Assembly: GCF_014235875.1 (NCBI RefSeq)
Contig: NZ_JACJUK010000001.1
Span: 496,001-560,000 of the forward strand
From: Croceivirga lutea
GTDB taxonomy: Bacteria; Bacteroidota; Bacteroidia; Flavobacteriales; Flavobacteriaceae
Length of the DNA stretch: 64,000 nucleotides
Direction of reading: 5' to 3'
Shown: in pieces, positions 1 to 64,000 of the stretch
Layout: each line of letters opens with the position of its first letter
Numbering within the stretch: the first letter of the stretch is position 1
The notes under the pieces: model-generated
What the model was told of the DNA's origin: nothing
What the model saw: only the letters and a program-made list of their open reading frames with translations
Databases searched by the model: none
Program-made: the position numbers and the translations under genes

Positions 1-640
1 GTGGCTCAAAATTTTCGATGGTTCCTAAAGCTTCAATAATTTTTAATTGTTGCCATTCACTTATAGGATATTTGGCAGTGTCTAAAATCTTATTAATTCC
101 CTTTGGACTAAGCTTAACTGTGGCTAATTCTGCCTGGCGGCGAACAACAGCAAGACGGTGATTTATTTTTTTGGCAATTAGTAAGAAGGTTTCTTCCACC
201 TCCATTTCAGTAAGTTCACGAATACCTTTGCTAACAACTTCCCATCGCCAACTGTTTAATCGCTCTAACGAATGGTGATGTAATTCTAACTCGCGATACA
301 ATATTAATAAGCGTTCACGAACTTCACCAGAAACATCTTTTTGAAGGTCATACAGAATTTCACCCAAGGTTTTTCTAAACTCCGGGTAACGTAGTTTTTC
401 TCTGATAGCAATCTTCAATTTAATATACTCCTTTTGTTCGTTTACCGGGTCTTCATTGGTATGAAAAAGAAAATTACTAATAACGGGAGCTAGCTCTTCT
501 CTTAAGGCTTCTCTTTTCTTTTTAAGGTTCAAATAGAACTTTCGATACAGAAAAACCGAGATAAAATAAAGACCACCCAACACTAAAAATAAATAGGTCA
601 GGGTCCAAAGTAGGTCTATATGTGGATTTGGTAATTCTAT
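1..640 (-). CDS. HEAT-repeat-like membrane protein, C-terminus cut by window edge
   Basis: I translated the minus strand by hand: an open frame runs from about 640 to the left edge (about 213 residues) without a stop. It begins with a short tail, one membrane segment (around LFLVLGGLYFISVFLY), a basic stretch (KKKRE) and then helical, charged repeats resembling HEAT repeats. The C-terminus lies outside the window. No ATG, GTG or TTG precedes the membrane segment; an in-frame TAA lies five codons upstream of an ATA at 640-638, the only plausible start before the helix (a CTG further in would cut into it). It follows the response regulator gene after 42 bases, so co-transcription is likely. In related flavobacteria such a protein sits between a response regulator and a glycosyltransferase; that role is inference. 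Function unknown. Confidence 0.7.
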   Translation of the reverse strand, partial: MELPNPHIDLLWTLTYLFLVLGGLYFISVFLYRKFYLNLKKKREALREELAPVISNFLFHTNEDPVNEQKEYIKLKIAIREKLRYPEFRKTLGEILYDLQKDVSGEVRERLLILYRELELHHHSLERLNSWRWEVVSKGIRELTEMEVEETFLLIAKKINHRLAVVRRQAELATVKLSPKGINKILDTAKYPISEWQQLKIIEALGTIENFEP

Positions 641-682
641 GTTGTAGGTATATTAAAAAGGTTTTGGGACAATTAACTTATT

Positions 683-1060
683 TCATACGCTTACCCTACT
701 TAATTCTTTAGCAAGCCGTATAGAAAGTTCGTTAGGGCTTATTGGTTTAGGTATAAAATCGTTAGCACCCATTTTAAAGGCGCTAAGAATATTCTCATCA
801 TTAGAAGCTGCTGAAATTAGAATAATAGGCACATCTGATTTTAGCTCGTTTCTAACATAGTCGATAAGTTCAATACCCGAGAAATAGGGCATCATAACAT
901 CGCAGACAATTGCGTCTGGAATACCTTGTTCAAGGGCTTCTTTAACAGCTTTGCCATCGTGAATTTGGTTTACCTGGTAGCCTTCTTTTCTAAGGCGATA
1001 AACCAATAATGAGGCTAACATTTGGTCATCCTCTGCGAATAAAATTTTCTTATTTTCCAC
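683..1060 (-). CDS. single-domain response regulator (CheY-like)
   Basis: The 125-residue product is one receiver domain with no output domain. The acidic pair is E10-D11-D12, the phospho-acceptor is D54 in the CDVMMP motif, the switch residue is S83 and the invariant lysine is K105 in PKP. The start codon is GTG, lying inside the last codons of the upstream hybrid kinase gene (11-base overlap), so the two are translationally coupled and very probably a phosphorelay pair: the kinase ends in an Hpt domain that could pass phosphate to this protein. Lacking an output domain, it probably acts by protein contact, perhaps on the neighbouring membrane protein. Family assignment is firm; the target is unknown. 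Confidence 0.9.
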   Translation of the reverse strand: MENKKILFAEDDQMLASLLVYRLRKEGYQVNQIHDGKAVKEALEQGIPDAIVCDVMMPYFSGIELIDYVRNELKSDVPIILISAASNDENILSAFKMGANDFIPKPISPNELSIRLAKELSRVSV

Positions 1061-2807
1061 TTTTTGGGGGCTTTAGTAGGTTAAGATTTGTATTAATTTG
1101 ATGTTGAATTTGGGGATATTCATCTAAAAAAGCATGATATACTTTTTTTATAGTTTCAAATTTGTCTTTTGATTTTGCCAAGTTTTCCATTTCCACAGCA
1201 AGATCAAATAATCCGTCTGCATGAACTAGTTGTAAACTAGATTTTATTTTATGGGTGGCGAACTCAATTCCTTTATAGTTTTTTTCGTGGGTATGCACCC
1301 TAATGGCACCAATGAATTCAATTATATTCTGTTCAAAAATACCAAGGAATTCTCCCAGTAAGTCTGCATTTTCTAGACATTCTTTATACAAGGGCAAAAT
1401 ATTTACCGTAGCACCACTTACCAATTGGCTTTCAATAATTTTGGTGTTTGAAGTATTCGGTATATTATCGGTGGTTAAATCAACAATCTTTTGTTTAAGC
1501 TCATTGATTAAATAGGGTTTTAGCAAATAATCGTTAATACCAGCGTTTACACATTTTTCTTTATCGGTAACCGATATATCTGCAGAAACAGCTAACAAGG
1601 GTAGGTTTTTAATTACGGTATTCTTGTGACTACGAATCTTCTCTGCTATTTCAAAGCCATTTAAAATGGGTAAACGTAAATCTAGAAGTACCAAATCAAC
1701 TGGATTTTCCTCCAAAAATTTAAGTCCTTCTACCCCATTGCTTGCCACGGCAACATTACACGAATTAATTTCTAATTGTTGTTTGAATAACTTCTGATTC
1801 AGCAAGTTATCCTCGATAACTAAAATATTTTTTTGTGAAAGTTCAACGGCAGTTTTAGGTTCAAAATGATTGCGCACTTCGGCATCAGAAATCGTATCAT
1901 TATGTTCAAAGTCCAGTTCAAAAGTAAAAGTGGTGCCTCTTCCAAGAATGCTGGCTACTTTAATTAAGCCGCCCTGTTTTTCTATGATTTGTTTTACGAT
2001 ACTAAGTCCGAGGCCTGTACCACCGTAGTTTGCTGCCGTAGTGTCTTCAGCTTGTTGATAGGTTTCGAAAATACGTTTAATGTTTTCTTCAGAAATTCCA
2101 ATACCCGTATCAATAACATCAAACTGTAATCTAACCTTACCTTTTTTGGCATGCTTAAATTTGATATTCAAGGTAATGTTACCTTTTTCAACAAACTTTA
2201 CAGCATTACCCATAAGATTTAGTAATACTTGACTTAGCTTAGATGGGTCACCAATAAGAATTTCTGGGATTTTGGAATCAACCAAAGTATGCACCGTAAC
2301 CGCTTTGTCAACAATCAAAGTTTCACTTAAAAACTTAATTTCTTCAACCATGTTTTTTAAACGAAATGGGATAGCCTCAAAACGTTCTTGGCCTGCTGCA
2401 ATTTTAGAAAATTCGAGCAATTCATTAATAATCACCATTAGATTGTTAGACGTTGAAGATAGAGCGCTTACAAGGTCTTCTTGAATAGCATCTAGTTGCG
2501 TATCTTTAAGTAAATCAATAAAACCTACAATACCATTTAATGGGGTTCTTATTTCATGACTTACATTGGCAATTAGAGAAGTTTCTTTAGCATAGGCATC
2601 AATAGATTTTTTGTTAGATTTTGCTGTTGATGACGATGAAGAAGAAACTATAACATCACCAAACATTTTGGCCTCTAAATGATTCTTAAAATCTAAGAAT
2701 GAATTTTTCAAATTAGTAGCCTCAGAACCATTCAATTCTGAGAATGAAAAATGCTCTAATCCCTTCTCTAGTTTTTCTAAATGCGCTAATAAATCTCTAC
2801 TCTCCAA
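1050..2807 (-). CDS. soluble hybrid histidine kinase (HisKA-HATPase-REC-Hpt)
   Basis: The 585-residue protein has no membrane segment. Order: a coiled N-terminal region with a six-serine stretch (about 1-70), HisKA with H84 in NVSHEIRTPLNG, HATPase with N201 and the G boxes DTGIG and GGTGLGLSI, a receiver with D376 in LLDLRLP and K430, and a C-terminal Hpt domain with H519 in ATHKIKSS. Phosphate should pass H84 to D376 to H519 and then to the single-domain regulator next door. The start is TTG at 2807-2805; no ATG occurs before residue 48, which would remove part of the N-terminal coil, so TTG is preferred. The absence of a sensor domain means the input must come through partner proteins, possibly the HEAT-type membrane protein downstream. 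Confidence 0.92.
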   Translation of the reverse strand: MESRDLLAHLEKLEKGLEHFSFSELNGSEATNLKNSFLDFKNHLEAKMFGDVIVSSSSSSTAKSNKKSIDAYAKETSLIANVSHEIRTPLNGIVGFIDLLKDTQLDAIQEDLVSALSSTSNNLMVIINELLEFSKIAAGQERFEAIPFRLKNMVEEIKFLSETLIVDKAVTVHTLVDSKIPEILIGDPSKLSQVLLNLMGNAVKFVEKGNITLNIKFKHAKKGKVRLQFDVIDTGIGISEENIKRIFETYQQAEDTTAANYGGTGLGLSIVKQIIEKQGGLIKVASILGRGTTFTFELDFEHNDTISDAEVRNHFEPKTAVELSQKNILVIEDNLLNQKLFKQQLEINSCNVAVASNGVEGLKFLEENPVDLVLLDLRLPILNGFEIAEKIRSHKNTVIKNLPLLAVSADISVTDKEKCVNAGINDYLLKPYLINELKQKIVDLTTDNIPNTSNTKIIESQLVSGATVNILPLYKECLENADLLGEFLGIFEQNIIEFIGAIRVHTHEKNYKGIEFATHKIKSSLQLVHADGLFDLAVEMENLAKSKDKFETIKKVYHAFLDEYPQIQHQINTNLNLLKPPKSGK

Positions 2808-2964
2808 AAATAAAATTTTAACAAGTAATCAACTACAGACTGTTAACAATCTGGTTTTCTACCATTTAAAACTGCCTATTTGATGAAGCATTTCCAATAA
2901 AATGTTTCGGTATGGCTTTAATATGTTGTATAATGCCTTAAATTGTAGGTGTAATTCTTAGAAC

Positions 2965-4248
2965 ATGAAAAAAATACTACTCCTTGCTAGTCTAGCCTTT
3001 GCTATAAGCTGTGCTGAAAAGAAAGAAGAAAAGAAAGAAGACATTGTCGCAAAAGCAGAACGAATTCACAAAGCAGTAATTACTTTAGACACGCATTGTG
3101 ATATTAATGTAAGCAACTTTACAGATAGTATCAATTATGCCCAAAACCTTGAAACACAGGTAGATTTGCCTAAAATGATTGAAGGAGGGCTTGATGTTGC
3201 TTGGTTTATTGTTTATACCGGTCAGGATACCCTTTCTGCCGAAGGGTACAAAAAAGCGTCAGAAAATGCTATGTCTAAGTTTAAAGCTATACATGATTTG
3301 TGTGAAACCTTTGCTCCTGATAAAATCAATTTAGCAGTTACCGCTGAGGAAGCTCGCAAAATACATGCAAGCGGCAAAAAAGTAGCTATGATTGGAGTGG
3401 AAAACGCGTATCCCATAGGTGAAGACCTCTCAAAATTTGAAGAATACTATGATTTAGGGGCAAGATATATTTCATTATCACACAATGGTCATAGTCAATT
3501 TTGTGATTCTAACACAGGTGAAGAAGATGATGTTTGGTTATACAACGGTTTAAGTGAACTAGGAAAAGAAGCTGTAAATGAGATGAATAGATTAGGTATT
3601 ATGATAGATGTTTCACACCCATCTGAAGAATCTATGAAACAAATGATAGCTTTATCTAAGGCCCCAATTATAGCTTCACATTCTTCAGCAAGAGCATTAT
3701 GTGACCACAGTAGAAATTTAACAGATGAGCAATTAGATTTGATGAAAGAAAACGGTGGTGTAGTACAAACAGTTGCATTTAGTGCGTATTTAAATACCGA
3801 AAAACACGAAGCAAGAGCCGCTTACATGAAAGATATCTACGCAAAAGTAGCAGACAGTTTAGGTATTAACTGGTACGAACGCTCTCAATTAAAAGACTTA
3901 ACGCCTGAAGAACGTAAATCATTTTTTGGCAACTATAGAAAGGTAATGGCCATTGGAAAAGATTTGGTTAAAAACAGTTCAGAGGCCCCACCAGCAGTAA
4001 ATGTGAGCGATTTTGTTGACCACATAGATTATATGGTCGAAAAAATGGGCATAGACCACGTGGGCATAAGCTCAGATTTTGATGGTGGTGGCGGAATTGA
4101 AGGTTGGTCAGACGCTTCTGAAACCTTCAATGTAACGCTTGAACTGGTCAAAAGAGGGTATACTGAAGAACAAATACGCAAGCTCTGGGGTGAAAATCTC
4201 TTACGCGTATTAGATGAAGTTCAAGCTATTGCTTCTGAGATGAACTAA
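2965..4248 (+). CDS. M19 family membrane dipeptidase, lipoprotein
   Basis: The 427-residue product begins with a lipoprotein signal peptide ending in AISC, cysteine 16, followed by a Lys/Glu-rich linker. The rest matches renal-type dipeptidase (peptidase M19), a binuclear zinc enzyme that hydrolyses dipeptides, sometimes with D-residues. Visible metal and substrate residues are H44 and D46 (DTHCD), E146 (GVENA), H218 (DVSHPS), H239 (ASHSS) and D371-x-D373 near the C-terminus. It probably sits on the cell envelope facing the periplasm. It stands alone on the plus strand and its last 23 bases overlap, tail to tail, the thioesterase gene. Assignment is confident; actual substrate is not visible. 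Confidence 0.93.
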   Translation: MKKILLLASLAFAISCAEKKEEKKEDIVAKAERIHKAVITLDTHCDINVSNFTDSINYAQNLETQVDLPKMIEGGLDVAWFIVYTGQDTLSAEGYKKASENAMSKFKAIHDLCETFAPDKINLAVTAEEARKIHASGKKVAMIGVENAYPIGEDLSKFEEYYDLGARYISLSHNGHSQFCDSNTGEEDDVWLYNGLSELGKEAVNEMNRLGIMIDVSHPSEESMKQMIALSKAPIIASHSSARALCDHSRNLTDEQLDLMKENGGVVQTVAFSAYLNTEKHEARAAYMKDIYAKVADSLGINWYERSQLKDLTPEERKSFFGNYRKVMAIGKDLVKNSSEAPPAVNVSDFVDHIDYMVEKMGIDHVGISSDFDGGGGIEGWSDASETFNVTLELVKRGYTEEQIRKLWGENLLRVLDEVQAIASEMN

Positions 4249-4657
4249 TTGCATTTTGTTCTTTTGCTGCCTTAGCTAACCTTTCTTCAACATATTCAAC
4301 TTTTGTTTTGCCATGAGGTAATGGTTGACCATCTTCATTAAGGTTAACAATTATAACGTTGTCTACGGTAAGTATAGTTTCGTGAGTCATCTTATTTCGA
4401 ACCTCGCAATTGAGGTTTAAAGATGACTTACCAAATTTTACAGCTTCAATACCAATTTCAATAACATCACCAGCAACCGCAGTACTCATAAAGTTTATCT
4501 CTGATATGTATTTGGTAACCACTTTTTTATTCTCTAATTGAATCATGGCATACATAACGGCTTCTTCATCTAGCCAAGACAGCACTCTACCTCCGAATAA
4601 GGTGCCATTAGCATTTAAATCTTCGGGTTTTACCCATCTTCTCGAATGAAACTTCAT
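4226..4657 (-). CDS. acyl-CoA thioesterase, YciA/BACH hotdog family
   Basis: The 143-residue protein is a single hotdog domain. The signature NANGTLFGGRVLSWLDEEA is the active-site helix and loop of YciA/cytosolic acyl-CoA hydrolases, which split acyl-CoA to free acid and CoA; the acidic residues in WLDEE lie where the catalytic Asp sits. The C-terminal tail is charged and may be disordered. Cytoplasmic. The gene converges with and overlaps the dipeptidase gene by 23 bases, so each transcript carries antisense to the other's 3' end. Chain-length preference cannot be read from sequence. Confidence 0.88.
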   Translation of the reverse strand: MKFHSRRWVKPEDLNANGTLFGGRVLSWLDEEAVMYAMIQLENKKVVTKYISEINFMSTAVAGDVIEIGIEAVKFGKSSLNLNCEVRNKMTHETILTVDNVIIVNLNEDGQPLPHGKTKVEYVEERLAKAAKEQNAISSSQKQ

Positions 4658-4856
4658 GTCTTAGTGTTTGCAGCAAAATTATTCAATTATAAACGTTAGC
4701 AATTTGTTTTATGACAAGTTTAGATTAACAATTTTCAATAAAAAATTCTTGATAACTTTAAAATGACAAATCCATAAAAAATGGAATATGATATTAGGAA
4801 ATTGAAAAGCTTGTAGTTGATTAAGGCAGGGTTAAATAAGATTAAATTGTTCATAT

Positions 4857-4873
4857 CATAGTTGAAAACTATG
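4857..4873. promoter_or_regulatory. short inverted repeat upstream of the 135-residue gene
   Basis: CATAGTT and AACTATG form a perfect 7-bp inverted repeat around GAA, 56 bases before the ATG at 4929. A TACCTTTA box at 4907-4914 resembles the Bacteroidota -7 element and lies between the repeat and the gene. The repeat could be an operator or only a weak hairpin. The remainder of the 4658-4928 gap holds nothing recognisable. Confidence 0.25.
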
Positions 4874-4928
4874 TTAAACACTACGCTACCTATTCTAATC
4901 TATCGTTACCTTTATTAAAACTACAAAG

Positions 4929-5336
4929 ATGGACACGAGGTCATCCCACCTGCTAAAAATTCGTCCAACATTGAGGTCTGCAAAAGTAGACAGCTATACC
5001 TCGGACGAAGAGTACTTTCAAAATGTAACTTTAAGACCTGTAATTAAATTTCAAAACTTTTTGCTTTTAGAAGCTTTTAAAAATTATATTAGAAAGCATA
5101 AAGACAAGTTTTATGAACTAAATACAGAGGGGCGATTAAAGTATATTGAGAAATCTATTCAAAAAGATATCAAGTTTAGAAACGCTTTAAAAGGAATGAT
5201 AATCGGCCAGTTCACTGTTGAGGAATACCAAGTCTATATTGAAAATTCATCTGCCCTAAATAAGCGTATGATGAATATGGTAATTGAAAGACTTAAAGAC
5301 CAAGTTCAGTTATTAGAGCGAGAAGTACTTGTTTAA
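4929..5336 (+). CDS. conserved flavobacterial protein of unknown function, 135 aa
   Basis: I recognise this only as a small protein conserved in Flavobacteriaceae; no assigned domain is evident. It has no signal peptide or membrane segment, is rich in Lys, Glu and aromatic residues, and is predicted mostly helical, ending in a heptad-like stretch (ERLKDQVQLLEREV). The ATG at 4929 follows a possible -7 box. Its last four bases overlap the stop of the DUF2461 gene on the other strand. A cytoplasmic, possibly oligomeric role is a guess from the helical C-terminus. Confidence 0.75.
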   Translation: MDTRSSHLLKIRPTLRSAKVDSYTSDEEYFQNVTLRPVIKFQNFLLLEAFKNYIRKHKDKFYELNTEGRLKYIEKSIQKDIKFRNALKGMIIGQFTVEEYQVYIENSSALNKRMMNMVIERLKDQVQLLEREVLV

Positions 5337-6004
5337 AGCAATGACTCCCCATTTAAATTGGTGGTTAAAATTGAACTCATAAGGTCAAAATAAGGTCTTA
5401 TGGCTCTAAAAGATTCGTCAATTTCTTTGCTAAAGTCCGGTGACAACACTTGAGCATCTGTAAAATTTCGAGTGAAAATGAACTGCTTTTTACGAATAAG
5501 AGCAATGTTTTCATGGGTTTTGTCAAAACCTTTCGGAGCAGTTTTTAATTCGTCTCCCTGCATTTCACCCCAAATATCTTTAAAGGCTTTATTAGTGATA
5601 ATAGCTTCTAATTCTGAGGTGTCTAGCTCCCATTCTTTCCTAATTCTAAGCAAATCTTCTTTTTCTGGTCCCCAAAACCCAGTTGCAATAAAAGTTTCAC
5701 CTGGTTTTATTCTTACGTAATATCCACCGCGCAACGCAGCTCCAAGTCTAGAAAAAGAGCCTGCAAAATGCGGTTTATAAGGCGTTTTATCTTTTGAGAA
5801 TCTTACATCTCTATAAATTCGAAACAACTTTGTTTTTTCTATAGCATCATGCTTATCTAAATCTAATCGAACTGCGTTATAAAATTCTTTTACGTCTGCT
5901 TGAATTGTTTTAAATCTAGATTTGTTTTCATTAAACCACTCTCGATTGTTGTTTTGGTTTAATTCTTTTAAGAATTCAAAGATTTCTTTTGTAATGATAT
6001 GCAT
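5333..6004 (-). CDS. DUF2461 family protein
   Basis: The 223-residue product matches the DUF2461/TIGR02453 family: N-terminal FLKELNQNNNREWFNENK, then RIYRDVRFSKDKTPYK and the central GGYYVRIKPGE strand are typical. Length is usual for the family, whose biochemical role is unknown. Cytoplasmic, with no signal peptide. It is transcribed divergently from the cysteine genes across a 97-base gap and converges with the 135-residue gene with a 4-base overlap. Confidence 0.88.
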   Translation of the reverse strand: MHIITKEIFEFLKELNQNNNREWFNENKSRFKTIQADVKEFYNAVRLDLDKHDAIEKTKLFRIYRDVRFSKDKTPYKPHFAGSFSRLGAALRGGYYVRIKPGETFIATGFWGPEKEDLLRIRKEWELDTSELEAIITNKAFKDIWGEMQGDELKTAPKGFDKTHENIALIRKKQFIFTRNFTDAQVLSPDFSKEIDESFRAIRPYFDLMSSILTTNLNGESLL

Positions 6005-6101
6005 TCGAATACGATTAATTCATTGATTTTATGCTAAAGTTAACCAATGGCAGTTTGTCAATTGACTATTTTTAACTTTTCGTGTTTCAATCATCAATAT
6101 A

Positions 6102-6893
6102 ATGAACAAGACAGAGATAATAAACCAACTCAAAAAACACAAAAAACAACCTTTCTTAGATTTTAGGTTAAAGTCCAAGACTGAAGAATTCACAAATAGG
6201 TTGTTCAACACTTTATTTGATATAAATACACCTTTAGAAGAAAATCTAAATCAATTAAAAAAAGATTTTAAACAATTAGTTGACTTGGCTTGCTGGGAAG
6301 CTGAAAAACCTTGTAGTAAAATTTGGGATAGATATGTTGCTAAACTGCCAAATATTCTAGAATTGTTGAATAAAGATGCAGAAGCTACACTTAACTGTGA
6401 CCCGGCATCTTTAAGCATTGAAGAGGTTTATATGGCGTATCCTGGTTTTTACGCTATTGCAATTTATCGCTTGTCACATGAGTTATATGCTGAAGGATTT
6501 CCACTAGTTCCGCGATTAATGACAGAATATGCGCATAGACAAACAGGTGTTGATATTAACCCAGGTGCACAAATAGGTGAATCTTTTCATATAGACCATG
6601 GCACTGGGGTAGTAATTGGCGAAACCGCAGTTATTAGAAATAATGTAAAAATATATCAAGGGGTTACCTTAGGCGGATTGTATGTTGCAAAAAATCTTCA
6701 AAAAATTAAGCGCCACCCCACCATTGAAAACAACGTAACTATCTATGCAAATGCTACAATTTTAGGCGGAGATACCATTATTGGAGAAAACACCATAATT
6801 GGGGGTAATGCATGGGTTACGGCTTCAATACCTGCAAACTCTACTGTATTTCATACCCCAGAAATAAAAATAAAAACTACTACGGATGCCTAA
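6102..6893 (+). CDS. cysE: serine O-acetyltransferase
   Basis: The 263-residue enzyme acetylates L-serine with acetyl-CoA, the first step of cysteine synthesis. A helical N-terminal half (to about 140) is followed by a left-handed beta-helix of hexapeptide repeats. The active-site segment HIDHGTG lies at 163-169, followed by GETAVI and the YQGVTLGG loop. The short C-terminal tail ends in EIKIKTTTDA; in CysE the C-terminus binds cysteine synthase, but the usual terminal isoleucine is absent here. It overlaps the cysteine synthase gene by 8 bases, so the two are one operon. Confidence 0.92.
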   Translation: MNKTEIINQLKKHKKQPFLDFRLKSKTEEFTNRLFNTLFDINTPLEENLNQLKKDFKQLVDLACWEAEKPCSKIWDRYVAKLPNILELLNKDAEATLNCDPASLSIEEVYMAYPGFYAIAIYRLSHELYAEGFPLVPRLMTEYAHRQTGVDINPGAQIGESFHIDHGTGVVIGETAVIRNNVKIYQGVTLGGLYVAKNLQKIKRHPTIENNVTIYANATILGGDTIIGENTIIGGNAWVTASIPANSTVFHTPEIKIKTTTDA

Positions 6894-7770
6894 ACATATA
6901 CTTGACCTCATTGGCAATACTCCATTAGTTGCTTCTAAGGTTTTAAATACCAATCCGAATGTAAATGTGCTTTTTAAACTAGAGGGTCAAAATCCTGGAG
7001 GTAGTGTAAAAGACCGCCCTGCATATAATATGATTAAATGTGGATTAGAACGTGGTGATTTTGATAAAAGCACCCAACTAATAGAAGCCACTAGTGGCAA
7101 TACTGGTATTGGTTTAGCTATGGTTGCTGGCATATTTGGCTTATCAATTGAGCTCGTTATGCCCGAAAATTCTACAAAAGAACGTGTGCAAACCATGGAA
7201 GCTTTTGGAGCTAAAGTAACCCTTACACCTGCAGATATTGGTATTGAAGGTGCGCGTGATTATGTTGAAAATAAGGTGAAAAAAGAAGGCTATTTTATGT
7301 TTGACCAATTTGGTAATGAAGACAATTGGAAAGCGCATTATAAAACTACCGGCCCTGAAATTTGGAGAGACACCAATGGAGAAGTTACTCATTTTGTGAG
7401 TAGTATGGGCACTACTGGTACCATTACAGGTACTTCAACCTATTTAAAAGAACAAAATAGTCAGGTTAAAATAATTGGCGTTCAACCCGAAGAAGGTGCG
7501 CGAATACCGGGTATTCGAAAATGGTCACCAGAATATATACCAAGTATTTACAATTCAAAAAAGGTGGATGATATACGTTATGTCTCTGAAGAAGAAGCAA
7601 TTGCTATGGCAAAGCGACTTGCCAAAGAAGAAGGTATATTTTCTGGAATGAGTAGTGGTGGTGCTGCGGTTGTAGCGTTGCGCATTGCCAAACAACTAGA
7701 AAGTGGCACTGTAGTTTCTATAGTTTGTGACCGTGGTGACCGGTATTTATCATCAGATATTTTTAAATAA
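6886..7770 (+). CDS. cysM: cysteine synthase, CysM type
   Basis: The 294-residue PLP enzyme makes cysteine from O-acetylserine and sulfide (or thiosulfate for CysM-type enzymes). Motifs: GNTPLV at 10-15, PLP-binding lysine K42 in GGSVKDRP, substrate loop TSGNTG, and the phosphate-binding stretch SSMGTTGTITG. The short length (about 295) and RPAYNMI after the lysine favour CysM over CysK. The ATG lies within the end of cysE; the operon ends in a strong hairpin directly after the stop codon. Confidence 0.9.
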   Translation: MPKHILDLIGNTPLVASKVLNTNPNVNVLFKLEGQNPGGSVKDRPAYNMIKCGLERGDFDKSTQLIEATSGNTGIGLAMVAGIFGLSIELVMPENSTKERVQTMEAFGAKVTLTPADIGIEGARDYVENKVKKEGYFMFDQFGNEDNWKAHYKTTGPEIWRDTNGEVTHFVSSMGTTGTITGTSTYLKEQNSQVKIIGVQPEEGARIPGIRKWSPEYIPSIYNSKKVDDIRYVSEEEAIAMAKRLAKEEGIFSGMSSGGAAVVALRIAKQLESGTVVSIVCDRGDRYLSSDIFK

Positions 7771-7799
7771 AAAAAGGTCTGCAAATTGCAGACCTTTTT
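7771..7799. terminator. bidirectional intrinsic terminator between cysM and 7822-8343
   Basis: AAAAAGGTCTGC and GCAGACCTTTTT form a perfect 12-bp stem around a five-base loop, with A and T tracts on the two sides. It can therefore end transcription of cysM rightwards and of the exported-protein gene leftwards. Confidence 0.9.
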
Positions 7800-7821
7800 C
7801 TTTTCCAAAGCAAGATTTATA

Positions 7822-8343
7822 TTATTTACTAGTATTCATTTTATTTTCTTCTTCAACTTTAAAGTTGATTTTGTTACCATCATCATCAGTATAAACGTAT
7901 GAAGTTTTATCAGCTTCATTTCTTTTAAACTTTTTCTGGTCTTCTAGCACTGTGATGTTTTTTCCGTCTTCTACCGCTAACACTAAATCTTTTTCTCTAC
8001 TTACTAAAGTAAAGTCTGTTCTTTCTTGTGCCATGTAACTAAACTTAATTTTTTCATCATAATTCATGTCACTATCGTTATCAATTTCAACGGTCTTTAC
8101 TACTATTTTTGGTGGGTAAATTCTATCACCATTTACCATACCCTCATCCTTTGGGTCTGTGGCCACTGCTCTTCTTACTTCAGTTGTAATTCGAACTGAA
8201 TTTGTAATTTTTTCACCATTTTTATATAAGGTGTATGTTTTTTCAGTGACTTCGCTATTACTTTCAGTTGGTATATCTTGTGCATTCAATCCGATTACGG
8301 CAAAAAATGCAGTTAGTAGTGTTACTTTATATATATTTTTCAT
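7822..8343 (-). CDS. exported hypothetical protein, 173 aa
   Basis: I do not recognise a domain. A clear Sec signal peptide (MKNIYKVTLLTAFFAVIGLNAQ, cleaved after about residue 21) is followed by an acidic, polar, beta-rich protein with many Asp, Glu, Lys and Thr and no cysteine in the mature part. A periplasmic or surface location is expected. It starts 38 bases after the Dps stop codon on the same strand and ends at the shared terminator, so it may be co-transcribed with dps and respond to the same stress; that is inference. Confidence 0.75.
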   Translation of the reverse strand: MKNIYKVTLLTAFFAVIGLNAQDIPTESNSEVTEKTYTLYKNGEKITNSVRITTEVRRAVATDPKDEGMVNGDRIYPPKIVVKTVEIDNDSDMNYDEKIKFSYMAQERTDFTLVSREKDLVLAVEDGKNITVLEDQKKFKRNEADKTSYVYTDDDGNKINFKVEEENKMNTSK

Positions 8344-8381
8344 TGTATAAAATTTTTAAGGTTAAACTTCTTTTTTTGTTA

Positions 8382-8882
8382 TTACTTGTTAGATACTGCT
8401 TTTAATTGCTCAGTTTGTTTTCTGTTCCATGCATCTAACATCCAGCTACTTTTTTCTAATTCTCTAATATAAGCTCCAATTAAATCAATAGTACCTTCAT
8501 CTGTTGCTGCTTCTGCCACTTCTACAACTTCATTCATTTGTTTAATTAAAATGGAGTGATTTTCTAGAATTTTGGCTACCATCTCATGGTCACTTAATGA
8601 CGACTCAGTTTCTTTAATTTTTGATAGTTTTAAATAGTCACTGTAGTTGCTCATTGGATGAAATCTCAAGGTCAAAATTCGCTCTGCGATTTCATCTATT
8701 TTTCCTCTTGCATCAATGTATAATTCTTCAAATTTGTTATGCAAGTCAAAAAAGTTTTCGCCTCTGATGTTCCAGTGAAAATTTCTTAAATTTTGGTAGT
8801 ATAGATGATAGTCAGCTAATAATTGGTTTAATTCAATTACTACATTAGATAACTTATCTTCATTTAGATTTAAATAATTCAT
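8382..8882 (-). CDS. dps: Dps-family ferritin, DNA protection in starvation
   Basis: The 166-residue protein is a Dps/miniferritin: twelve subunits form a shell that oxidises Fe(II) with hydrogen peroxide and stores it. The inter-subunit ferroxidase residues are all visible: H36 in RNFHWN, H48 and E52 in LHNKFEE, D63 and E67 in KIDEIAER. There is only a short, modestly charged N-terminus, so direct DNA binding is not certain. A good promoter lies about 90 bases upstream. The exported-protein gene follows closely. Confidence 0.93.
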   Translation of the reverse strand: MNYLNLNEDKLSNVVIELNQLLADYHLYYQNLRNFHWNIRGENFFDLHNKFEELYIDARGKIDEIAERILTLRFHPMSNYSDYLKLSKIKETESSLSDHEMVAKILENHSILIKQMNEVVEVAEAATDEGTIDLIGAYIRELEKSSWMLDAWNRKQTEQLKAVSNK

Positions 8883-8972
8883 ATCGTATTTTTTGTGTTA
8901 AACTTTATATTAATTGCGTCAATTAGGTATAAAAAATAATTTTATATAATTGATTATCAATTAATTACACAA

Positions 8973-9002
8973 CAAAGGTATGCGGAATATGAATTTTGTC
9001 AA
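8973..9002 (-). promoter_or_regulatory. promoter for dps (Bacteroidota -33/-7 type)
   Basis: On the minus strand a TTG at 9002-9000 and a perfect TAnnTTTG box (TACCTTTG, 8980-8973) are separated by exactly 19 bases, the spacing expected for the Bacteroidota primary sigma factor. Transcription would start near 8969, giving an untranslated leader of about 87 bases before the dps ATG. Confidence 0.6.
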
Positions 9003-9053
9003 GGGCTTTAACGGCTCTTAACGGAATGTGGAATATCTTAACAAAACGATATG

Positions 9054-10136
9054 TTAAAGCCAGCCTTTTCTCTTAAAGAAAATTAACAACCCAATACCAA
9101 CTAAAAGAAATACACCCCATAAAATAAAGTATCCGTTTCTGTATTGAAGTTCAGGCATGTATTCAAAATTCATACCATAAATACCTGCTAGAAATGTCAA
9201 CGGAATAAATATTGCCGCTATCACAGTAAGTACTTTCATGACTTCGTTCATTTTATTGCTGACACTGGTCATATACATTTCCATTAAACTGGTAGACATT
9301 TCTCTATTCAAGGTAAGATCTTCATTAATTTCAATACAGTGGTCAAGGGTATCTTTTAAAAAGAGTTTGGTGTCTTTTGTAAAAAGTGAATGTTCAGTCT
9401 CTATAAGTCGACTGATTAAATCTTTTACAGGAAAAATCCATTTTCGAATTCGAATGATTTCCTTTTTGAGTAATTGAATTTTTTTTGCAGTTTCTTCGGT
9501 AGGTCGTTCATAAACTTCTTCTTCAAGCAATTCAATTCGGTCTCGCATTTCATCTAATACCACATAATAATTATCAACTATGGCATCAATTAATGCAAAA
9601 TATAGATAGTCTGCTCCCCTACTTCGAATTCTACCAAATTTTTGCGCTATTCTGTTTTTAACACCATCAAAAACATCATCTTTAGTTTCTTGGAATACCA
9701 GAACCACACCTTCCATTAAAACTAAAGCAACGTGTTCAATAATTAGCTCATCTTTTGGGTTGAGATAGAGCATTTTAAAAACACCAAAAATATGTTTATC
9801 AAACTCATCTACTTTAGGTCTTTGAAGTGTATCTACCAAATCTTCTAACAAAAGATTGTTTAGTCCAAAAGATTTACCAATAGCATCTATGGTAGATTCT
9901 TCTGCAAGACCTACAATATTTACAAAAGAAGTAAGCTCTGGCGATATTCTTTCTTTAAGGTCACTATAATGAGATTCAAAACCTTCTAAAATTGAATCAT
10001 TGTATTCAATAGCCGCAATTTGAGTAAGCTGCTCTTTTCTGGCGCCAACATAGTTGATGGCGCCAGGTGCTTTACCCAATTTAGATTTAGACCTAAAGGA
10101 TTTAGGTAACTTAATTTTGGTTGGTTTCTTTGGCAT
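9054..10136 (-). CDS. corA: CorA-type magnesium/cobalt transporter
   Basis: The 360-residue protein has the CorA plan: a long cytoplasmic alpha/beta domain, a stalk helix and two C-terminal membrane segments separated by the periplasmic loop. The selectivity motif YGMN lies at 320-323, followed by an acidic loop MPEL, and the chain ends in a basic tail (FKRKGWL). The N-terminus is strongly basic. It forms pentameric channels for Mg2+ (or Co2+/Ni2+). Start ATG at 10136; its upstream neighbour on the same strand is the AAA ATPase gene, 35 bases away. Confidence 0.93.
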   Translation of the reverse strand: MPKKPTKIKLPKSFRSKSKLGKAPGAINYVGARKEQLTQIAAIEYNDSILEGFESHYSDLKERISPELTSFVNIVGLAEESTIDAIGKSFGLNNLLLEDLVDTLQRPKVDEFDKHIFGVFKMLYLNPKDELIIEHVALVLMEGVVLVFQETKDDVFDGVKNRIAQKFGRIRSRGADYLYFALIDAIVDNYYVVLDEMRDRIELLEEEVYERPTEETAKKIQLLKKEIIRIRKWIFPVKDLISRLIETEHSLFTKDTKLFLKDTLDHCIEINEDLTLNREMSTSLMEMYMTSVSNKMNEVMKVLTVIAAIFIPLTFLAGIYGMNFEYMPELQYRNGYFILWGVFLLVGIGLLIFFKRKGWL

Positions 10137-10171
10137 AGATATATCAAAGTAGCAAAAATATTCTGACTACC

Positions 10172-11641
10172 CTATAAACCGCTAATATAGCTCCCATAAA
10201 GGTCTTTAAACTGAATACCTTGTTGGTAACGATGTTTGCTTAATTTTTTATGCGCCACTAAGCCCCATAGCAACAATTCTTTTAAGAAGTAAGTATCTTC
10301 CTTGGCAACATCTTCACCGTAATCAGCAATTAAGTTTTTTAATGGCTCAACTGCATCTAATTTTTTACGATATTCCGCATCAGTATCCTCATCCAATAGC
10401 TCAAATCCGTTTTGTTCAAAGAACCAAGCAATTAAATCATCATAGGGCGATTCTGCATCTTTACGTTCTAATTTAGATATACCAGGAAAATACTCAGGAA
10501 AAATTGATTTTACGGCCTCTTCAATTAAGGTTTCAGCTACGAAAGAGGCGCCTTCTTGTTCACCCTCATATACTAGTTCCACTTTACCGGTTATTGCCGG
10601 AATTACTCCCATAAAATCACTTAACCGTACGGTTGTTTTAGCTGCTTTTGCAGTGAGCATTCTAAGTTCAGCAGCACTTAAGAGGTTTTCATATGCTGTA
10701 ATACTCATACGAGCACTAACCCCGCTTTTGGCATCTACATATTCACTGTTACGAGCCTCAAAACCTATTTGTTCCAATACATCTTTTGCTATTTCTGGAA
10801 CATAAATAGCATTACTTTGTCTAGTATCTAATTGTGATTCTTGGTGTGTGATTTTTTTGGCTATAGCTACATTCTCAGGATAATGCGTTAAAATCTGTGA
10901 ACCTATTCTATCTTTTAAAGGTGTAACAATACTACCTCTATTGGTATAATCTTCAGGATTAGCGGTAAATACAAATTGTAAGTCTAAGGGTAATCGAAGT
11001 TTAAATCCTCTAATTTGAATATCACCTTCTTGTAAAATATTAAATAAAGCTACCTGTATTCTTGCTTGCAAATCTGGAAGCTCGTTGATAACAAAAATAC
11101 AGCGGTTAGCACGGGGTATCATACCAAAATGAATTACCCTGTCATCAGCATAACTCAATTTTAAATTTGCAGCTTTTATAGGATCAACATCACCAATTAA
11201 ATCAGCAACAGTTACATCTGGTGTTGCCAACTTTTCAAAGAAACGATCTTCTCTATGCAACCAGGATATTGGTGTGTCTTCACCTTTTTCAGCAACGATT
11301 TCTCTAGCAAATCTAGAAATGGGTTGTAAAGGGTCATCATGTATTTCTGAACCTTCTACATAGGGAATATATTCATCCAGCAAATTTATCATCAAACGTG
11401 CAAGACGAGTCTTTGCCTGACCACGAAGCCCTAATAAATTTATATTATGGCGAGATAAAATGGCACGTTCTAGTTCAGGAATTACAGAATTTTCGTAACC
11501 CCAGATACCTTCAAATACCTGCTCTCCATTTTTAATTTTAGCAATTAAGTTATCTCGTAATTCGTCTTTTATACTTTTTGGTTGGTAGCCAGCTGCTTTA
11601 AGCTGACCTAGTGTTTTACTATTTTCTATTTTCATTTTCAT
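10172..11641 (-). CDS. MoxR/magnesium-chelatase-I-like AAA ATPase
   Basis: The 489-residue protein carries one AAA+ core resembling ChlI/MoxR ATPases and a C-terminal helical extension. The P-loop is GLRGQAKT at 71-78, with Ala where Gly usually precedes the Lys. The Walker B equivalent IFVINE at 182-187 has Asn in place of the Asp but keeps the Glu. Sensor-1-like TANPED lies at 227-232, and DRIGSQ carries a probable arginine finger. Together with the VWA protein encoded just upstream it should form a chaperone-like pair that remodels protein complexes. The substrate is unknown; chlorophyll synthesis is not implied. Confidence 0.85.
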   Translation of the reverse strand: MKMKIENSKTLGQLKAAGYQPKSIKDELRDNLIAKIKNGEQVFEGIWGYENSVIPELERAILSRHNINLLGLRGQAKTRLARLMINLLDEYIPYVEGSEIHDDPLQPISRFAREIVAEKGEDTPISWLHREDRFFEKLATPDVTVADLIGDVDPIKAANLKLSYADDRVIHFGMIPRANRCIFVINELPDLQARIQVALFNILQEGDIQIRGFKLRLPLDLQFVFTANPEDYTNRGSIVTPLKDRIGSQILTHYPENVAIAKKITHQESQLDTRQSNAIYVPEIAKDVLEQIGFEARNSEYVDAKSGVSARMSITAYENLLSAAELRMLTAKAAKTTVRLSDFMGVIPAITGKVELVYEGEQEGASFVAETLIEEAVKSIFPEYFPGISKLERKDAESPYDDLIAWFFEQNGFELLDEDTDAEYRKKLDAVEPLKNLIADYGEDVAKEDTYFLKELLLWGLVAHKKLSKHRYQQGIQFKDLYGSYISGL

Positions 11642-11702
11642 CTTTTTCTAAACTACCAAATCAATTCAATTTAGTAGTACTTCTACCAATGGGAAGAAGG
11701 TT

Positions 11703-12869
11703 TTATTGAATTCTTTTTTTTCTATTGTTTTCGTAATCTTCAAATATCATTTCACCTAAACCTTTAAGTCCAGTATAGAATGCTTTACCCCTATTTGCTT
11801 GTGTAAATTCTCTAATAAACTTCATTAAATACGGGTCTTGTGCAATCATAAAAGTGGTGATAGGTATATGTAGTTTTCGCGCTTGAGCAGCCATGTTATA
11901 ACATTTTTCTACTATGTACTCATCTAAACCTACACTATTCTTATAATAATCGCCGTTAGGCAAACGCAAACAACTTGGTTTACCATCTGTAATCATAAAA
12001 ATCTGTTTGTTGGTATTACGTTTTCTCCGTAGCATATCCATTGCCAATTGCAGACCAGCCACTGTATTGGTATGGTACGGACCTACTTTTAAATAGGGCA
12101 ATTCTTTTATTGATATAGGCCAAGCATCATTACCAAAAACTAAAATATCTAAGGTATCTTTTGGATAACGTGTAGTAATTAGTTCAGCCAATGCCATGGC
12201 TACTTTCTTTGCAGGAGTAATTCGGTCTTCGCCGTAGAGAATCATTGAATGACTAATATCAATCATTAATACGGTGCTCATTTGCGCCTTATGCTCTGTG
12301 TCCTCTACAACCAAATCACCCTCGTCCAATGAAAAACTACCAATACCGTGATTAATTTGTGCATTTTTCAAACTTTCGGTCATTGAAATTCGCTCTAAAC
12401 TATCACCGTAACGGTATTCTCTAAACTCACCCGAACTTTCGTCACCCTGCCCAAGTTTTCCGGTTTTATGGTTACCCGAACCACTTCGTTTAATTTTTCC
12501 AAATATTTGGTCTAATGCTCTTTTTCTTAGCATTTGTTCCAACTTAGCGGTAATGTTTACTTTTCCGCCAGTTCCATTTCCCTCATCGCCTTCTTCACCT
12601 TCTTCTCCCATTTTTCCACCACCATCTTCAAACTCTTCTCGTATATAACCTTTGTTTTTTAGGTCTTCGATAAAGTCTTCAATAGTGTAATCTTCATCTG
12701 TTAATTGGTATTCTTCATCTAATTGTCTAAGCCAATCAATAGCTTCATCAAAATCGCCCGAAGTATGCGTAATTAATTCTTGAAAAATTTCAAATAATTT
12801 TTCAAAAGGAGATTGATTAGGAGCTTCATAGGTAGTAAAACGAAATCCTTTTTTCAAATTCATAGCCAT
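11703..12869 (-). CDS. VWA-domain protein, partner of AAA ATPase
   Basis: The 388-residue cytoplasmic protein has an N-terminal acidic helical region, a low-complexity Gly/Glu linker (about 82-101) and a C-terminal von Willebrand A domain. The metal site is intact: D204, S206 and S208 in DISHS, a Thr in the TNTVAG loop and ITDGKPS as the last element. The AAA ATPase gene follows after 61 bases on the same strand. ChlD/ChlI and MoxR/VWA pairs share this arrangement, in which the VWA protein recruits the target and the ATPase provides force. Confidence 0.87.
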   Translation of the reverse strand: MAMNLKKGFRFTTYEAPNQSPFEKLFEIFQELITHTSGDFDEAIDWLRQLDEEYQLTDEDYTIEDFIEDLKNKGYIREEFEDGGGKMGEEGEEGDEGNGTGGKVNITAKLEQMLRKRALDQIFGKIKRSGSGNHKTGKLGQGDESSGEFREYRYGDSLERISMTESLKNAQINHGIGSFSLDEGDLVVEDTEHKAQMSTVLMIDISHSMILYGEDRITPAKKVAMALAELITTRYPKDTLDILVFGNDAWPISIKELPYLKVGPYHTNTVAGLQLAMDMLRRKRNTNKQIFMITDGKPSCLRLPNGDYYKNSVGLDEYIVEKCYNMAAQARKLHIPITTFMIAQDPYLMKFIREFTQANRGKAFYTGLKGLGEMIFEDYENNRKKRIQ

Positions 12870-13035
12870 ATGTTAAAATTACGGCATTCTGGGGAGCAAC
12901 AAAATCTTTTAAGAAAAGTTAACGCTTACCAAATTTTATTCTTGAGATAATAACTGCCATATCTAAAAATTCCTTTATAGAGAAATCGATTTAGTATTCT
13001 TTTATTTTTAGCAGCCCTCGCTTTATATTTATGTA

Positions 13036-13836
13036 ATGAATTCACTTTTGTATGGTTTTTTAAATACTCCACCGCTTTGGAAAAAACAACAATTTGGGCT
13101 ACAGCAATTTGAATTTCCTAATCTTTCAGTTTTAGATTCCACTCCTCTAAATCTACCCGATAACCTTCGGCTTGGCCACCAAATGGAATTATTATTTAAG
13201 CACCTAATTTCTAGCTCTGAAAACTTTAAAATGGTCTTTAGTAATTTATTGATTGATGAGGGTAAACTGAGAATAGGGGAATTGGACTTTATTTTAAGAG
13301 ATAGTCCTACGCAAAAACACCTTCATGTTGAATTGGCCTATAAGTTTTATGTAATAGATGAAAGTAAATCTGAACCTATTTACCGTTTGGTTGGCCCAAA
13401 CAAGCACGACATGTTTTTTACGAAACTGGATAAGCTTAAAGAAAAGCAAATTCCACTACTACACCATCCCAGCCTTGAAAAATATTGGGAAGCATCAGGT
13501 ATCAATCCCTTTGAAATAGAACAGCAATGTTGCTTTAAAGCACAATTGTTTGAAGCTATAGATTCCGTTACATCTATTCGACCTTTAAATACAGATTGCA
13601 TCGTTGGTAAATGGTTAAACTTTGATGCGTTTACTAGACCTGAGTATAAAAGTTTTCAATACTACATTCCTAAAAAAATAGAATGGGTGATAAACCCACA
13701 TAACAAGGTTCCTTGGTCTTCCCATTATGAAACCTTACTTGATATTAATATGAGAATGCTAAAAGAACAATCACCAATGATTTGGGTAAAAAAAGATGGC
13801 CATACCCTTAAAAAATGGTTCGTGGTATGGTGGTAG
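13036..13836 (+). CDS. DUF1853 family protein
   Basis: The 266-residue product matches DUF1853: N-terminal GFLNTPPLW, the central LGHQMELLFKHLI, and GELDFILRD with HLHVELAYKFYV, which resembles a PD-(D/E)xK nuclease fold core (E-x-D plus E-x-x-x-K). A nuclease-like activity is only a suggestion from this pattern. The gene stands alone on the plus strand and converges with the end of the his operon, two bases between the stop codons. Confidence 0.8.
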   Translation: MNSLLYGFLNTPPLWKKQQFGLQQFEFPNLSVLDSTPLNLPDNLRLGHQMELLFKHLISSSENFKMVFSNLLIDEGKLRIGELDFILRDSPTQKHLHVELAYKFYVIDESKSEPIYRLVGPNKHDMFFTKLDKLKEKQIPLLHHPSLEKYWEASGINPFEIEQQCCFKAQLFEAIDSVTSIRPLNTDCIVGKWLNFDAFTRPEYKSFQYYIPKKIEWVINPHNKVPWSSHYETLLDINMRMLKEQSPMIWVKKDGHTLKKWFVVWW

Positions 13837-13838
13837 GC

Positions 13839-14435
13839 TTAATGTCTATCTATCAAAACCTTTTCAATATCTTTTAAGGTGTAGCCTTTAGCTTGCAATA
13901 AGATTAAATAATGAAAAAGTAAATCAGCACTTTCATTTAAAAACAGCTCTTCGTTATCATCTTTCGCTTCAATAACGGTTTCTACAGCCTCTTCCCCTAC
14001 TTTTTGAGCTATTTTATTAATCCCCTTACGAAAAAGCGAAGCTACATAGCTTTTTTCATCTTCTTTATTTGCTTTACGCGAAGCAATTACCTTTTCTAAA
14101 TCAGACAAAAAACTGAAGTTTGGCGTATTTTCCTCACCCCAGCAAGTATCTGTTCCCATATGGCAAGTAGGACCGGCTGGTTTCACTTTTATCAATAGTG
14201 TGTCATTATCACAATCCACCTTCATAGAAATCAATTCCAAAAAATTGCCGCTTTCTTCACCTTTGGTCCATAACCTGTTTTTAGAACGACTAAAAAAAGT
14301 GACTTTACCTGTTTCTTTGGTTTTATTTATAGCTTCTTGATTCATGTACCCTAACATCAACACATTTTTTGTTCGTGCATCTTGAATTATTGCTGGTACC
14401 AAACCATCTTTATCTTTTGAAAAATCGATTTTCAT
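13839..14435 (-). CDS. hisIE: phosphoribosyl-AMP cyclohydrolase / phosphoribosyl-ATP diphosphatase
   Basis: The 198-residue fusion carries steps 2 and 3 of histidine synthesis. The N-terminal HisI domain (about 1-105) has the zinc and metal residues in DCDNDTL and CHMGTDTCW; the C-terminal HisE domain (about 110-198) has the EEAVETVIEAKD helix of the MazG-like pyrophosphatase fold. It is the last gene of the his operon, 57 bases after hisF. Fusion is common in Bacteroidota. Cytoplasmic. Confidence 0.95.
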   Translation of the reverse strand: MKIDFSKDKDGLVPAIIQDARTKNVLMLGYMNQEAINKTKETGKVTFFSRSKNRLWTKGEESGNFLELISMKVDCDNDTLLIKVKPAGPTCHMGTDTCWGEENTPNFSFLSDLEKVIASRKANKEDEKSYVASLFRKGINKIAQKVGEEAVETVIEAKDDNEELFLNESADLLFHYLILLQAKGYTLKDIEKVLIDRH

Positions 14436-14492
14436 TTTGTTGTAATCTCTTATTGTTTTTAAACTTTTTGAATTTAAATAGAAAACTAACTA

Positions 14493-15248
14493 TCAAATTC
14501 GTACCGGAATTCCTTCTTCTTTCAACTGTTGTTTTAAATCTGGAATTGCTATTTCTTTAAAGTGGAATACACTTGCCGCTAAAGCAGCATCTGCCTTACC
14601 GTTTCTAAAAGTATCTGTAAAATGAGACACCGCTCCTGCACCACCGGAAGCAATTATTGGAATGTTTACCAAACTAGATAGTTTAGCCAATTCTGCATCA
14701 GCAAAGCCATTTTTGGTGCCGTCATGGTCCATAGAGGTAAATAAAATTTCACCTGCGCCACGCTGTTCTACTTCTTTTGCCCAATCAAACAAATCTAACT
14801 CTGTAGGTACTTTACCACCAACCAAATGTACTTTCCAGCCATAAGTAGTTTTACGTGCATCAATAGCCACGACAATACATTGCGAACCAAACTTAGCAAC
14901 CAATTGGTTAATTAAGTCAGGATTCTTAACCGCAGATGAGTTAATAGAAACCTTGTCTGCACCGTTTTTGAGTAGAATATCTACATCTTCTACAGAAGAA
15001 ATTCCGCCACCTACAGTGAATGGAATATTTAATTTTTCTGCAACGTGATACACCAATTTCGCAAGCGTTTTACGTTTTTGCTCGGTTGCAGAAATATCTA
15101 AGAACACCAGTTCATCTGCTCCTTCTTTCGCATAACGTTGGGCTAATTCTACCGGGTCACCAGCATCACGCAAATCCACAAAATTTACGCCTTTAACGGT
15201 TCTACCGTCTTTTATATCTAAACAGGGTATGATTCTTTTTGTAAGCAA
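14493..15248 (-). CDS. hisF: imidazole glycerol phosphate synthase, cyclase subunit
   Basis: The 251-residue TIM barrel joins with HisH to convert PRFAR and ammonia to imidazole glycerol phosphate and AICAR. The catalytic Asp is D11 in [10 protein letters not shown]; the second is in VVAIDARK. The phosphate loops VGGGISS and ASGGAG are present. It follows the DinB-like gene after 23 bases; hisH lies six genes upstream, so the two subunits are unusually separated by inserted genes. Confidence 0.96.
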
Positions 15249-15271
15249 AATTTTTAGTAATTATTAAAGTA

Positions 15272-15796
15272 TTAATTGGCTTTATCGTTGTTTAAAATAT
15301 TTAGGTCTTGCCCATCGTAAAAGCCTAATTGTTCATCTTTGAGAAATTTTACCCAAAAGGCAATTTGCCCAGTGTGGTACGAAAAATGTTCAACCAAATG
15401 GATAATATTTCCGATTCCAGAAAATTCAAATCCTTGAACAGGTTTTACAGTAACTAGCCTTTCATCTGATATTGATTTAAGCACATTCTTCACCTCTAAA
15501 ACGGTACTAGTTAATTTAGAAAATATGTCTTTTTTAGTGAATCCTTTTTCCATGGAAAATTCCAAATCTCGATTTCTTATGTCTTCAATCTCTTTTAAAG
15601 ACGAAATACCATACTGTCTTAAATTACCACAAAGATGTAGAATTAAATTAGCTATGCTATTCGTGTTCGTATTTGGCTTTTGCCATAGTTGTTCTTCTGT
15701 AATTTTAGCTAAAGAAATCTCAATCATCCGAAGACTTTCATCTAAACGGTAATTAGCATTAGAAATAAATTCTTCTTTAAATTTATTAGTATTCAT
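15272..15796 (-). CDS. DinB-superfamily protein inserted in his operon
   Basis: The 174-residue protein is a DinB/YfiT-like four-helix bundle with the three metal-binding histidines in LILHLCGN and in [10 protein letters not shown]. The superfamily contains thiol-dependent transferases using bacillithiol or other thiols; the substrate here is unknown. Its ATG overlaps the end of hisA by 11 bases, so it is translated as part of the his operon though no role in histidine synthesis is known. Confidence 0.85.
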
Positions 15797-16565
15797 TAGT
15801 TAAAATATAGTGCTCTAGTTGTTTTAGACGAATTCTATTTTCATAAATGGCTTTGCCAATTATAACTCCTTCACAGCCTATTTCTTTTAATTTTGGGAGT
15901 TCATCAAAAGTAGATATACCACCACTAGCAATCAATTTTATTTGATGCTCAATATTTTGTGCGACACTATTCGTGTTATCTGCAGTAGCCGTTTTAGTTT
16001 GTAGTAATATTTTCTGATACAAATCGAATGCCGGCCCTTGTAACATACCATCTTTAGAAATATCTGTGCAAATAACATAAGAAATGCCTTTGGCTTGATA
16101 TTCATTTATAAAGGGAATTAATTCTTGGTCCGATTCTTCTTGCCATCCCGAGACTGCTATTTTTTCATTATTGGCATCTGCGCCAAGAATAATTTTGTCG
16201 CTACCGTGTTGCTGAATCCATCCTAAAAAAGTGTCGGGGTCTTTCACCGCAATACTACCGCCTGTAATTTGATTGGCCCCACTTTCAAAGGCAATGTGTA
16301 AATCTTCATCGGTTTTTAATCCGCCTCCAAAATCAATTTTCAAATTGGTTTTTGTAGCAATTTGCTCCAAAACCTTATGATTTACAATGTGTTTGGACTT
16401 TGCACCGTCTAGATCTACCAAATGCAGGTACTGAATACCACGGTCCTGAAACTCTTTAGCTACTTCTAACGGATTCTCATTGTATATTTTTTTGGTATCG
16501 TAATCGCCCTTAGACAAACGAACACATTTACCGTCTATAATATCTATTGCTGGGATTATTCTCAT
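15786..16565 (-). CDS. hisA: ProFAR isomerase
   Basis: The 259-residue TIM barrel opens the ribose of ProFAR to PRFAR. D8 in [15 protein letters not shown] is the first catalytic Asp and DISKDGML carries the second; GGGLKT and ASGGIS are the phosphate loops. About ten more residues than usual sit in the loop between TKTATADN and EHQIK. It lies between the four-helix-bundle gene and the DinB gene, both foreign to the pathway. Confidence 0.95.
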
Positions 16566-16572
16566 TTTATAT

Positions 16573-16611
16573 AGTATAAAATACTGAGTAATTAGTATTA
16601 AGTATTACTAC
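16573..16611. repeat. 7-bp AGTA repeat array, left flank of four-helix-bundle gene
   Basis: AGTA occurs at 16573, 16587, 16594 and 16601; the last three lie exactly seven bases apart (units AGTAATT, AGTATTA, AGTATTA). The array fills the gap between the start of hisA and the stop of the four-helix-bundle gene. It is the inverted counterpart of the array at 16976-17006. Confidence 0.6.
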
Positions 16612-16617
16612 GAAAAT

Positions 16618-16968
16618 TTAAGTTAGTTTTTTCTGTAAGGCATAATTCATGTTTTTGATGTCCTCAATAAGGTTTAATAACTCTTCGATGGCAATAGAGT
16701 TTCCAAAATTTAGACGTTTAATCAATAGTAATTGTGTTTCAACTTCACAACAAGAACCATTTGCAACACTTAAAAAATGACGAAATTCATTATTACCTTT
16801 TCGTCCTGCTCCTTCCGCAATATTGGAAGGTATTGAAATAGCTGCTCTTTTTATTTGAGCGGTGATTCCAAATTTTTCATCAATAGGTAGATTATCAGTG
16901 GCTTTATAAATTTTTTCTACTAAATCCATTGACTTTTGCCAAATTATTAAATCTTTGAACTTGTTCAT
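16618..16968 (-). CDS. four-helix-bundle protein (23S rRNA IVS/S23 family)
   Basis: The 116-residue protein begins FKDLIIWQKSMDLV and contains RAAISIPSNIAEGAGR, the signature of the small four-helix-bundle family first described from intervening sequences in 23S rRNA genes and related to Avd of diversity-generating retroelements. The family forms pentamers; function is unknown and copies turn up scattered through Bacteroidota genomes. Here it lies inside the his operon, on the same strand, bracketed by inverted arrays of 7-bp AGTA/TACT repeats, which suggests it arrived as a small mobile cassette. No reverse transcriptase or variable repeat is nearby. Confidence 0.9.
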   Translation of the reverse strand: MNKFKDLIIWQKSMDLVEKIYKATDNLPIDEKFGITAQIKRAAISIPSNIAEGAGRKGNNEFRHFLSVANGSCCEVETQLLLIKRLNFGNSIAIEELLNLIEDIKNMNYALQKKLT

Positions 16969-16975
16969 TTTTTCT

Positions 16976-17006
16976 TACTTCTTTGTACTTTTTACTTAGT
17001 ACTTAA
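16976..17006. repeat. 7-bp TACTT repeat array, right flank of four-helix-bundle gene
   Basis: TACTT occurs at 16976, 16986, 16993 and 17000; the last three are exactly seven bases apart (units TACTTTT, TACTTAG, TACTTAA). Read on the minus strand the units are TTAAGTA, CTAAGTA and AAAAGTA; TTAAGTA also occurs in the left array, so the flanks are inverted copies of the same unit. Confidence 0.6.
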
Positions 17007-17011
17007 AACAG

Positions 17012-17431
17012 CTAATCTAATTTTGCTTTATCTATAGCCATCCATAATTCTGAATTACCCACAGCTTTAAAACCATATTTTTCATAAAGTTTGTGCGCAT
17101 CTTTTGTTTTTAGACTAATGGTCAACACATTTTTGATACAAGCATCTTCCAAAATATGAGCTACAAGCCATTTGCCCAATCCCTTACCTTGGTAATCGTC
17201 AAATATGATAACGTCCATGATATAAGCAAAAGCAACATGGTCCGTTAATACTCTTGCAAATCCTACCTGTTCCATAGCTTCCTTGTAAACACCGAAACAA
17301 ATGGTGTTTTTAATGGTAGTTTTAGTTTGCTGTTCCGTTCTATAACCACCCCAATACGATGTTTTAATCGCTTTATGAATTTTATCAAATTGCAACAAAT
17401 TTTTGTCCTTGGAAATGGTGTAACCAATCAT
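17012..17431 (-). CDS. GNAT-family N-acetyltransferase
   Basis: The 139-residue protein is a single GNAT domain. The acetyl-CoA pyrophosphate loop is DDYQGKGLGKWL (Q/R-x-x-G-x-G/A type), preceded by the DVIIF strand and followed by LYEKYGFKAVG. It uses acetyl-CoA to acetylate an amine whose identity is unknown. It starts two bases after the hisH stop, in frame with operon transcription, but is not part of the histidine pathway. Confidence 0.88.
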   Translation of the reverse strand: MIGYTISKDKNLLQFDKIHKAIKTSYWGGYRTEQQTKTTIKNTICFGVYKEAMEQVGFARVLTDHVAFAYIMDVIIFDDYQGKGLGKWLVAHILEDACIKNVLTISLKTKDAHKLYEKYGFKAVGNSELWMAIDKAKLD

Positions 17432-17433
17432 TA

Positions 17434-18012
17434 CTACAAACTCAAGAAGTTTTTAAGTATCTGAGCGCCATATTCGCCCGACTTTTCTGGGTGAAACTGT
17501 ACACCGTAAAAATTATCTTTTGCCAAAGCGGCACTGTATTCAAGTCCGTAGGTACTTGTTGCAATAGTAGCCTCGCATTTTGGAGCATAAAAACTATGGA
17601 CCAGATATATAAAATCGTTCTCCAAGTTTTTAAACAAGGGCGACTGCAAGTTTTCAATCTTATTCCAACCAATCTGAGGCACTTTTACACTAGTCTCAAA
17701 CTTAACAACATCCACATCAAATATGCCTAATCCTTTAGTATTGCCTTCTTCAGAAGCATTACACATGAGCTGCATACCCAAGCAAATACCCAAAACTGGC
17801 TGTTTTAGCGTAGGAATGATGGAGTCTAAACCACTTTCTTTTAGCTTATGCATAGCAGAGCTTGCTTCCCCTACCCCTGGGAAAATTACTTTATCCGCAT
17901 TACGAATAACTTCTGTGTCATTACTTAGAACAGCTTCTACTCCCAAACGTTGAAAGGCAAACTTGATGCTCTGTATATTTCCAGCGCCATAGTCTATAAT
18001 TACCAAACTCAT
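17434..18012 (-). CDS. hisH: imidazole glycerol phosphate synthase, glutaminase subunit
   Basis: The 192-residue class I glutamine amidotransferase supplies ammonia to HisF. The catalytic triad is C77 in GICLGMQ, H174 and E176 in VQFHPEKSG; the [10 protein letters not shown] loop forms the oxyanion region. Its ATG overlaps the hisB stop by four bases (ATGA), so translation is coupled. Confidence 0.96.
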
Positions 18013-19145
18013 AACATTCCTTTTGTAGATGGTAAAATCATTTTTTCTTTGTCTTGCTTTACCGCCATTTTTATCGCTTTTGCCAACGCTTTAAAAATTG
18101 CCTCTATTTTGTGGTGCTCGTTAGTGCCCTCTGCCTTAATATTTAAATTGGCCTTAGCCCCGTCCGTAAACGATTTAAAGAAATGATGAAACATTTCTGT
18201 AGGCATATCTCCTACCTTTTCACGTTTAAAATCGGCTTCCCAAACCAACCAATTTCTTCCACCAAAATCTATAGCAGCAGAAGCCAGACAGTCATCCATA
18301 GGCAAACAAAATCCGTAGCGTTCTATACCCAACTTATTTCCTAGGGCTTTATGGAAGACTTCGCCTAAGGCAATTCCCGTATCTTCTATGGTGTGGTGTT
18401 CATCTACTTCCAAATCGCCATCCACCTTAATATCTAAATCCATTTGACCATGGCGTGCAATTTGGTCTAACATATGGTCAAAAAACTTTAAGCCCGTATC
18501 AATATTGGCTTTACCAGTACCATCTAGATTTACTTTGATATGAATTTTGGTTTCCTTGGTTTCTCTTTTAATTTCCGCAACTCTATCCTGCACCTTTAAA
18601 AATTCGTAAATGGCTTGCCAATCATTACTTTCTAGAGCAATAAAATCGTCCAAATCTTTACGTTCAACTGTAATTTCTCCAGTACCCAAATTGGTGTTAT
18701 CGTTAATGAAAATCCCTTTTGCACCTAAATTTTTAGCCAGCTCTACATCGGTTAGCCTATCGCCAATTACAAACGAATTTTCTAAGTCGTACGCATCCGA
18801 AAAATATTCCGTTAACATCCCCGTACCCGGCTTACGCGTATCGGCATTTTCGTTTGGGAAAGTTCTATCTATATAAACCGCATCAAAATGAACACCCTCA
18901 TTCTCAAAAGCGGTAATAATAAAGTTGTGCACTGGCCAAAAGGTGTCTTCAGGAAATGTTTCGGTACCTAAACCATCTTGGTTGGTAATCATTACCAAGC
19001 TATAATCTAGTTCCTTGGCAATTTTACCTAAATAGGTGAATGCTTTTGGATAGAAAATCATTTTTTCAAAGGCATCTATTTGCTCATCAACAGTTTCTTT
19101 GATGATGGTGCCATCACGGTCTATAAATAATACTTTTTTAGCCAT
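18009..19145 (-). CDS. hisB: histidinol-phosphatase / IGP dehydratase, bifunctional
   Basis: The 378-residue fusion performs steps 7 and 9 of the pathway. The N-terminal HAD phosphatase (about 1-165) has the nucleophile pair in DRDGT, D9 and D11, and [10 protein letters not shown]. The C-terminal dehydratase (about 185-378) has the two manganese motifs DEHHTIED and NEHHKIEA. The same fusion occurs in Enterobacteria and in Bacteroidota. One base separates it from hisC. Confidence 0.96.
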
Positions 19146-20192
19146 TTATAGGGCTTTTAAGGTTGAAATTAGTTTGTCATTTTCGTTAACCGTACCAACA
19201 GTTAATCGAAGCGTATTTTCGCACAGTGGTTGGGTACTTCGGTTTCGTATTACGATTCCTTTTTCCAATAATTGGTTATACCGCTTATTGGCATCATCAA
19301 CTTTAATTAAAATAAAATTAGCGTCGCTATCGTAAATTGTTTCGATATACGGAATGGTAGCAATGGCTTCGGATAATCGCTTACGTTCTTGAAGTAATGT
19401 TTGCACTTGCTCTTTTACCGTTGCGTAATTTTCTAGGGCTTCAAATGCCTTTTGTTGTGTAAGTTCATTTACGTTGTAGGGTGGTTTAATTTTCTTTAAA
19501 ACCGCTATGATTTCTTCTGAAGCAAAACACAAGCCCAGACGAATACCCGCCATAGCAAAAGCTTTAGAAAGTGTCTGTGTTACAATAAGATTAGGAAAAT
19601 CGTTTAAACGAAAACTCCAACTACCGTTTGTTGCAAAATCGATATAGGCCTCGTCTACTACTACCAATCCCGTAAACTCGAACAATAAGCGCTCTATCGC
19701 TTCAAAATCAAAACTATTCCCTGTAGGATTGTTTGGCGTGCACAAAAAAAGTAGCTTGGTGTTTTCATCCGTGGCTGCTAGAATCTCATCAACATTAGGC
19801 TGAAATTTATCCGTTAGCAGCACTTCCCTATTCTCAATATTATTAATGCCAGATAGTACCTTATACATTCCGTACGTAGGAGGCAAGGTTATTATATTGT
19901 CTTTACCTGGTTCACAAAAAGCTCTGAAAATTAAATCGAGTACTTCATCACTACCGTTACCTACTAAAATCTGACTAGCTTCCACTTGTTTCACCTCAGA
20001 AATCAGTTGTTTCAAATTACGTTGATGCGGGTCTGGGTATCGATTTAAACCATTTTCAAATGGGTTTTCATTGGCATCTAAAAATACCATCTGTTCACCA
20101 GAAGAAACATACTCATCTCTAGCAGACGAATACGGTTTTAATGCCTTTACGTTTTCACGAACCAAAAGGTCCAAATTAAATAGTGTATTCAT
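19146..20192 (-). CDS. hisC: histidinol-phosphate aminotransferase
   Basis: The 348-residue fold-type I PLP enzyme transfers an amino group from glutamate to imidazole acetol phosphate. The Schiff-base lysine is in TLSKAFAMAGIRLG, the Asp that holds the pyridine nitrogen is in VVDEAYIDF, and GNGSDEVLD and CTPNNPTGN are family motifs. It follows hisD with a two-base gap. Confidence 0.96.
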   Translation of the reverse strand: MNTLFNLDLLVRENVKALKPYSSARDEYVSSGEQMVFLDANENPFENGLNRYPDPHQRNLKQLISEVKQVEASQILVGNGSDEVLDLIFRAFCEPGKDNIITLPPTYGMYKVLSGINNIENREVLLTDKFQPNVDEILAATDENTKLLFLCTPNNPTGNSFDFEAIERLLFEFTGLVVVDEAYIDFATNGSWSFRLNDFPNLIVTQTLSKAFAMAGIRLGLCFASEEIIAVLKKIKPPYNVNELTQQKAFEALENYATVKEQVQTLLQERKRLSEAIATIPYIETIYDSDANFILIKVDDANKRYNQLLEKGIVIRNRSTQPLCENTLRLTVGTVNENDKLISTLKAL

Positions 20193-20194
20193 TC

Positions 20195-21481
20195 CTATTC
20201 TTCCAAGGATTTAAGGCGTAAGGTAACCGCATTTTTATGCGCTTGTAAGCCTTCTGCCTCTGCCATTAGTTCTATACTTTTTCCTAGATTTTTAATACCT
20301 TCTTTACTCAAACGTTGAAAAGTCATACTTTTAGTAAAACTGTCTAGATTAACACCGCTATACTGTTTTGCATAACCGTTTGTGGGCAAAGTGTGGTTGG
20401 TTCCAGAGGCATAATCTCCTGCGCTCTCTGGTGTGTAATTACCTATAAAAACCGAACCAGCATTATACGTATTGTTTACATAGAAATCTTCATTTTCCAC
20501 ACAAACAATATAGTGTTCTGGTGCATATTGGTTAATTATAGCTAATGCGGTTTCGTCGTTATCTACAATAATTAGTTTACTATTTTCAATCGCTTGGGTT
20601 GCAATATCTTTTCTTGGTAAAATGGCCAATTGGTTTTCTAAAGCTACAGTTACTTTAGAAGCAAAGGCCTCTGAAGTAGTAACTAAAACTACCTGACTAT
20701 CCACACCATGTTCGGCTTGACTCAATAAATCTGAAGCTACAAAATCAGCATTTGCGGTGTCATCTGCTACGACCAACAACTCGCTAGGACCCGCCGGCAT
20801 ATCTATACTTACTCCAAATTTGGTTGCCATTTGTTTGGCAGTAGTTACGTATTGGTTACCCGGGCCAAATATTTTATACACTTGGGGCACACTCTCTGTA
20901 CCAAATGTCATTGCGCCAATAGCTTGTATACCACCAACCTTTACAATTTTGGTAACCCCGCATAATTGAGCAGCGAATAAAATAGCCGGATGTAACTTCC
21001 CTTCCTTATCAGGCGGGCTACATAGTACAATTTCTTGGCAACCTACAATTTTTGCAGGCAAGGCAAGCATTAAAATAGTAGAAAACAAAGGTGCTGTACC
21101 ACCAGGAATGTAAAGACCAACTTTTTGAATAGCTCGTTTTTCTTGCCAACAGTCTACGCCTGGCATGGTAGTAACCGCTACACGTTCTGTTTTTTGTGCT
21201 TGGTGAAAAGCTTCAATATTACTTTTAGCAACTTTAATCGCTTCTTTTAATTCTTTAGAAATTAGTGCCATTCCTTCTTTAATTTCTTCCTCAGAAACTA
21301 ATAAATTGTCAAGTTTGGCACCATCAAACTTTTCGGTGTAAGCTTTTAACGCTTTATCTCCTTGCGCTTGTACGGCATCAAAAATCTCCTTCACAATAGG
21401 CTCTAAAGCTTCATAAGATTGTGTGGGTCTTGCTAAAATGGTAGACCACTCACTTTTAGCCGGATTCGTATATCTTTTCAT
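20195..21481 (-). CDS. hisD: histidinol dehydrogenase
   Basis: The 428-residue zinc and NAD-dependent enzyme oxidises histidinol to histidine in two steps. Motifs: YIPGGTAPL, GPGNQYVTTAK, DMPAGPSE, LLSQAEHG (zinc and catalytic His/Gln), PEHY and TNHTLPT. It starts one base after the hisG stop. Confidence 0.96.
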   Translation of the reverse strand: MKRYTNPAKSEWSTILARPTQSYEALEPIVKEIFDAVQAQGDKALKAYTEKFDGAKLDNLLVSEEEIKEGMALISKELKEAIKVAKSNIEAFHQAQKTERVAVTTMPGVDCWQEKRAIQKVGLYIPGGTAPLFSTILMLALPAKIVGCQEIVLCSPPDKEGKLHPAILFAAQLCGVTKIVKVGGIQAIGAMTFGTESVPQVYKIFGPGNQYVTTAKQMATKFGVSIDMPAGPSELLVVADDTANADFVASDLLSQAEHGVDSQVVLVTTSEAFASKVTVALENQLAILPRKDIATQAIENSKLIIVDNDETALAIINQYAPEHYIVCVENEDFYVNNTYNAGSVFIGNYTPESAGDYASGTNHTLPTNGYAKQYSGVNLDSFTKSMTFQRLSKEGIKNLGKSIELMAEAEGLQAHKNAVTLRLKSLEE

Positions 21482-21482
21482 T

Positions 21483-22337
21483 TTAAAGCACCATTTTTTC
21501 TATTGGGCAAACCAAAATACCTTCTGCACCCGCCTGTTTTAATTCGTCTATCACTTCCCAAAAAGTATCTTTGTTAATCACGGTGTGCACGGAGCTCCAA
21601 CCCTCTTCTGCCAAAGGTAAAACCGTAGGGCTGCGCATACCAGGTAAAATAGTGAGAATAGTATCTAGATTAGCATTAGGTACATTCATTAGAACATACT
21701 TGTTCTTTCTTGCTTTAAGTACAGATTGTATACGGAATAACAATTTGTCTAGTATTGCATTACGCTCTACATCAATTTTTGGAGAAACTGCTAGAACTGC
21801 TTCACTTTTTAAAAGCACCTCTACCTCTTTAAGATTGTTTTTAAACAAGGTACTACCACTAGAAACAATATCGCAAATAGCATCTGCAAGTCCTATATTT
21901 GGTGCAATTTCTACGGAGCCATTAATCAAATGAATATCTGCATTGATACCGTTTTGCTCTAAAAATTTATTTACCGTATTTGGATAGGAAGTCGCAATAC
22001 GTTTTCCTTCAAAATCTTTAAAGGAATTGTATTGTTTCTCTTTTGGAATAGCCATGCTTACTTTACATTTAGAGAAGCCGAGCTTCTCGGCTACGGTAAT
22101 GCCCTCTCCTTTTTCAAAAAGCACATTCTCCCCTATAATAGCTATATCAACTACACCATCTTTAAGGTACTGCGGAATATCTCCGTTACGCAGGTAAAAA
22201 ACTTCCATTGGAAAATTTCGAGCATCTGCTTTTAACTGGTCTTTACCATTGTCTATAGATATGCCGCAATTTTTTAAGATGTTAAGAGAATCTTCATTTA
22301 AACGACCACTTTTTTGAATAGCAATTCTTAGTTTCAT
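21483..22337 (-). CDS. hisG: ATP phosphoribosyltransferase, long form
   Basis: The 284-residue enzyme condenses ATP and PRPP and is the regulated first step. It is the long form, with a C-terminal ferredoxin-like domain (from about 210) that binds histidine for feedback inhibition, so no HisZ is needed. The PRPP loop is in CDIVSSGSTL; KLRIAIQKSGRL is the usual N-terminus. The start lies 60 bases after the attenuator hairpin. Confidence 0.96.
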   Translation of the reverse strand: MKLRIAIQKSGRLNEDSLNILKNCGISIDNGKDQLKADARNFPMEVFYLRNGDIPQYLKDGVVDIAIIGENVLFEKGEGITVAEKLGFSKCKVSMAIPKEKQYNSFKDFEGKRIATSYPNTVNKFLEQNGINADIHLINGSVEIAPNIGLADAICDIVSSGSTLFKNNLKEVEVLLKSEAVLAVSPKIDVERNAILDKLLFRIQSVLKARKNKYVLMNVPNANLDTILTILPGMRSPTVLPLAEEGWSSVHTVINKDTFWEVIDELKQAGAEGILVCPIEKMVL

Positions 22338-22397
22338 TTTTTAAGTTTACGTGTTTTGCGTTACACCGGTTTTACTTTTCTTTTTCAGTTTAAGACA

Positions 22398-22428
22398 TAA
22401 AAAAACCCGTTTGATTGCTCAAACGGGT
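22398..22428 (-). terminator. histidine operon attenuator (intrinsic terminator)
   Basis: On the minus strand ACCCGTTTGA and TCAAACGGGT make a perfect 10-bp stem around GCAA, followed by seven T. It lies between the leader peptide stop (22460) and the hisG start (22337). The left arm and loop include TTGAGC (22422-22417), complementary to GCTCAA (22474-22469) within the leader coding region, which would give an alternative antiterminator pairing when a ribosome stalls at the His codons. Confidence 0.88.
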
Positions 22429-22459
22429 CTAATCTTATTTTGACATACACAAAATACAG

Positions 22460-22513
22460 TTACCTCGCTTGAGCGATTGTAAAAGTATGATGATGTACAT
22501 GATATTTTGTCAT
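22460..22513 (-). CDS. hisL: histidine operon leader peptide, 17 aa
   Basis: Reading the minus strand from ATG at 22513 gives MTKYHVHHHTFTIAQAR and TAA. Four of the first nine residues are histidine (codons 5, 7, 8 and 9, all CAT). A rho-independent hairpin follows 32 bases after the stop, before hisG. This is the classic arrangement for ribosome-mediated attenuation: with scarce His-tRNA the ribosome stalls at the CAT codons, the downstream GCTCAA is free to pair with the hairpin's left side, and transcription continues. The ORF is too short for standard gene finders. Mechanism is inferred from layout; the peptide and the hairpin are seen directly. Confidence 0.88.
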   Translation of the reverse strand: MTKYHVHHHTFTIAQAR

Positions 22514-22520
22514 AACAGTG

Positions 22521-22548
22521 TAAAAGTAAAACGAAATAATTTTACAAA
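22521..22548 (-). promoter_or_regulatory. possible promoter of the his operon
   Basis: On the minus strand a TTTG at 22548-22545 and a TACTTTTA box at 22528-22521 (one mismatch to TAnnTTTG) are separated by 16 bases. Transcription would begin only a few bases before the leader ATG at 22513, giving an almost leaderless mRNA. The spacing is short, so this is tentative. Confidence 0.3.
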
Positions 22549-22558
22549 AAAGAAAATT

Positions 22559-23371
22559 TTAGTTATTTCCTAAAATTAATGGTAATCCGTCATCACCAGA
22601 GCCAACTACAACTATTTTGGAATTAGGACTCTTAGACAATTCTAAGGTAGCTTCTATACCCTTGTCTTGAAGGATTTTATCAGTTAACGATGCACTCAAA
22701 ATCCGGTTTGCATCGGCTTTACCTTGCGCTTCAATACGAACCTTTTCGGCTTCTTTTTGAGCAGTCACTAATTTAAATTCATATTCCAAAGACTGTTGTT
22801 CTTGTTGTAACTTGCTTTCAATAGCTTGTTTTATCGTTGGAGGCAGTTTTACATCTTCAACTAAAACTCTTTTAACATTAAGAAATTGGCCTTCTAGTTC
22901 ATTTCGAACTTCGTCTAATATTTCTTGTTCTATGACATCTCGTTTACTAGAATACAATTGCTCTGGTGTATATCTACCAACTACACTACGTGCAGCCGCG
23001 TTTACAGCAGGGTCTAATAATTCTTGTACGTAATCTTCACCTTTTGTTTTTATAAGTAAGCCAAGACTACTATATACTGGTTCAAACCAGATTGTACCAT
23101 TTACACTTACTTCTAAGCCATTTACTGACAATACATTCATTTGATCAGAAATAGATTGTTGACGTACTTTATGAATCAACATATCATTCCATGGGGCTAC
23201 TACATGCCAACCTTCACCATAAGTTTTGTCTGTTACAACACCGCCACCTGCAGGTTTAAATAATACCCCTCCTTCACCAGGGCCAATGCGAACTATTGTT
23301 TTTGTAATTAAGATTATTGCTACAATTGCAATAAAAACTGCCGGAAGCGCAATCTTGGGTAATCTATCCAT
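22559..23371 (-). CDS. prohibitin-family (SPFH/Band 7) membrane protein
   Basis: The 270-residue protein has an N-terminal membrane helix (about 9-28) and an SPFH domain running to about 200, then a coiled-coil with QKEAEKVRIEAQGKADANR, typical of prohibitin/stomatin oligomers. Such proteins form ring-shaped scaffolds that bind membrane proteases or organise lipid domains. It follows the VWA membrane protein gene by 11 bases on the same strand. Specific partner unknown; FtsH is a common one. Confidence 0.88.
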   Translation of the reverse strand: MDRLPKIALPAVFIAIVAIILITKTIVRIGPGEGGVLFKPAGGGVVTDKTYGEGWHVVAPWNDMLIHKVRQQSISDQMNVLSVNGLEVSVNGTIWFEPVYSSLGLLIKTKGEDYVQELLDPAVNAAARSVVGRYTPEQLYSSKRDVIEQEILDEVRNELEGQFLNVKRVLVEDVKLPPTIKQAIESKLQQEQQSLEYEFKLVTAQKEAEKVRIEAQGKADANRILSASLTDKILQDKGIEATLELSKSPNSKIVVVGSGDDGLPLILGNN

Positions 23372-23382
23372 TTTAATGTTTT

Positions 23383-25404
23383 TTAAAGTAATCCGTTATA
23401 TTTTCTAATAAACCACTCCGTGGCTAAGCAAAAGGCTATTGCGAGAAGCAACCATCGAAAATCGATTAAAGATACCACATTTTTGATGCTTTTTTGAATG
23501 GGTGTAAACTCTTGATTAACTTGTAAATTATTAATTAACTCATCTACTTGATTAGAAAAATAAGCTTCTCCACTATTATTGTTGGCTAGCGCCAGAAGTT
23601 TTTCTGCGTTAGATGATGCTAATTGATTTTCTAAATTAAAAGCAACAATTTTGAATTTACCAGACCTATTAAAATTTTCTCCTTCAACACTAACCATAAA
23701 AGTATATTCACCTGCTTTTAAATTACTCAAATCTGCTTGGTAATTTGAATTGTTTAATAGCATAGGCACTTTAGATACCTGCCCTGAATCATCGGTTATT
23801 GTTAACATTAAAGAAGCTTTAGCGTCAAAATTGTATGCTTCATCAAAATAAGAGGCAGAAATAGTAGCTAAAGCAGGGGAATCGAATATAGGATTATAAT
23901 CTAATCGTAATCTGTTTTTAGGCTTAGTGTCTGATAAGTAGCGGATTAGCTGACCAATAAAATCATCAAACTGACTAAAACTTTTGGTGTCTTGATAGGC
24001 TTTTGCTCTCCATCTCCAGATATTCTCACCTTGTAATACAGCATACTTAGCATCATCAGAACTGGCTGTAAATAATAAAGGAGTATTTAACTGGCTACCC
24101 TTTATTTTTTGATTTAATAAGACTCTAAATGGTGTATTCACAGCAAAGTCACCTAACTGAAAGCGTAACGGAGGGAAACTTTCCACATTAAGTTCACTAA
24201 TATCGAAAGCGTCAAAAGCTTCATTTTTTGAAGCCTCCACATCTTCCGTTTGACGATAACTTTCTTTTTGAAAATTATTTTGAACTGAGTTTAAAAAATT
24301 CCAATCTGTTTGTGAACCCGTAACAATAAAATGTCCAATTTTTCGCTGTTTAGCCTGATTGAAAACATTCATAAACGTTGAATTGGGTTGATAGAGTATT
24401 AAAAAATCAAAGTCATCTAAATCTTTACTAGAAATTGAAGGCTGCACTAGGGTTACTGACCGTTGCTCATTGGTTTCTATTGCTTTTTTGAGTGCTCCTA
24501 AATCAGGATGCAATAAAGAAGAAACTAAACCAATTTTAGTTTGTTCATCAATAACTTCAATAGCAACTTCTTTTGAATTGTTCACCTTATTCTTTTCTGA
24601 AGACAAGGGTTCTACCTCAAAACGAACAGTTTTAAATCCGACTGAAGTGGCCTCAATTTGTCCAGCTATACTTCTAGAATTATTTTTTTTACTAAAGCTT
24701 AGGTGTTCTCTAAAGACTCTTTTGCCATTGACATAAACATTTAAGTTGGTATTTTCAGAACTACGTCCAGAATAATTTATGGTAACTTCAAAAGGATAGA
24801 AATTATTTAAAAAAGTATATCTATTTACACTAGCCCTGGAAACATACAAATCATCATATTTTGTTGTATCTCCGATAATTATAGGATAAATAGATACATC
24901 AGACTTGGCCCTATAAAATTCATAATCAGCACCAACGTTTTGGTTACCATCTGTGACTAGTATTACTTTTGTTGGATTCGTAGCATATATCTCCCCTATA
25001 TCAGCTAAAGCTTTTGAAATATTGGTGATACTTCCATTGTTTGCTAAACTATCTAATTGATTTAGGCCATCATCAAAATGATGTGAGAATAAAGCAAATC
25101 GTTCTGAAAAATCAGTTTTACTAAATTGTTCTTTAATTACGTTTAATTCATTTAGACCATTATTTAAAATAGAAGAAGAATTATCGAATAGTACAACCAG
25201 GTTTGATTTTTCAACATAAGGTTCAGAACTTGTAAACTTAGGATTGATTAATAGTAAGAAGGCAAAGAACCATGTTAAAAAGCGCAAAAGAGCCAAAACC
25301 CAATTGATTTTAGCTCTTTTAGCTCTAAAAAAGTATTGAAAAATGGCTAACCCTAAAGCTGTAATAGCAGCCAGAACGATTAATAAAAGGGTTTCTATCG
25401 CCAT
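23383..25404 (-). CDS. membrane-anchored VWA-like protein, 673 aa
   Basis: Two N-terminal membrane helices (about 5-27 and 35-58), a periplasmic body and one helix near the C-terminus (SLIDFRWLLLAIAFCLATEW). The body starts with a VWA domain: LFDNSSS keeps the D-x-S-x-S metal site and VILVTDGNQNVG the last element. Later residues are beta-rich and include a region like class I amidotransferase-type folds (DFLILYQP). The architecture is like the Bat/VWA proteins of Bacteroidota. The fabG gene lies 11 bases upstream and the prohibitin gene downstream, all in one strand; the combined role is unknown. Confidence 0.78.
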   Translation of the reverse strand: MAIETLLLIVLAAITALGLAIFQYFFRAKRAKINWVLALLRFLTWFFAFLLLINPKFTSSEPYVEKSNLVVLFDNSSSILNNGLNELNVIKEQFSKTDFSERFALFSHHFDDGLNQLDSLANNGSITNISKALADIGEIYATNPTKVILVTDGNQNVGADYEFYRAKSDVSIYPIIIGDTTKYDDLYVSRASVNRYTFLNNFYPFEVTINYSGRSSENTNLNVYVNGKRVFREHLSFSKKNNSRSIAGQIEATSVGFKTVRFEVEPLSSEKNKVNNSKEVAIEVIDEQTKIGLVSSLLHPDLGALKKAIETNEQRSVTLVQPSISSKDLDDFDFLILYQPNSTFMNVFNQAKQRKIGHFIVTGSQTDWNFLNSVQNNFQKESYRQTEDVEASKNEAFDAFDISELNVESFPPLRFQLGDFAVNTPFRVLLNQKIKGSQLNTPLLFTASSDDAKYAVLQGENIWRWRAKAYQDTKSFSQFDDFIGQLIRYLSDTKPKNRLRLDYNPIFDSPALATISASYFDEAYNFDAKASLMLTITDDSGQVSKVPMLLNNSNYQADLSNLKAGEYTFMVSVEGENFNRSGKFKIVAFNLENQLASSNAEKLLALANNNSGEAYFSNQVDELINNLQVNQEFTPIQKSIKNVVSLIDFRWLLLAIAFCLATEWFIRKYNGLL

Positions 25405-25415
25405 TTAAAAATCGA

Positions 25416-26162
25416 TTAGGTTAACATTCCACCGTCTACATTAAGAACTTGACCTGTAATGTAAGCTGACATATCAGAGGCTAAGAATAAACAGGCATTT
25501 GCCACGTCTTCTGGTGTTCCCCCTCTTTTTAAAGGAATACCATCTCTCCAACCTTGTACCGTTTTTTCATCGAGTTTGTCTGTCATCTCAGTTTCAATAA
25601 ACCCAGGTGCTATAGCATTGCAACGAATATTTCTTGAACCTAGTTCTAAGGCTACTGATTTAGTAAAACCAATCATACCAGCTTTGGAGGCGGCATAGTT
25701 TGCCTGACCAGCATTACCTTTTACACCAACAACACTACTCATATTAATAATGGAGCCTTTACGTTGTTTAAGCATAGTACGTTGCACTGCTTTGGTCATA
25801 TTAAAAACCGATTTAAGGTTTATTTCAATAACCGTATCAAAGTCAGCTTCACCCATACGCATTAGCAAATTGTCTTTGGTAATACCCGCATTATTAATTA
25901 ACACATCAATACCACCAAAATCTTCTAATACATCAGCAACAAGTTTCTCAGCTTCTTCAAAACTACCAGCGTTACTTTTGTATGCCTTTGCCTTAACGCC
26001 TTTAGCAGTTAGTTCTTTCTCTAATTCTATTGCAGGTGTTTCACTGGAACTATAAGTAAACGCAACATTTGCGCCATGGTCAGCAAATATTGCTGCTATA
26101 CCTCTACCAATGCCTCTACTGGCACCAGTAATAATGACATTTTTATCTTGAAGTAACTTCAT
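25416..26162 (-). CDS. fabG: 3-oxoacyl-ACP reductase
   Basis: The 248-residue short-chain dehydrogenase reduces beta-ketoacyl-ACP with NADPH in fatty acid elongation. NADP-binding TGASRGIG at 12-19, NNAG at 90-93, N115, catalytic S143, Y156 and K160 (YAASK), and the C-terminal ITGQVLNVDGGM are all present. Its neighbours downstream are the VWA and prohibitin genes, unrelated to fatty acid synthesis. Confidence 0.93.
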   Translation of the reverse strand: MKLLQDKNVIITGASRGIGRGIAAIFADHGANVAFTYSSSETPAIELEKELTAKGVKAKAYKSNAGSFEEAEKLVADVLEDFGGIDVLINNAGITKDNLLMRMGEADFDTVIEINLKSVFNMTKAVQRTMLKQRKGSIINMSSVVGVKGNAGQANYAASKAGMIGFTKSVALELGSRNIRCNAIAPGFIETEMTDKLDEKTVQGWRDGIPLKRGGTPEDVANACLFLASDMSAYITGQVLNVDGGMLT

Positions 26163-26214
26163 ATTTATATTGGTTGTTAACTATCAAATATAACGTAATG
26201 GAAATTGTATTGAA

Positions 26215-26241
26215 TAAAAAAATCCCGAATACTTCGGGATT
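26215..26241 (-). terminator. intrinsic terminator after sucD
   Basis: AATCCCGAA and TTCGGGATT form a 9-bp stem around TAC; on the minus strand it is followed by seven T. It lies between the sucD stop and fabG, so fabG needs its own promoter or read-through. Confidence 0.85.
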
Positions 26242-26263
26242 TATAATAGGTTTAACAGGACGA

Positions 26264-27136
26264 TTATCCCATTACTTCTTTTACTTTTAATCCAATTTCT
26301 GCAGGAGAATCCACTACGTGAATTCCACAATCTCGCATAATGGCTTTTTTAGCTTGCGCGGTATCATCACTACCACCTACAATAGCACCAGCATGGCCCA
26401 TTGTTCTACCTGCAGGTGCAGTTTCACCAGCAATAAAACCTACTATTGGTTTAGTACTTCCACTTTCTTTGTACCACTTAGCAGCTTCAGCCTCTAACTG
26501 ACCACCAATTTCACCTATCATAACAACAGCATCTGTATCTGGGTCATTAATTAATAGCTCAACCGCTTTTTTTGTTGTAGTTCCAATAATAGGATCACCT
26601 CCAATACCAATAGCGGTAGAAATACCTAAACCTTGACGAACTACCTGGTCAGAAGCTTCGTAAGTTAATGTACCTGATTTGGAAACGATGCCTATTTTAC
26701 CTTGTTTAAAAACAAAACCTGGCATAATACCAACCTTAGCCTCACCTGGAGTAATTACACCAGGGCAGTTAGGACCAATTAGTGTACAATCTCTATCTTG
26801 TATGTAATCATATGCCTTAACCATATCAGCCACAGGAATACCTTCAGTAATGGTAATAATAACTTTAATACCTGCATTTGCAGATTCCATAATGGCATCA
26901 GCAGCAAATGCTGGAGGCACAAAAATTATAGAAGTGTCAGCTCCAACTTTTTCTACTGCTTCTTGTACGGTATTAAAAACTGGTTTTCCAAGATGTTCTT
27001 GACCACCTTTACCAGGTGTAACACCACCAACGATGTTGGTACCATATTCAATCATTTGTTCGGCATGGAAGGTTCCTTCGCTACCTGTAAAGCCTTGAAC
27101 TATAATTTTAGAATCTTTGTTGACTAAAACACTCAT
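26264..27136 (-). CDS. sucD: succinyl-CoA synthetase, alpha subunit
   Basis: The 290-residue subunit carries the phosphohistidine H248 in GRTMGHAGA and the CoA-binding Rossmann domain with VQGFTGSEG and VSKSGTL. It couples succinyl-CoA hydrolysis to nucleotide triphosphate synthesis in the citric acid cycle. I chose the ATG at 27136 ([10 protein letters not shown]), matching the family start; an extension to 27172 would add twelve residues found in no homologue I know. The beta subunit gene is not adjacent in this window. Confidence 0.94.
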
Positions 27137-27196
27137 ATAATTTTCAATTTGGTCGTAAAAATACTGCTTCAATTAAGAAGATAAAAACCTCCAAAA

Positions 27197-28132
27197 TCAA
27201 AACTTGTTTAATTTTTCAATAATTTTTGGAATTTGCCTCACTTGAGCCAATTGTTTTAATTTACTTTTTGCTTCTTCAGCAGGACTACCAAAATAGGTAG
27301 TTTCTCCTTCCAAAGACTTTGAAATTCCTGATTGCGCTAATATTACTGCTTTTTTTCCTATAGTTATTCCACTGATAATTCCTACTTGGCCCCATAGGGT
27401 TACTTCATCTTCAATAACAACACAACCTGCAATGCCGCATTGGGAAGCAATTAAACAGCGTTCACCAATAACGGTGTCATGCCCTACTTGAATCTGATTA
27501 TCAAGTTTACTTCCTTTTTTAATAGTAGTATCACCAGTAACACCTCTATCAATTGTACAACCAGCACCTATATCTACACCATCTTCGATAACTACTCGCC
27601 CACCAGATAATAATTTATCAAAGTGGGTAGTTCTCTTTTTATAATAAAAGGCATCTGCACCTAAGATTGTGCCTGCATGAATAGTAACATTATCACCTAT
27701 AACGCAATCATCATAAATGGTAACATTAGGATGAATTACTGTATTGCTACCAATAACTACATTATTACCAATAAAAGCGTTAGGTTGAATTACAGTTCCT
27801 TCCCCTATTTTAGCAGATGTAGCAATTACTGCATCAGCAGCTACAAATGGTTTAAAAAATTTTGTTAACGAATTAAAGTGTGTAAAAGGGTCATCTGAAA
27901 TTAGAAGCGATTTACCTTCAGGACAATCTACTTTTTTATTGATTAGCACTGTTGTTGCAGCAGATTCAAGTGCTTTGTTGTAATATTTGGGGTGATCCAC
28001 AAAAACAATATCGCCTTTTTCTACCACATGAATCTCATTCATACCCAGCACAGGAAAATTTGGGTCGCCCACAAATTCAACGTTTAAAAGCGAAGCTATT
28101 TCTTCAAGGGTGTATTCCCTAGGAAATTTCAT
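27197..28132 (-). CDS. LpxD-like acyltransferase, second copy
   Basis: The 311-residue protein has an N-terminal LpxD-type uridine-binding domain followed by hexapeptide repeats and ends in a short helix. The catalytic-type His is present in QVGHDTVIG, as in true LpxD. It shares the plan with the 343-residue LpxD encoded at 30896-31927 but is clearly a paralogue. It may acylate a different UDP-sugar or use another acyl chain; the function has not been fixed in Bacteroidota as far as I know. It follows efp by five bases. Confidence 0.82.
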   Translation of the reverse strand: MKFPREYTLEEIASLLNVEFVGDPNFPVLGMNEIHVVEKGDIVFVDHPKYYNKALESAATTVLINKKVDCPEGKSLLISDDPFTHFNSLTKFFKPFVAADAVIATSAKIGEGTVIQPNAFIGNNVVIGSNTVIHPNVTIYDDCVIGDNVTIHAGTILGADAFYYKKRTTHFDKLLSGGRVVIEDGVDIGAGCTIDRGVTGDTTIKKGSKLDNQIQVGHDTVIGERCLIASQCGIAGCVVIEDEVTLWGQVGIISGITIGKKAVILAQSGISKSLEGETTYFGSPAEEAKSKLKQLAQVRQIPKIIEKLNKF

Positions 28133-28137
28133 GAATC

Positions 28138-28704
28138 TTATTCTTTAGAACGTTCTTGATAAGAACTTGTGGCAGTATCAATTTTAATTTTATCACCTTC
28201 ATTAATAAACAAAGGAACATTAATTCTTGCACCAGTTTCCACGGTAGCTGGTTTAGTAGCATTGGTGGCGGTGTTACCTTTTACACCAGGTTCTGTATGC
28301 GTTACTTCTAACACAACACTTGCTGGCATTTCAACTGAAAGTGGCATTTGGTCTTCAGTATTAAATATAATGGAAACAACTTCACCTTCTTTTAAAAGCT
28401 CAGGTGTATCTAAACTATCTTTTTCTAGGGTAATCTGGTTGTAATCATCAGTATTCATAAAGTGAAAAGTGTCCCCTTCTGGGTATAAAAACTGATAGGA
28501 ACGTGTCTCTACACGCACGTCATCTATTTTGTGACCCGCTGAGAAAGTATTATCAATAACTTTACCAGAAGTTACGCTCTTCAACTTTGTTCTAACAAAT
28601 GCAGGACCTTTACCAGGTTTAACGTGTAAGAATTCTATGATTTTGTAAATGTCATGGTTGTAACGAATGCACAACCCTTTTCTGATGTCTGAAGTACTTG
28701 CCAT
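28138..28704 (-). CDS. efp: elongation factor P
   Basis: The 188-residue protein relieves ribosome stalling at polyproline stretches. Three beta-barrel domains; the tip loop is KPGKGPAF with K32 as the modification site. The gene lies within the lipid A cluster, three bases after lpxA. No EF-P modification gene is seen in the window. Confidence 0.95.
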   Translation of the reverse strand: MASTSDIRKGLCIRYNHDIYKIIEFLHVKPGKGPAFVRTKLKSVTSGKVIDNTFSAGHKIDDVRVETRSYQFLYPEGDTFHFMNTDDYNQITLEKDSLDTPELLKEGEVVSIIFNTEDQMPLSVEMPASVVLEVTHTEPGVKGNTATNATKPATVETGARINVPLFINEGDKIKIDTATSSYQERSKE

Positions 28705-28707
28705 ATA

Positions 28708-29493
28708 TTAGTTTGAGCTAAAATAACCTTTCATAATACCACGTTGAGAATCTCGTATAAACTGAAGTATTTCATCTCTTTCTGGAGTTGCCTCCATTTC
28801 AGCTTCTATGATTTCTGCGGCTTGTGAGTTATTATAATTATTTTGATATAAGATTCTATAAATATTCTGAATTTCACGAATTTTACTGGATTCAAATCCT
28901 CTTCTACGTAAACCAACAGAGTTAATACCTACATAAGACAAAGGCTCTCTAGCGGCTTTAACAAAAGGTGGTACATCTTTTCTTACCAATGAACCTCCCG
29001 TTACAAAAGCATGATGCCCAACAGAGACAAATTGATGAACCGCAACCATACCTGCTAAAACCACATTTTCTCCAATAGTTACATGACCTGCCAGAGTAGA
29101 ATTGTTGCTAAAAATACATCCATTACCAACTATACAATCATGTGCAACATGTGAATATGCCATAATTAAACAGTTATCTCCGATAACTGTCTTCATACGG
29201 TCAGAAGTTCCTTTATTAATGGTAACACATTCTCTAATAGTAGTATTATCGCCAATAATTACCGTAGTTTCCTCCCCTTGATATTTTAGGTCTTGAGGCA
29301 TAGCAGAAATTACTGAGCCAGGAAAAATACTGCAATTCTTTCCTATTCTAGCGCCTTCCATAATGGTAACGTTAGAACCTATCCATGTTCCTTCACCTAT
29401 GGTAACGTTATTATGAATTGTAGTAAACGGTTCAATTACAACGTTTTTTGCAATTTTAGCACCTGGGTGCACATATGCCAATGGTTGATTCAT
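28708..29493 (-). CDS. lpxA: UDP-N-acetylglucosamine acyltransferase
   Basis: The 261-residue left-handed beta-helix enzyme transfers a 3-hydroxyacyl group from ACP to UDP-GlcNAc, the first step of lipid A. The catalytic His is H118 in AYSHVAHDC. The C-terminal helical domain contains GLRRRGF, typical of LpxA. It follows lpxC/fabZ by six bases. Confidence 0.95.
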   Translation of the reverse strand: MNQPLAYVHPGAKIAKNVVIEPFTTIHNNVTIGEGTWIGSNVTIMEGARIGKNCSIFPGSVISAMPQDLKYQGEETTVIIGDNTTIRECVTINKGTSDRMKTVIGDNCLIMAYSHVAHDCIVGNGCIFSNNSTLAGHVTIGENVVLAGMVAVHQFVSVGHHAFVTGGSLVRKDVPPFVKAAREPLSYVGINSVGLRRRGFESSKIREIQNIYRILYQNNYNNSQAAEIIEAEMEATPERDEILQFIRDSQRGIMKGYFSSN

Positions 29494-29499
29494 AATTTA

Positions 29500-30912
29500 T
29501 TATTCGTTACCCTTAACTTTTACAATTTGAGCCATTAGTTCAGCTTCAGAAACTAACTTACCATTAGCATAAGCATAGGCCTGCATATGGCAAATACCTC
29601 TTCTGATAGGAGCAATTAAGTCGCACTTAAAAATTAGTGTATCTCCCGGGCCTACTTGATGCTTGAATTTTACCTTGTCTATTTTCATGAAATACGTAAG
29701 GTAATTTTCAGGGTCTGGAACGGTACTCAACACCAATATACCACCTGTTTGTGCCATTGCTTCAACTTGCAAAACACCTGGCATTACTGGAGCACCAGGA
29801 AAATGACCTACAAAAAAAGGTTCATTCATGGTTACGTTCTTTACCCCAACAACATGAGAATCAGAAAGTTCCAAAATCTTATCTACCAATAAAAATGGGG
29901 GTCTATGTGGAAGCATATCCATAATTTTTACCACATCCATTAATGGCTGTTGATTCAAATCAAAATTTGGAACCTTATTCCGTTTTTCAATTTTTATAAT
30001 CTTAGAAACCTTTTTAGCAAATTGAGTATTAACAAAATGCCCTGGTTTATTAGCAATTACTTTTCCTCTTATTCGGGTTCCGATTAACGCTAAATCACCA
30101 ATTACATCTAAGAGTTTATGTCTTGCTGCTTCGTTTGGTTGATGCAGCGTAAGGTTATCTAAAATACCATTAGGCTTAACTGAAAGTTTCTCTTTATTAA
30201 ATGCCTTTTCTAGCTTTTTTTGAGTTTCTTGAGAAATCTCTTTATCTACATAAACAATAGCGTTATTAAGGTCACCACCTTTAATTAACCCATGCTCTAA
30301 AAGCATTTCTAACTCATGTAAAAAACTAAATGTACGGGCATAAGCTATTTCATCTTTAAAATCAGACATGTGTTCCAAAGTAGCATTTTGTGTGCCTAAA
30401 ACTTTGGTTCCAAAATCAACCATTGTGGTTACTTGATATTCATCTGACGGGATGATAGTTATTTCACTACCTGTATTCTCATCTTTATAAGATATCACAT
30501 CTTTTATCACAAATTCTTCCCGAAATGCCTCTTGCTCCGCAATACCTGCTTTTTCTAATGCTTCCACAAAGAATTTTGAAGAACCGTCCATTATTGGTGG
30601 TTCAGGAGCATTCAGCTCTATTAGAACATTATCAATATCCAAACCTATTAAAGCAGCTAGAACATGCTCAGAGGTATGAATTTTAACCCCGTTCTTTTCC
30701 AGGTTTGTTCCTCTTTGCGTATTTACCACATAATTTGCATCTGCTTCAATAATGGGTTCTCCTTCTAAATCAACACGTTTAAAAGCAAAACCATGATTTT
30801 CAGGCGCAGGTAAAAATGTCATGGTAACATTTTCGCCAGTATGCAAACCTACCCCTTCTAGGGTTACTTTATTTTGTAATGTTTTTTGTTTGATGTCAGT
30901 TGTTGTCACCAT
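29500..30912 (-). CDS. lpxC/fabZ: fused UDP-3-O-acyl-GlcNAc deacetylase / 3-hydroxyacyl-ACP dehydratase
   Basis: The 470-residue fusion has LpxC at about 1-310 (zinc residues in TSEHVLAAL and RHKLLDVIGD) and FabZ at about 320-470 (catalytic His in FFVGHFPGAPVMPG, Glu in EAMAQTGG). LpxC removes acetate and commits carbon to lipid A, while FabZ dehydrates 3-hydroxyacyl-ACP for elongation, so the fusion joins the two enzymes that compete for 3-hydroxyacyl-ACP. This fusion is known in Bacteroidota and Chlorobi. It overlaps lpxD by 17 bases. Confidence 0.96.
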   Translation of the reverse strand: MVTTTDIKQKTLQNKVTLEGVGLHTGENVTMTFLPAPENHGFAFKRVDLEGEPIIEADANYVVNTQRGTNLEKNGVKIHTSEHVLAALIGLDIDNVLIELNAPEPPIMDGSSKFFVEALEKAGIAEQEAFREEFVIKDVISYKDENTGSEITIIPSDEYQVTTMVDFGTKVLGTQNATLEHMSDFKDEIAYARTFSFLHELEMLLEHGLIKGGDLNNAIVYVDKEISQETQKKLEKAFNKEKLSVKPNGILDNLTLHQPNEAARHKLLDVIGDLALIGTRIRGKVIANKPGHFVNTQFAKKVSKIIKIEKRNKVPNFDLNQQPLMDVVKIMDMLPHRPPFLLVDKILELSDSHVVGVKNVTMNEPFFVGHFPGAPVMPGVLQVEAMAQTGGILVLSTVPDPENYLTYFMKIDKVKFKHQVGPGDTLIFKCDLIAPIRRGICHMQAYAYANGKLVSEAELMAQIVKVKGNE

Positions 30913-31927
30913 TATTCTGTTTTTCTAATTCAGAAATTCGTGAATCTATTTTTGCCAAGTTCTTAAAATGAACGTATGACTTATTATAATCTCCATAATT
31001 AAGAGCGGGAGAACCTTGAAGCACTTCATCATCCTTTACATTTCTGCCAATACCAGATTGTGCTTGTATTCTAACTCTATTCCCTATTGTGATATGACCA
31101 ACGATACCTACTTGGCCGCCAATCATGCAATTTTTTCCAATTTTAGTTGAACCTGCAATTCCGGTTTGGGCTGCAATTACCGTATTCTCACCAATTTCAA
31201 CGTTATGCGCTATCTGTATTTGATTATCCAGTTTTACACCTCTCCTTAATACTGTGGAACCCAAAGTAGCACGGTCTATTGTTGTACCGGCTCCTACATC
31301 TACATTATCTTCTATAATAACATTACCGGTTTGAGGTACTTTAGAAAACTCACCTTTTTCATTTGGAGCAAAACCAAAACCATCAGCACCAATTATTACC
31401 CCGCTATGCAAGACACAATTATTACCTACCAAGGTTTCAGAATAAATCTTTGCACCAGCAAAAATTACTACGTTATCACCAATGGTAACATTATCCCCTA
31501 TATATACATTCGGATAAATCTTAACATTAGTACCAATAGTTACATTATTACCCAAGTAAGAAAAAGCACCTAGGTAAAACCCAGCGCCATATTTTGTATT
31601 CTCAGAAATAAATGAAGGTGATTCAATACCTTCTTTATTGTTTTTAACTTGATTGTAATATTCTAATAATTTAGAAAACGATTTATATGCATCCTCTACA
31701 CGAATTAAGGTAGTGCTTAAATCTTGATCAGGAACAAAATCTTTATTTACTATAGTAATTGAAGCTTTTGTAGAGTATATGTATTGCGTGTATTTGGGAT
31801 TGGCTAAAAAAGTCAATGAACCATTCTCCCCTTCTTCAATTTTAGAAAGTTTATGAACGGCTACTTCAGGATTTCCCTGTACTTCCCCTTCTAAAATTCC
31901 GGCAATTTGAGTAGCTGTAAACTTCAT
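30896..31927 (-). CDS. lpxD: UDP-3-O-acylglucosamine N-acyltransferase
   Basis: The 343-residue enzyme N-acylates UDP-3-O-acyl-GlcN in lipid A synthesis. It has the N-terminal uridine-binding domain (to about 100), a long hexapeptide beta-helix with the catalytic His in QIAHNVEIG, and a C-terminal helix ending in a charged tail. As first gene of the lpx cluster on this strand it overlaps lpxC/fabZ. Confidence 0.94.
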   Translation of the reverse strand: MKFTATQIAGILEGEVQGNPEVAVHKLSKIEEGENGSLTFLANPKYTQYIYSTKASITIVNKDFVPDQDLSTTLIRVEDAYKSFSKLLEYYNQVKNNKEGIESPSFISENTKYGAGFYLGAFSYLGNNVTIGTNVKIYPNVYIGDNVTIGDNVVIFAGAKIYSETLVGNNCVLHSGVIIGADGFGFAPNEKGEFSKVPQTGNVIIEDNVDVGAGTTIDRATLGSTVLRRGVKLDNQIQIAHNVEIGENTVIAAQTGIAGSTKIGKNCMIGGQVGIVGHITIGNRVRIQAQSGIGRNVKDDEVLQGSPALNYGDYNKSYVHFKNLAKIDSRISELEKQNNGDNN

Positions 31928-31955
31928 AATTTCGGCAAAAGTAACGTTTTTTTGG

Positions 31956-33173
31956 TCAAACTAATGCTTTAGGATAACACATATAATATTTAGTTACCTC
32001 TTTTGAGAGGGCTTTAATATTTAAATGATCAGAAGCTTTTGCTACGTCAATAACTTTTCCATTTTTCTTAAGTATATTAATGTTTTGCTCACGTTCATTA
32101 TAAGCCCTGTTGCCAATTGTTCCTTCTATTACAAAGTATTTTGCTTCGTCTTCATTAAAATTAAATAGTTTCATCACCTCTAATAACTTAGCTTCATAAG
32201 CACCTTCTTCAAAGGGTTTTTTCTTTATTTTCACTTTTGGCAGTTTTCTATTTATCAACATTTTGCAAAGGCTAGAAAGAATTTTATCATCATGATATTG
32301 CCACTCTTTTATAGCCATCATAATATCTATATCATCTAGTTTTGCAAAAGCATCCAAATCAAAATCAATAGTAGCAAACGTATCTTTTCTAAGAAAATAC
32401 ATAAGCGAACTACTACACTTTAATTCCGTTCCTTCTGAAATTAAAAACTTAGCGCGTTTAATAATCTTACCAAGTAACAATTCAGCAACCAAGCTTGTTT
32501 TATGCAAATACACCTGCCAATACATAAATCTACGAGCCATCAGAAATTTTTCCACAGAATAAATTCCTTTTTCCTCTACTACGAGCTCATCATTTCTAAC
32601 GTTAAGCATAGACAACAAGCGCTGTGAACTTATATTACCCTCAGTAACACCACTAAAAAAACTATCTCGTTTAAGATAATCTAATCGGTCCATATCTAAC
32701 TGACTTGAAACCAATTGATTTAAAAACTTTTTAGGATGAGTCCCTTGAAAAATTGAAATCACCATGGCTAATTCACCATTAAACTCGGTGTTCAATTTTT
32801 TCATAAATAGCAAAGAAATTTCTTCATGACCAACCCCTTCTACCAGGTGTCCTTCAAGCGCATGAGAAATGGGTCCGTGACCAATATCATGCAATAGAAT
32901 AGTTGCTAAAAGGGCTTTTTCTTCTTCCGTAGTAATTTCAACTCCTTTAAATTTTAGTTGAGCAATGGCATCTTTCATTAAATGCATACTGCCTAAGGCA
33001 TGATGAAAACGTGTGTGATGGGCTCCAGGATAAACCAAGTAAGATAACCCCATTTGAGAAATTCTTCTCAAACGCTGAAAATAGCGATGTTCCAGTAAAT
33101 TGTAAATCAATTCGTTTGGAATGCCAATAAAACCATAGATTGGGTCGTTAAATATTTTGAACTTATTTGTCAA
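31956..33173 (-). CDS. HD-domain phosphohydrolase (dNTPase-like)
   Basis: The 405-residue protein has an N-terminal HD domain with the metal residues H and D in RRISQMGLS...RFHHALG and LLHDIGHGPISHALEGH, and D in SQLDMDRLDYL. It resembles SAMHD1/YwfO-type dNTP or nucleotide triphosphohydrolases. The start is TTG at 33173; no ATG occurs nearby and the family start (xNKFKIFNDPIYGFI) fits. It is divergent from porX across 36 bases. Substrate unknown. Confidence 0.85.
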   Translation of the reverse strand: MTNKFKIFNDPIYGFIGIPNELIYNLLEHRYFQRLRRISQMGLSYLVYPGAHHTRFHHALGSMHLMKDAIAQLKFKGVEITTEEEKALLATILLHDIGHGPISHALEGHLVEGVGHEEISLLFMKKLNTEFNGELAMVISIFQGTHPKKFLNQLVSSQLDMDRLDYLKRDSFFSGVTEGNISSQRLLSMLNVRNDELVVEEKGIYSVEKFLMARRFMYWQVYLHKTSLVAELLLGKIIKRAKFLISEGTELKCSSSLMYFLRKDTFATIDFDLDAFAKLDDIDIMMAIKEWQYHDDKILSSLCKMLINRKLPKVKIKKKPFEEGAYEAKLLEVMKLFNFNEDEAKYFVIEGTIGNRAYNEREQNINILKKNGKVIDVAKASDHLNIKALSKEVTKYYMCYPKALV

Positions 33174-33209
33174 AGCTTATTTCTTAAGAACGGCAAAGAT
33201 AACACCTGT

Positions 33210-34760
33210 ATGAAAATGAAAACACCTTCAATATTGTGGGTCGATGATGAAATCGACCTATTAAAGCCTCATATTTTATTTCTAGAAAAGAAAAATTACA
33301 AAGTTACCACTGCACAAAGTGGGCAAGATGCGCTAGAGGAAATTAGAAATACAAGATTTGATATTGTTTTTTTAGATGAAAACATGCCAGGTATCAGCGG
33401 ATTGGAAACCTTGCAAGAAATAAAGCAAATAAATGCTTCTTTACCAGTTGTTATGATTACTAAGAGCGAAGAGGAATATTTAATGGATGAGGCTATTGGT
33501 AGCAAAATAGCCGATTATTTAATAAAACCTGTTAATCCTAATCAGATTCTACTATCACTTAAAAAGTCGCTAGAAAATTCACGCTTGGTATCTGAAAGAA
33601 CATCAGCTAGTTACCAACAAGAATTTCGTAAGATAGCTATGGACATGGCTATGGTAAATACCTTTGAAGAATGGGCTGAGTTGTATCAAAAATTAATTTA
33701 CTGGGAACTTGAGTTAGAACAAATTGAAGATTCTGGTATGTTTGAAATTCTGGAGTCTCAAAAAACGGAAGCCAACACACAGTTTAGCAAGTTTGTAGAC
33801 AAAAACTATCGTGATTGGTTTCAAAATGCAGAAGGCCCTATAATGTCTCATACGCTATTTAAAAATCTAATTAAACCCGAGCTAAAAGATTCCAAAACGC
33901 TGCTTGTGGTTATAGATAATTTACGGTATGATCAATGGCAAGCTATTGAAGAAGTTATTGGAATTCATTACAAAAAAACAAAAGAAGAACCCTATTACAG
34001 CATTTTACCAACGGCAACACAGTATGCTAGAAATGCTATTTTCTCTGGTTTAACACCATTAGAAATGGAACGCCAACACCCCAATTGGTGGAAAAACGAC
34101 ACCGATGAAGGTGGTAAAAATCTTTTTGAAGCCGAGTTCTTGGGAGCGCAATTAAAACGTCTTGGGCTTACTTTAAAGTGGGATTACCATAAAATAAGCA
34201 GTTTGAAAAAAGGTAAACAGTTGGCTCAAAATTTTGGATCACATAAAGACAATGATTTAACCGTTGTGGTTTACAATTTTGTTGATATGCTATCTCATGC
34301 TAAAACCGAAATGGAGGTAATTAGAGAATTGGCAGGTAGCGATAAAGCTTATAGATCTTTAACATTAAGTTGGTTTAAAAACTCACCATTACTTGAAATT
34401 ATACAACAAGCGCAAAATTTAGGGCTTAAACTAGTGCTAACCACCGACCACGGCACCATAAACGTAAAGCAACCTTCTAAAGTTATTGGTGATCGAGAAA
34501 CTAGTTTAAACCTCAGGTACAAAACTGGCCGTAGCCTTACGTATGAAGATAAAGAAGTATTGGCTGCTACAGAACCTAAAAAGATACAATTACCAACTTT
34601 AAACGTTAGCAGCTCTTTTATCTTTGCAAAGAATGATATGTTTTTTGCTTATCCAAACAACTACAATCATTATGTAAGTTATTACAGAAACACCTATCAG
34701 CATGGCGGTGTTAGTTTAGAGGAAATGATTATTCCTTTTGTAGTTTTGGAACCAAAATAG
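33210..34760 (+). CDS. porX: PorX, response regulator with PglZ phosphatase domain
   Basis: The 516-residue protein has a receiver domain (phospho-acceptor D56 in FLDENMP, K106) and a C-terminal PglZ alkaline-phosphatase-like domain (about 200-516). Metal-binding features include VVIDNLR, the PTATQYARNA stretch and TTDHGT. PorX is the regulator paired with PorY that controls the type IX secretion system in Bacteroidota; its phosphatase acts on cyclic and linear oligonucleotides in published work. It is followed after four bases by tsaE. No secretion genes are in the window. Confidence 0.93.
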   Translation: MKMKTPSILWVDDEIDLLKPHILFLEKKNYKVTTAQSGQDALEEIRNTRFDIVFLDENMPGISGLETLQEIKQINASLPVVMITKSEEEYLMDEAIGSKIADYLIKPVNPNQILLSLKKSLENSRLVSERTSASYQQEFRKIAMDMAMVNTFEEWAELYQKLIYWELELEQIEDSGMFEILESQKTEANTQFSKFVDKNYRDWFQNAEGPIMSHTLFKNLIKPELKDSKTLLVVIDNLRYDQWQAIEEVIGIHYKKTKEEPYYSILPTATQYARNAIFSGLTPLEMERQHPNWWKNDTDEGGKNLFEAEFLGAQLKRLGLTLKWDYHKISSLKKGKQLAQNFGSHKDNDLTVVVYNFVDMLSHAKTEMEVIRELAGSDKAYRSLTLSWFKNSPLLEIIQQAQNLGLKLVLTTDHGTINVKQPSKVIGDRETSLNLRYKTGRSLTYEDKEVLAATEPKKIQLPTLNVSSSFIFAKNDMFFAYPNNYNHYVSYYRNTYQHGGVSLEEMIIPFVVLEPK

Positions 34761-34764
34761 AAAC

Positions 34765-35184
34765 ATGAAATTTCAGTATACGGAGAAAGAGATTTCAGAA
34801 GCCGCAAAACTTGTTCTCAGACAAGCTAAAAATTCTAAAGTAATTGCGTTCTATGGTGATATGGGTGCCGGTAAAACCACCTTAATTAAGGCAATAATAA
34901 AAGAATTAGGAGCTATAGATTCTGGTAGTAGCCCAACTTTTGGTTTGGTAAATGAATATTTAAATAAAGATGGCGACATATTTGCCTTTCATTTTGATTG
35001 CTATCGGCTAAACAACGAAACCGAAGCATTAGACCTAGGTATAGAGGAATATTTATACGACAACAAATGGGTATTTATAGAATGGCCAAAACACATTTCA
35101 TCGATTTTACCAACCGATACATTACATTTTAATGTGCATTTCGTCGATAAAAACATACGTTTTATCGAAACTGTAAATTCTTAA
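34765..35184 (+). CDS. tsaE: tRNA t6A synthesis ATPase TsaE
   Basis: The 139-residue P-loop protein helps TsaB/TsaD make t6A37 on tRNAs. The Walker A motif GDMGAGKTT lies at 31-39, SSPTFGLVNEY is the switch region and HFDCYRL and FIEWPKH are family signatures. It shares a transcript with porX by position, though the functions are unrelated. Confidence 0.93.
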   Translation: MKFQYTEKEISEAAKLVLRQAKNSKVIAFYGDMGAGKTTLIKAIIKELGAIDSGSSPTFGLVNEYLNKDGDIFAFHFDCYRLNNETEALDLGIEEYLYDNKWVFIEWPKHISSILPTDTLHFNVHFVDKNIRFIETVNS

Positions 35185-35300
35185 AAATTCGTTAAGTCAT
35201 ATTTTCTTACATTCATAACAGAGCACGCATGAAAATCGATTAAAAGTTCCCTTTAACCGTTAAAATGCAATTTTTATCGGTGTACTACACTTTTTTTGGT

Positions 35301-35308
35301 TATGTTTG
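35301..35308 (+). promoter_or_regulatory. -7 promoter box for the 45-residue peptide gene
   Basis: TATGTTTG is a perfect match to TAnnTTTG and lies 41 bases before the ATG at 35350. No TTG is found at the expected distance upstream, so the -33 element is weak or absent. Transcription would start around 35312. Confidence 0.4.
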
Positions 35309-35349
35309 TTCAGAATGAATTCATTTATTAACCAAATACTTTAATTACG

Positions 35350-35487
35350 ATGAACACTAAAAAAGTATTTTTTGGCTTGATGGCCGTAGCATTTTTAGCA
35401 ATGGCAACTGTTTCAACTACAGTTCTTAACGAAGACACTGTTAAACAAGAAACAAGTATCAAGAAAAAGGGGCAGAAAAGATTCTAG
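35350..35487 (+). CDS. small exported peptide, 45 aa
   Basis: Hand translation gives a 45-residue product: basic start MNTKKVF, a hydrophobic segment FGLMAVAFLAMATVSTTVL, then a polar tail EDTVKQETSIKKKGQKRF. It reads as a signal peptide with a short basic mature part, or as a single-span membrane peptide. It has its own TAnnTTTG box upstream and a strong terminator 23 bases after the stop, so it is an independent transcription unit. I know of similar short proteins in this position in other flavobacteria only as hypotheticals. The function is unknown. Confidence 0.75.
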   Translation: MNTKKVFFGLMAVAFLAMATVSTTVLNEDTVKQETSIKKKGQKRF

Positions 35488-35509
35488 TAATTTAATCTGT
35501 TCAACAATT

Positions 35510-35540
35510 AAAAAGGCTCCTAAATTAGGAGTCTTTTTTT
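35510..35540 (+). terminator. intrinsic terminator after the 45-residue peptide gene
   Basis: GGCTCCTAA and TTAGGAGTC form a stem (one G-U pair) flanked by an A tract and seven T. It ends the small peptide transcript just before the next membrane protein gene. Confidence 0.88.
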
Positions 35541-35575
35541 ATGCAATAATTTTGAAAGGTTGGTGTTGTATTAAT

Positions 35576-36118
35576 ATGTCGAAAAAAACTACTCTTAAAC
35601 AAAAGTTTTTAATTGAGGGGTTAATTTCCATATTAATAGTGATTTCACCTATTTTACACTATGCCTGGAAATATATCCCATATGGAGAACAAGAAATAAA
35701 ATTTCTATGGATAGTATTGGATGCAAATGGATTTGACGATGTAGGCAATGCTGTTTATTACTACCTACTTAAATTCATCCCTTTAATGTTATTGTTCATT
35801 TGGTTTATTACCTGCAAAGAATGGTGGTATCATGCCATAATTATTCCTATAACAATGTATGGTTTTCAATTACTTTCAGTTTTGACATTGGAATCAAATG
35901 TAACAGATGAAAATGAAATTCTATATATAGTTGTGGTCGCTATGGTAATTACACCCGTAGTATATTTTGTTCGATTAAAACTGGTTGACAAATATGTGCA
36001 TGGTATTGACTTAAAAGCCATGGAAACAGAACTTGGTTTATTAAAACAGAAACAAGACCTTGAAAAACAATTAGAGGAATTGGAACGTAAAAAAGAAGCC
36101 CTTGCCAAAAAAATGTAA
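35576..36118 (+). CDS. membrane protein with C-terminal coiled coil, 180 aa
   Basis: Start chosen at ATG 35576 (MSKKTTLKQKF); a TTG at 35552 would give a longer form. Four hydrophobic stretches follow (around 15-35, 60-85, 87-106 and 112-135), then a heptad-rich charged tail LEKQLEELERKKEALAKKM facing the cytoplasm. It is probably a four-helix inner membrane protein conserved in flavobacteria; I do not know the function. It precedes ald by 30 bases on the same strand. Confidence 0.7.
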   Translation: MSKKTTLKQKFLIEGLISILIVISPILHYAWKYIPYGEQEIKFLWIVLDANGFDDVGNAVYYYLLKFIPLMLLFIWFITCKEWWYHAIIIPITMYGFQLLSVLTLESNVTDENEILYIVVVAMVITPVVYFVRLKLVDKYVHGIDLKAMETELGLLKQKQDLEKQLEELERKKEALAKKM

Positions 36119-36148
36119 CTTTGGCAAAACTCAATAGCGTCAACGTTA

Positions 36149-37348
36149 ATGAACCAACCTTCTTCACCTTTTAGCAAACAACAATTGCTTCCGCAAGAAG
36201 AAACCCTTGAAATCTTAAAGCAAAAAGGGGAGCTTTTCATAGGTATACCCAAAGAAAATCAATACCAAGAAAAACGTATTTGCCTAACACCAGATGCAGT
36301 AAACGCTTTAACCTCAAATGGTCACAGAGTTTTAATAGAAGCTGGGGCTGGTGAAGGCGCTAATTATACTGACAAAGAATTTGTAGATGCAGGTGCTGAG
36401 GTAACCAACGATAAGAAAAAGGTTTTTGGTTGCCCCATAATTTTAAAAGTAGAGCCCGCTACCCTATTTGAGATTTCGTTGTTGAATCCGCAAACAATTC
36501 TAATCTCTGCGCTTCAAATTAAAACTCAAGAAAAAAGGTACTTTGAAGAGTTAGCAAAAAAACGAGTTACCGCCATAGCATTTGAATTTATACAAGATGA
36601 TGAAGGTAAATATCCTGCGGTACGTTCTTTAAGTGAAATTGCTGGTATTTCTTCCATATTAATTGCTGCTGAACTTACTGCCATTACCAATAAAGGTAAC
36701 GGATTAATGTTTGGTAATATTAGTGGAGTGCCGCCTGTTGAAGTAGTTATTCTTGGAGCAGGTACGGTTGGCGAATTTGCTGCGCGTTCAGCTTTAGGTT
36801 TAGGAGCAAACATTAAAGTATTTGACAACTCGTTAACTAAATTAAGAAACATACAAACCAATCTAAACAGAACAATTTACACTTCTACCATTCAACCAAA
36901 AAACTTATTAAAAGCGTTAAAACGCTGCGATGTAGCTATTGGTGCGGTTCGCGGACAAGACCGTTCACCTGTTTTAGTTTCAAGTACTATGGTTGAACAT
37001 ATGAAAAAAGGAGCTGTTATTATTGATGTCAGCATAGACATGGGTGGTTGTTTTGAAACTTCAGAAATTACCTCTCACGACAAACCTACCTTTGACAAAT
37101 ATGGGGTTATCCACTATGGAGTTCCCAACATACCGGCTAGATATCCAAGAACTTCTTCCATTTCAATTAGTAATATATTTACCCCATATTTACTAAAAAT
37201 TGGTGAAGATGGAGGGCTTGAGAATTCATTGCGATTTGACAAAGGCTTGCGTAGCGGTTTATACATGTATCATGGAATTTTAACCAATAAGTCTGTAGGT
37301 AATTGGTTTGACCTATCTTCGAATGATATTAACTTTTTAATTTTTTAA
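36149..37348 (+). CDS. ald: alanine dehydrogenase
   Basis: The 399-residue NAD-dependent enzyme interconverts alanine and pyruvate with ammonia. An N-terminal extension of about 30 residues precedes IGIPKENQYQEKRICLTP; the Rossmann loop is ILGAGTVGEFAA, and the catalytic segments GAGEGANY and HYGVPNIPARYPRTSS fit the Ald/PNT family. The longer-than-usual N-terminus appears in flavobacterial homologues. The DUF4258 gene begins directly after its stop codon. Confidence 0.92.
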   Translation: MNQPSSPFSKQQLLPQEETLEILKQKGELFIGIPKENQYQEKRICLTPDAVNALTSNGHRVLIEAGAGEGANYTDKEFVDAGAEVTNDKKKVFGCPIILKVEPATLFEISLLNPQTILISALQIKTQEKRYFEELAKKRVTAIAFEFIQDDEGKYPAVRSLSEIAGISSILIAAELTAITNKGNGLMFGNISGVPPVEVVILGAGTVGEFAARSALGLGANIKVFDNSLTKLRNIQTNLNRTIYTSTIQPKNLLKALKRCDVAIGAVRGQDRSPVLVSSTMVEHMKKGAVIIDVSIDMGGCFETSEITSHDKPTFDKYGVIHYGVPNIPARYPRTSSISISNIFTPYLLKIGEDGGLENSLRFDKGLRSGLYMYHGILTNKSVGNWFDLSSNDINFLIF

Positions 37349-37711
37349 ATGGCGTTTTTAAAGCGTTTAGGCTGGTATATGGTTGGAGTATCCATAGGCC
37401 TTATATTTTTAGCATTTATTTTAAAGAAAAAAGGCGGTGAAAACGGAATTGATTTTTGTTATTTACCTAATTGCCGCGTTTTAAAAGACATTAGGTCAAA
37501 GAGTTTTGAGTTTAATGGCAAAGAAAATTTAAAGTATAGCAACTTACCTGAAAACATACAGGCTATTCTTAAAGATGGTAACATTGATTTTAGAGAAAGT
37601 AATACCAAAACATCACCTTGCAAAACATATCTAATAGTGGATGATGACAATGAAAATTTTGTTATTACTGTAGAAAATTGCCCTGAAAAAGCAACAGTGA
37701 TAACAGAATGA
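37349..37711 (+). CDS. DUF4258 domain-containing membrane protein
   Basis: The 120-residue protein has one N-terminal membrane helix (about 8-25) and a periplasmic domain with the two cysteines of CYLPNC and another pair further on (SPCKTY, ENCPEK) that could form disulfides. It is recognised as a DUF4258 protein. It abuts ald without a gap, so it is translated from the same message. Function unknown. Confidence 0.8.
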   Translation: MAFLKRLGWYMVGVSIGLIFLAFILKKKGGENGIDFCYLPNCRVLKDIRSKSFEFNGKENLKYSNLPENIQAILKDGNIDFRESNTKTSPCKTYLIVDDDNENFVITVENCPEKATVITE

Positions 37712-37716
37712 GAAAG

Positions 37717-38883
37717 CTATATTTTTCTTCGTTTTCGCTCTTTTTTCAACAAATCTAACTCTCTAGTGGTTTGTCCAGCAACCGAAGTGTTTTCCTCTGC
37801 CCTTCTTATTAAATAAGGCATTACGTCTCTTACCGGACCGTAGGGTAAGTATTTTGAAACATTATAACCTTGGTCAGCTAAATTATAACTGATATTATCA
37901 CTCATACCGTATAATTGTCCAAACCAAATATTAGGATGGTTATTTGGCATATTACGTTGTTTCATTAAATCTATTAATAGATAGCTACTATTTTCATTAT
38001 GAGTGCCCGCAAAAATGGTAAAAACATTGGTATGCTCAATCATAAAGCGCAAAGCATCATCAAAATTATCATCTGTGGCCTTTTTAGACTTGCATATAGG
38101 TGAGGTATATCCGTTTTCTTCTGCTCTATTATTCTCCTTTTCAAGATAAGCCCCACGCACTACCTTTATTCCTACTTTAAAACCCTCTTTTACAGCAATC
38201 TCATGCAAGGTTACTAAAAATGATAATCTATCCCATCTATATAACTGTGCTGTGTTGTAAACCACAGGTCTTACTTTGTTATACTTGCGCATCATATCCA
38301 AAGCCAATTCATCCGCGGCAAGTTGTATCCAGCTTTCCTCGGCATCAATTAGTAATGAAACTTCAAGGTCATATGCTTTTTTACATACCTTATCATACCT
38401 ATTCACTACTCTACCCCATTCCGCTTCTTCATCTGTAGTGAGTTTTTCACCATTGCTTTTTTTCTCTAATAATTCAAAACGACCAAATGCCGTTGGCTTA
38501 AAAACAGCAAATGGTATAGCCTCTTTTTCTTTTACAAAATCAAGAACTCTCAGGATTTTTTCAAACGCATGATCTAATTGATTCTCAATAACTTTACCTT
38601 CTACAGAATAGTCTAAAATTGAATGTACTTTTTGCGTATACATTTTATCAATTACGGGTAAACAATCTTCTTCATTAACTCCACCACAGAAATGGTCAAA
38701 AACAGTTGCCCTAATTAACCCATCTACGGGTAAATTGGCATTAATTGCAAAGTTGGTAACCGCGGTTCCAATTCGAACTAAGGGTTGATTAGCAATTAGC
38801 TTAAAAAGGAAATATGCACGTTCCAATTCAGAATCGCTTTTTAAACGAAATGCCGTTGCAGTATCCTCAAAAATCCTTTTCAT
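37717..38883 (-). CDS. putA/prodh: proline dehydrogenase
   Basis: The 388-residue FAD-dependent enzyme oxidises proline to pyrroline-5-carboxylate. The TIM barrel has the family motifs LIDAEES, GIKVVRGAYLEKE, FAGTHNENS and the C-terminal RRAEENTS, whose arginines bind the substrate carboxylate. It is the stand-alone form without the P5C dehydrogenase domain. ATG at 38883 is preferred over TTG at 38892. Divergent from aroB. Confidence 0.92.
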   Translation of the reverse strand: MKRIFEDTATAFRLKSDSELERAYFLFKLIANQPLVRIGTAVTNFAINANLPVDGLIRATVFDHFCGGVNEEDCLPVIDKMYTQKVHSILDYSVEGKVIENQLDHAFEKILRVLDFVKEKEAIPFAVFKPTAFGRFELLEKKSNGEKLTTDEEAEWGRVVNRYDKVCKKAYDLEVSLLIDAEESWIQLAADELALDMMRKYNKVRPVVYNTAQLYRWDRLSFLVTLHEIAVKEGFKVGIKVVRGAYLEKENNRAEENGYTSPICKSKKATDDNFDDALRFMIEHTNVFTIFAGTHNENSSYLLIDLMKQRNMPNNHPNIWFGQLYGMSDNISYNLADQGYNVSKYLPYGPVRDVMPYLIRRAEENTSVAGQTTRELDLLKKERKRRKI

Positions 38884-38987
38884 TTTTATCAAATATTTAA
38901 AGATTCAAAGATAAATCGGGATTTGGTATTGATTTGCTAAAAATGTAACTATTTTTCACCCCAAATTTTTTTCAGTTTAAAAACTAC

Positions 38988-40028
38988 ATGGATTCAAACG
39001 TTCATTTTGAAGATTTAGGAATAGCTGCTTTAAAATTGGCTTTAAGTCAAAAGAACTATTCCAAAATAATCATATTAGTTGATGAGAATACGAAGATTCA
39101 CTGCTTACCAAAAGTTTTACAGTGGATAACGCTCGTAGATGAGAACGTAATTGAAATGCCTGCAGGTGAGATTAATAAAACCATTGAAACCTGCTGTATG
39201 GTTTGGCAGAAACTTGCTGATTTTGGAGCAGACCGTAAATCTCTTTTATTGAATATTGGAGGGGGTGTAGTAACTGACCTAGGAGGTTTTGTAGCATCTA
39301 CCTATAAAAGAGGAATTGATTTTATTAATATTCCCACAACCCTATTAGCAATGGTTGATGCCTCTGTAGGAGGTAAAACAGGTGTAGATTTTGGAATGTT
39401 AAAAAATCAGATAGGCGTAATAAATTCGCCACAAGCAGTTATTGTTCACTCTGAATTTTTAAGCACCCTAGAGAAAAGACAGTTCATAAGTGGTTATGCA
39501 GAAATGCTAAAGCATGGTTTAATAGCAAATGAAGAACACTGGACTACCCTAGAGCAAAAAAAATTAGCTATAAATGAAGAGTTAATAAAAAATTCTGTCG
39601 CCATTAAAGCGGCGATAGTAGCTAACGACCCTTATGAACAAGGAGAGCGTAAAAAACTCAATTTTGGACATACCTTAGGTCATGCCATAGAATCGTATTT
39701 TTTAGAGAAAAATTTTAAAAACGATTTACTACATGGTGAGGCTATTGCTGTAGGCATGATTTTAGAGGCTTACCTTTCTCACAAACTATGTGGATTATCA
39801 AAAATTGAGATGGATGAAATCAAGACAGTAATTACTTCATTTTATTCAAAAGTAAATATAGACAGCATGGAACATGAAGAAATATTGTCTTATATGAAGC
39901 ATGACAAAAAGAACTCTCACGGCAACGTTAATTTTACACTACTTACGGCAATTGGTCATGCTGTTTTTGACAAGAAAGTAGATGAGAGATTATTTAAAGA
40001 GGCATTTTCTTACTACAACCAAGCATAA
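38988..40028 (+). CDS. aroB: 3-dehydroquinate synthase
   Basis: The 346-residue enzyme converts DAHP to 3-dehydroquinate in the shikimate pathway, using NAD and a divalent metal. GGGVVTDLGGFVAS is the NAD loop; metal-binding residues are in AEMLKHGLI (Glu) and NFGHTLGHAIE and LLHGEAIAVGM (His). N-terminus is short. Cytoplasmic. No other shikimate gene is nearby. Confidence 0.95.
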   Translation: MDSNVHFEDLGIAALKLALSQKNYSKIIILVDENTKIHCLPKVLQWITLVDENVIEMPAGEINKTIETCCMVWQKLADFGADRKSLLLNIGGGVVTDLGGFVASTYKRGIDFINIPTTLLAMVDASVGGKTGVDFGMLKNQIGVINSPQAVIVHSEFLSTLEKRQFISGYAEMLKHGLIANEEHWTTLEQKKLAINEELIKNSVAIKAAIVANDPYEQGERKKLNFGHTLGHAIESYFLEKNFKNDLLHGEAIAVGMILEAYLSHKLCGLSKIEMDEIKTVITSFYSKVNIDSMEHEEILSYMKHDKKNSHGNVNFTLLTAIGHAVFDKKVDERLFKEAFSYYNQA

Positions 40029-40121
40029 CTTCGCCTACTAAAATCTGAATTACACAACTCTTTAAAAAAGCACTTGCAAAAAATTTATAGTTTAGGTTAA
40101 GCGAATCAAAATTAACCTACT

Positions 40122-40418
40122 ATGAAACGTGCAATTATTGATTACAAAAGACTAGACAATTATACAGCAGGCTTATTGATTGATGCCTATCCACATGGTT
40201 ATGGAGATGATGACATCATTATTCTAAAAAAACCTAACGGTGATATTATAGAAGCTGTGGAATTAAAAACTCCAGACACTATTTTTTTGGTAAAGATTAG
40301 TAAAAGCTTATCAAACTTTATTGCCAATTTTGATTCTGCTATAGGGAAAGAACTACGCGAAGAATCAAAAGCTGAGGATTTAGAAACTAGCGACCTTAAT
40401 TCTGATGATAGTGACTAA
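40122..40418 (+). CDS. conserved hypothetical protein, 98 aa
   Basis: No named domain is recognised. It is a soluble alpha/beta small protein with a globular first part (RAIIDYKRLDNYTAGLLIDAYPHGYGDDDI) in which the run is rich in aromatic and acidic residues, and a disordered acidic C-terminus (LETSDLNSDDSD). No signal peptide. Its last four bases overlap the DinB gene on the opposite strand. It stands alone after aroB (93 bases). Confidence 0.7.
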   Translation: MKRAIIDYKRLDNYTAGLLIDAYPHGYGDDDIIILKKPNGDIIEAVELKTPDTIFLVKISKSLSNFIANFDSAIGKELREESKAEDLETSDLNSDDSD

Positions 40419-40954
40419 ATAAGATTCAGATATCGTTCTTTAATGATATCTATATGATGTAGTTGATGTCCACAGATAACAAAACCAATAGCCCTAACAC
40501 TCATTTGAGAATTACTTGCTGTACCAATTCGCGCTAAATCACTAGTAGAAAAGTGTTGAAACAAAGAAAGAGTAGATTGTCGTAACAACCTACCCTCTTC
40601 AATTAAACTTATTTTTGTTCTTAGGTTTGCATTTGATGCTACTACATAATTATTTTCATCAAAACCTGGAAGCGAAGTGTTATCATTTCTTGCAAAGCGT
40701 AAGGCTCTATATTGAAAAATTCTCTCTGCGTCATTTAAATGTAAAAGAACTTCTGCCAACGTCCACTTATTAACAGCATAGGCATAGTTCAACTTGGAAG
40801 ACGAAATTTTTTCACCTATCGTAATCCATTGATTTAAAGAGTGTTGAAATGACTCACTTAACGTTTTACCTTTACATTTATTAATATAAACCTGATAAAA
40901 CGAATTAAACTCAGAATCAGTTATGTCGGCTATTGTTAATGTATTATAGCTCAT
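40415..40954 (-). CDS. DinB family protein
   Basis: The 179-residue four-helix-bundle protein has metal ligand histidines in VLLHLNDAERI and in GHQLHHIDII. It resembles DinB/YfiT thiol-dependent transferases. It overlaps the Lrp-type regulator gene by 11 bases, so both belong to one transcript and the regulator may control this gene. Substrate unknown. Confidence 0.87.
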   Translation of the reverse strand: MSYNTLTIADITDSEFNSFYQVYINKCKGKTLSESFQHSLNQWITIGEKISSSKLNYAYAVNKWTLAEVLLHLNDAERIFQYRALRFARNDNTSLPGFDENNYVVASNANLRTKISLIEEGRLLRQSTLSLFQHFSTSDLARIGTASNSQMSVRAIGFVICGHQLHHIDIIKERYLNLI

Positions 40955-41423
40955 TGAATATAGTATGCATCAGACGCTTTTTATCGTTGATACTTTCTTC
41001 TAAAGAAATCATGGTTTCTGTTCTGCTAATACCATCAATATCATCAACCTTAAATATGATATTCTTAGCGTGTGTAGTATCTCTAGCGCGAATTTTACAG
41101 AAAATATTGAATTTACCTGTTGTTATATGCGCTACAGTAACATACGGAATTTGATTCAACCGCTCTAAAACAAATTTAGTTTGGTGTGTTTTTTCGAGAA
41201 ATATGCCTACGTAAGCTATAAAAGAATAGCCCAGTTTTACGTAATCTAAAGTCAAAGAAGAACCTTTAATTATACCCGCTTCTTCCATTTTTTTAACTCT
41301 TACGTGTACAGTACCAGCAGAAATAAGCAATTTCTTGGCAATGTCAGTAAAAGGCGTCCTTGTGTTATCAATCAACATATCAAGGATTTGGTGGTCTATT
41401 TCATCAAGCTTTACCTTACTCAT
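40944..41423 (-). CDS. Lrp/AsnC-family transcriptional regulator
   Basis: The 159-residue protein has an N-terminal winged HTH (HQILDMLIDNTRTPFTDIAKKL) and a C-terminal RAM ligand-binding domain. Such proteins form octamers and sense amino acids. Ligand unknown. The intergenic region upstream (41424-41693) holds TACAAATGTA-type palindromes that might be its operators or those of the divergent HTH gene. Confidence 0.92.
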   Translation of the reverse strand: MSKVKLDEIDHQILDMLIDNTRTPFTDIAKKLLISAGTVHVRVKKMEEAGIIKGSSLTLDYVKLGYSFIAYVGIFLEKTHQTKFVLERLNQIPYVTVAHITTGKFNIFCKIRARDTTHAKNIIFKVDDIDGISRTETMISLEESINDKKRLMHTIFNEL

Positions 41424-41522
41424 ACTTAAAATTTTGCAACAAATTTAAACATTAACATAAAATAGTACAGAAAAAATATAGAAATATTGACAAAACAGCA
41501 AAATAACGTGTTGAAACGACAT

Positions 41523-41675
41523 ATTCACAAATGTAATTAGGAATAAAAATTCATTTATAGAAGTGGCAAAAGAAATGGTTTACAAGGGTCTAGTTCAACA
41601 TATAGTAGTATACAAATGTAAAATGCATAAATTAACATAGGTTACGTTTGTGAATTTATATTGTATACATTTGTA
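41523..41675. repeat. dispersed palindromic motifs in the lrp/HTH intergenic region
   Basis: In this 270-base divergent gap I see ATTCACAAA (41523-41531) and its inverse TTTGTGAAT (41647-41655), plus two TACAAATGTA-like palindromes at 41611-41620 (TACAAATGTA) and 41666-41675 (TACATTTGTA). The set is consistent with binding sites for one or both adjacent regulators. The rest of the gap is AT-rich without a clear gene. Confidence 0.4.
41666..41673 (+). promoter_or_regulatory. -7 box upstream of HTH regulator
   Basis: TACATTTG matches TAnnTTTG exactly and lies 20 bases before the ATG at 41694. A TTTG at 41647-41650 is 15 bases upstream, shorter than the usual spacing of about 19. The box overlaps the palindrome TACATTTGTA, which would allow repression by a protein bound there. 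Confidence 0.35.
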
Positions 41676-41693
41676 AACATAAATAGTGTTATT

Positions 41694-42089
41694 ATGATAG
41701 AACGCTTACAAGAGTTTATGTCTTATTATCAACTTACTCCTTCAGCACTTGCGGATTCATTAGATATTCCACGATCCAGTATTTCACATTTGTTAACAGG
41801 TAGAAACAAACCTAGTTTGGATTTTGTTATACGTTTAATTCGAAAATATCCAGAGATTGACCTGTATTGGTTTTTAAATGGGAAAGGAACATTTCCAAAA
41901 GAAAAAAAATTAGAAAAGAAATCGCTTAAAGAATCTTCTACTCCACCTATACAACCCCCATTAATCAAAAAGGAAGAAAAAGACACAACAAGTAAATCAA
42001 AGTCTACAGAAACTGTGAAAAATAAAAAAGTGAAAAAAATTGTTTTCTTCTACGAGGATGGTAGTTTTGAGTTGTATATACCTAATTGA
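41694..42089 (+). CDS. HTH (Xre-type) regulator with basic tail
   Basis: I chose ATG 41694 (MIERLQEFMSYYQL), giving 131 residues. An N-terminal Cro/C1 helix-turn-helix (SALADSLDIPRSSISHLLTG) and WFLNGKGTFP are typical of the flavobacterial xre family; a long Lys-rich linker (about 65-110) leads to a short beta segment VKKIVFFYEDGSFELYIP. The linker is low complexity. Targets are unknown. A possible lipoprotein gene follows, with start within the same transcript. Confidence 0.85.
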   Translation: MIERLQEFMSYYQLTPSALADSLDIPRSSISHLLTGRNKPSLDFVIRLIRKYPEIDLYWFLNGKGTFPKEKKLEKKSLKESSTPPIQPPLIKKEEKDTTSKSKSTETVKNKKVKKIVFFYEDGSFELYIPN

Positions 42090-42115
42090 TTAACTTAGGC
42101 CAAAAATTCTACTAC

Positions 42116-42496
42116 TTGAAACATATTTTCATATTTCCACTAGTTATTCTTCTTATAGGGACAAGCTGTCAGTCTCCGCCAGAACGCAACTGTACTAATT
42201 TTAAAGAAGGAACATTTAGTTTTTCTGAAATTATTGATGGTGACACCTTAACAACAAAATTTATTCGCAAAGATGGAATAGAAATCGATTTTTTTAACGG
42301 AAATCGCGACACCAGTGCTGTTAGATGGATTAATGATTGTGAATACATTTTAAAGAAAAAGAACCCCAACAGCAAGGCTGAAGAAAGACCTATTCAAATA
42401 AAAATTTTGACAACTACAGATAGTTCGTATACATTTGAATACAATATTGTTGGTGAACCCAAAAAACTAAGAGGAACCGCTATAAAAACTAACTAA
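42116..42496 (+). CDS. small lipoprotein, 126 aa
   Basis: TTG at 42116 gives a lipoprotein signal peptide MKHIFIFPLVILLIGTSC, with cysteine at position 18; another TTG at 42086 would add ten residues and overlap the stop of the HTH gene. The mature part is polar with CNFKEG-like strands and predicted beta-sandwich (CTNFKEGTFSFSEI...WINDCEYILKKK). I know it only as a conserved flavobacterial protein, sometimes misnamed as a topoisomerase. It precedes terC by two bases and is probably co-transcribed. Function unknown. Confidence 0.75.
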   Translation: MKHIFIFPLVILLIGTSCQSPPERNCTNFKEGTFSFSEIIDGDTLTTKFIRKDGIEIDFFNGNRDTSAVRWINDCEYILKKKNPNSKAEERPIQIKILTTTDSSYTFEYNIVGEPKKLRGTAIKTN

Positions 42497-42498
42497 CC

Positions 42499-43317
42499 AT
42501 GTTCGATATTTTAAGTAATCCTGATGCCTGGATGGCATTATTAACCCTTACCTTCTTAGAAATAATTCTAGGAATAGATAACATTATTTTTATTTCGATT
42601 GCCGCAGGTAAATTAGAGCAAAAAGACCGTAAAAAGGCAACAAACCTTGGTTTGGTTCTAGCAATGCTGATGCGTATAGTCTTGTTATTTGCAATTTCAT
42701 GGTTAATTTCTTTGAAAAAGCCATTTTTAATTCTTGACCACGATTGGATACATGGAGGTATTAGTTGGCAAGCCCTTATTTTATTTTTAGGAGGTCTGTT
42801 TTTGTTATATAAAAGCACAAAAGAAATTCATGAGAAAATTGAAGATAAAGGTCATGATGAGCGTGAAGTTAAAAAACAACGTTCAACAAGTTTAACCAAC
42901 GCTATAGTGCAGATTACAGTAATTAATATTGTTTTTTCTTTTGATTCTATTTTAACGGCAATTGGTATGACAAATGGTATTTCTCCAAACCCAAACGATG
43001 CCTTAATACTAATGATAATTGCTGTTGTACTTTCTGTTATAATAATGATGCTATTTGCCAATCCGGTTGGTGAATTTGTAAATAGACACCCTTCAATCCA
43101 AGTACTTGGGCTTTCGTTTTTAATCTTAATTGGATTTATGCTTATAGCAGAAGCTGCTCATTTATCTCACCTAGTTGTATTTGATAATGAAGTAGGTAGT
43201 ATTCCTAAAGGCTATTTGTATTTTGCCATTGCATTCTCATTAATGGTTGAATTCTTTGATATGAGAATGGCAAAAAACCGTAAAAAGAAAGCACAAACAG
43301 AAGTTATCGAAGACTAA
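42499..43317 (+). CDS. TerC-family membrane protein
   Basis: The 272-residue protein has about eight membrane helices and the TerC signature with conserved acidic residues: EIILGIDNIIFIS in the first part and VFSFDSILTAIGM in the second. TerC proteins act in metal ion (Mn2+/Ca2+) or tellurite homeostasis, often as exporters, and metallate exoproteins. Basic C-terminal tail. The gene converges with the sterol desaturase gene (one base gap). Confidence 0.9.
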   Translation: MFDILSNPDAWMALLTLTFLEIILGIDNIIFISIAAGKLEQKDRKKATNLGLVLAMLMRIVLLFAISWLISLKKPFLILDHDWIHGGISWQALILFLGGLFLLYKSTKEIHEKIEDKGHDEREVKKQRSTSLTNAIVQITVINIVFSFDSILTAIGMTNGISPNPNDALILMIIAVVLSVIIMMLFANPVGEFVNRHPSIQVLGLSFLILIGFMLIAEAAHLSHLVVFDNEVGSIPKGYLYFAIAFSLMVEFFDMRMAKNRKKKAQTEVIED

Positions 43318-43318
43318 T

Positions 43319-44275
43319 TTAATTTGGCCTTTGATAAACTATTTCTGGATTAAGGTTTTTGTGTGACCTAAATAGTGCTTGCTGTTGTTTAACGGTTAAT
43401 GTGCTACCATCATGGCTCCATCCTGGAGGGCCAAATATGTACATTAATTTATGTGAAAGTTTATTGGATTTTTTAACATCCTTCCAAATATCTTTGAACT
43501 CATGAGTTAAAATTACAATTGGATTATAAGATTCAGGGGAATGAATTACTCCGTACTTAACTTCTATACTTTCATCAAACTCTTTCCAGGTACCAAAAAT
43601 ACGGTCAAAAATATTTAAGAATCCACCATGATTTTTATCTAGATATTCTACATTCTGCGCATGATGTACTTGATGCATAGTGTGCGTATTCAAAAACTTT
43701 TCTAAAAAACCCAATTTAGGTACGTATTGCGAATGCAATTGAAATTGCCATAATGCTTCAATACCTAGACAAACTACAACCATTTCTACTGGAAAGCCAA
43801 TAGCTGGCATCCACATGTAAAATAAGGGTTTGTACAGAATTGTAAACCAACCATTTCTAATGGCTGTTCCTAGATTAAAATTATCAGATGAGTGGTGAAC
43901 AATATGAGCAGCCCATAAAATTCTAATTTCATGATTAGCTCTATGAAACCAATAATAGGTAAAATCGTCTGCCAACATACACAACAACCAAACGTACCAA
44001 GCGTAGCCAAAAGACTCGTAACCTAAAAAATTTGTGCGTACACCCTCAACAAGTGGATTACATAATTCATAAACCCCCTCGAATAAAGCAATCATAAAAA
44101 TAACTTTAAACAATGGGCCGAGAATAGCAGAACCCACTCCCATGAAACCACTGGCAAATAAATCTTTCCAATGGTACAACTCATCATCTCCATGAGTTTT
44201 ACTGTAGGTTAATTCGACAAGAATAAAAGCGATAAAAACGGGTACTCCGTAAACTAGTGGGTTTGTAAAATCCAT
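43319..44275 (-). CDS. sterol desaturase/fatty acid hydroxylase family protein
   Basis: The 318-residue membrane protein has four or more helices and the histidine clusters that bind the di-iron centre: HRANHE, HIVHHSSDN and HTMHQVHHAQN. Such enzymes oxidise or hydroxylate hydrophobic substrates, for instance carotenoids or lipids. The substrate here is not visible. It is a single gene on the minus strand downstream of parC by 60 bases. Confidence 0.88.
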   Translation of the reverse strand: MDFTNPLVYGVPVFIAFILVELTYSKTHGDDELYHWKDLFASGFMGVGSAILGPLFKVIFMIALFEGVYELCNPLVEGVRTNFLGYESFGYAWYVWLLCMLADDFTYYWFHRANHEIRILWAAHIVHHSSDNFNLGTAIRNGWFTILYKPLFYMWMPAIGFPVEMVVVCLGIEALWQFQLHSQYVPKLGFLEKFLNTHTMHQVHHAQNVEYLDKNHGGFLNIFDRIFGTWKEFDESIEVKYGVIHSPESYNPIVILTHEFKDIWKDVKKSNKLSHKLMYIFGPPGWSHDGSTLTVKQQQALFRSHKNLNPEIVYQRPN

Positions 44276-44335
44276 TTAAGTGGGTTTTGCAATGGTTTGT
44301 GTTAAATTAAAGTGTGAAATTAAGGTTAAAATCTA

Positions 44336-46963
44336 TCAAAACAAGGTGGGTTGGTCTGATTCATCATCATTAGTTTTGATATCACTATTATCTCCATTGA
44401 TAGATTCTTCATCAACTACCTCTATTTCATCTGTTTTCTTTTTTTCGGGTTCTTCGTAAGGTAAAGGTTCTAAGCGTTCTACGCTCTTAACTTTGTCAGA
44501 AGTAAGCTGATTGCCCAGAGCTTTAATTCCTTTAATAGAAATAAAAGACTCTACATCAACAAGCAAGTTTGGTTTAACTTCTTTTCCTCTAGGTTTTACA
44601 AATGAAACTTCTATCTGTGGTCGCCAATCTGTCAATAATAATTCCAATTTAGATTTATTATGTTCGGTTATAACCAATTCTTCTTTATTAGTATTTTCAA
44701 TTAAAAAACGCTTAATATAATAGCGTTCTTTATCACCTTCGAAATAGATTGCAGAAATAGGTTTGTTTGGTTTCCATTTTTCTAAGACAATTACATCATT
44801 ATCAAAATGTGTATTTAAATCGGGTGCTATTGTTTTAACAAAACCGCGTTGATTTATAACCAATAATAAATCTTCTGCTCTAAATTCTCCAAGTAGTTCT
44901 CCTCTACCATCAACGTTTAAACGCTGTACTACGTCATCAAACCAAATTTTTCGTGGTTTCAGCGTAGAAAGCCCTTTCTCTTTAAGCTCTATGCGCTTTA
45001 CTGGATATTTAGTTACAATGTTACCTTTTGATCCTCTACCTTTTATAAGCACATCTGAAAAATCAATATCCCATTTCAGTTTTTTAATACTACCAGATTG
45101 TCGCAAGAGCACAGTAATAATTTCTGCTTCACCATTTGGATTAGCAGAAAAGTAAAGAACATTAGAATTGGCCTTACCATTGGTTAAATCATACAACTTG
45201 TCTCTAGTAATACTAGTTACGTTAAACCGTTTAATATAACTAGGGCCTCCTTTACCGTCTTTATAGACCATATTATAGGTAGTTCGTTTGTCTTTTTTCT
45301 TGAATACCGCTACATGTATTATATTTTTTTCTACAAATGTTTTACTATCCACTTTTGTTATCATCATTTTACCACTTTGAGTAAAAACAATGATATCATC
45401 TATATCTGCACAATCTGTAACATATTCCTCTTTTCGTAAGGATGTGCCAATAAAGCCTTCTTCTCTATTAACGTATAGTTTTGTATTTCGAATAACCACT
45501 TTAGTGGCTTCAATGTCGTCAAATATTCTAATTTCTGATTTACGCTCTCTTCCTTTACCATATTTCGCTTTTAACGTCTTAAAATAATCAATGGCAAAAG
45601 TGATAATATTATCTAAATGATGTTTGGTTTCTTCTATTCTATCTTCCAGACTATCAATTAGTTGCTTAGCCTTATCTATATCAAACTTTGAAATACGCTT
45701 TATTCTAATTTCTGTAAGCTTAACAATGTCTTCTTCGGTTACTTTTCGCTTTAAATTTTTGACATGAGGTTTTAAACCTTCAGCAATAGCTTTAATAACT
45801 CCCTCCCAGGTTTCCTCTTCTTCAATCTCACGATAGATTCTATTTTCTATGAATATGCGTTCTAAAGAAGCAAAATGCCATTGCTCTTCCAATTCATTTA
45901 GTTGAATTTCTAACTCAGCCTTCAATAATTGGACGGTATGGTCTGTAGAACGCCGTAGAACCTCACTTACCCCAAGAAAAACAGGTTTATTATCTTCAAT
46001 AATGCAACATAATGGCGAAATACTAGATTCACATGCCGTAAAAGCATACAAAGCATCAATAGTTTTGTCTGGAGAAATACCACTTGGTATGTGCACTAAG
46101 ATTTCAACTTCTGCAGCAGTATTATCTTCGATTTTTTTAATCTTAATTTTACCTTTATCGTTAGCTTTTAGTATGGAATCTATTAAACTTGAGGTGTTTG
46201 TTCCAAAAGGTATTTCTCTAATAACCAGTGTATTCTTGTCTTCTATTTCAATTTTTGCTCTAACTCTTATTTTTCCACCTCTTAAGCCGTCATTATAGTT
46301 AGTAACATCTATAATACCAGCCGTAGGAAAGTCTGGAACAATTGTGAATCGTTGACCTTTTAATTGTTTTATCGAAGCATCTATAAGTTCAAGAAAATTA
46401 TGAGGTAGAATTTTAGTAGAAAGACCAACGGCTATACCTTCAGCACCTTGAGCTAATAATAAAGGAAATTTTACCGGTAAATTAATAGGTTCTTTTTTTC
46501 TGCCATCATAGGAAAGTTGCCATTCCGTGATTTTTGGACTAAAAACCACATCTAAAGCAAATTTTGACAACCTAGCCTCTATATAACGCGAAGCTGCTGC
46601 GCCATCACCCGTAAGAATGTTACCCCAGTTACCCTGAGTATCAATTAATAAGTCTTTTTGCCCAATCTGAACCATAGCGTCGCCAATACTAGCATCACCA
46701 TGAGGGTGGTATTGCATAGTATGCCCTACTACATTGGCAACCTTATTATACCTGCCGTCGTCCAATTCTTTTAAAGCGTGCATTATTCTGCGCTGCACAG
46801 GTTTGAACCCATCTTCTATTGCAGGAACAGCTCTTTCTAAAATTACATAAGAAGCATAATCTAAGAACCAATCTTTATACATACCCGTTACCCGGGTTAA
46901 CGCCTCTTCGCTATTTGGCCCTTCATTTGAAAAATCAGAATTTAATTCTTGGTTATCTTCCAT
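44336..46963 (-). CDS. parC: DNA topoisomerase IV subunit A
   Basis: The 875-residue subunit cuts DNA through Tyr127 in ASRYIEARL. HPHGDASIGDAM forms the quinolone pocket; the position equivalent to GyrA Ser83 is Ala91. The C-terminal beta-propeller (about 500-810) and an acidic tail follow. It lies 29 bases after parE on the same strand, so ParE and ParC are one operon. Confidence 0.93.
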   Translation of the reverse strand: MEDNQELNSDFSNEGPNSEEALTRVTGMYKDWFLDYASYVILERAVPAIEDGFKPVQRRIMHALKELDDGRYNKVANVVGHTMQYHPHGDASIGDAMVQIGQKDLLIDTQGNWGNILTGDGAAASRYIEARLSKFALDVVFSPKITEWQLSYDGRKKEPINLPVKFPLLLAQGAEGIAVGLSTKILPHNFLELIDASIKQLKGQRFTIVPDFPTAGIIDVTNYNDGLRGGKIRVRAKIEIEDKNTLVIREIPFGTNTSSLIDSILKANDKGKIKIKKIEDNTAAEVEILVHIPSGISPDKTIDALYAFTACESSISPLCCIIEDNKPVFLGVSEVLRRSTDHTVQLLKAELEIQLNELEEQWHFASLERIFIENRIYREIEEEETWEGVIKAIAEGLKPHVKNLKRKVTEEDIVKLTEIRIKRISKFDIDKAKQLIDSLEDRIEETKHHLDNIITFAIDYFKTLKAKYGKGRERKSEIRIFDDIEATKVVIRNTKLYVNREEGFIGTSLRKEEYVTDCADIDDIIVFTQSGKMMITKVDSKTFVEKNIIHVAVFKKKDKRTTYNMVYKDGKGGPSYIKRFNVTSITRDKLYDLTNGKANSNVLYFSANPNGEAEIITVLLRQSGSIKKLKWDIDFSDVLIKGRGSKGNIVTKYPVKRIELKEKGLSTLKPRKIWFDDVVQRLNVDGRGELLGEFRAEDLLLVINQRGFVKTIAPDLNTHFDNDVIVLEKWKPNKPISAIYFEGDKERYYIKRFLIENTNKEELVITEHNKSKLELLLTDWRPQIEVSFVKPRGKEVKPNLLVDVESFISIKGIKALGNQLTSDKVKSVERLEPLPYEEPEKKKTDEIEVVDEESINGDNSDIKTNDDESDQPTLF

Positions 46964-46992
46964 TAATTAAAACGTAATAGTCTGTTTAAGAA

Positions 46993-48846
46993 CTACTTTT
47001 CTTCTATTAAGTCTAGTTCTACTTTAAGATTATTTATAATGAATTTTTGTCGGTCTGGCGTGTTCTTTCCCATATAAAATTGAAGCAATTGGTCTATTGA
47101 CATTGCTTTATCTAACATCACCGGTTCAAGTCTAATGTCATCTCCAATAAAATGTTGAAATTCATCTGGAGAAATTTCACCTAACCCTTTAAATCTTGTT
47201 ATTTCTGGCTTACCCGTTAATTTCTCAATTGCAGTCCTTTTTTCTTCGTCTGAATAACAATAAAAAGTTTGTTTTTTGTTACGAACTCTAAACAATGGGG
47301 TTTGCAATATATATAAGTGATTTTCTTTTATAAGTTCAGGAAAAAACTGCAAGAAAAAAGTAATTAATAATAATCTGATGTGCATTCCATCCACATCAGC
47401 ATCTGTTGCAATTACAATGTTATTGTAGCGTAAATCCTCCAAAGAATCTTCGATGTTTAAAGCCGCTTGCAGTAGGTTAAACTCCTCATTTTCATAAACA
47501 ATTTTTTTACTCATACCGTAGGAATTCAACGGCTTACCTCGCAAACTAAAAACAGCTTGAGTATTTACATCTCTAGATTTAGTTATAGAACCTGACGCTG
47601 AATCACCTTCTGTAATAAACAAAGTGGTTTCTAGTCTTCTATCTTTTTTTAAATCACCTAAATGAATTCGACAGTCTCTAAGCTTTTTATTATGTAGGCT
47701 AGCTTTCTTTGCACGTTCTCTAGCTAATTTTCGAATTCCAGATAATTCTTTACGCTCTTTTTCGGCTTGTAATATTTTCTTTAAAAGTGCATCTTTAGTT
47801 ACCTGATTCTTGTGAAGATAATTATCTAAATACTTGCCAACAAAATCATTGATATACGTACGAACAGTAGGTAAATTTCCACCCATATCTGTACTACCCA
47901 ACTTGGTTTTTGTTTGACTTTCAAATACCGGCTCCATTACTTTAATTGAAATGGCTGAAATTATTGATTTTCTGATATCTGAGGGGTCAAAATTCTTTCC
48001 AAAATGTTCACGTATAGTCTTCACAATTGCCTCTCTAAAAGCAGCTTGGTGTGTACCTCCTTGAGTGGTGTTTTGACCATTAACAAAAGAATGGTATTCT
48101 TCACTGTATTGCGTTCTACTATGCGTCAACGCAATTTCAATATCATCCCCTTTTAAGTGAATAATTGGATAGAGAAAATCTTCTTGATTATTGTTATCTT
48201 CTAAAAGGTCTTTTAATCCGTTTTTTGAATGAAACTTTTCACCGTTAAATACAATTGTTAATCCCGGATTTAAGTACACGTAATTTTTGAGCATGCGCTC
48301 TACATACTCATTACGGTACTTGTATTTTTTAAAAATACCAGCATCAGGCACAAAAATTACTTTAGTTCCTTTACGCTTGGTAGATTCTGCTAAATCTTCT
48401 GCAACTAAATTACCGGCCTCAAATTCTGCCGATTTAGTTTGACCATCACGAGTGGATTCTACTTTAAAGAATGTTGAAAGTGCATTAACCGCTTTGGTAC
48501 CTACACCATTTAAACCTACTGATTTTTTAAAAGCGCGAGTATCGTATTTACCTCCAGTATTCATTTTGGATACCACATCTACCACTTTACCCAAAGGAAT
48601 ACCTCTACCATAATCACGAACGCTAACAGAATTTTCGTTGATTGCAATTTCAATGGTTTTACCAGCTCCCATAACAAATTCATCGATACAGTTATCGATT
48701 ACTTCTTTCAATAAAATATAAATACCGTCATCTGCGGAAGAACCATCACCCAGTTTACCAATGTACATACCTGGGCGCATTCTAATGTGCTCTTTCCAAT
48801 CGAGCGAACGTATATTATCTTCAGTATACTGGGTTGTAGAAGCCAT
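46993..48846 (-). CDS. parE: DNA topoisomerase IV subunit B
   Basis: The 617-residue ATPase subunit has the GHKL fold ([24 protein letters not shown]), the transducer, and the Toprim domain with EGDSASG and [12 protein letters not shown]. It decatenates and relaxes DNA with ParC. Length is that of ParE rather than a GyrB with an insert. Upstream ATG at 48846. Confidence 0.94.
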
Positions 48847-48949
48847 AAACTCGTGGGATTATCCCGACTAATATAGAATTATGGCGGAAATATCAAAATG
48901 ACTTTAAGAGAAAGTAATCAACAAATACATCTTATAAGTTGTTGATAGC

Positions 48950-49861
48950 TTAGTTTGCCTGCTTTTTTGTCCGCAGAGATAAGTAGGTGATTCCATAAAT
49001 TACAATCGCCATTCCTACAAATTGCCAAAAGGTTAAGCGTTCATTTAAAAAGACATAAGCAAGAATAATAGTCGAAATTGGACCTAAACTTCCCAAAATA
49101 GAAAAATTAGATGCTCCTAGAATTTGTATTGATTTGGATACCAAAAAAGATGGAATTAATGTTGCGAAAACAGCCATTGCTAAACCCAATGCATAAACTT
49201 GCCATGGATAGGAGTATAAATTCCAATCGCCCATTAAAGCATAATGAATTAGCACACATAATGTACTAATAATCATGGCATAGCTAGTAAATAAAAGAAC
49301 TCCAAATTTGGGAATTAACCAACCGCTACCAACGAGGTAAGAAGCATAAGTCAAAGCACTTAATAGAATTAAAAAAACACCTAGTAAGATTTCATTACCA
49401 CTAAAATCTAATTCATTAAAAAAAGTAAGCAAAATACCCGCATAGGTTATTAATATGGCAACTACCTGTACCATAGAAATTTTCTTTTTAAAAAACAACC
49501 AAGACAATAGTACTACTATAGTTGGGTAGGTAAATAAGATAATACGTTCTAAACTTGCTTTAATGTAATTAAGCCCTAAAAAGTCAAAATAGCTTGCTAA
49601 ATAATAGCCTAAGAATCCAAAAAGAACTATCCATAAAAAATCTGTTCTAGTTGCGGTAGTTTCAGTATTATTTTTAGAAACCCATAAAACAATTAAGATA
49701 TAAAATGGTACTGAAAAAAACATTCTAAAAAGAAGCAGGTCTAGGGTTGGCACCTGATACTCGTAGGCCATTTTAACCATTACCGCCTTTGATGAAAAAA
49801 GAACAACGCCTAAAATTCCGTAACATATACCAAGACCTTTACCTTCTTTAAGCTTTGCCAT
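48950..49861 (-). CDS. EamA-family DMT transporter
   Basis: The 303-residue protein has ten hydrophobic helices in two EamA repeats (about 10-140 and 155-300), ending in a basic tail. Drug/metabolite exporters of this family move amino acids or metabolites out of the cell; the substrate is unknown. Sits between parE and ychF on the same strand. Confidence 0.9.
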   Translation of the reverse strand: MAKLKEGKGLGICYGILGVVLFSSKAVMVKMAYEYQVPTLDLLLFRMFFSVPFYILIVLWVSKNNTETTATRTDFLWIVLFGFLGYYLASYFDFLGLNYIKASLERIILFTYPTIVVLLSWLFFKKKISMVQVVAILITYAGILLTFFNELDFSGNEILLGVFLILLSALTYASYLVGSGWLIPKFGVLLFTSYAMIISTLCVLIHYALMGDWNLYSYPWQVYALGLAMAVFATLIPSFLVSKSIQILGASNFSILGSLGPISTIILAYVFLNERLTFWQFVGMAIVIYGITYLSLRTKKQAN

Positions 49862-49928
49862 AAAGCCAAAGTAAAGCGTTCTTAAAATTTTAAATACAAG
49901 TTTACGAGAGAACTACAACGTTCAAGAC

Positions 49929-51023
49929 TTAGACATTAAACCTAAAGTGCATTACATCACCATCTTTTACGGTGTATTCTTTACCTTCAACACGCATTTT
50001 ACCAGCTTCTTTAACCTTAGCTTCGCTACCAAAATTTACATAATCATTGTAGGCAATTACTTCTGCACGAATGAATCCTTTTTCAAAATCTGTATGAATA
50101 ACCCCCGCGGCTTGTGGTGCGGTTGCACCTTTTTTGATTGTCCATGCTCTAACCTCTTTTTCGCCAGCGGTAAAATAGGTTTCTAAGTTCAGTAGATTAT
50201 AAGCACCACGAATGAGTTTTGCAGCCCCTGGTTCAGAAAGCCCTAGGTCTTCTAAGAACATTTGGCGCTCTTCATAGCTTTCTAGCTCGTTAATATCAGC
50301 CTCTGTACCTACTGCTAAAAAAATAACTTCTGCATTTTCATCTTTTACAGCCTCTTTCACCTTGTTAACGTAAGTATTACCTTCTACGGCAGCAGCTTCA
50401 TCAACATTACAAACGTACATTACTGGTTTATCTGTAATTAGTTGTAGTGGTTTTACAAACTCTGCGTGGTCTTCTTTTGAAAGCTCAATTGCACGTACAG
50501 ATTGTCCTGCCTCTAAACCTTCTTTTAAGGTCGTAAGTATAGTGGCTTCTTTTTGAGCTTCTTTGTTCCCTGTTTTTGCAGCTCTTTTAACTTTATCAAG
50601 CTTTTTTTCAACACTTTCTAAGTCTTTTAACTGCAACTCCATATCGATAGTCTCTTTATCTCTAATAGGGTCTACAGAGCCATCAACATGAACTACATTA
50701 TCATTATCAAAACAACGTAAAACATGAAGAATTGCATCTGTCTCTCTAATGTTGCCTAAAAATTGGTTACCTAATCCTTCACCTTTACTTGCGCCTTTAA
50801 CCAAACCAGCAATGTCAACAATTTCAACAGTAGCCGGGATTACTTGTTGTGGATTTACAAGTTCATCTAACTTTTCTAATCTAGGGTCTGGCACATTAAC
50901 TACGCCTATATTAGGCTCAATTGTACAAAAAGGAAAGTTTGCACTTTGTGCTTTTGCGTTTGATAAACAATTAAATAAAGTTGATTTACCTACGTTTGGT
51001 AATCCTACAATTCCAGCTTTCAT
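49929..51023 (-). CDS. ychF: redox-regulated ATPase YchF
   Basis: The 364-residue Obg-family P-loop protein has GLPNVGKST (Walker A), DIAGLVKGASKGEG and the NVDE variant of the G4 motif that gives ATP rather than GTP preference, plus a coiled coil and a C-terminal TGS domain. It binds ribosomes and affects stress response. It is preceded by a 140-base gap, then the tiny membrane protein. Confidence 0.95.
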   Translation of the reverse strand: MKAGIVGLPNVGKSTLFNCLSNAKAQSANFPFCTIEPNIGVVNVPDPRLEKLDELVNPQQVIPATVEIVDIAGLVKGASKGEGLGNQFLGNIRETDAILHVLRCFDNDNVVHVDGSVDPIRDKETIDMELQLKDLESVEKKLDKVKRAAKTGNKEAQKEATILTTLKEGLEAGQSVRAIELSKEDHAEFVKPLQLITDKPVMYVCNVDEAAAVEGNTYVNKVKEAVKDENAEVIFLAVGTEADINELESYEERQMFLEDLGLSEPGAAKLIRGAYNLLNLETYFTAGEKEVRAWTIKKGATAPQAAGVIHTDFEKGFIRAEVIAYNDYVNFGSEAKVKEAGKMRVEGKEYTVKDGDVMHFRFNV

Positions 51024-51164
51024 TTAAAAAATGTTAGTAGTTAAACGATAAAAAATTGATGCTAAATTAGTTGTGAGAGGAAGTATTGCCATTCCACTTA
51101 CAACTTACAACATGCTATCGATTAAAATGAAGCTGCAAAGATAAGTTGAAGAAAACAATTAATA

Positions 51165-51290
51165 CTACAACCTATTAAACAAAGAGTATGCAAAGTAGCC
51201 GATAAGAAATAAAATACCCAAAATGGCTAGTGCGGATAAAAAACAGCCTATTTTCATCCAAATACCGTTATATTCTTCTTGTTTTTTCAT
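51165..51290 (-). CDS. tiny membrane protein, 41 aa
   Basis: Hand translation of the minus strand from ATG 51290 to TAG 51165 gives a 41-residue protein: polar start MKKQEEYNGIW, one hydrophobic helix (about 14-36), ending SLFNRL. It is too short for common gene finders. The ATG follows the T tract of the ferredoxin terminator by a single base, so expression depends on read-through or an unseen promoter. No homologue is known to me. The rest of the 51024-51164 gap has nothing recognisable. Confidence 0.55.
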   Translation of the reverse strand: MKKQEEYNGIWMKIGCFLSALAILGILFLIGYFAYSLFNRL

Positions 51291-51321
51291 AAAAAAACCC
51301 GAATCAGTATAAGATTCGGGT
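51291..51321 (-). terminator. intrinsic terminator after ferredoxin gene
   Basis: ACCCGAATC and GATTCGGGT form a 9-bp stem around a seven-base loop; on the minus strand seven T follow. It ends ferredoxin transcription just before the tiny membrane protein ATG. Confidence 0.88.
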
Positions 51322-51342
51322 ACAAGTTATCATTTTTAAAAT

Positions 51343-51696
51343 TTACCCTTCAGGATGCATAAATTGTTGCTTCCCCAGTAATTCTTCTTCGGTCTCCACT
51401 ACATCCTCATCTGGCACACAACAATCTACAGGACATACAGCGGCACATTGTGGCTCTTCATGGAACCCTTTACACTCGGTGCATTTATCTGGAACTATGT
51501 AGTATAATTCATCACTAACAGGCTCTTGAACTTCTTCAGCATTAACCTCTTTTCCATTAGGTAGCACAACATTACCTTCTAGAGAAGTACCATCACTGTA
51601 CCGCCATTCATCTGCGCCTTCATAAATTGCAGTGTTTGGGCATTCTGGTTCACATGCTCCACAGTTAATACACTCATCTGTTATTATAATTGCCAT
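51343..51696 (-). CDS. 4Fe-4S dicluster ferredoxin
   Basis: The 117-residue protein has two cysteine clusters: [12 protein letters not shown] near the N-terminus and [13 protein letters not shown]...CPVDCC, which fits a 2[4Fe-4S] ferredoxin like the YfhL type with a loop insert. It acts as a soluble electron carrier. It is divergent from the acyl-CoA reductase gene by 67 bases; in related genomes the two are neighbours, which may reflect an electron-donor link. Confidence 0.9.
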
Positions 51697-51763
51697 ATCA
51701 ATTCCTTTTTCAATGCTTAATTTTACACAAAATTAAATCCTACTCAATCAGTATACAAATTTA

Positions 51764-52810
51764 ATGACACTAGAAGAATCTATTTATTACCCTTTTGTTA
51801 AACTGGGAACATTTTTTAGAGCATACATTACCAACAAAATTGTTTTGAAAGACAAAAAACAGTTAGCTTTTGAAAATGCACTAGTAACTGCTAATCAACA
51901 AAATGGCTGGTTTACTCTAAGCAACTTAGAATATGCAGTAGCACAATGGGGTGAACAACTTACAGAATCAAATTTAACAGCGTGGTTATCAGCGTATAAT
52001 TTAAAACAAAAGAAGGAAGCAAAAACTGTTGGTATAGTAATGGCAGGTAACATTCCATTAGTAGGTTTGCATGATTTTTTGTGCGTTCTACTTTCAGGAA
52101 ATAACGCACTTATAAAACTATCTTCTAATGATAACGTGTTAGTACCATTTATTGCCGAATTTTTAATTGAAGAAAATATCGATTTTAAAAATAGAATAAC
52201 GTTTACCGCTACCCAATTGACCAATTTTGACGCGGTAATTGCTACTGGAAGCAACAATACTAGTCGTTACTTTGAATATTATTTTGGTAAGTACCCCAAC
52301 ATAATTCGAAAGAACCGAAATTCTGTGGCAGTTCTTACTGGTGAAGAAACCACAGAACAGTTAAAAAACTTAGCTATAGATGTATTTCAATACTTTGGTT
52401 TAGGTTGTAGAAGTGTTTCTAAAATTTACATTCCCGATAATTATGATATTGATACACTATACAAAGCTTTTGAAGAGTACAAACATGTTCTAGATAATCA
52501 TAAATACAACAATAACTACACTTACAACAAGGCTGTTTATTTAATGTCTGATTTTAAGTTTTTTGACAATGGCTTTTTACTGTTGAAACAAGAAGAGTCA
52601 TTAGCTTCACCCATTGCAACGCTTTATTATGAATACTTCTCAGATAAAGAAGAATTACTGCAAAAATTAGAACTAAAAAAAGAAGATATTCAATGCATAG
52701 TTTCTAACAGTAAAACTGATGAATTCATCAATTTTGGAGAAACCCAACAACCTAATTTAAGTGACTATGCTGATGGTATAGATACCATGCAGTTTCTTAC
52801 CAATCTATAA
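51764..52810 (+). CDS. acyl-CoA reductase (LuxC family)
   Basis: The 348-residue protein belongs to the aldehyde-dehydrogenase-like LuxC/acyl-CoA reductase family (IVMAGNIPLVGLHDFLCVLL and the catalytic Cys in FGLGCRSVSK). It reduces acyl-CoA or acyl thioester to an aldehyde with NAD(P)H. No lux genes are present, so luminescence is not implied. Divergent from the ferredoxin gene; serC follows 72 bases later on the same strand. Confidence 0.85.
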   Translation: MTLEESIYYPFVKLGTFFRAYITNKIVLKDKKQLAFENALVTANQQNGWFTLSNLEYAVAQWGEQLTESNLTAWLSAYNLKQKKEAKTVGIVMAGNIPLVGLHDFLCVLLSGNNALIKLSSNDNVLVPFIAEFLIEENIDFKNRITFTATQLTNFDAVIATGSNNTSRYFEYYFGKYPNIIRKNRNSVAVLTGEETTEQLKNLAIDVFQYFGLGCRSVSKIYIPDNYDIDTLYKAFEEYKHVLDNHKYNNNYTYNKAVYLMSDFKFFDNGFLLLKQEESLASPIATLYYEYFSDKEELLQKLELKKEDIQCIVSNSKTDEFINFGETQQPNLSDYADGIDTMQFLTNL

Positions 52811-52882
52811 TTTTTCCTTCCATAAAAATTTAAGACCTTAGCAAGGCAATTGTAAAATTGCTGAGCTAAATCAAAAAACTTA

Positions 52883-53947
52883 ATGAAAAAACACAATTTT
52901 AGTGCAGGTCCCTGCATTTTGCCCTCAACCGTAATGCAAAAGGCTGCGGAAGCAGTTATTGAATTGGATGATATAGGTTTATCACTTATCGAAATATCTC
53001 ATAGAAGTAAAGAATTTGTCGCAATCATAGAAAAAGCAAGAGCATTAGCTTTAGAGCTTTTAAACCTGGAAAACAAAGGATATGAAGCATTGTTTTTACA
53101 AGGCGGCGCCAGTACGCAGTTTTTAGCCACGGCGTATAATCTTCTTGAAAAAAAAGCCGGTTATATTAATACGGGTACATGGAGCTTAAAGGCAATTAAA
53201 GAAGCCCGCCTTTTTGGAGAGGTCTTTGAAATTGCATCTTCGCAAGAGGCCAACTTTACATATATACCTAAGGGATATAACATTCCAAAGGATTTAGATT
53301 ACCTGCATTTAACATCGAATAACACCATTTTTGGTACTCAGTTTAAAGCGTTTCCAGAAACAGATGTTCCTCTGGTATGTGATATGAGTTCCGATATATT
53401 CTCAAGACAATTAGATTTTTCAAAATTTGATTTAATCTATGCAGGCGCTCAGAAAAACATGGGACCAGCAGGAACAACTTTAGTTGTCGTAAAAAAGGAT
53501 ATACTTGGAAAAGTTTCGCGCCAAATACCTTCAATGTTGAATTATGAAACTCATATTGCTAAAGAAAGTATGTTTAATACCCCACCTGTTTTTGCAGTCT
53601 ACGTTTCTATGCTTACACTACAATGGTTAAAAGATTTAGGAGGTATTTCGGCTATAGAAGAAATTAATGAAAAGAAAGCCAATCTTATCTATTCTGAAAT
53701 TGATTTGAATCCAGTTTTTTCCGGTATTGCAGCAAAAGAAGACCGATCTTACATGAATGCAACTTTTAATATTACCGATGAAACCCTTAAAGAAACTTTC
53801 GACCAAATGTGTTTAGAAGCAGGTGTTAGTGGTATTAATGGTCACCGTTCTGTAGGTGGTTATCGAGCTTCTATGTATAATGCGCTTTCTTTAGAAAGTG
53901 TAGGTGTTTTGGTAGATATAATGAGTGAGTTGGAACGCAAAGGATAA
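52883..53947 (+). CDS. serC: phosphoserine aminotransferase
   Basis: The 354-residue PLP enzyme makes 3-phosphoserine from 3-phosphohydroxypyruvate. N-terminal NFSAGP, PLP lysine in GAQKNMGPAG, and the C-terminal GHRSVGGYRASMYNA are diagnostic. It is followed after three bases by the dehydrogenase gene, forming a serine-synthesis operon. Confidence 0.95.
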   Translation: MKKHNFSAGPCILPSTVMQKAAEAVIELDDIGLSLIEISHRSKEFVAIIEKARALALELLNLENKGYEALFLQGGASTQFLATAYNLLEKKAGYINTGTWSLKAIKEARLFGEVFEIASSQEANFTYIPKGYNIPKDLDYLHLTSNNTIFGTQFKAFPETDVPLVCDMSSDIFSRQLDFSKFDLIYAGAQKNMGPAGTTLVVVKKDILGKVSRQIPSMLNYETHIAKESMFNTPPVFAVYVSMLTLQWLKDLGGISAIEEINEKKANLIYSEIDLNPVFSGIAAKEDRSYMNATFNITDETLKETFDQMCLEAGVSGINGHRSVGGYRASMYNALSLESVGVLVDIMSELERKG

Positions 53948-53950
53948 CCC

Positions 53951-54898
53951 ATGAAGATATTGGTCAATGATGGCATTGCTAAGGCGGGCAAAGATATACT
54001 CGAGGCAGCAGGTAACACGGTAATAGAAACTAAGGTTGCCCAAGAACAATTAGCTAATTACATCGCAAAAAATCAAATTCAAGCTTTACTAGTGAGAAGC
54101 GCAACGAAAGTCGATAAAAAAATTATTGATAAATGTCCAACGCTTCAACTAATTGGACGCGGTGGTGTAGGTTTAGACAATATTGATGTTGCGTATGCAA
54201 AATCTAAAGGAATACGAGTAATTAACACTCCTAAAGCTTCTTCTAATGCTGTTGCTGAATTGGTTTTTGCACATATGTTAACTGGCGCAAGACATTTACA
54301 AGATGCCAATAGAAATATGCCATTAGAAGGTGATAGTAATTTTAAAAAACTAAAGAAATCATATGCTTCAGCTACTGAATTAAAAGATAAAACTTTAGGT
54401 ATAATAGGTTTTGGCCAAATTGGTAGAACTGTGGCTAAAATTGCGATAGGACTAGGAATGAAGGTTTTGGTCCACAACAAAACCAACAATACCTATTCAT
54501 TAGAATTAGATTTTTATGATGGTCAAACCATTACCTTTACTATTATAGCAATGGCTTTTGAGGAGGTTCTTGAAAAATCAGATTTTATCAGTATTCACAT
54601 TCCAAAACAAAAAAATCCAATATTTACCTCAAAAGAATTTGAATTAATGAAAGATGGTGTTGGTATAATTAACACCTCTAGAGGAGAAAATATTAACGAG
54701 GACGATTTATTAGAAGCAATTGAAAGTGGTAAAGTTAGTTTTGCGGGTTTAGATGTTTTTGTAAATGAACCCAATCCTCAAATTAAAGTCTTAATGAACC
54801 CAAGTATTTCTTTAACTCCACATATTGGGGGAAGCACACAAGAATCTCAAGAAAGAATTGGCATAGAACTTGCTAATCAAATTGTGGAAAAAGGTTAA
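53951..54898 (+). CDS. serA: D-3-phosphoglycerate dehydrogenase, short form
   Basis: The 315-residue D-isomer 2-hydroxyacid dehydrogenase has the NAD loop GFGQIGRTVAKI, the substrate Arg in NTSRGENI, the Glu in FVNEPNP and His in PHIGGST. It ends there: the C-terminal ACT domain that binds serine in longer SerA proteins is missing, so feedback control of this kind is absent. Position after serC supports the assignment. No serB is nearby. Confidence 0.88.
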   Translation: MKILVNDGIAKAGKDILEAAGNTVIETKVAQEQLANYIAKNQIQALLVRSATKVDKKIIDKCPTLQLIGRGGVGLDNIDVAYAKSKGIRVINTPKASSNAVAELVFAHMLTGARHLQDANRNMPLEGDSNFKKLKKSYASATELKDKTLGIIGFGQIGRTVAKIAIGLGMKVLVHNKTNNTYSLELDFYDGQTITFTIIAMAFEEVLEKSDFISIHIPKQKNPIFTSKEFELMKDGVGIINTSRGENINEDDLLEAIESGKVSFAGLDVFVNEPNPQIKVLMNPSISLTPHIGGSTQESQERIGIELANQIVEKG

Positions 54899-54966
54899 TT
54901 GTTAAGAAAATTTAAAATTAACTTTTGAATTTCGTACATTACAAATTATTATAAACACTAAAACAA

Positions 54967-55599
54967 ATGGCAGGATTATTAGATTTATTAAATAGCCCAA
55001 TGGGTCAGCAAATGATTAGCGGAGTTGCTGGGCAAACAGGACAGTCTGAAAGTAAAACAGCAGACGTACTTAGCATGGCAATGCCTCTTATTATGGGTGC
55101 AATGAAGAAGAATGTATCTTCACCAGAAGGTGCAGCCGGACTTATGGGAGCTTTATCAGGAAAACATGATGGTAGTATTTTAGACAACCTTGGTGGTCTC
55201 TTTGGTGGCGGAGTTGATGAATCTGTTATGAATGATGGTGCTGGCATTTTAGGTCATGTATTAGGTGCTAAACAACCAGCTGTAGAAAATGCACTAAGCC
55301 AAAAATCTGGTTTAGATGCTGGTTCTGTTGGTCAAATATTAAAAATTGCAGCCCCAATCTTAATGGGCTTTTTAGGTAAACAAACTAGACAAAACAATAT
55401 TAATGACGGTAATGCTATGAATGCATTATTGGGCAGTATGCTTGGTGGTCAGCCAAAACAAAATCAAAGCCTTATTGAGAGTTTGATTGATGCTGACGGT
55501 GATGGTAGTGTACTAGATGACGTAGCTGGTATGGTTTTAGGAAGCAATAAGAAAAAAGGAGGCCTAGGAGGCTTACTTGGAGGTCTCTTTGGAAAATAA
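54967..55599 (+). CDS. DUF937 domain-containing protein
   Basis: The 210-residue glycine- and methionine-rich protein belongs to DUF937 (YidB-like), with MAGLLDLLNSPMGQQMISGVAG at the start and repeated helical hairpins. Near 175-185 the sequence DADGDGSVLDD resembles a calcium-binding loop. Ends in a Gly/Leu-rich tail. No signal peptide. Function is unknown. A strong terminator follows. Confidence 0.85.
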   Translation: MAGLLDLLNSPMGQQMISGVAGQTGQSESKTADVLSMAMPLIMGAMKKNVSSPEGAAGLMGALSGKHDGSILDNLGGLFGGGVDESVMNDGAGILGHVLGAKQPAVENALSQKSGLDAGSVGQILKIAAPILMGFLGKQTRQNNINDGNAMNALLGSMLGGQPKQNQSLIESLIDADGDGSVLDDVAGMVLGSNKKKGGLGGLLGGLFGK

Positions 55600-55624
55600 G
55601 ATATTCTTAAAATAGCTTTAAAAT

Positions 55625-55653
55625 AAAGCCATTCCAATAAAAGGAATGGCTTT
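55625..55653 (+). terminator. intrinsic terminator after the DUF937 gene
   Basis: AAAGCCATTCC and GGAATGGCTTT form an 11-bp stem around AATAAAA, with T-rich sequence after it. Confidence 0.88.
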
Positions 55654-55671
55654 TCTTTTTAAATTACCTGT

Positions 55672-56124
55672 ATGAAATTGCTAATTAATTCTTTATTCCT
55701 AATATTTTTTGCTATCAGTTTAAGCAATTGTAGTTCTCAAAAAGAACTTGCAGATGTTACTGATACTGAAAAAGAAATATTCAAATCTGAAGACGACACT
55801 GAGGTAGCTTTAATTGATGAAGAAACGGAATATGAGATAATTATTATAGAACCTGGCTTTTACACCTGGTTAAATAGTGTAGCCAGGCCAGTAGGCTATT
55901 ATACCCAAGGATGGTTAGAAACTCGAAATCAAATTCTTGTAGTTAATTGGAATAATAGAGTTCTACAGCCTCAACAATACAATCCAAACTTGTATGAATT
56001 ACAGATAAATTACGACCCCAACATTGACTATGGGTACGAAGTAAATTACAAACTCTACAATTACTTTATTTATTTTCAAAGAAAATATAATCAACGTTTA
56101 GGACCCTTTTTACCTAGGATCTAA
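55672..56124 (+). CDS. DUF6146 lipoprotein
   Basis: The 150-residue protein has a lipoprotein signal peptide ending SLSNC (cysteine 20), an acidic linker (about 25-45), and a conserved domain with PGFYTWLNSVARP, NNRVLQPQQYNPNLYE and YGYEVNYKLYNYF, diagnostic of DUF6146 of Bacteroidota. It is anchored in a membrane. Function unknown. It lies 18 bases after the terminator of the DUF937 gene. Confidence 0.88.
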   Translation: MKLLINSLFLIFFAISLSNCSSQKELADVTDTEKEIFKSEDDTEVALIDEETEYEIIIIEPGFYTWLNSVARPVGYYTQGWLETRNQILVVNWNNRVLQPQQYNPNLYELQINYDPNIDYGYEVNYKLYNYFIYFQRKYNQRLGPFLPRI

Positions 56125-56152
56125 TACGTACATTTGTGCGGTTATTAGAATT

Positions 56153-56668
56153 ATGGAAAGATTAAAAAAACGCTGGGATATTGTTCAAAATTGGCAATTA
56201 CTTTTTCCAGTACTTGGCTTTTTATTGACTTTAGCAACGGGTTATTATATCGCAAGAAAATTAGTTCATCTATTCAATAGTAATAATACATTTTTAGAGT
56301 GGCCAATAACACTAGTATTAACCACACTGTTCTACATAATTTTACTTAAGTTCTTTTTATGGTGTTTTCAAAAATTGAAAAATAAATGGATAACAGAGTA
56401 CAGATGGGAAATGATTGCGATTTTCATAGTATTTGCAATTACAGGTAGTTTGGCGGGTAGATTAGCTGCTCCCCTAACCCATTTACTAGGTTTTGACTAT
56501 GAAACAACAAGCGGTTGGATTTATTGGCCATTACGAGTGCTACTTATATTTCCTATTTACCAAATCTTATTAGTGGCAATTGGTTGGCTATTTGGTCAAT
56601 TTTCTTTTTTCTGGAATTTTGAGAAAAAAATGTTGAAAAGAATGGGTTTAGGATTTCTATTCAACTAA
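56153..56668 (+). CDS. DUF6787 family membrane protein
   Basis: The 171-residue protein has four membrane helices and a signature FAITGSLAGRLAAPLTHLLG, which I associate with the DUF6787 family of Bacteroidota. Conserved basic residues at the ends (MERLKKRWDIV). No enzymatic motif is visible. It follows the DUF6146 gene by 28 bases. Confidence 0.7.
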   Translation: MERLKKRWDIVQNWQLLFPVLGFLLTLATGYYIARKLVHLFNSNNTFLEWPITLVLTTLFYIILLKFFLWCFQKLKNKWITEYRWEMIAIFIVFAITGSLAGRLAAPLTHLLGFDYETTSGWIYWPLRVLLIFPIYQILLVAIGWLFGQFSFFWNFEKKMLKRMGLGFLFN

Positions 56669-56709
56669 TTTTATAATATTCTTAACATACATTAGAGCAT
56701 TAATAATTT

Positions 56710-56717
56710 TAGCTTTG
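56710..56717 (+). promoter_or_regulatory. -7 promoter box of the TonB receptor locus
   Basis: TAGCTTTG matches TAnnTTTG exactly and ends five bases before the ATG at 56723, so the transcript would be nearly leaderless. No TTG is found at the expected spacing upstream. A regulator-dependent promoter is possible. Confidence 0.4.
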
Positions 56718-56722
56718 TTGCT

Positions 56723-57025
56723 ATGGGTAATTTGAGAACATTACTTACTACAGTATTTCTTTTAGCAATTTTATGCTTTAAGATTTCCTCTCTACATGTT
56801 TACACCCACCATGATGGTACAGAAGATAGCATAGAAAATTGTACAAGTTGTTTATTCACTATTGAAAACCAGCAAGCAGAATTCTCAATTACTAGTCCGG
56901 CACAAGTTGTTATCACTTCTGAAGCAATTCCATATCAAAATAAAGTAGTATCGTTTACTTCTATTTTTGAGATTAACATTCCGCACTTATTACGGCTCGA
57001 AAGTCGCCCCCCGCCAATGGTGTAG
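56723..57025 (+). CDS. small exported protein with HHDG and CxxC
   Basis: The 100-residue protein has a signal peptide (about 1-22) followed by VYTHHDGTEDSIENCTSCLF, a possible metal-binding His/Asp plus CxxC arrangement, and ends in RPPPMV. It precedes the TonB receptor by 41 bases on the same strand, pointing to a metal-handling partner in the periplasm. I do not recognise the family. Confidence 0.65.
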   Translation: MGNLRTLLTTVFLLAILCFKISSLHVYTHHDGTEDSIENCTSCLFTIENQQAEFSITSPAQVVITSEAIPYQNKVVSFTSIFEINIPHLLRLESRPPPMV

Positions 57026-57066
57026 TTAACCCATTTACACCTACTTTTTTTATCTAAAATATTCTT

Positions 57067-59466
57067 ATGAACTCATTGAAAACCATATGGTTAGCAATGT
57101 TCTTGCCCTTTTTAATTTTTGGGCAAGATTGTGACCTTAAACTTACTGGTACCGTAATCGATTATCATGATCAATCGATGTTACCGGGTGCTACGATAAC
57201 TATTCTAAATTCTGATAAAGCAACATTATCAAATTTGGATGGAACTTTTTTAATCAAAAATTTATGTGCTGGTAATTATGAAATTGAAGTTTCTCATCCA
57301 GAATGTTCAACTGTATTTATACCTATAGAAATAACTGAAGATAGAACTATAGAAATAAAATTAGAACATCATTTAGAAGAACTAAAAGAAGTAGAAGTAG
57401 TTGGCAACTCCACTAGAAAACAAACAAATTCAGCACAAGAATCAACTTTAAAATTGGCAGAAATAGAGCAATATACAATTGGGTCTTTAGGTGATGCCTT
57501 AAAAGAACTTTCTGGCGTATCTACCTTAAATACAGGTGCATTTATTTCAAAACCAGCAATTCATGGTTTAAATGGCTCCAGAGTATTATTGTTAAACAAT
57601 GGTGTGCGCATGCAAGACATGGAATGGGGAGACGAGCATGCACCCAACATAGATATTAACGCTGCAGGTAAAATAACTGTAGTTAAAGGAGCATCAGCAT
57701 TAAAATACGGTGGTGACGCTATAGGTGGGGTTATTTTAGTTGAACCGTTAACCGTAATTAATAAAGATTCACTATTTGGTAAAACCGTTATCAGCGGAGC
57801 CACTAATGGCCGGGGAGGAAACATCAATACAGAGTTAACAAAAAGCTATAAATCTGGTTGGTATGTTAGAGGACAAGTTTCGTATAAACGTTTAGGAGAC
57901 CAAGAAGCTCCAGATTATGTGTTATCTAACACTGGAATCCAAAACTTTGGTGTGAATTTTAATGCGGGTAAAAGAACTTTTGAAATGGGTTGGGAAGCTT
58001 ATTACTCTTATATCAATACAGAAATTGCAATTTTGAGGGCATCTCATATTGGTAACACAGATGATTTAATAAGAAGTATAAATAGTAGACAGCCTCTGGT
58101 AATTAGAGACTTTACTTACGATTTACTTAACCCTAGACAACAAGTTGGTCATCATTTAGCTAAAGGTCTTTTTTATAAACGTTTTGAAGGATTGGGTAAA
58201 CTAAGCCTACAATACGATTTTCAGCAAAATCAACGCTTTGAGTATGATATACGAAGAGGTGAAGATGACGATAGAGCATCAATAGATTTAAGGCTTACTA
58301 CGCATACGCTTTCTACCGATTTTAAATGGGATGCCAATGCAAAGTTAGATGTAACTGTTGGACTTTTAGCCAGATATCAAGAAAACTTCCCAAATCCTGA
58401 CACAGGTGTTAGAAGGCTTATTCCAGATTATGAAAAATACGATTTTGGGTCATTTTTAATTGGCGAATATAAAGCGACAGCTGATTTAACTTTTGATGCT
58501 GGCTTTAGATATGATTTTTCAAGAATTGATGCGAAGAAATTCTACATAACCTCTCGTTGGGAAGAACGTGGCTATGACCAAGAATTCAATGATTTAATTA
58601 TTGAAGACCTTGGAACACAATTACTTGTAAATCCTATTCTTGATTTCAATAATATTTCAACCACCTTTGGAGCAGCATATGCTAAAGACTCAAATAGAAA
58701 ACTTCGTTTAAATTTTGCGTTAGCCAAGCGTGCTCCTAATCCTTCTGAATTATTTAGTGATGGTTTACATCATTCAGCCTCCCGGATAGAGTTAGGTGAT
58801 TTACGAATTAAAAGTGAAACCTCTCATAAAGTCTCCTTTTCATGGGAAGAAAAATTTGAACATTGGAGTTTTACCTTAGCACCATACGCTAATTATATTG
58901 ATGATTTTATTCTTTTAGAACCAACCAACGTTGAGTTCACACTTAGGGGTGCATTCCCGGTTTGGAGTTATCGCCAAACTAATGCCAGACTTTTTGGTTT
59001 AGATTTTAATGCCAATGCTAATTGGATAGCAAATTTAAATACCGCTCATCAATTTTCGATAGTAAAAGGAACAGATACTGAAAATGATATTCCAATCATT
59101 AATATTCCTGCAGCAAATACGTTAAACAGTATTACTTTTTTAAAACCAGAATGGAACAATTTTGAATTCTCTTTGACTAGCAACTATGTATTTGAACAAA
59201 ATGAAACACCACCAAATATTATCATTTTTTCTCCTGAACAAAATCAAGAAGTAGAATTAGATATTAATTCTGCACCAGATGCCTATCATCTAATTAATAT
59301 ACAAACACAACTGCAATTTAATCTGGGTAAAAACAATAATCTAACAACATCATTACTAATAAATAATCTTACGAATACAGTATACAGAGACTATTTAAAT
59401 AGACAACGATATTTCGCTGATGACTTAGGTCGAAACATTATTATTCAATTAAAATTTAATTATTAA
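57067..59466 (+). CDS. TonB-dependent receptor with carboxypeptidase-like N-domain
   Basis: The 799-residue outer membrane protein has a signal peptide (to about 19), a carboxypeptidase-regulatory-like domain (about 25-105), a plug (EVVGNSTRK through about 240) and a beta-barrel to the aromatic C-terminus (QLKFNY). The GDEHAPNIDINAA plug segment is like that of zinc receptors of the ZnuD type. With the small HHDG/CxxC protein before it and a lipoprotein after it, metal uptake is the favoured role but unproven. No SusD-like gene is present. Confidence 0.85.
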   Translation: MNSLKTIWLAMFLPFLIFGQDCDLKLTGTVIDYHDQSMLPGATITILNSDKATLSNLDGTFLIKNLCAGNYEIEVSHPECSTVFIPIEITEDRTIEIKLEHHLEELKEVEVVGNSTRKQTNSAQESTLKLAEIEQYTIGSLGDALKELSGVSTLNTGAFISKPAIHGLNGSRVLLLNNGVRMQDMEWGDEHAPNIDINAAGKITVVKGASALKYGGDAIGGVILVEPLTVINKDSLFGKTVISGATNGRGGNINTELTKSYKSGWYVRGQVSYKRLGDQEAPDYVLSNTGIQNFGVNFNAGKRTFEMGWEAYYSYINTEIAILRASHIGNTDDLIRSINSRQPLVIRDFTYDLLNPRQQVGHHLAKGLFYKRFEGLGKLSLQYDFQQNQRFEYDIRRGEDDDRASIDLRLTTHTLSTDFKWDANAKLDVTVGLLARYQENFPNPDTGVRRLIPDYEKYDFGSFLIGEYKATADLTFDAGFRYDFSRIDAKKFYITSRWEERGYDQEFNDLIIEDLGTQLLVNPILDFNNISTTFGAAYAKDSNRKLRLNFALAKRAPNPSELFSDGLHHSASRIELGDLRIKSETSHKVSFSWEEKFEHWSFTLAPYANYIDDFILLEPTNVEFTLRGAFPVWSYRQTNARLFGLDFNANANWIANLNTAHQFSIVKGTDTENDIPIINIPAANTLNSITFLKPEWNNFEFSLTSNYVFEQNETPPNIIIFSPEQNQEVELDINSAPDAYHLINIQTQLQFNLGKNNNLTTSLLINNLTNTVYRDYLNRQRYFADDLGRNIIIQLKFNY

Positions 59467-59482
59467 CACAAACACTTAATTT

Positions 59483-60046
59483 ATGAAAACGTTCAAATTC
59501 TTAGCTATCTTTTTTCTAGCGGCAACCGTTTTTGTCTCTTGCTCAGACGACGACAGTGGAGATAACAATCCAGAACCGGTGAATGAAGAAGAAACCATAA
59601 CCACTATGACCATAACTTTGGTTCCTGAAGGTGGTGGAGACACGGTAACATTCCAATCACAAGATTTAGATGGTGATGGACCTAATGCTCCTGTAGTAAC
59701 AGTTAGTGACCTTGCGGGTAATACTACATACAATGCAACTATTGTTTTATTAAATGAAACTGAAAACCCAGCAGAAAACATTACAGAAGAAGTGGAAGAG
59801 GAAGCAGATGAACACCAATTTATTTTTGAAATAGGAGGTTCAGTTGCAAGTGCTGTTGCTACTGATCAAGATGGAAATGGAAATCCTGTTGGAATAGAAT
59901 TCAACTTAGAAACTAACACTGCGGGTTCTGGTAGTTTAACAGTTACCCTACGCCACGAGCCAACTAAGCCAAATGACGGCACGTTATCTGGTGCTGGCGG
60001 TGAAACAGATATCGCAGTTACTTTTAATTTTAATATTACACAATAA
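59483..60046 (+). CDS. lipoprotein with acidic N-region, partner of TonB receptor
   Basis: The 187-residue lipoprotein has signal peptide MKTFKFLAIFFLAATVFVSC with cysteine 20, an Asp/Glu-rich segment just after it, and a beta-sandwich-like domain with FEIGGSVASAVATDQDG. Homologues in flavobacteria appear beside similar TonB receptors. It starts 16 bases after the receptor stop and ends at a strong terminator, so the three genes form one operon. Surface or periplasmic ligand-binding role is inferred. Confidence 0.8.
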   Translation: MKTFKFLAIFFLAATVFVSCSDDDSGDNNPEPVNEEETITTMTITLVPEGGGDTVTFQSQDLDGDGPNAPVVTVSDLAGNTTYNATIVLLNETENPAENITEEVEEEADEHQFIFEIGGSVASAVATDQDGNGNPVGIEFNLETNTAGSGSLTVTLRHEPTKPNDGTLSGAGGETDIAVTFNFNITQ

Positions 60047-60047
60047 C

Positions 60048-60081
60048 AAAAAAGGGCGTTGTAAAAACAACGCCCTTTTTT
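60048..60081. terminator. bidirectional intrinsic terminator
   Basis: AAAAAAGGGCGTTG and CAACGCCCTTTTTT form a 14-bp perfect stem around TAAAAA. It ends the TonB operon on the plus strand and the small membrane protein gene on the minus strand. Confidence 0.92.
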
Positions 60082-60383
60082 TAAACATCTATTATGGTCT
60101 TTTTTGTTTTTTTATCTGAAAGAAAATAGGTGTAAATCCACATAATGGTAAAAGAAGGAACTACGTCCATACCAGGTATCAACTCTTCTAAAAAAGTAAA
60201 TACACCGGCTGCTTTACCCACTTTACCCTTATATAACCTAGTCATTAACCAACCTGCGAGTGGTGCCCAAATTACATCAGAAAACTCCCCTATAAAGGGT
60301 ACAGTAAAAGATAGCATACCAATACCATCAAATACCAAGGATAATAACAGGTTTTTATATTTTTCGTCTTTACGTTTTGCCAT
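60081..60383 (-). CDS. small membrane protein, 100 aa
   Basis: The 100-residue protein begins with a basic segment (MAKRKDEKYKNLLL) and has two hydrophobic stretches (about 12-50 and 70-90) with a glycine-rich turn between them and a basic C-terminus. Function unknown; I recognise it only as conserved in flavobacteria. It ends at the bidirectional terminator, downstream of folE on the same strand. Confidence 0.7.
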   Translation of the reverse strand: MAKRKDEKYKNLLLSLVFDGIGMLSFTVPFIGEFSDVIWAPLAGWLMTRLYKGKVGKAAGVFTFLEELIPGMDVVPSFTIMWIYTYFLSDKKTKKTIIDV

Positions 60384-60433
60384 GATGAAATTTAAAAATT
60401 CATTTTGTATTCAACAATAGCCATGCCAATTAT

Positions 60434-61033
60434 TTAGTGTAAATCAGCACTAATCAATTTCAAAAACTCGTTTCTTGTTTCAATTTTTTCAAACTGTCCT
60501 CTAAATCCTGATGTGGTGGTTACTGAGTTTTGTTTTTGAACTCCGCGCATCATCATACACATATGAGACGCCTCAATGACCACTGCTACACCTTTTGGTT
60601 TTAGGGTATTATTTATACATTCTAAAATATCATGCGTTAACCGTTCTTGCACTTGTAATCTTCTTGCAAATACATCTACTACACGTGGTATTTTACTCAA
60701 CCCTACTATCTGGCCATTAGGAATATACGCCACATGTGCCTTGCCAAAAAATGGTAACATATGGTGTTCACAAAGCGAGTATAACTCAATATCTTTGATG
60801 ATAACCATATCATCATAATCCTCTTTAAACATGGCGCTTTTTAAAATTTCTTCAGCACTCTGTTTATAGCCTTGAGTTAAAAAAAGCATGGCTTTAGCAG
60901 CACGCTCAGGTGTTTTTAATAAACCTTCGCGTTCAACGTCCTCCCCTATTTCATCTATAATTGTTTTATAACGCTCCTTTACCTCATTGGTTAAGTTGAT
61001 ATTATATTCTTCTAAATTCTGATATGCTGCCAT
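60434..61033 (-). CDS. folE: GTP cyclohydrolase I
   Basis: The 199-residue enzyme converts GTP to dihydroneopterin triphosphate, the first step of folate synthesis. Zinc and catalytic residues are in [20 protein letters not shown] and the second Cys in [19 protein letters not shown] is conserved near the C-terminus. One base separates it from msrA, so the two are transcribed together. Confidence 0.95.
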
Positions 61034-61034
61034 G

Positions 61035-61598
61035 TTATTTTGTAACGGATTTTAATTTGTCTGAAAAATAGGTATTTAATTTTTTCAATTTTGGATTTAT
61101 AATTACTTGGCAATACGGTTGTGATGCATTCTCATTATAATAATTTTGATGGTCTTCTTCTGCTTTATAGAACGTTTTTTCTTCACTAACCGCTGTAACT
61201 ATTGGATTTTGAAACACTTTTTGTTCTGTTAAAAGCGCTATAAAAGCTTCAGCTTGTTTACGTTGTTCATCTGTAGTGTAAAAAATCTCACTTCTGTATT
61301 GCGTGCCAACATCATTACCTTGCCTATTAAGAGTAGTTGGGTCATGTGTCGCAAAAAACACCTCTAACAATTCAGTATAAGAAATGAGATTAGGGTCAAA
61401 AGTAATTAGAATACCCTCTGCGTGGCCAGTTCTACCAGTGCACACCTCTCTATACGGAGGATTTTTTATATGTCCTCCGGTATATCCAGAAATTACCTCT
61501 TGTACACCATTTAAGCGTTGAAAAACAGCTTCTGTACACCAAAAACAACCATTTGCAAAAATAGCGGTCTCGAGTGCTGTAGTATTGTTTTTATTCAT
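61035..61598 (-). CDS. msrA: peptide methionine sulfoxide reductase A
   Basis: The 187-residue enzyme repairs methionine-S-sulfoxide. The catalytic Cys is C18 in [11 protein letters not shown] chose the ATG at 61598; a TTG at 61616 would add six residues. Glu and Tyr residues of the active site lie in [20 protein letters not shown] and the C-terminal HQNYY. No resolving-Cys tail is evident. Divergent from the ABC gene by 142 bases. Confidence 0.94.
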
Positions 61599-61740
61599 TA
61601 GATTTTCTTTCTTCAATAGCTTTTAAAATTATAAAGCTAGTATTTAACTTTTGATTTATAACTTTTAGTCGTATTTGATTACCACAAATTACTTTTAACC
61701 TAAGTAAGTTATGGCTACTTTCGTTATTTAAATTTCTTAT

Positions 61741-62400
61741 ATGGTAATAGCCAAAAATATTAGAAAGTCTTATGGCGAGCTTGAGGTGTTAAAAGGCGTT
61801 GATGTAACTATTGCAAAAAAAGAGATTGTTTCTATTGTTGGAGCTTCTGGTGCGGGTAAAACTACTTTACTTCAAATTTTAGGTACCCTAGACAAGCCAA
61901 GTAATAGCAATGAATGTGTGTTAGAAATTAATGGTATTGATGTCACAAAACTTAATGATAAAGCACAAGCAAAATTTAGAAATGAACATATTGGATTTAT
62001 TTTTCAGTTTCATCAGCTGTTACCAGAATTTAATGCTTTAGAAAATGTTTGTATTCCTGGTTTTATTCAACAAAGACCTAAAAAAGAGGTGGAAGAAAAA
62101 GCATCAGAATTATTAGAATTTTTAGGATTATCGCATAGACTTCATCATAAGCCCAACGAACTATCTGGTGGTGAACAACAACGGGTAGCCGTGGCTAGGT
62201 CTTTAATTAACAATCCTTCTATAATTTTGGCTGACGAGCCTTCTGGAAATTTAGATTCAGAAAGCGCAGAAAATTTACACCAACTATTTTTAAAGTTAAG
62301 AGATGATTTTGACCAAACTTTTATCATAGTAACACATAACAAAGAATTAGCTGATTTGGCAGATAGAAAACTAACTATGGTAGATGGTTTAATTGTATGA
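61741..62400 (+). CDS. lolD: LolD-like ABC transporter ATPase
   Basis: The 219-residue ATPase has Walker [11 protein letters not shown]-loop [13 protein letters not shown], signature [10 protein letters not shown] and Walker [13 protein letters not shown]; this matches LolD/MacB ATPases that power lipoprotein release or macrolide export. No permease gene is adjacent. Its stop overlaps the CPBP gene by four bases. Identity as LolD is likely, not certain. Confidence 0.85.
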
Positions 62401-62966
62401 AAAGAACATTTGAAAGAATCCTAGATTTTATAAAGAATCCAAAATACGTTTCTTATTCTGATGCTCCTGGCGGCTATAAATGGAAGTTGTTTTCACACAT
62501 TCTGGTGCTTTGCCTAGTGCTAGGGATTTTAACCTCTATGTTTACCAGTATTCTACTAGAGGTAATTCTTAAAATAGACCTTGGTGGACATGAGATGGAA
62601 GAGTTATTAGCTAATAGTTCTTTACTACTAGTGTTTTTTTTAGCTGTAATTGTTGCTCCTTTATTTGAAGAATTATTCTTTAGAGGAGGTTTATCTCTGT
62701 TTAAAAATAATCCTAATTTTAAGTGGATATTTTATGCTAGTGCAGTGTTATTTGCCTTAGTTCATATTACAAACTTTGAATCCTCTACCACGGTTTACCT
62801 ACTAACTCCTTTACTAGTTTTACCACAATTAATTTTAGGATTTTTATTAGGCTATATTAGAGTACGATTAGGTCTTCATTGGTCAATACTATTACATGCC
62901 TGTTATAATGGTATATTGTTTTTGCCCGTAGTAATTTTACAATTATTAGGAATACCTATTGAATGA
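62397..62966 (+). CDS. CPBP family intramembrane protease
   Basis: The 189-residue protein has about four to five membrane helices and the CPBP (CAAX protease/Abi) motifs: EELFFRGGL, followed by FALVHI and HACYN, whose Glu and His form the metalloprotease site. It may process lipoprotein or membrane peptides. Overlaps the neighbours by four bases on each side, giving tight coupling. Confidence 0.88.
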
Positions 62967-63727
62967 GATTACAAGAGTTAAAAGAATTTTTAGATGAAAA
63001 GGCTGCGTATTACGAAAACCGCACTTTTTTAGATACTGACCCCATTCAGATACCGCATCATTTTTCTAAAAAAGAAGACATTGAAATTTCCGGATTTTTA
63101 ACCGCTACAATTGCTTGGGGAAATAGAAAAAGTATTATTACTAATGCCACAAAATTAATGGCGTTATTTGACAATGCACCTTATGACTTTATACTAAACC
63201 ACTCGAAAGCAGATTTAAAGGCCTTAGAATCATTTGTGCACCGAACATTTAATGACGATGACCTTACATATTTTATAAAAGCATTAAAAAACATTTATCA
63301 AAATCATAATGGTTTAGAAAATGTATTAACGCCACATTCTAAAGCTGAAAACTTACAAGAAAGCATAACAAAATTTAAGTCTACTTTTTTTGAATTAGAA
63401 CACCCAGCTCGTACAGCAAAGCATGTTTCTAATCCTGCTACAGGCTCTGCTGCCAAGCGTATTAATATGTTTTTACGTTGGATGGTTAGACCCTCAAAAA
63501 ACGGAGTAGATTTTGGTATTTGGACACAAATTAAACCCTCCCAACTTTCTTGTCCCTTAGATGTACATTCTGGCAATGTAGCTAGAAAACTCAAGCTTTT
63601 GAAACGAAAGCAGAATGATGCCAAAGCGCTGTTAGAGCTAGATAAAAGCTTACGCAAATTTGACCCCGTTGACCCTGTTAAATATGATTTTGCATTATTT
63701 GGATTAGGGGTATTTGAAAGATTTTAA
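62963..63727 (+). CDS. TIGR02757 family protein
   Basis: The 254-residue protein matches TIGR02757 (DUF2400), found mostly in Bacteroidota and Spirochaetes: TATIAWGNRK and RWMVRPSKNGVDFGIW and LDVHSGNVARKL are typical. No catalytic mechanism is known, though helix-hairpin-helix-like DNA glycosylase similarity has been suggested for the family. It is last in the operon and converges with the peroxidase gene by four bases. Confidence 0.88.
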   Translation: MRLQELKEFLDEKAAYYENRTFLDTDPIQIPHHFSKKEDIEISGFLTATIAWGNRKSIITNATKLMALFDNAPYDFILNHSKADLKALESFVHRTFNDDDLTYFIKALKNIYQNHNGLENVLTPHSKAENLQESITKFKSTFFELEHPARTAKHVSNPATGSAAKRINMFLRWMVRPSKNGVDFGIWTQIKPSQLSCPLDVHSGNVARKLKLLKRKQNDAKALLELDKSLRKFDPVDPVKYDFALFGLGVFERF

Positions 63728-64000
63728 TTACTACTTTCAAATTGTTTGTCTGTCAATGTTTTCATAAAAGCAATTAGGGCCTTAGACTCTGTAGTTGATA
63801 AGTGTAAAGAATCTGGCGGTAACGTTTGTAGCGGAACATCTAAGCCCATACCAGCACCACCACCAACATTGTAGAAATTTACTACCTCTTCTAAAGAACT
63901 GTATACCCCGTTATGCATGTATGGAGCCGTCAATTCAATATTTCTAACTGTAGCAGTTTTAAAAAAGTTTTTACGTTCTTCAACCTTGTATGGTAAATAT
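63724..64000 (-). CDS. cytochrome c peroxidase family protein, C-terminal part
   Basis: The frame is open from 63724 to the right edge (about 91 residues); the N-terminus lies outside. FKTATVRNIELTAPYMHNG is the heme-proximal signature of the second cytochrome c domain in CcpA/MauG-like peroxidases (the Met is the distal ligand), followed by SSLEEVVNFYNVGGG and a short helical tail. It would reduce hydrogen peroxide in the periplasm or act in a MauG-type role. The CxxCH motifs lie upstream, outside the window. Confidence 0.85.
   Translation of the reverse strand, partial: YLPYKVEERKNFFKTATVRNIELTAPYMHNGVYSSLEEVVNFYNVGGGAGMGLDVPLQTLPPDSLHLSTTESKALIAFMKTLTDKQFESSN

Follow-up and report, generated by a model that had tools for sequence, protein, structure and literature searches.

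Does the short reading frame with a run of histidine codons in front of hisG belong to a switch by which Croceivirga lutea adjusts the transcription of its histidine genes to the supply of the end product? The preliminary description of this locus had reported a 17-codon leader with four histidines, followed by a hairpin and seven T ahead of a gene assigned as hisG, and had read the arrangement as ribosome-mediated attenuation. Within the window, i.e. the whole stretch of 64,000 nucleotides analyzed, the layout is confirmed on the minus strand, and the downstream gene is hisG according to TIGR00070 (Table 1). The leader, the terminator, the antiterminator pairing and their joint conservation and covariation emerge from the comparison of sequences. 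Taken together, this comparative evidence makes it very probable that transcription of the his operon is controlled by ribosome-mediated attenuation.

Table 1. Positions of the attenuator elements and of the his genes in the window.
Feature	Position	Strand	Basis or remark
Predicted -7 promoter box TACTTTTA	22521..22528	minus	consensus TAnnTTTG, one letter off
Leader ORF	22513 (ATG)-22460 (TAA)	minus	17 codons, MTKYHVHHHTFTIAQAR; read directly, conserved before hisG
Control codons CAT GTA CAT CAT CAT (His 5, 7, 8, 9)	22487..22501	minus	sequence
Antiterminator 5' strand (B), GCTCAAGCG	22466..22474	minus	leader codons 14-16
Antiterminator 3' strand (C), CGTTTGAGC	22417..22425	minus	terminator left arm and loop
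Terminator hairpin ACCCGTTTGA-GCAA-TCAAACGGGT	22405..22428	minus	terminator scan, pairing in family alignment
T7 tract of terminator	22399..22405	minus	first T paired with first A of hairpin
hisG, first gene of presumed operon	21483..22337	minus	TIGR00070, TIGR03455
hisD	20195..21481	minus	TIGR00069
hisC	19146..20192	minus	TIGR01141
hisB, bifunctional	18009..19145	minus	NF003937
hisH	17434..18012	minus	TIGR01855
hisA	15786..16565	minus	TIGR00007
hisF	14493..15248	minus	TIGR00735
hisIE	13839..14435	minus	NF002747

All four His codons of the window leader are CAT, and this leader is the sole ATG-started reading frame of 8-40 codons with at least four His in five residues on either strand of the window. 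Its ATG lies 7 nt after the end of the promoter box and 176 nt upstream of the hisG ATG. The his cluster harbors three further, unrelated genes on the minus strand, namely those of a GNAT acetyltransferase (17012-17431) and of a small protein (16618-16968) between hisH and hisA, and that of a DUF1572/DinB-like protein (15272-15796) between hisA and hisF; the small protein presumably resembles rRNA intervening-sequence proteins. The nearest named locus is that of Flavobacterium sp. ASW18X (L031), with a HisG 95% identical to that of the window, and a locus labelled Croceivirga (L033) has a HisG that is 88% identical.

In the proposed cycle, transcription would begin just before the leader ATG and a ribosome would trail the polymerase. 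With charged tRNA-His scarce, the ribosome would stall on the CAT run and leave codons 14-16 (GCTCAAGCG, segment B) free to pair with CGTTTGAGC (segment C) in the left side of the terminator. This B:C pairing would block the terminator, and transcription would proceed into hisG and on through the genes that follow. With histidine plentiful, the ribosome would instead reside at the stop codon and hide GCTCAAGCG, the terminator would form, and transcription would end upstream of hisG. We infer these steps, from the transcription start and leader translation to stalling, termination and the response to histidine, from the arrangement of the elements, which comprises a run of codons for the operon product, an intrinsic terminator as judged by sequence, and an antiterminator that according to sequence and folding model excludes the terminator and comes under the ribosome at the stop codon.

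The hairpin ACCCGTTTGA-GCAA-TCAAACGGGT occurs once in the window at up to three mismatches and 0 times in shuffles, and a simple terminator scan of positions 22300-22700 returned this terminator only. The leader RNA folds 5.1 standard deviations below its own shuffles. As to the pairing between leader and terminator, six base pairs had originally been proposed; the pairing exists, but its length was understated, as it extends over nine base pairs including one G-U. The duplex of B with the terminator left side reaches -19.4 kcal/mol; when the sequence from the His codons to the terminator was shuffled 10,000 times with dinucleotides preserved, this value was equalled in 0 cases. The full-length fold of the leader RNA shows a leader hairpin as well.

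In order to compare this region with its counterparts in other genomes, a strict rule was applied to the 320 nt before hisG (at least three His in six residues, reading frame of 8-40 codons, identical regions counted once). A His-run leader is present in 263 of 275 distinct upstream regions, as against 7/275 on the antisense strand and 100/5500 in shuffles, counts that are not independent because relatives share ancestry. Within the family Flavobacteriaceae the leader is found in 112/114 regions (antisense 2; shuffles 29/2280), in the named close relatives in 74/75 (antisense 3; shuffles 19/1500), in other families of the order in 22/24 (antisense 2; shuffles 16/480), in the class draw, which covers other orders, in 41/45 (antisense 0; shuffles 28/900), and in the phylum draw in 14/17 (antisense 0; shuffles 8/340), the latter comprising 3/3 in the class and 11/14 in other classes. 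The 114 family regions consist of the 110 family loci and 4 from other draws. HisG is present in 123 of 149 family genomes, 110 of which provided these loci, the 13 left out being mostly incomplete or fragmented. A loose rule, applied with no shuffle control and requiring a short reading frame with His-His or His-x-His before hisG, is satisfied by 110/110 family loci. The class draw represents 45 of 52 HisG-positive genomes outside the order. The phylum draw added 17 loci not yet covered (3 in the class, 14 in other classes), with 40 of 70 HisG-positive genomes left out (HisG identity 40-46% in 9 and 26-33% in 31).

Behind the leader, a terminator of -10 kcal/mol or lower is found in 258 of 268 cases and in 8/1340 shuffles; by group the counts are 114/114 (family), 75/75 (named), 21/22 (order), 38/43 (class) and 10/14 (phylum). 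Absence of the His run or of the hairpin in close relatives had been set as the finding that would speak against the attenuator; among 189 distinct family sequences the strict His run is present in 186 and the hairpin in all 189. The run comprises 2-6 His per leader. In the family sample 419 His codons are CAT and 41 are CAC, and both types occur together in 35 of the 110 leaders. In the family alignment the first and second codon positions of the run are near-invariant, while the third positions vary, mostly between T and C, which is the pattern expected of a translated run.

Both regions in other families of the order in which the strict rule found no His leader (L217 and L219) belong to family f16, whose HisG-positive genomes are small (about 0.6 Mb); these loci have kept hisG, as if the regulation had been lost along with genome reduction. 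The three regions of the phylum draw without a detected His leader belong to f87 and f80. Two loci of another class (L284 and L285, family f85) possess unusually long His-rich leaders, VHTAHHTHHGSHHGHH and HTTHHHSGAHHPHHWHH; the terminator scan found none behind them, and they perhaps represent a different form of attenuation.

The hairpin might be merely the 3' terminator of the gene upstream, with the His reading frame arising by chance, as a Band_7/SPFH gene is indeed located at 22559-23371 on the same strand as the leader, and a homologue is found in 78/80 named loci, in 25/30 searched family loci and in 39/80 family loci with 600 nt upstream. Outside the family, however, the long flanks contain a Band_7/SPFH gene in 1/66 loci and hisD in 66/66, and the leader is still present in 77/86 regions; in addition, the hairpin covaries with the leader codons. 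As the element tracks hisG and not the upstream gene, a plain terminator is contradicted, and we regard this explanation as extremely unlikely. A second alternative retains the alternative hairpins but lets them govern access to the hisG start instead of transcription, and translational variants do occur among attenuators (PMC9413887). Against this, a T tract follows the hairpin in 189/189 family leaders scanned, and in the window it ends 61 nt upstream of the hisG ATG, leaving the start uncovered, so that translational control of hisG is judged to be very unlikely. Attenuation at the level of transcription accordingly remains the preferred reading.

The alignment used for covariation contains 57 divergent sequences from the 110 family loci, with a leader-to-terminator distance of at most 150 nt and a similarity ratio below 0.86. 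In the terminator 99.5% of the cells are paired and 22 cells are changed on both sides. For the antiterminator B:C, column conservation leaves the paired fraction (94.3%) only slightly over that of the shuffles (mean 92.9). Three pairs and ten cells are changed on both sides, where shuffles give 0.8 and 1.8 on average, and when the partner is shifted by 1-3 columns no more than 47.9% remains paired. The compensatory changes sought from the outset are thus found in the terminator and, in smaller number, in the antiterminator.

Of the 189 family sequences, 170 share CCCGTTTGA as their left arm, and such a frozen arm would be expected where one strand must pair with two partners. Where it carries C instead of T at the fourth core position (C4), B has G at the matching position (B4) in 6/6 classified rows, including L136. 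A left arm CGTCTG is accompanied by TCAGGCG in the leader in 5/5 classified rows, and L183 and L188 have G there as read by eye, the pairing of L183 being weak (-8.1 kcal/mol). In L136, CATCTGA pairs with TCAGGTG, where the second pair is changed as well, from G-C to A-T, which turns an Ala codon (GCG) of the peptide into Val (GTG). With CGTTTG or CGCTTG as left arm, B contains TCAA in 108 rows and TCAG, forming a G-U pair, in 49. Outside this simple pattern stand 26 of the 189 rows (read by eye), several of which carry GCTCNNGCG with the middle letters unpaired. The C4/B4 change amounts to two changes on a poorly resolved tree of HisG N-termini, and a single origin may hold.

The letters of B persist even where the peptide is disrupted, namely with a stop codon inside B in L147 and L163 and with B in another reading frame in L176. 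This argues for retention of B for RNA pairing and not for the peptide, and QAR as a conserved peptide motif was discarded on the same grounds. Outside the family the B segments differ, e.g. the GGGTAAGC type, which includes the stop codon of the leader, or GGCGCCGG. There, 48 of 70 pairings equal the top 5% obtained by shuffling the B concerned, and 22 are below that level; for 23 of the 70, no more than 5% of foreign B segments pair equally well. The pairings of L210, L247, L253, L258 and L260 are at chance level.

In the family, the median distance from the start of B to the stop codon is 12 nt, so that B would lie beneath a ribosome that has reached the stop. This was examined with a folding model in which the ribosome masks part of the RNA. 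With the ribosome stalled at the first His, at least four B:C pairs are predicted in 124 of 127 sequences, a figure that is partly circular because B was chosen as the best partner of C, and with the ribosome at the stop codon in 1 of 127. In the model without ribosome, before the right arm is made, at least four B:C pairs form in 49/127 sequences, the window included (11.9 expected pairs), so that by this model an untranslated window leader may be partly on. The two translated states thus behave in the model as attenuation requires. RNAalifold on the 57 family sequences returned the terminator only and no conserved protector hairpin.

In order to search for the element independently of hisG, a covariance model (R1) was built on the family alignment. 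It matches at E<=0.001 in 54 of 60 family genomes. Fifty matches reach E<=1e-9, and 48 of these lie at hisG and account for all but one of the 49 HisG-positive family genomes; the exception, G048, has a partial match at hisG (1.8e-6) and a strong one at a contig end. Among the HisG-negative family genomes 1 of 11 has a match at E<=1e-9, an orphan copy in G027. This is a complete His-leader attenuator, MNNSFLHHHHILFHALAR, on the minus strand of L354:1898-2022 (G027:C11:14397-14521), in a genome without a HisG match. The next gene on the same strand presumably encodes a CorA magnesium transporter, and the orphan leader may be either a relic or a re-used switch. Of eight R1 matches outside hisG that were inspected, that in L354 is a true His leader and those in L355-L361 look like ordinary terminators.

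A third explanation would place the operon under a T-box, a metabolite riboswitch or a repressor site, the peptide being incidental; his genes are under T-box and HisR control in other phyla (PMC9413887). In the window, however, no Rfam family reaches its gathering score, the nine Rfam matches up to E 5 at positions 22200-22700 include no T-box, riboswitch or His_leader, and the conserved codon feature is the His run. We consider such control to be extremely unlikely. Among the weak matches, SSRC10, trpB and anti-hemB were rejected, since they are far under their gathering scores and aligned on the terminator hairpin. RF00514 (His_leader, gathering score 49 bits) exceeds its cut-off in 0 of 99 class genomes; weak matches occur in 16 of the 99, and none of the 23 listed is located at an identified hisG. 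In a control set of 14 genomes, RF00514 matches those of E. coli and C. glutamicum, and in one of the two the cut-off is exceeded. The window element is thus outside RF00514 as defined by the model, while by mechanism, in the attenuator reading, it would be a textbook his attenuator.

The distance between promoter box and leader bears on where the mRNA begins. Of the 75 named close relatives, 68 have a TAnnTTT[GA] box whose last letter falls 5-9 nt upstream of the leader ATG, in practice at 7-8 nt, as against 0.025 per locus in shuffles. Among the 110 family loci there are 34 instances of a box ending 5-9 nt before the leader ATG (shuffles 0.021) and a second group of 17 instances at 15-19 nt; in 44 loci an exact match to the box is missing from the 60 nt ahead of the leader. 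In other families the positions are spread, with 10 instances at 5-9 nt among 79. As controls, reading frames taken mechanically from the first ATG were used: a box at 5-9 nt is found in 1 of 55 window reading frames of at least 150 codons and in 2 of 378 reading frames of the named loci, 32 of which have any box within 60 nt. The corresponding promoter box in Flavobacterium psychrophilum is located at -12 to -5 according to the available part of PMC9723704, which together with the spacing of 7-8 nt points to a his 5'UTR of 3-4 nt. For the window this predicts +1 at about 22516 and a 5'UTR of about 3 nt.

A second attenuator-like leader belongs to the trp genes. The genome of the window (G000:C19, L301) and its relatives (L290-L299, L302, L304 and L305) have a WWW leader followed by a hairpin and a T tract before a trpE-like gene, which was identified by its match to PF04715 and taken as trpE. 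Of the 24 PF04715-matched loci, the 15 with a usable Trp run were measured; in 13 of these an in-frame ATG follows 4-5 nt after the end of the box, which would correspond to a 5'UTR of 0-1 nt. For the close relatives a near-leaderless start is therefore predicted from promoter spacing, with a 5'UTR of about 3-4 nt for his and 0-1 nt for trp.

In enterobacteria, hisL encodes a leader peptide with seven consecutive His, and mutually exclusive antiterminator and U-tailed terminator structures precede hisG. The element described here resembles hisL of E. coli and Salmonella (RF00514) in its His-run leader before hisG and in the exclusive antiterminator and U-tailed terminator. Contrary to hisL, the leaders here carry 2-6 His, no conserved protector hairpin was found, and a Bacteroidota-type promoter is predicted close to the leader start codon.

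The his attenuator is summarized in PMC9413887 as a His leader peptide with alternative hairpins. The systems predicted there for the Bacillus cereus group, Peptostreptococcaceae/Lutispora and Erysipelotrichales likewise have 3-5 consecutive His codons before alternative hairpins; in the available text they belong to another phylum and to few lineages, whereas here most of the loci examined are concerned. Naville and Gautheret 2010 (PMC2965389), as far as its accessible part goes, describe leader peptides as previously restricted to Proteobacteria and Actinobacteria and add Firmicutes. Del Duca et al. 2021 (PMC8305728), dealing with the his genes of the superphylum, refer to attenuation, in the portion available, solely in S. 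enterica and E. coli. For Bacteroides thetaiotaomicron, small reading frames in long 5'UTRs have been described (PMC7366714), the his operon not being named in the text at hand.

The attenuator had been called little described in this phylum, which is fair but must not be taken as undescribed. Guerin et al. 2021 (PMC9723704) list a structured 5' element at hisG in F. psychrophilum, which is present in other Flavobacteriaceae genera too, along with clues to leader peptides at amino-acid operons. Since such an element has been named, a hisG element at the level of the family is not new; the accessible part of that paper mentions neither His codons nor pairing or covariation, nor an occurrence outside the family. 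The same source gives 5.5% leaderless mRNAs in F. psychrophilum. Leaders without an upstream ribosome-binding site and with the start codon at or near the 5' end are reported for ilvBNC of C. glutamicum (PMC11857589) and trpL of S. meliloti (PMC7298713); these precedents come from other phyla and operons, whereas the prediction made here concerns his and trp and is derived from promoter spacing alone. A literature search that excluded subscription papers returned no his attenuation across Bacteroidota, nor the peptide, the pairing or the phylum spread of the element. What appears to be new is the spread beyond the family and the predicted near-leaderless start in the close relatives.

A broader proposition would be that his attenuation is ancestral and near-universal in Bacteroidota, its sequence rebuilt many times with the logic kept, and that in the close relatives the his and trp leaders start 0-4 nt from the 5' end, so that a phylum lacking Shine-Dalgarno-driven initiation would set the timing of polymerase and ribosome by (near-)leaderless initiation. 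We consider the odds of this proposition to be about even.

What had been read in one genome becomes a rule that holds for most examined loci of a large phylum living in the environment and the gut. Histidine synthesis in Bacteroidota appears to be governed by a device best known from Proteobacteria, to which the existing Rfam model is blind; with a covariance model such as R1 the element could be annotated, in Flavobacteriaceae at least. In addition, the near-leaderless starts predicted here may provide a clean system in which to study how translation is initiated and coupled to transcription in bacteria whose initiation does not depend on Shine-Dalgarno sequences.
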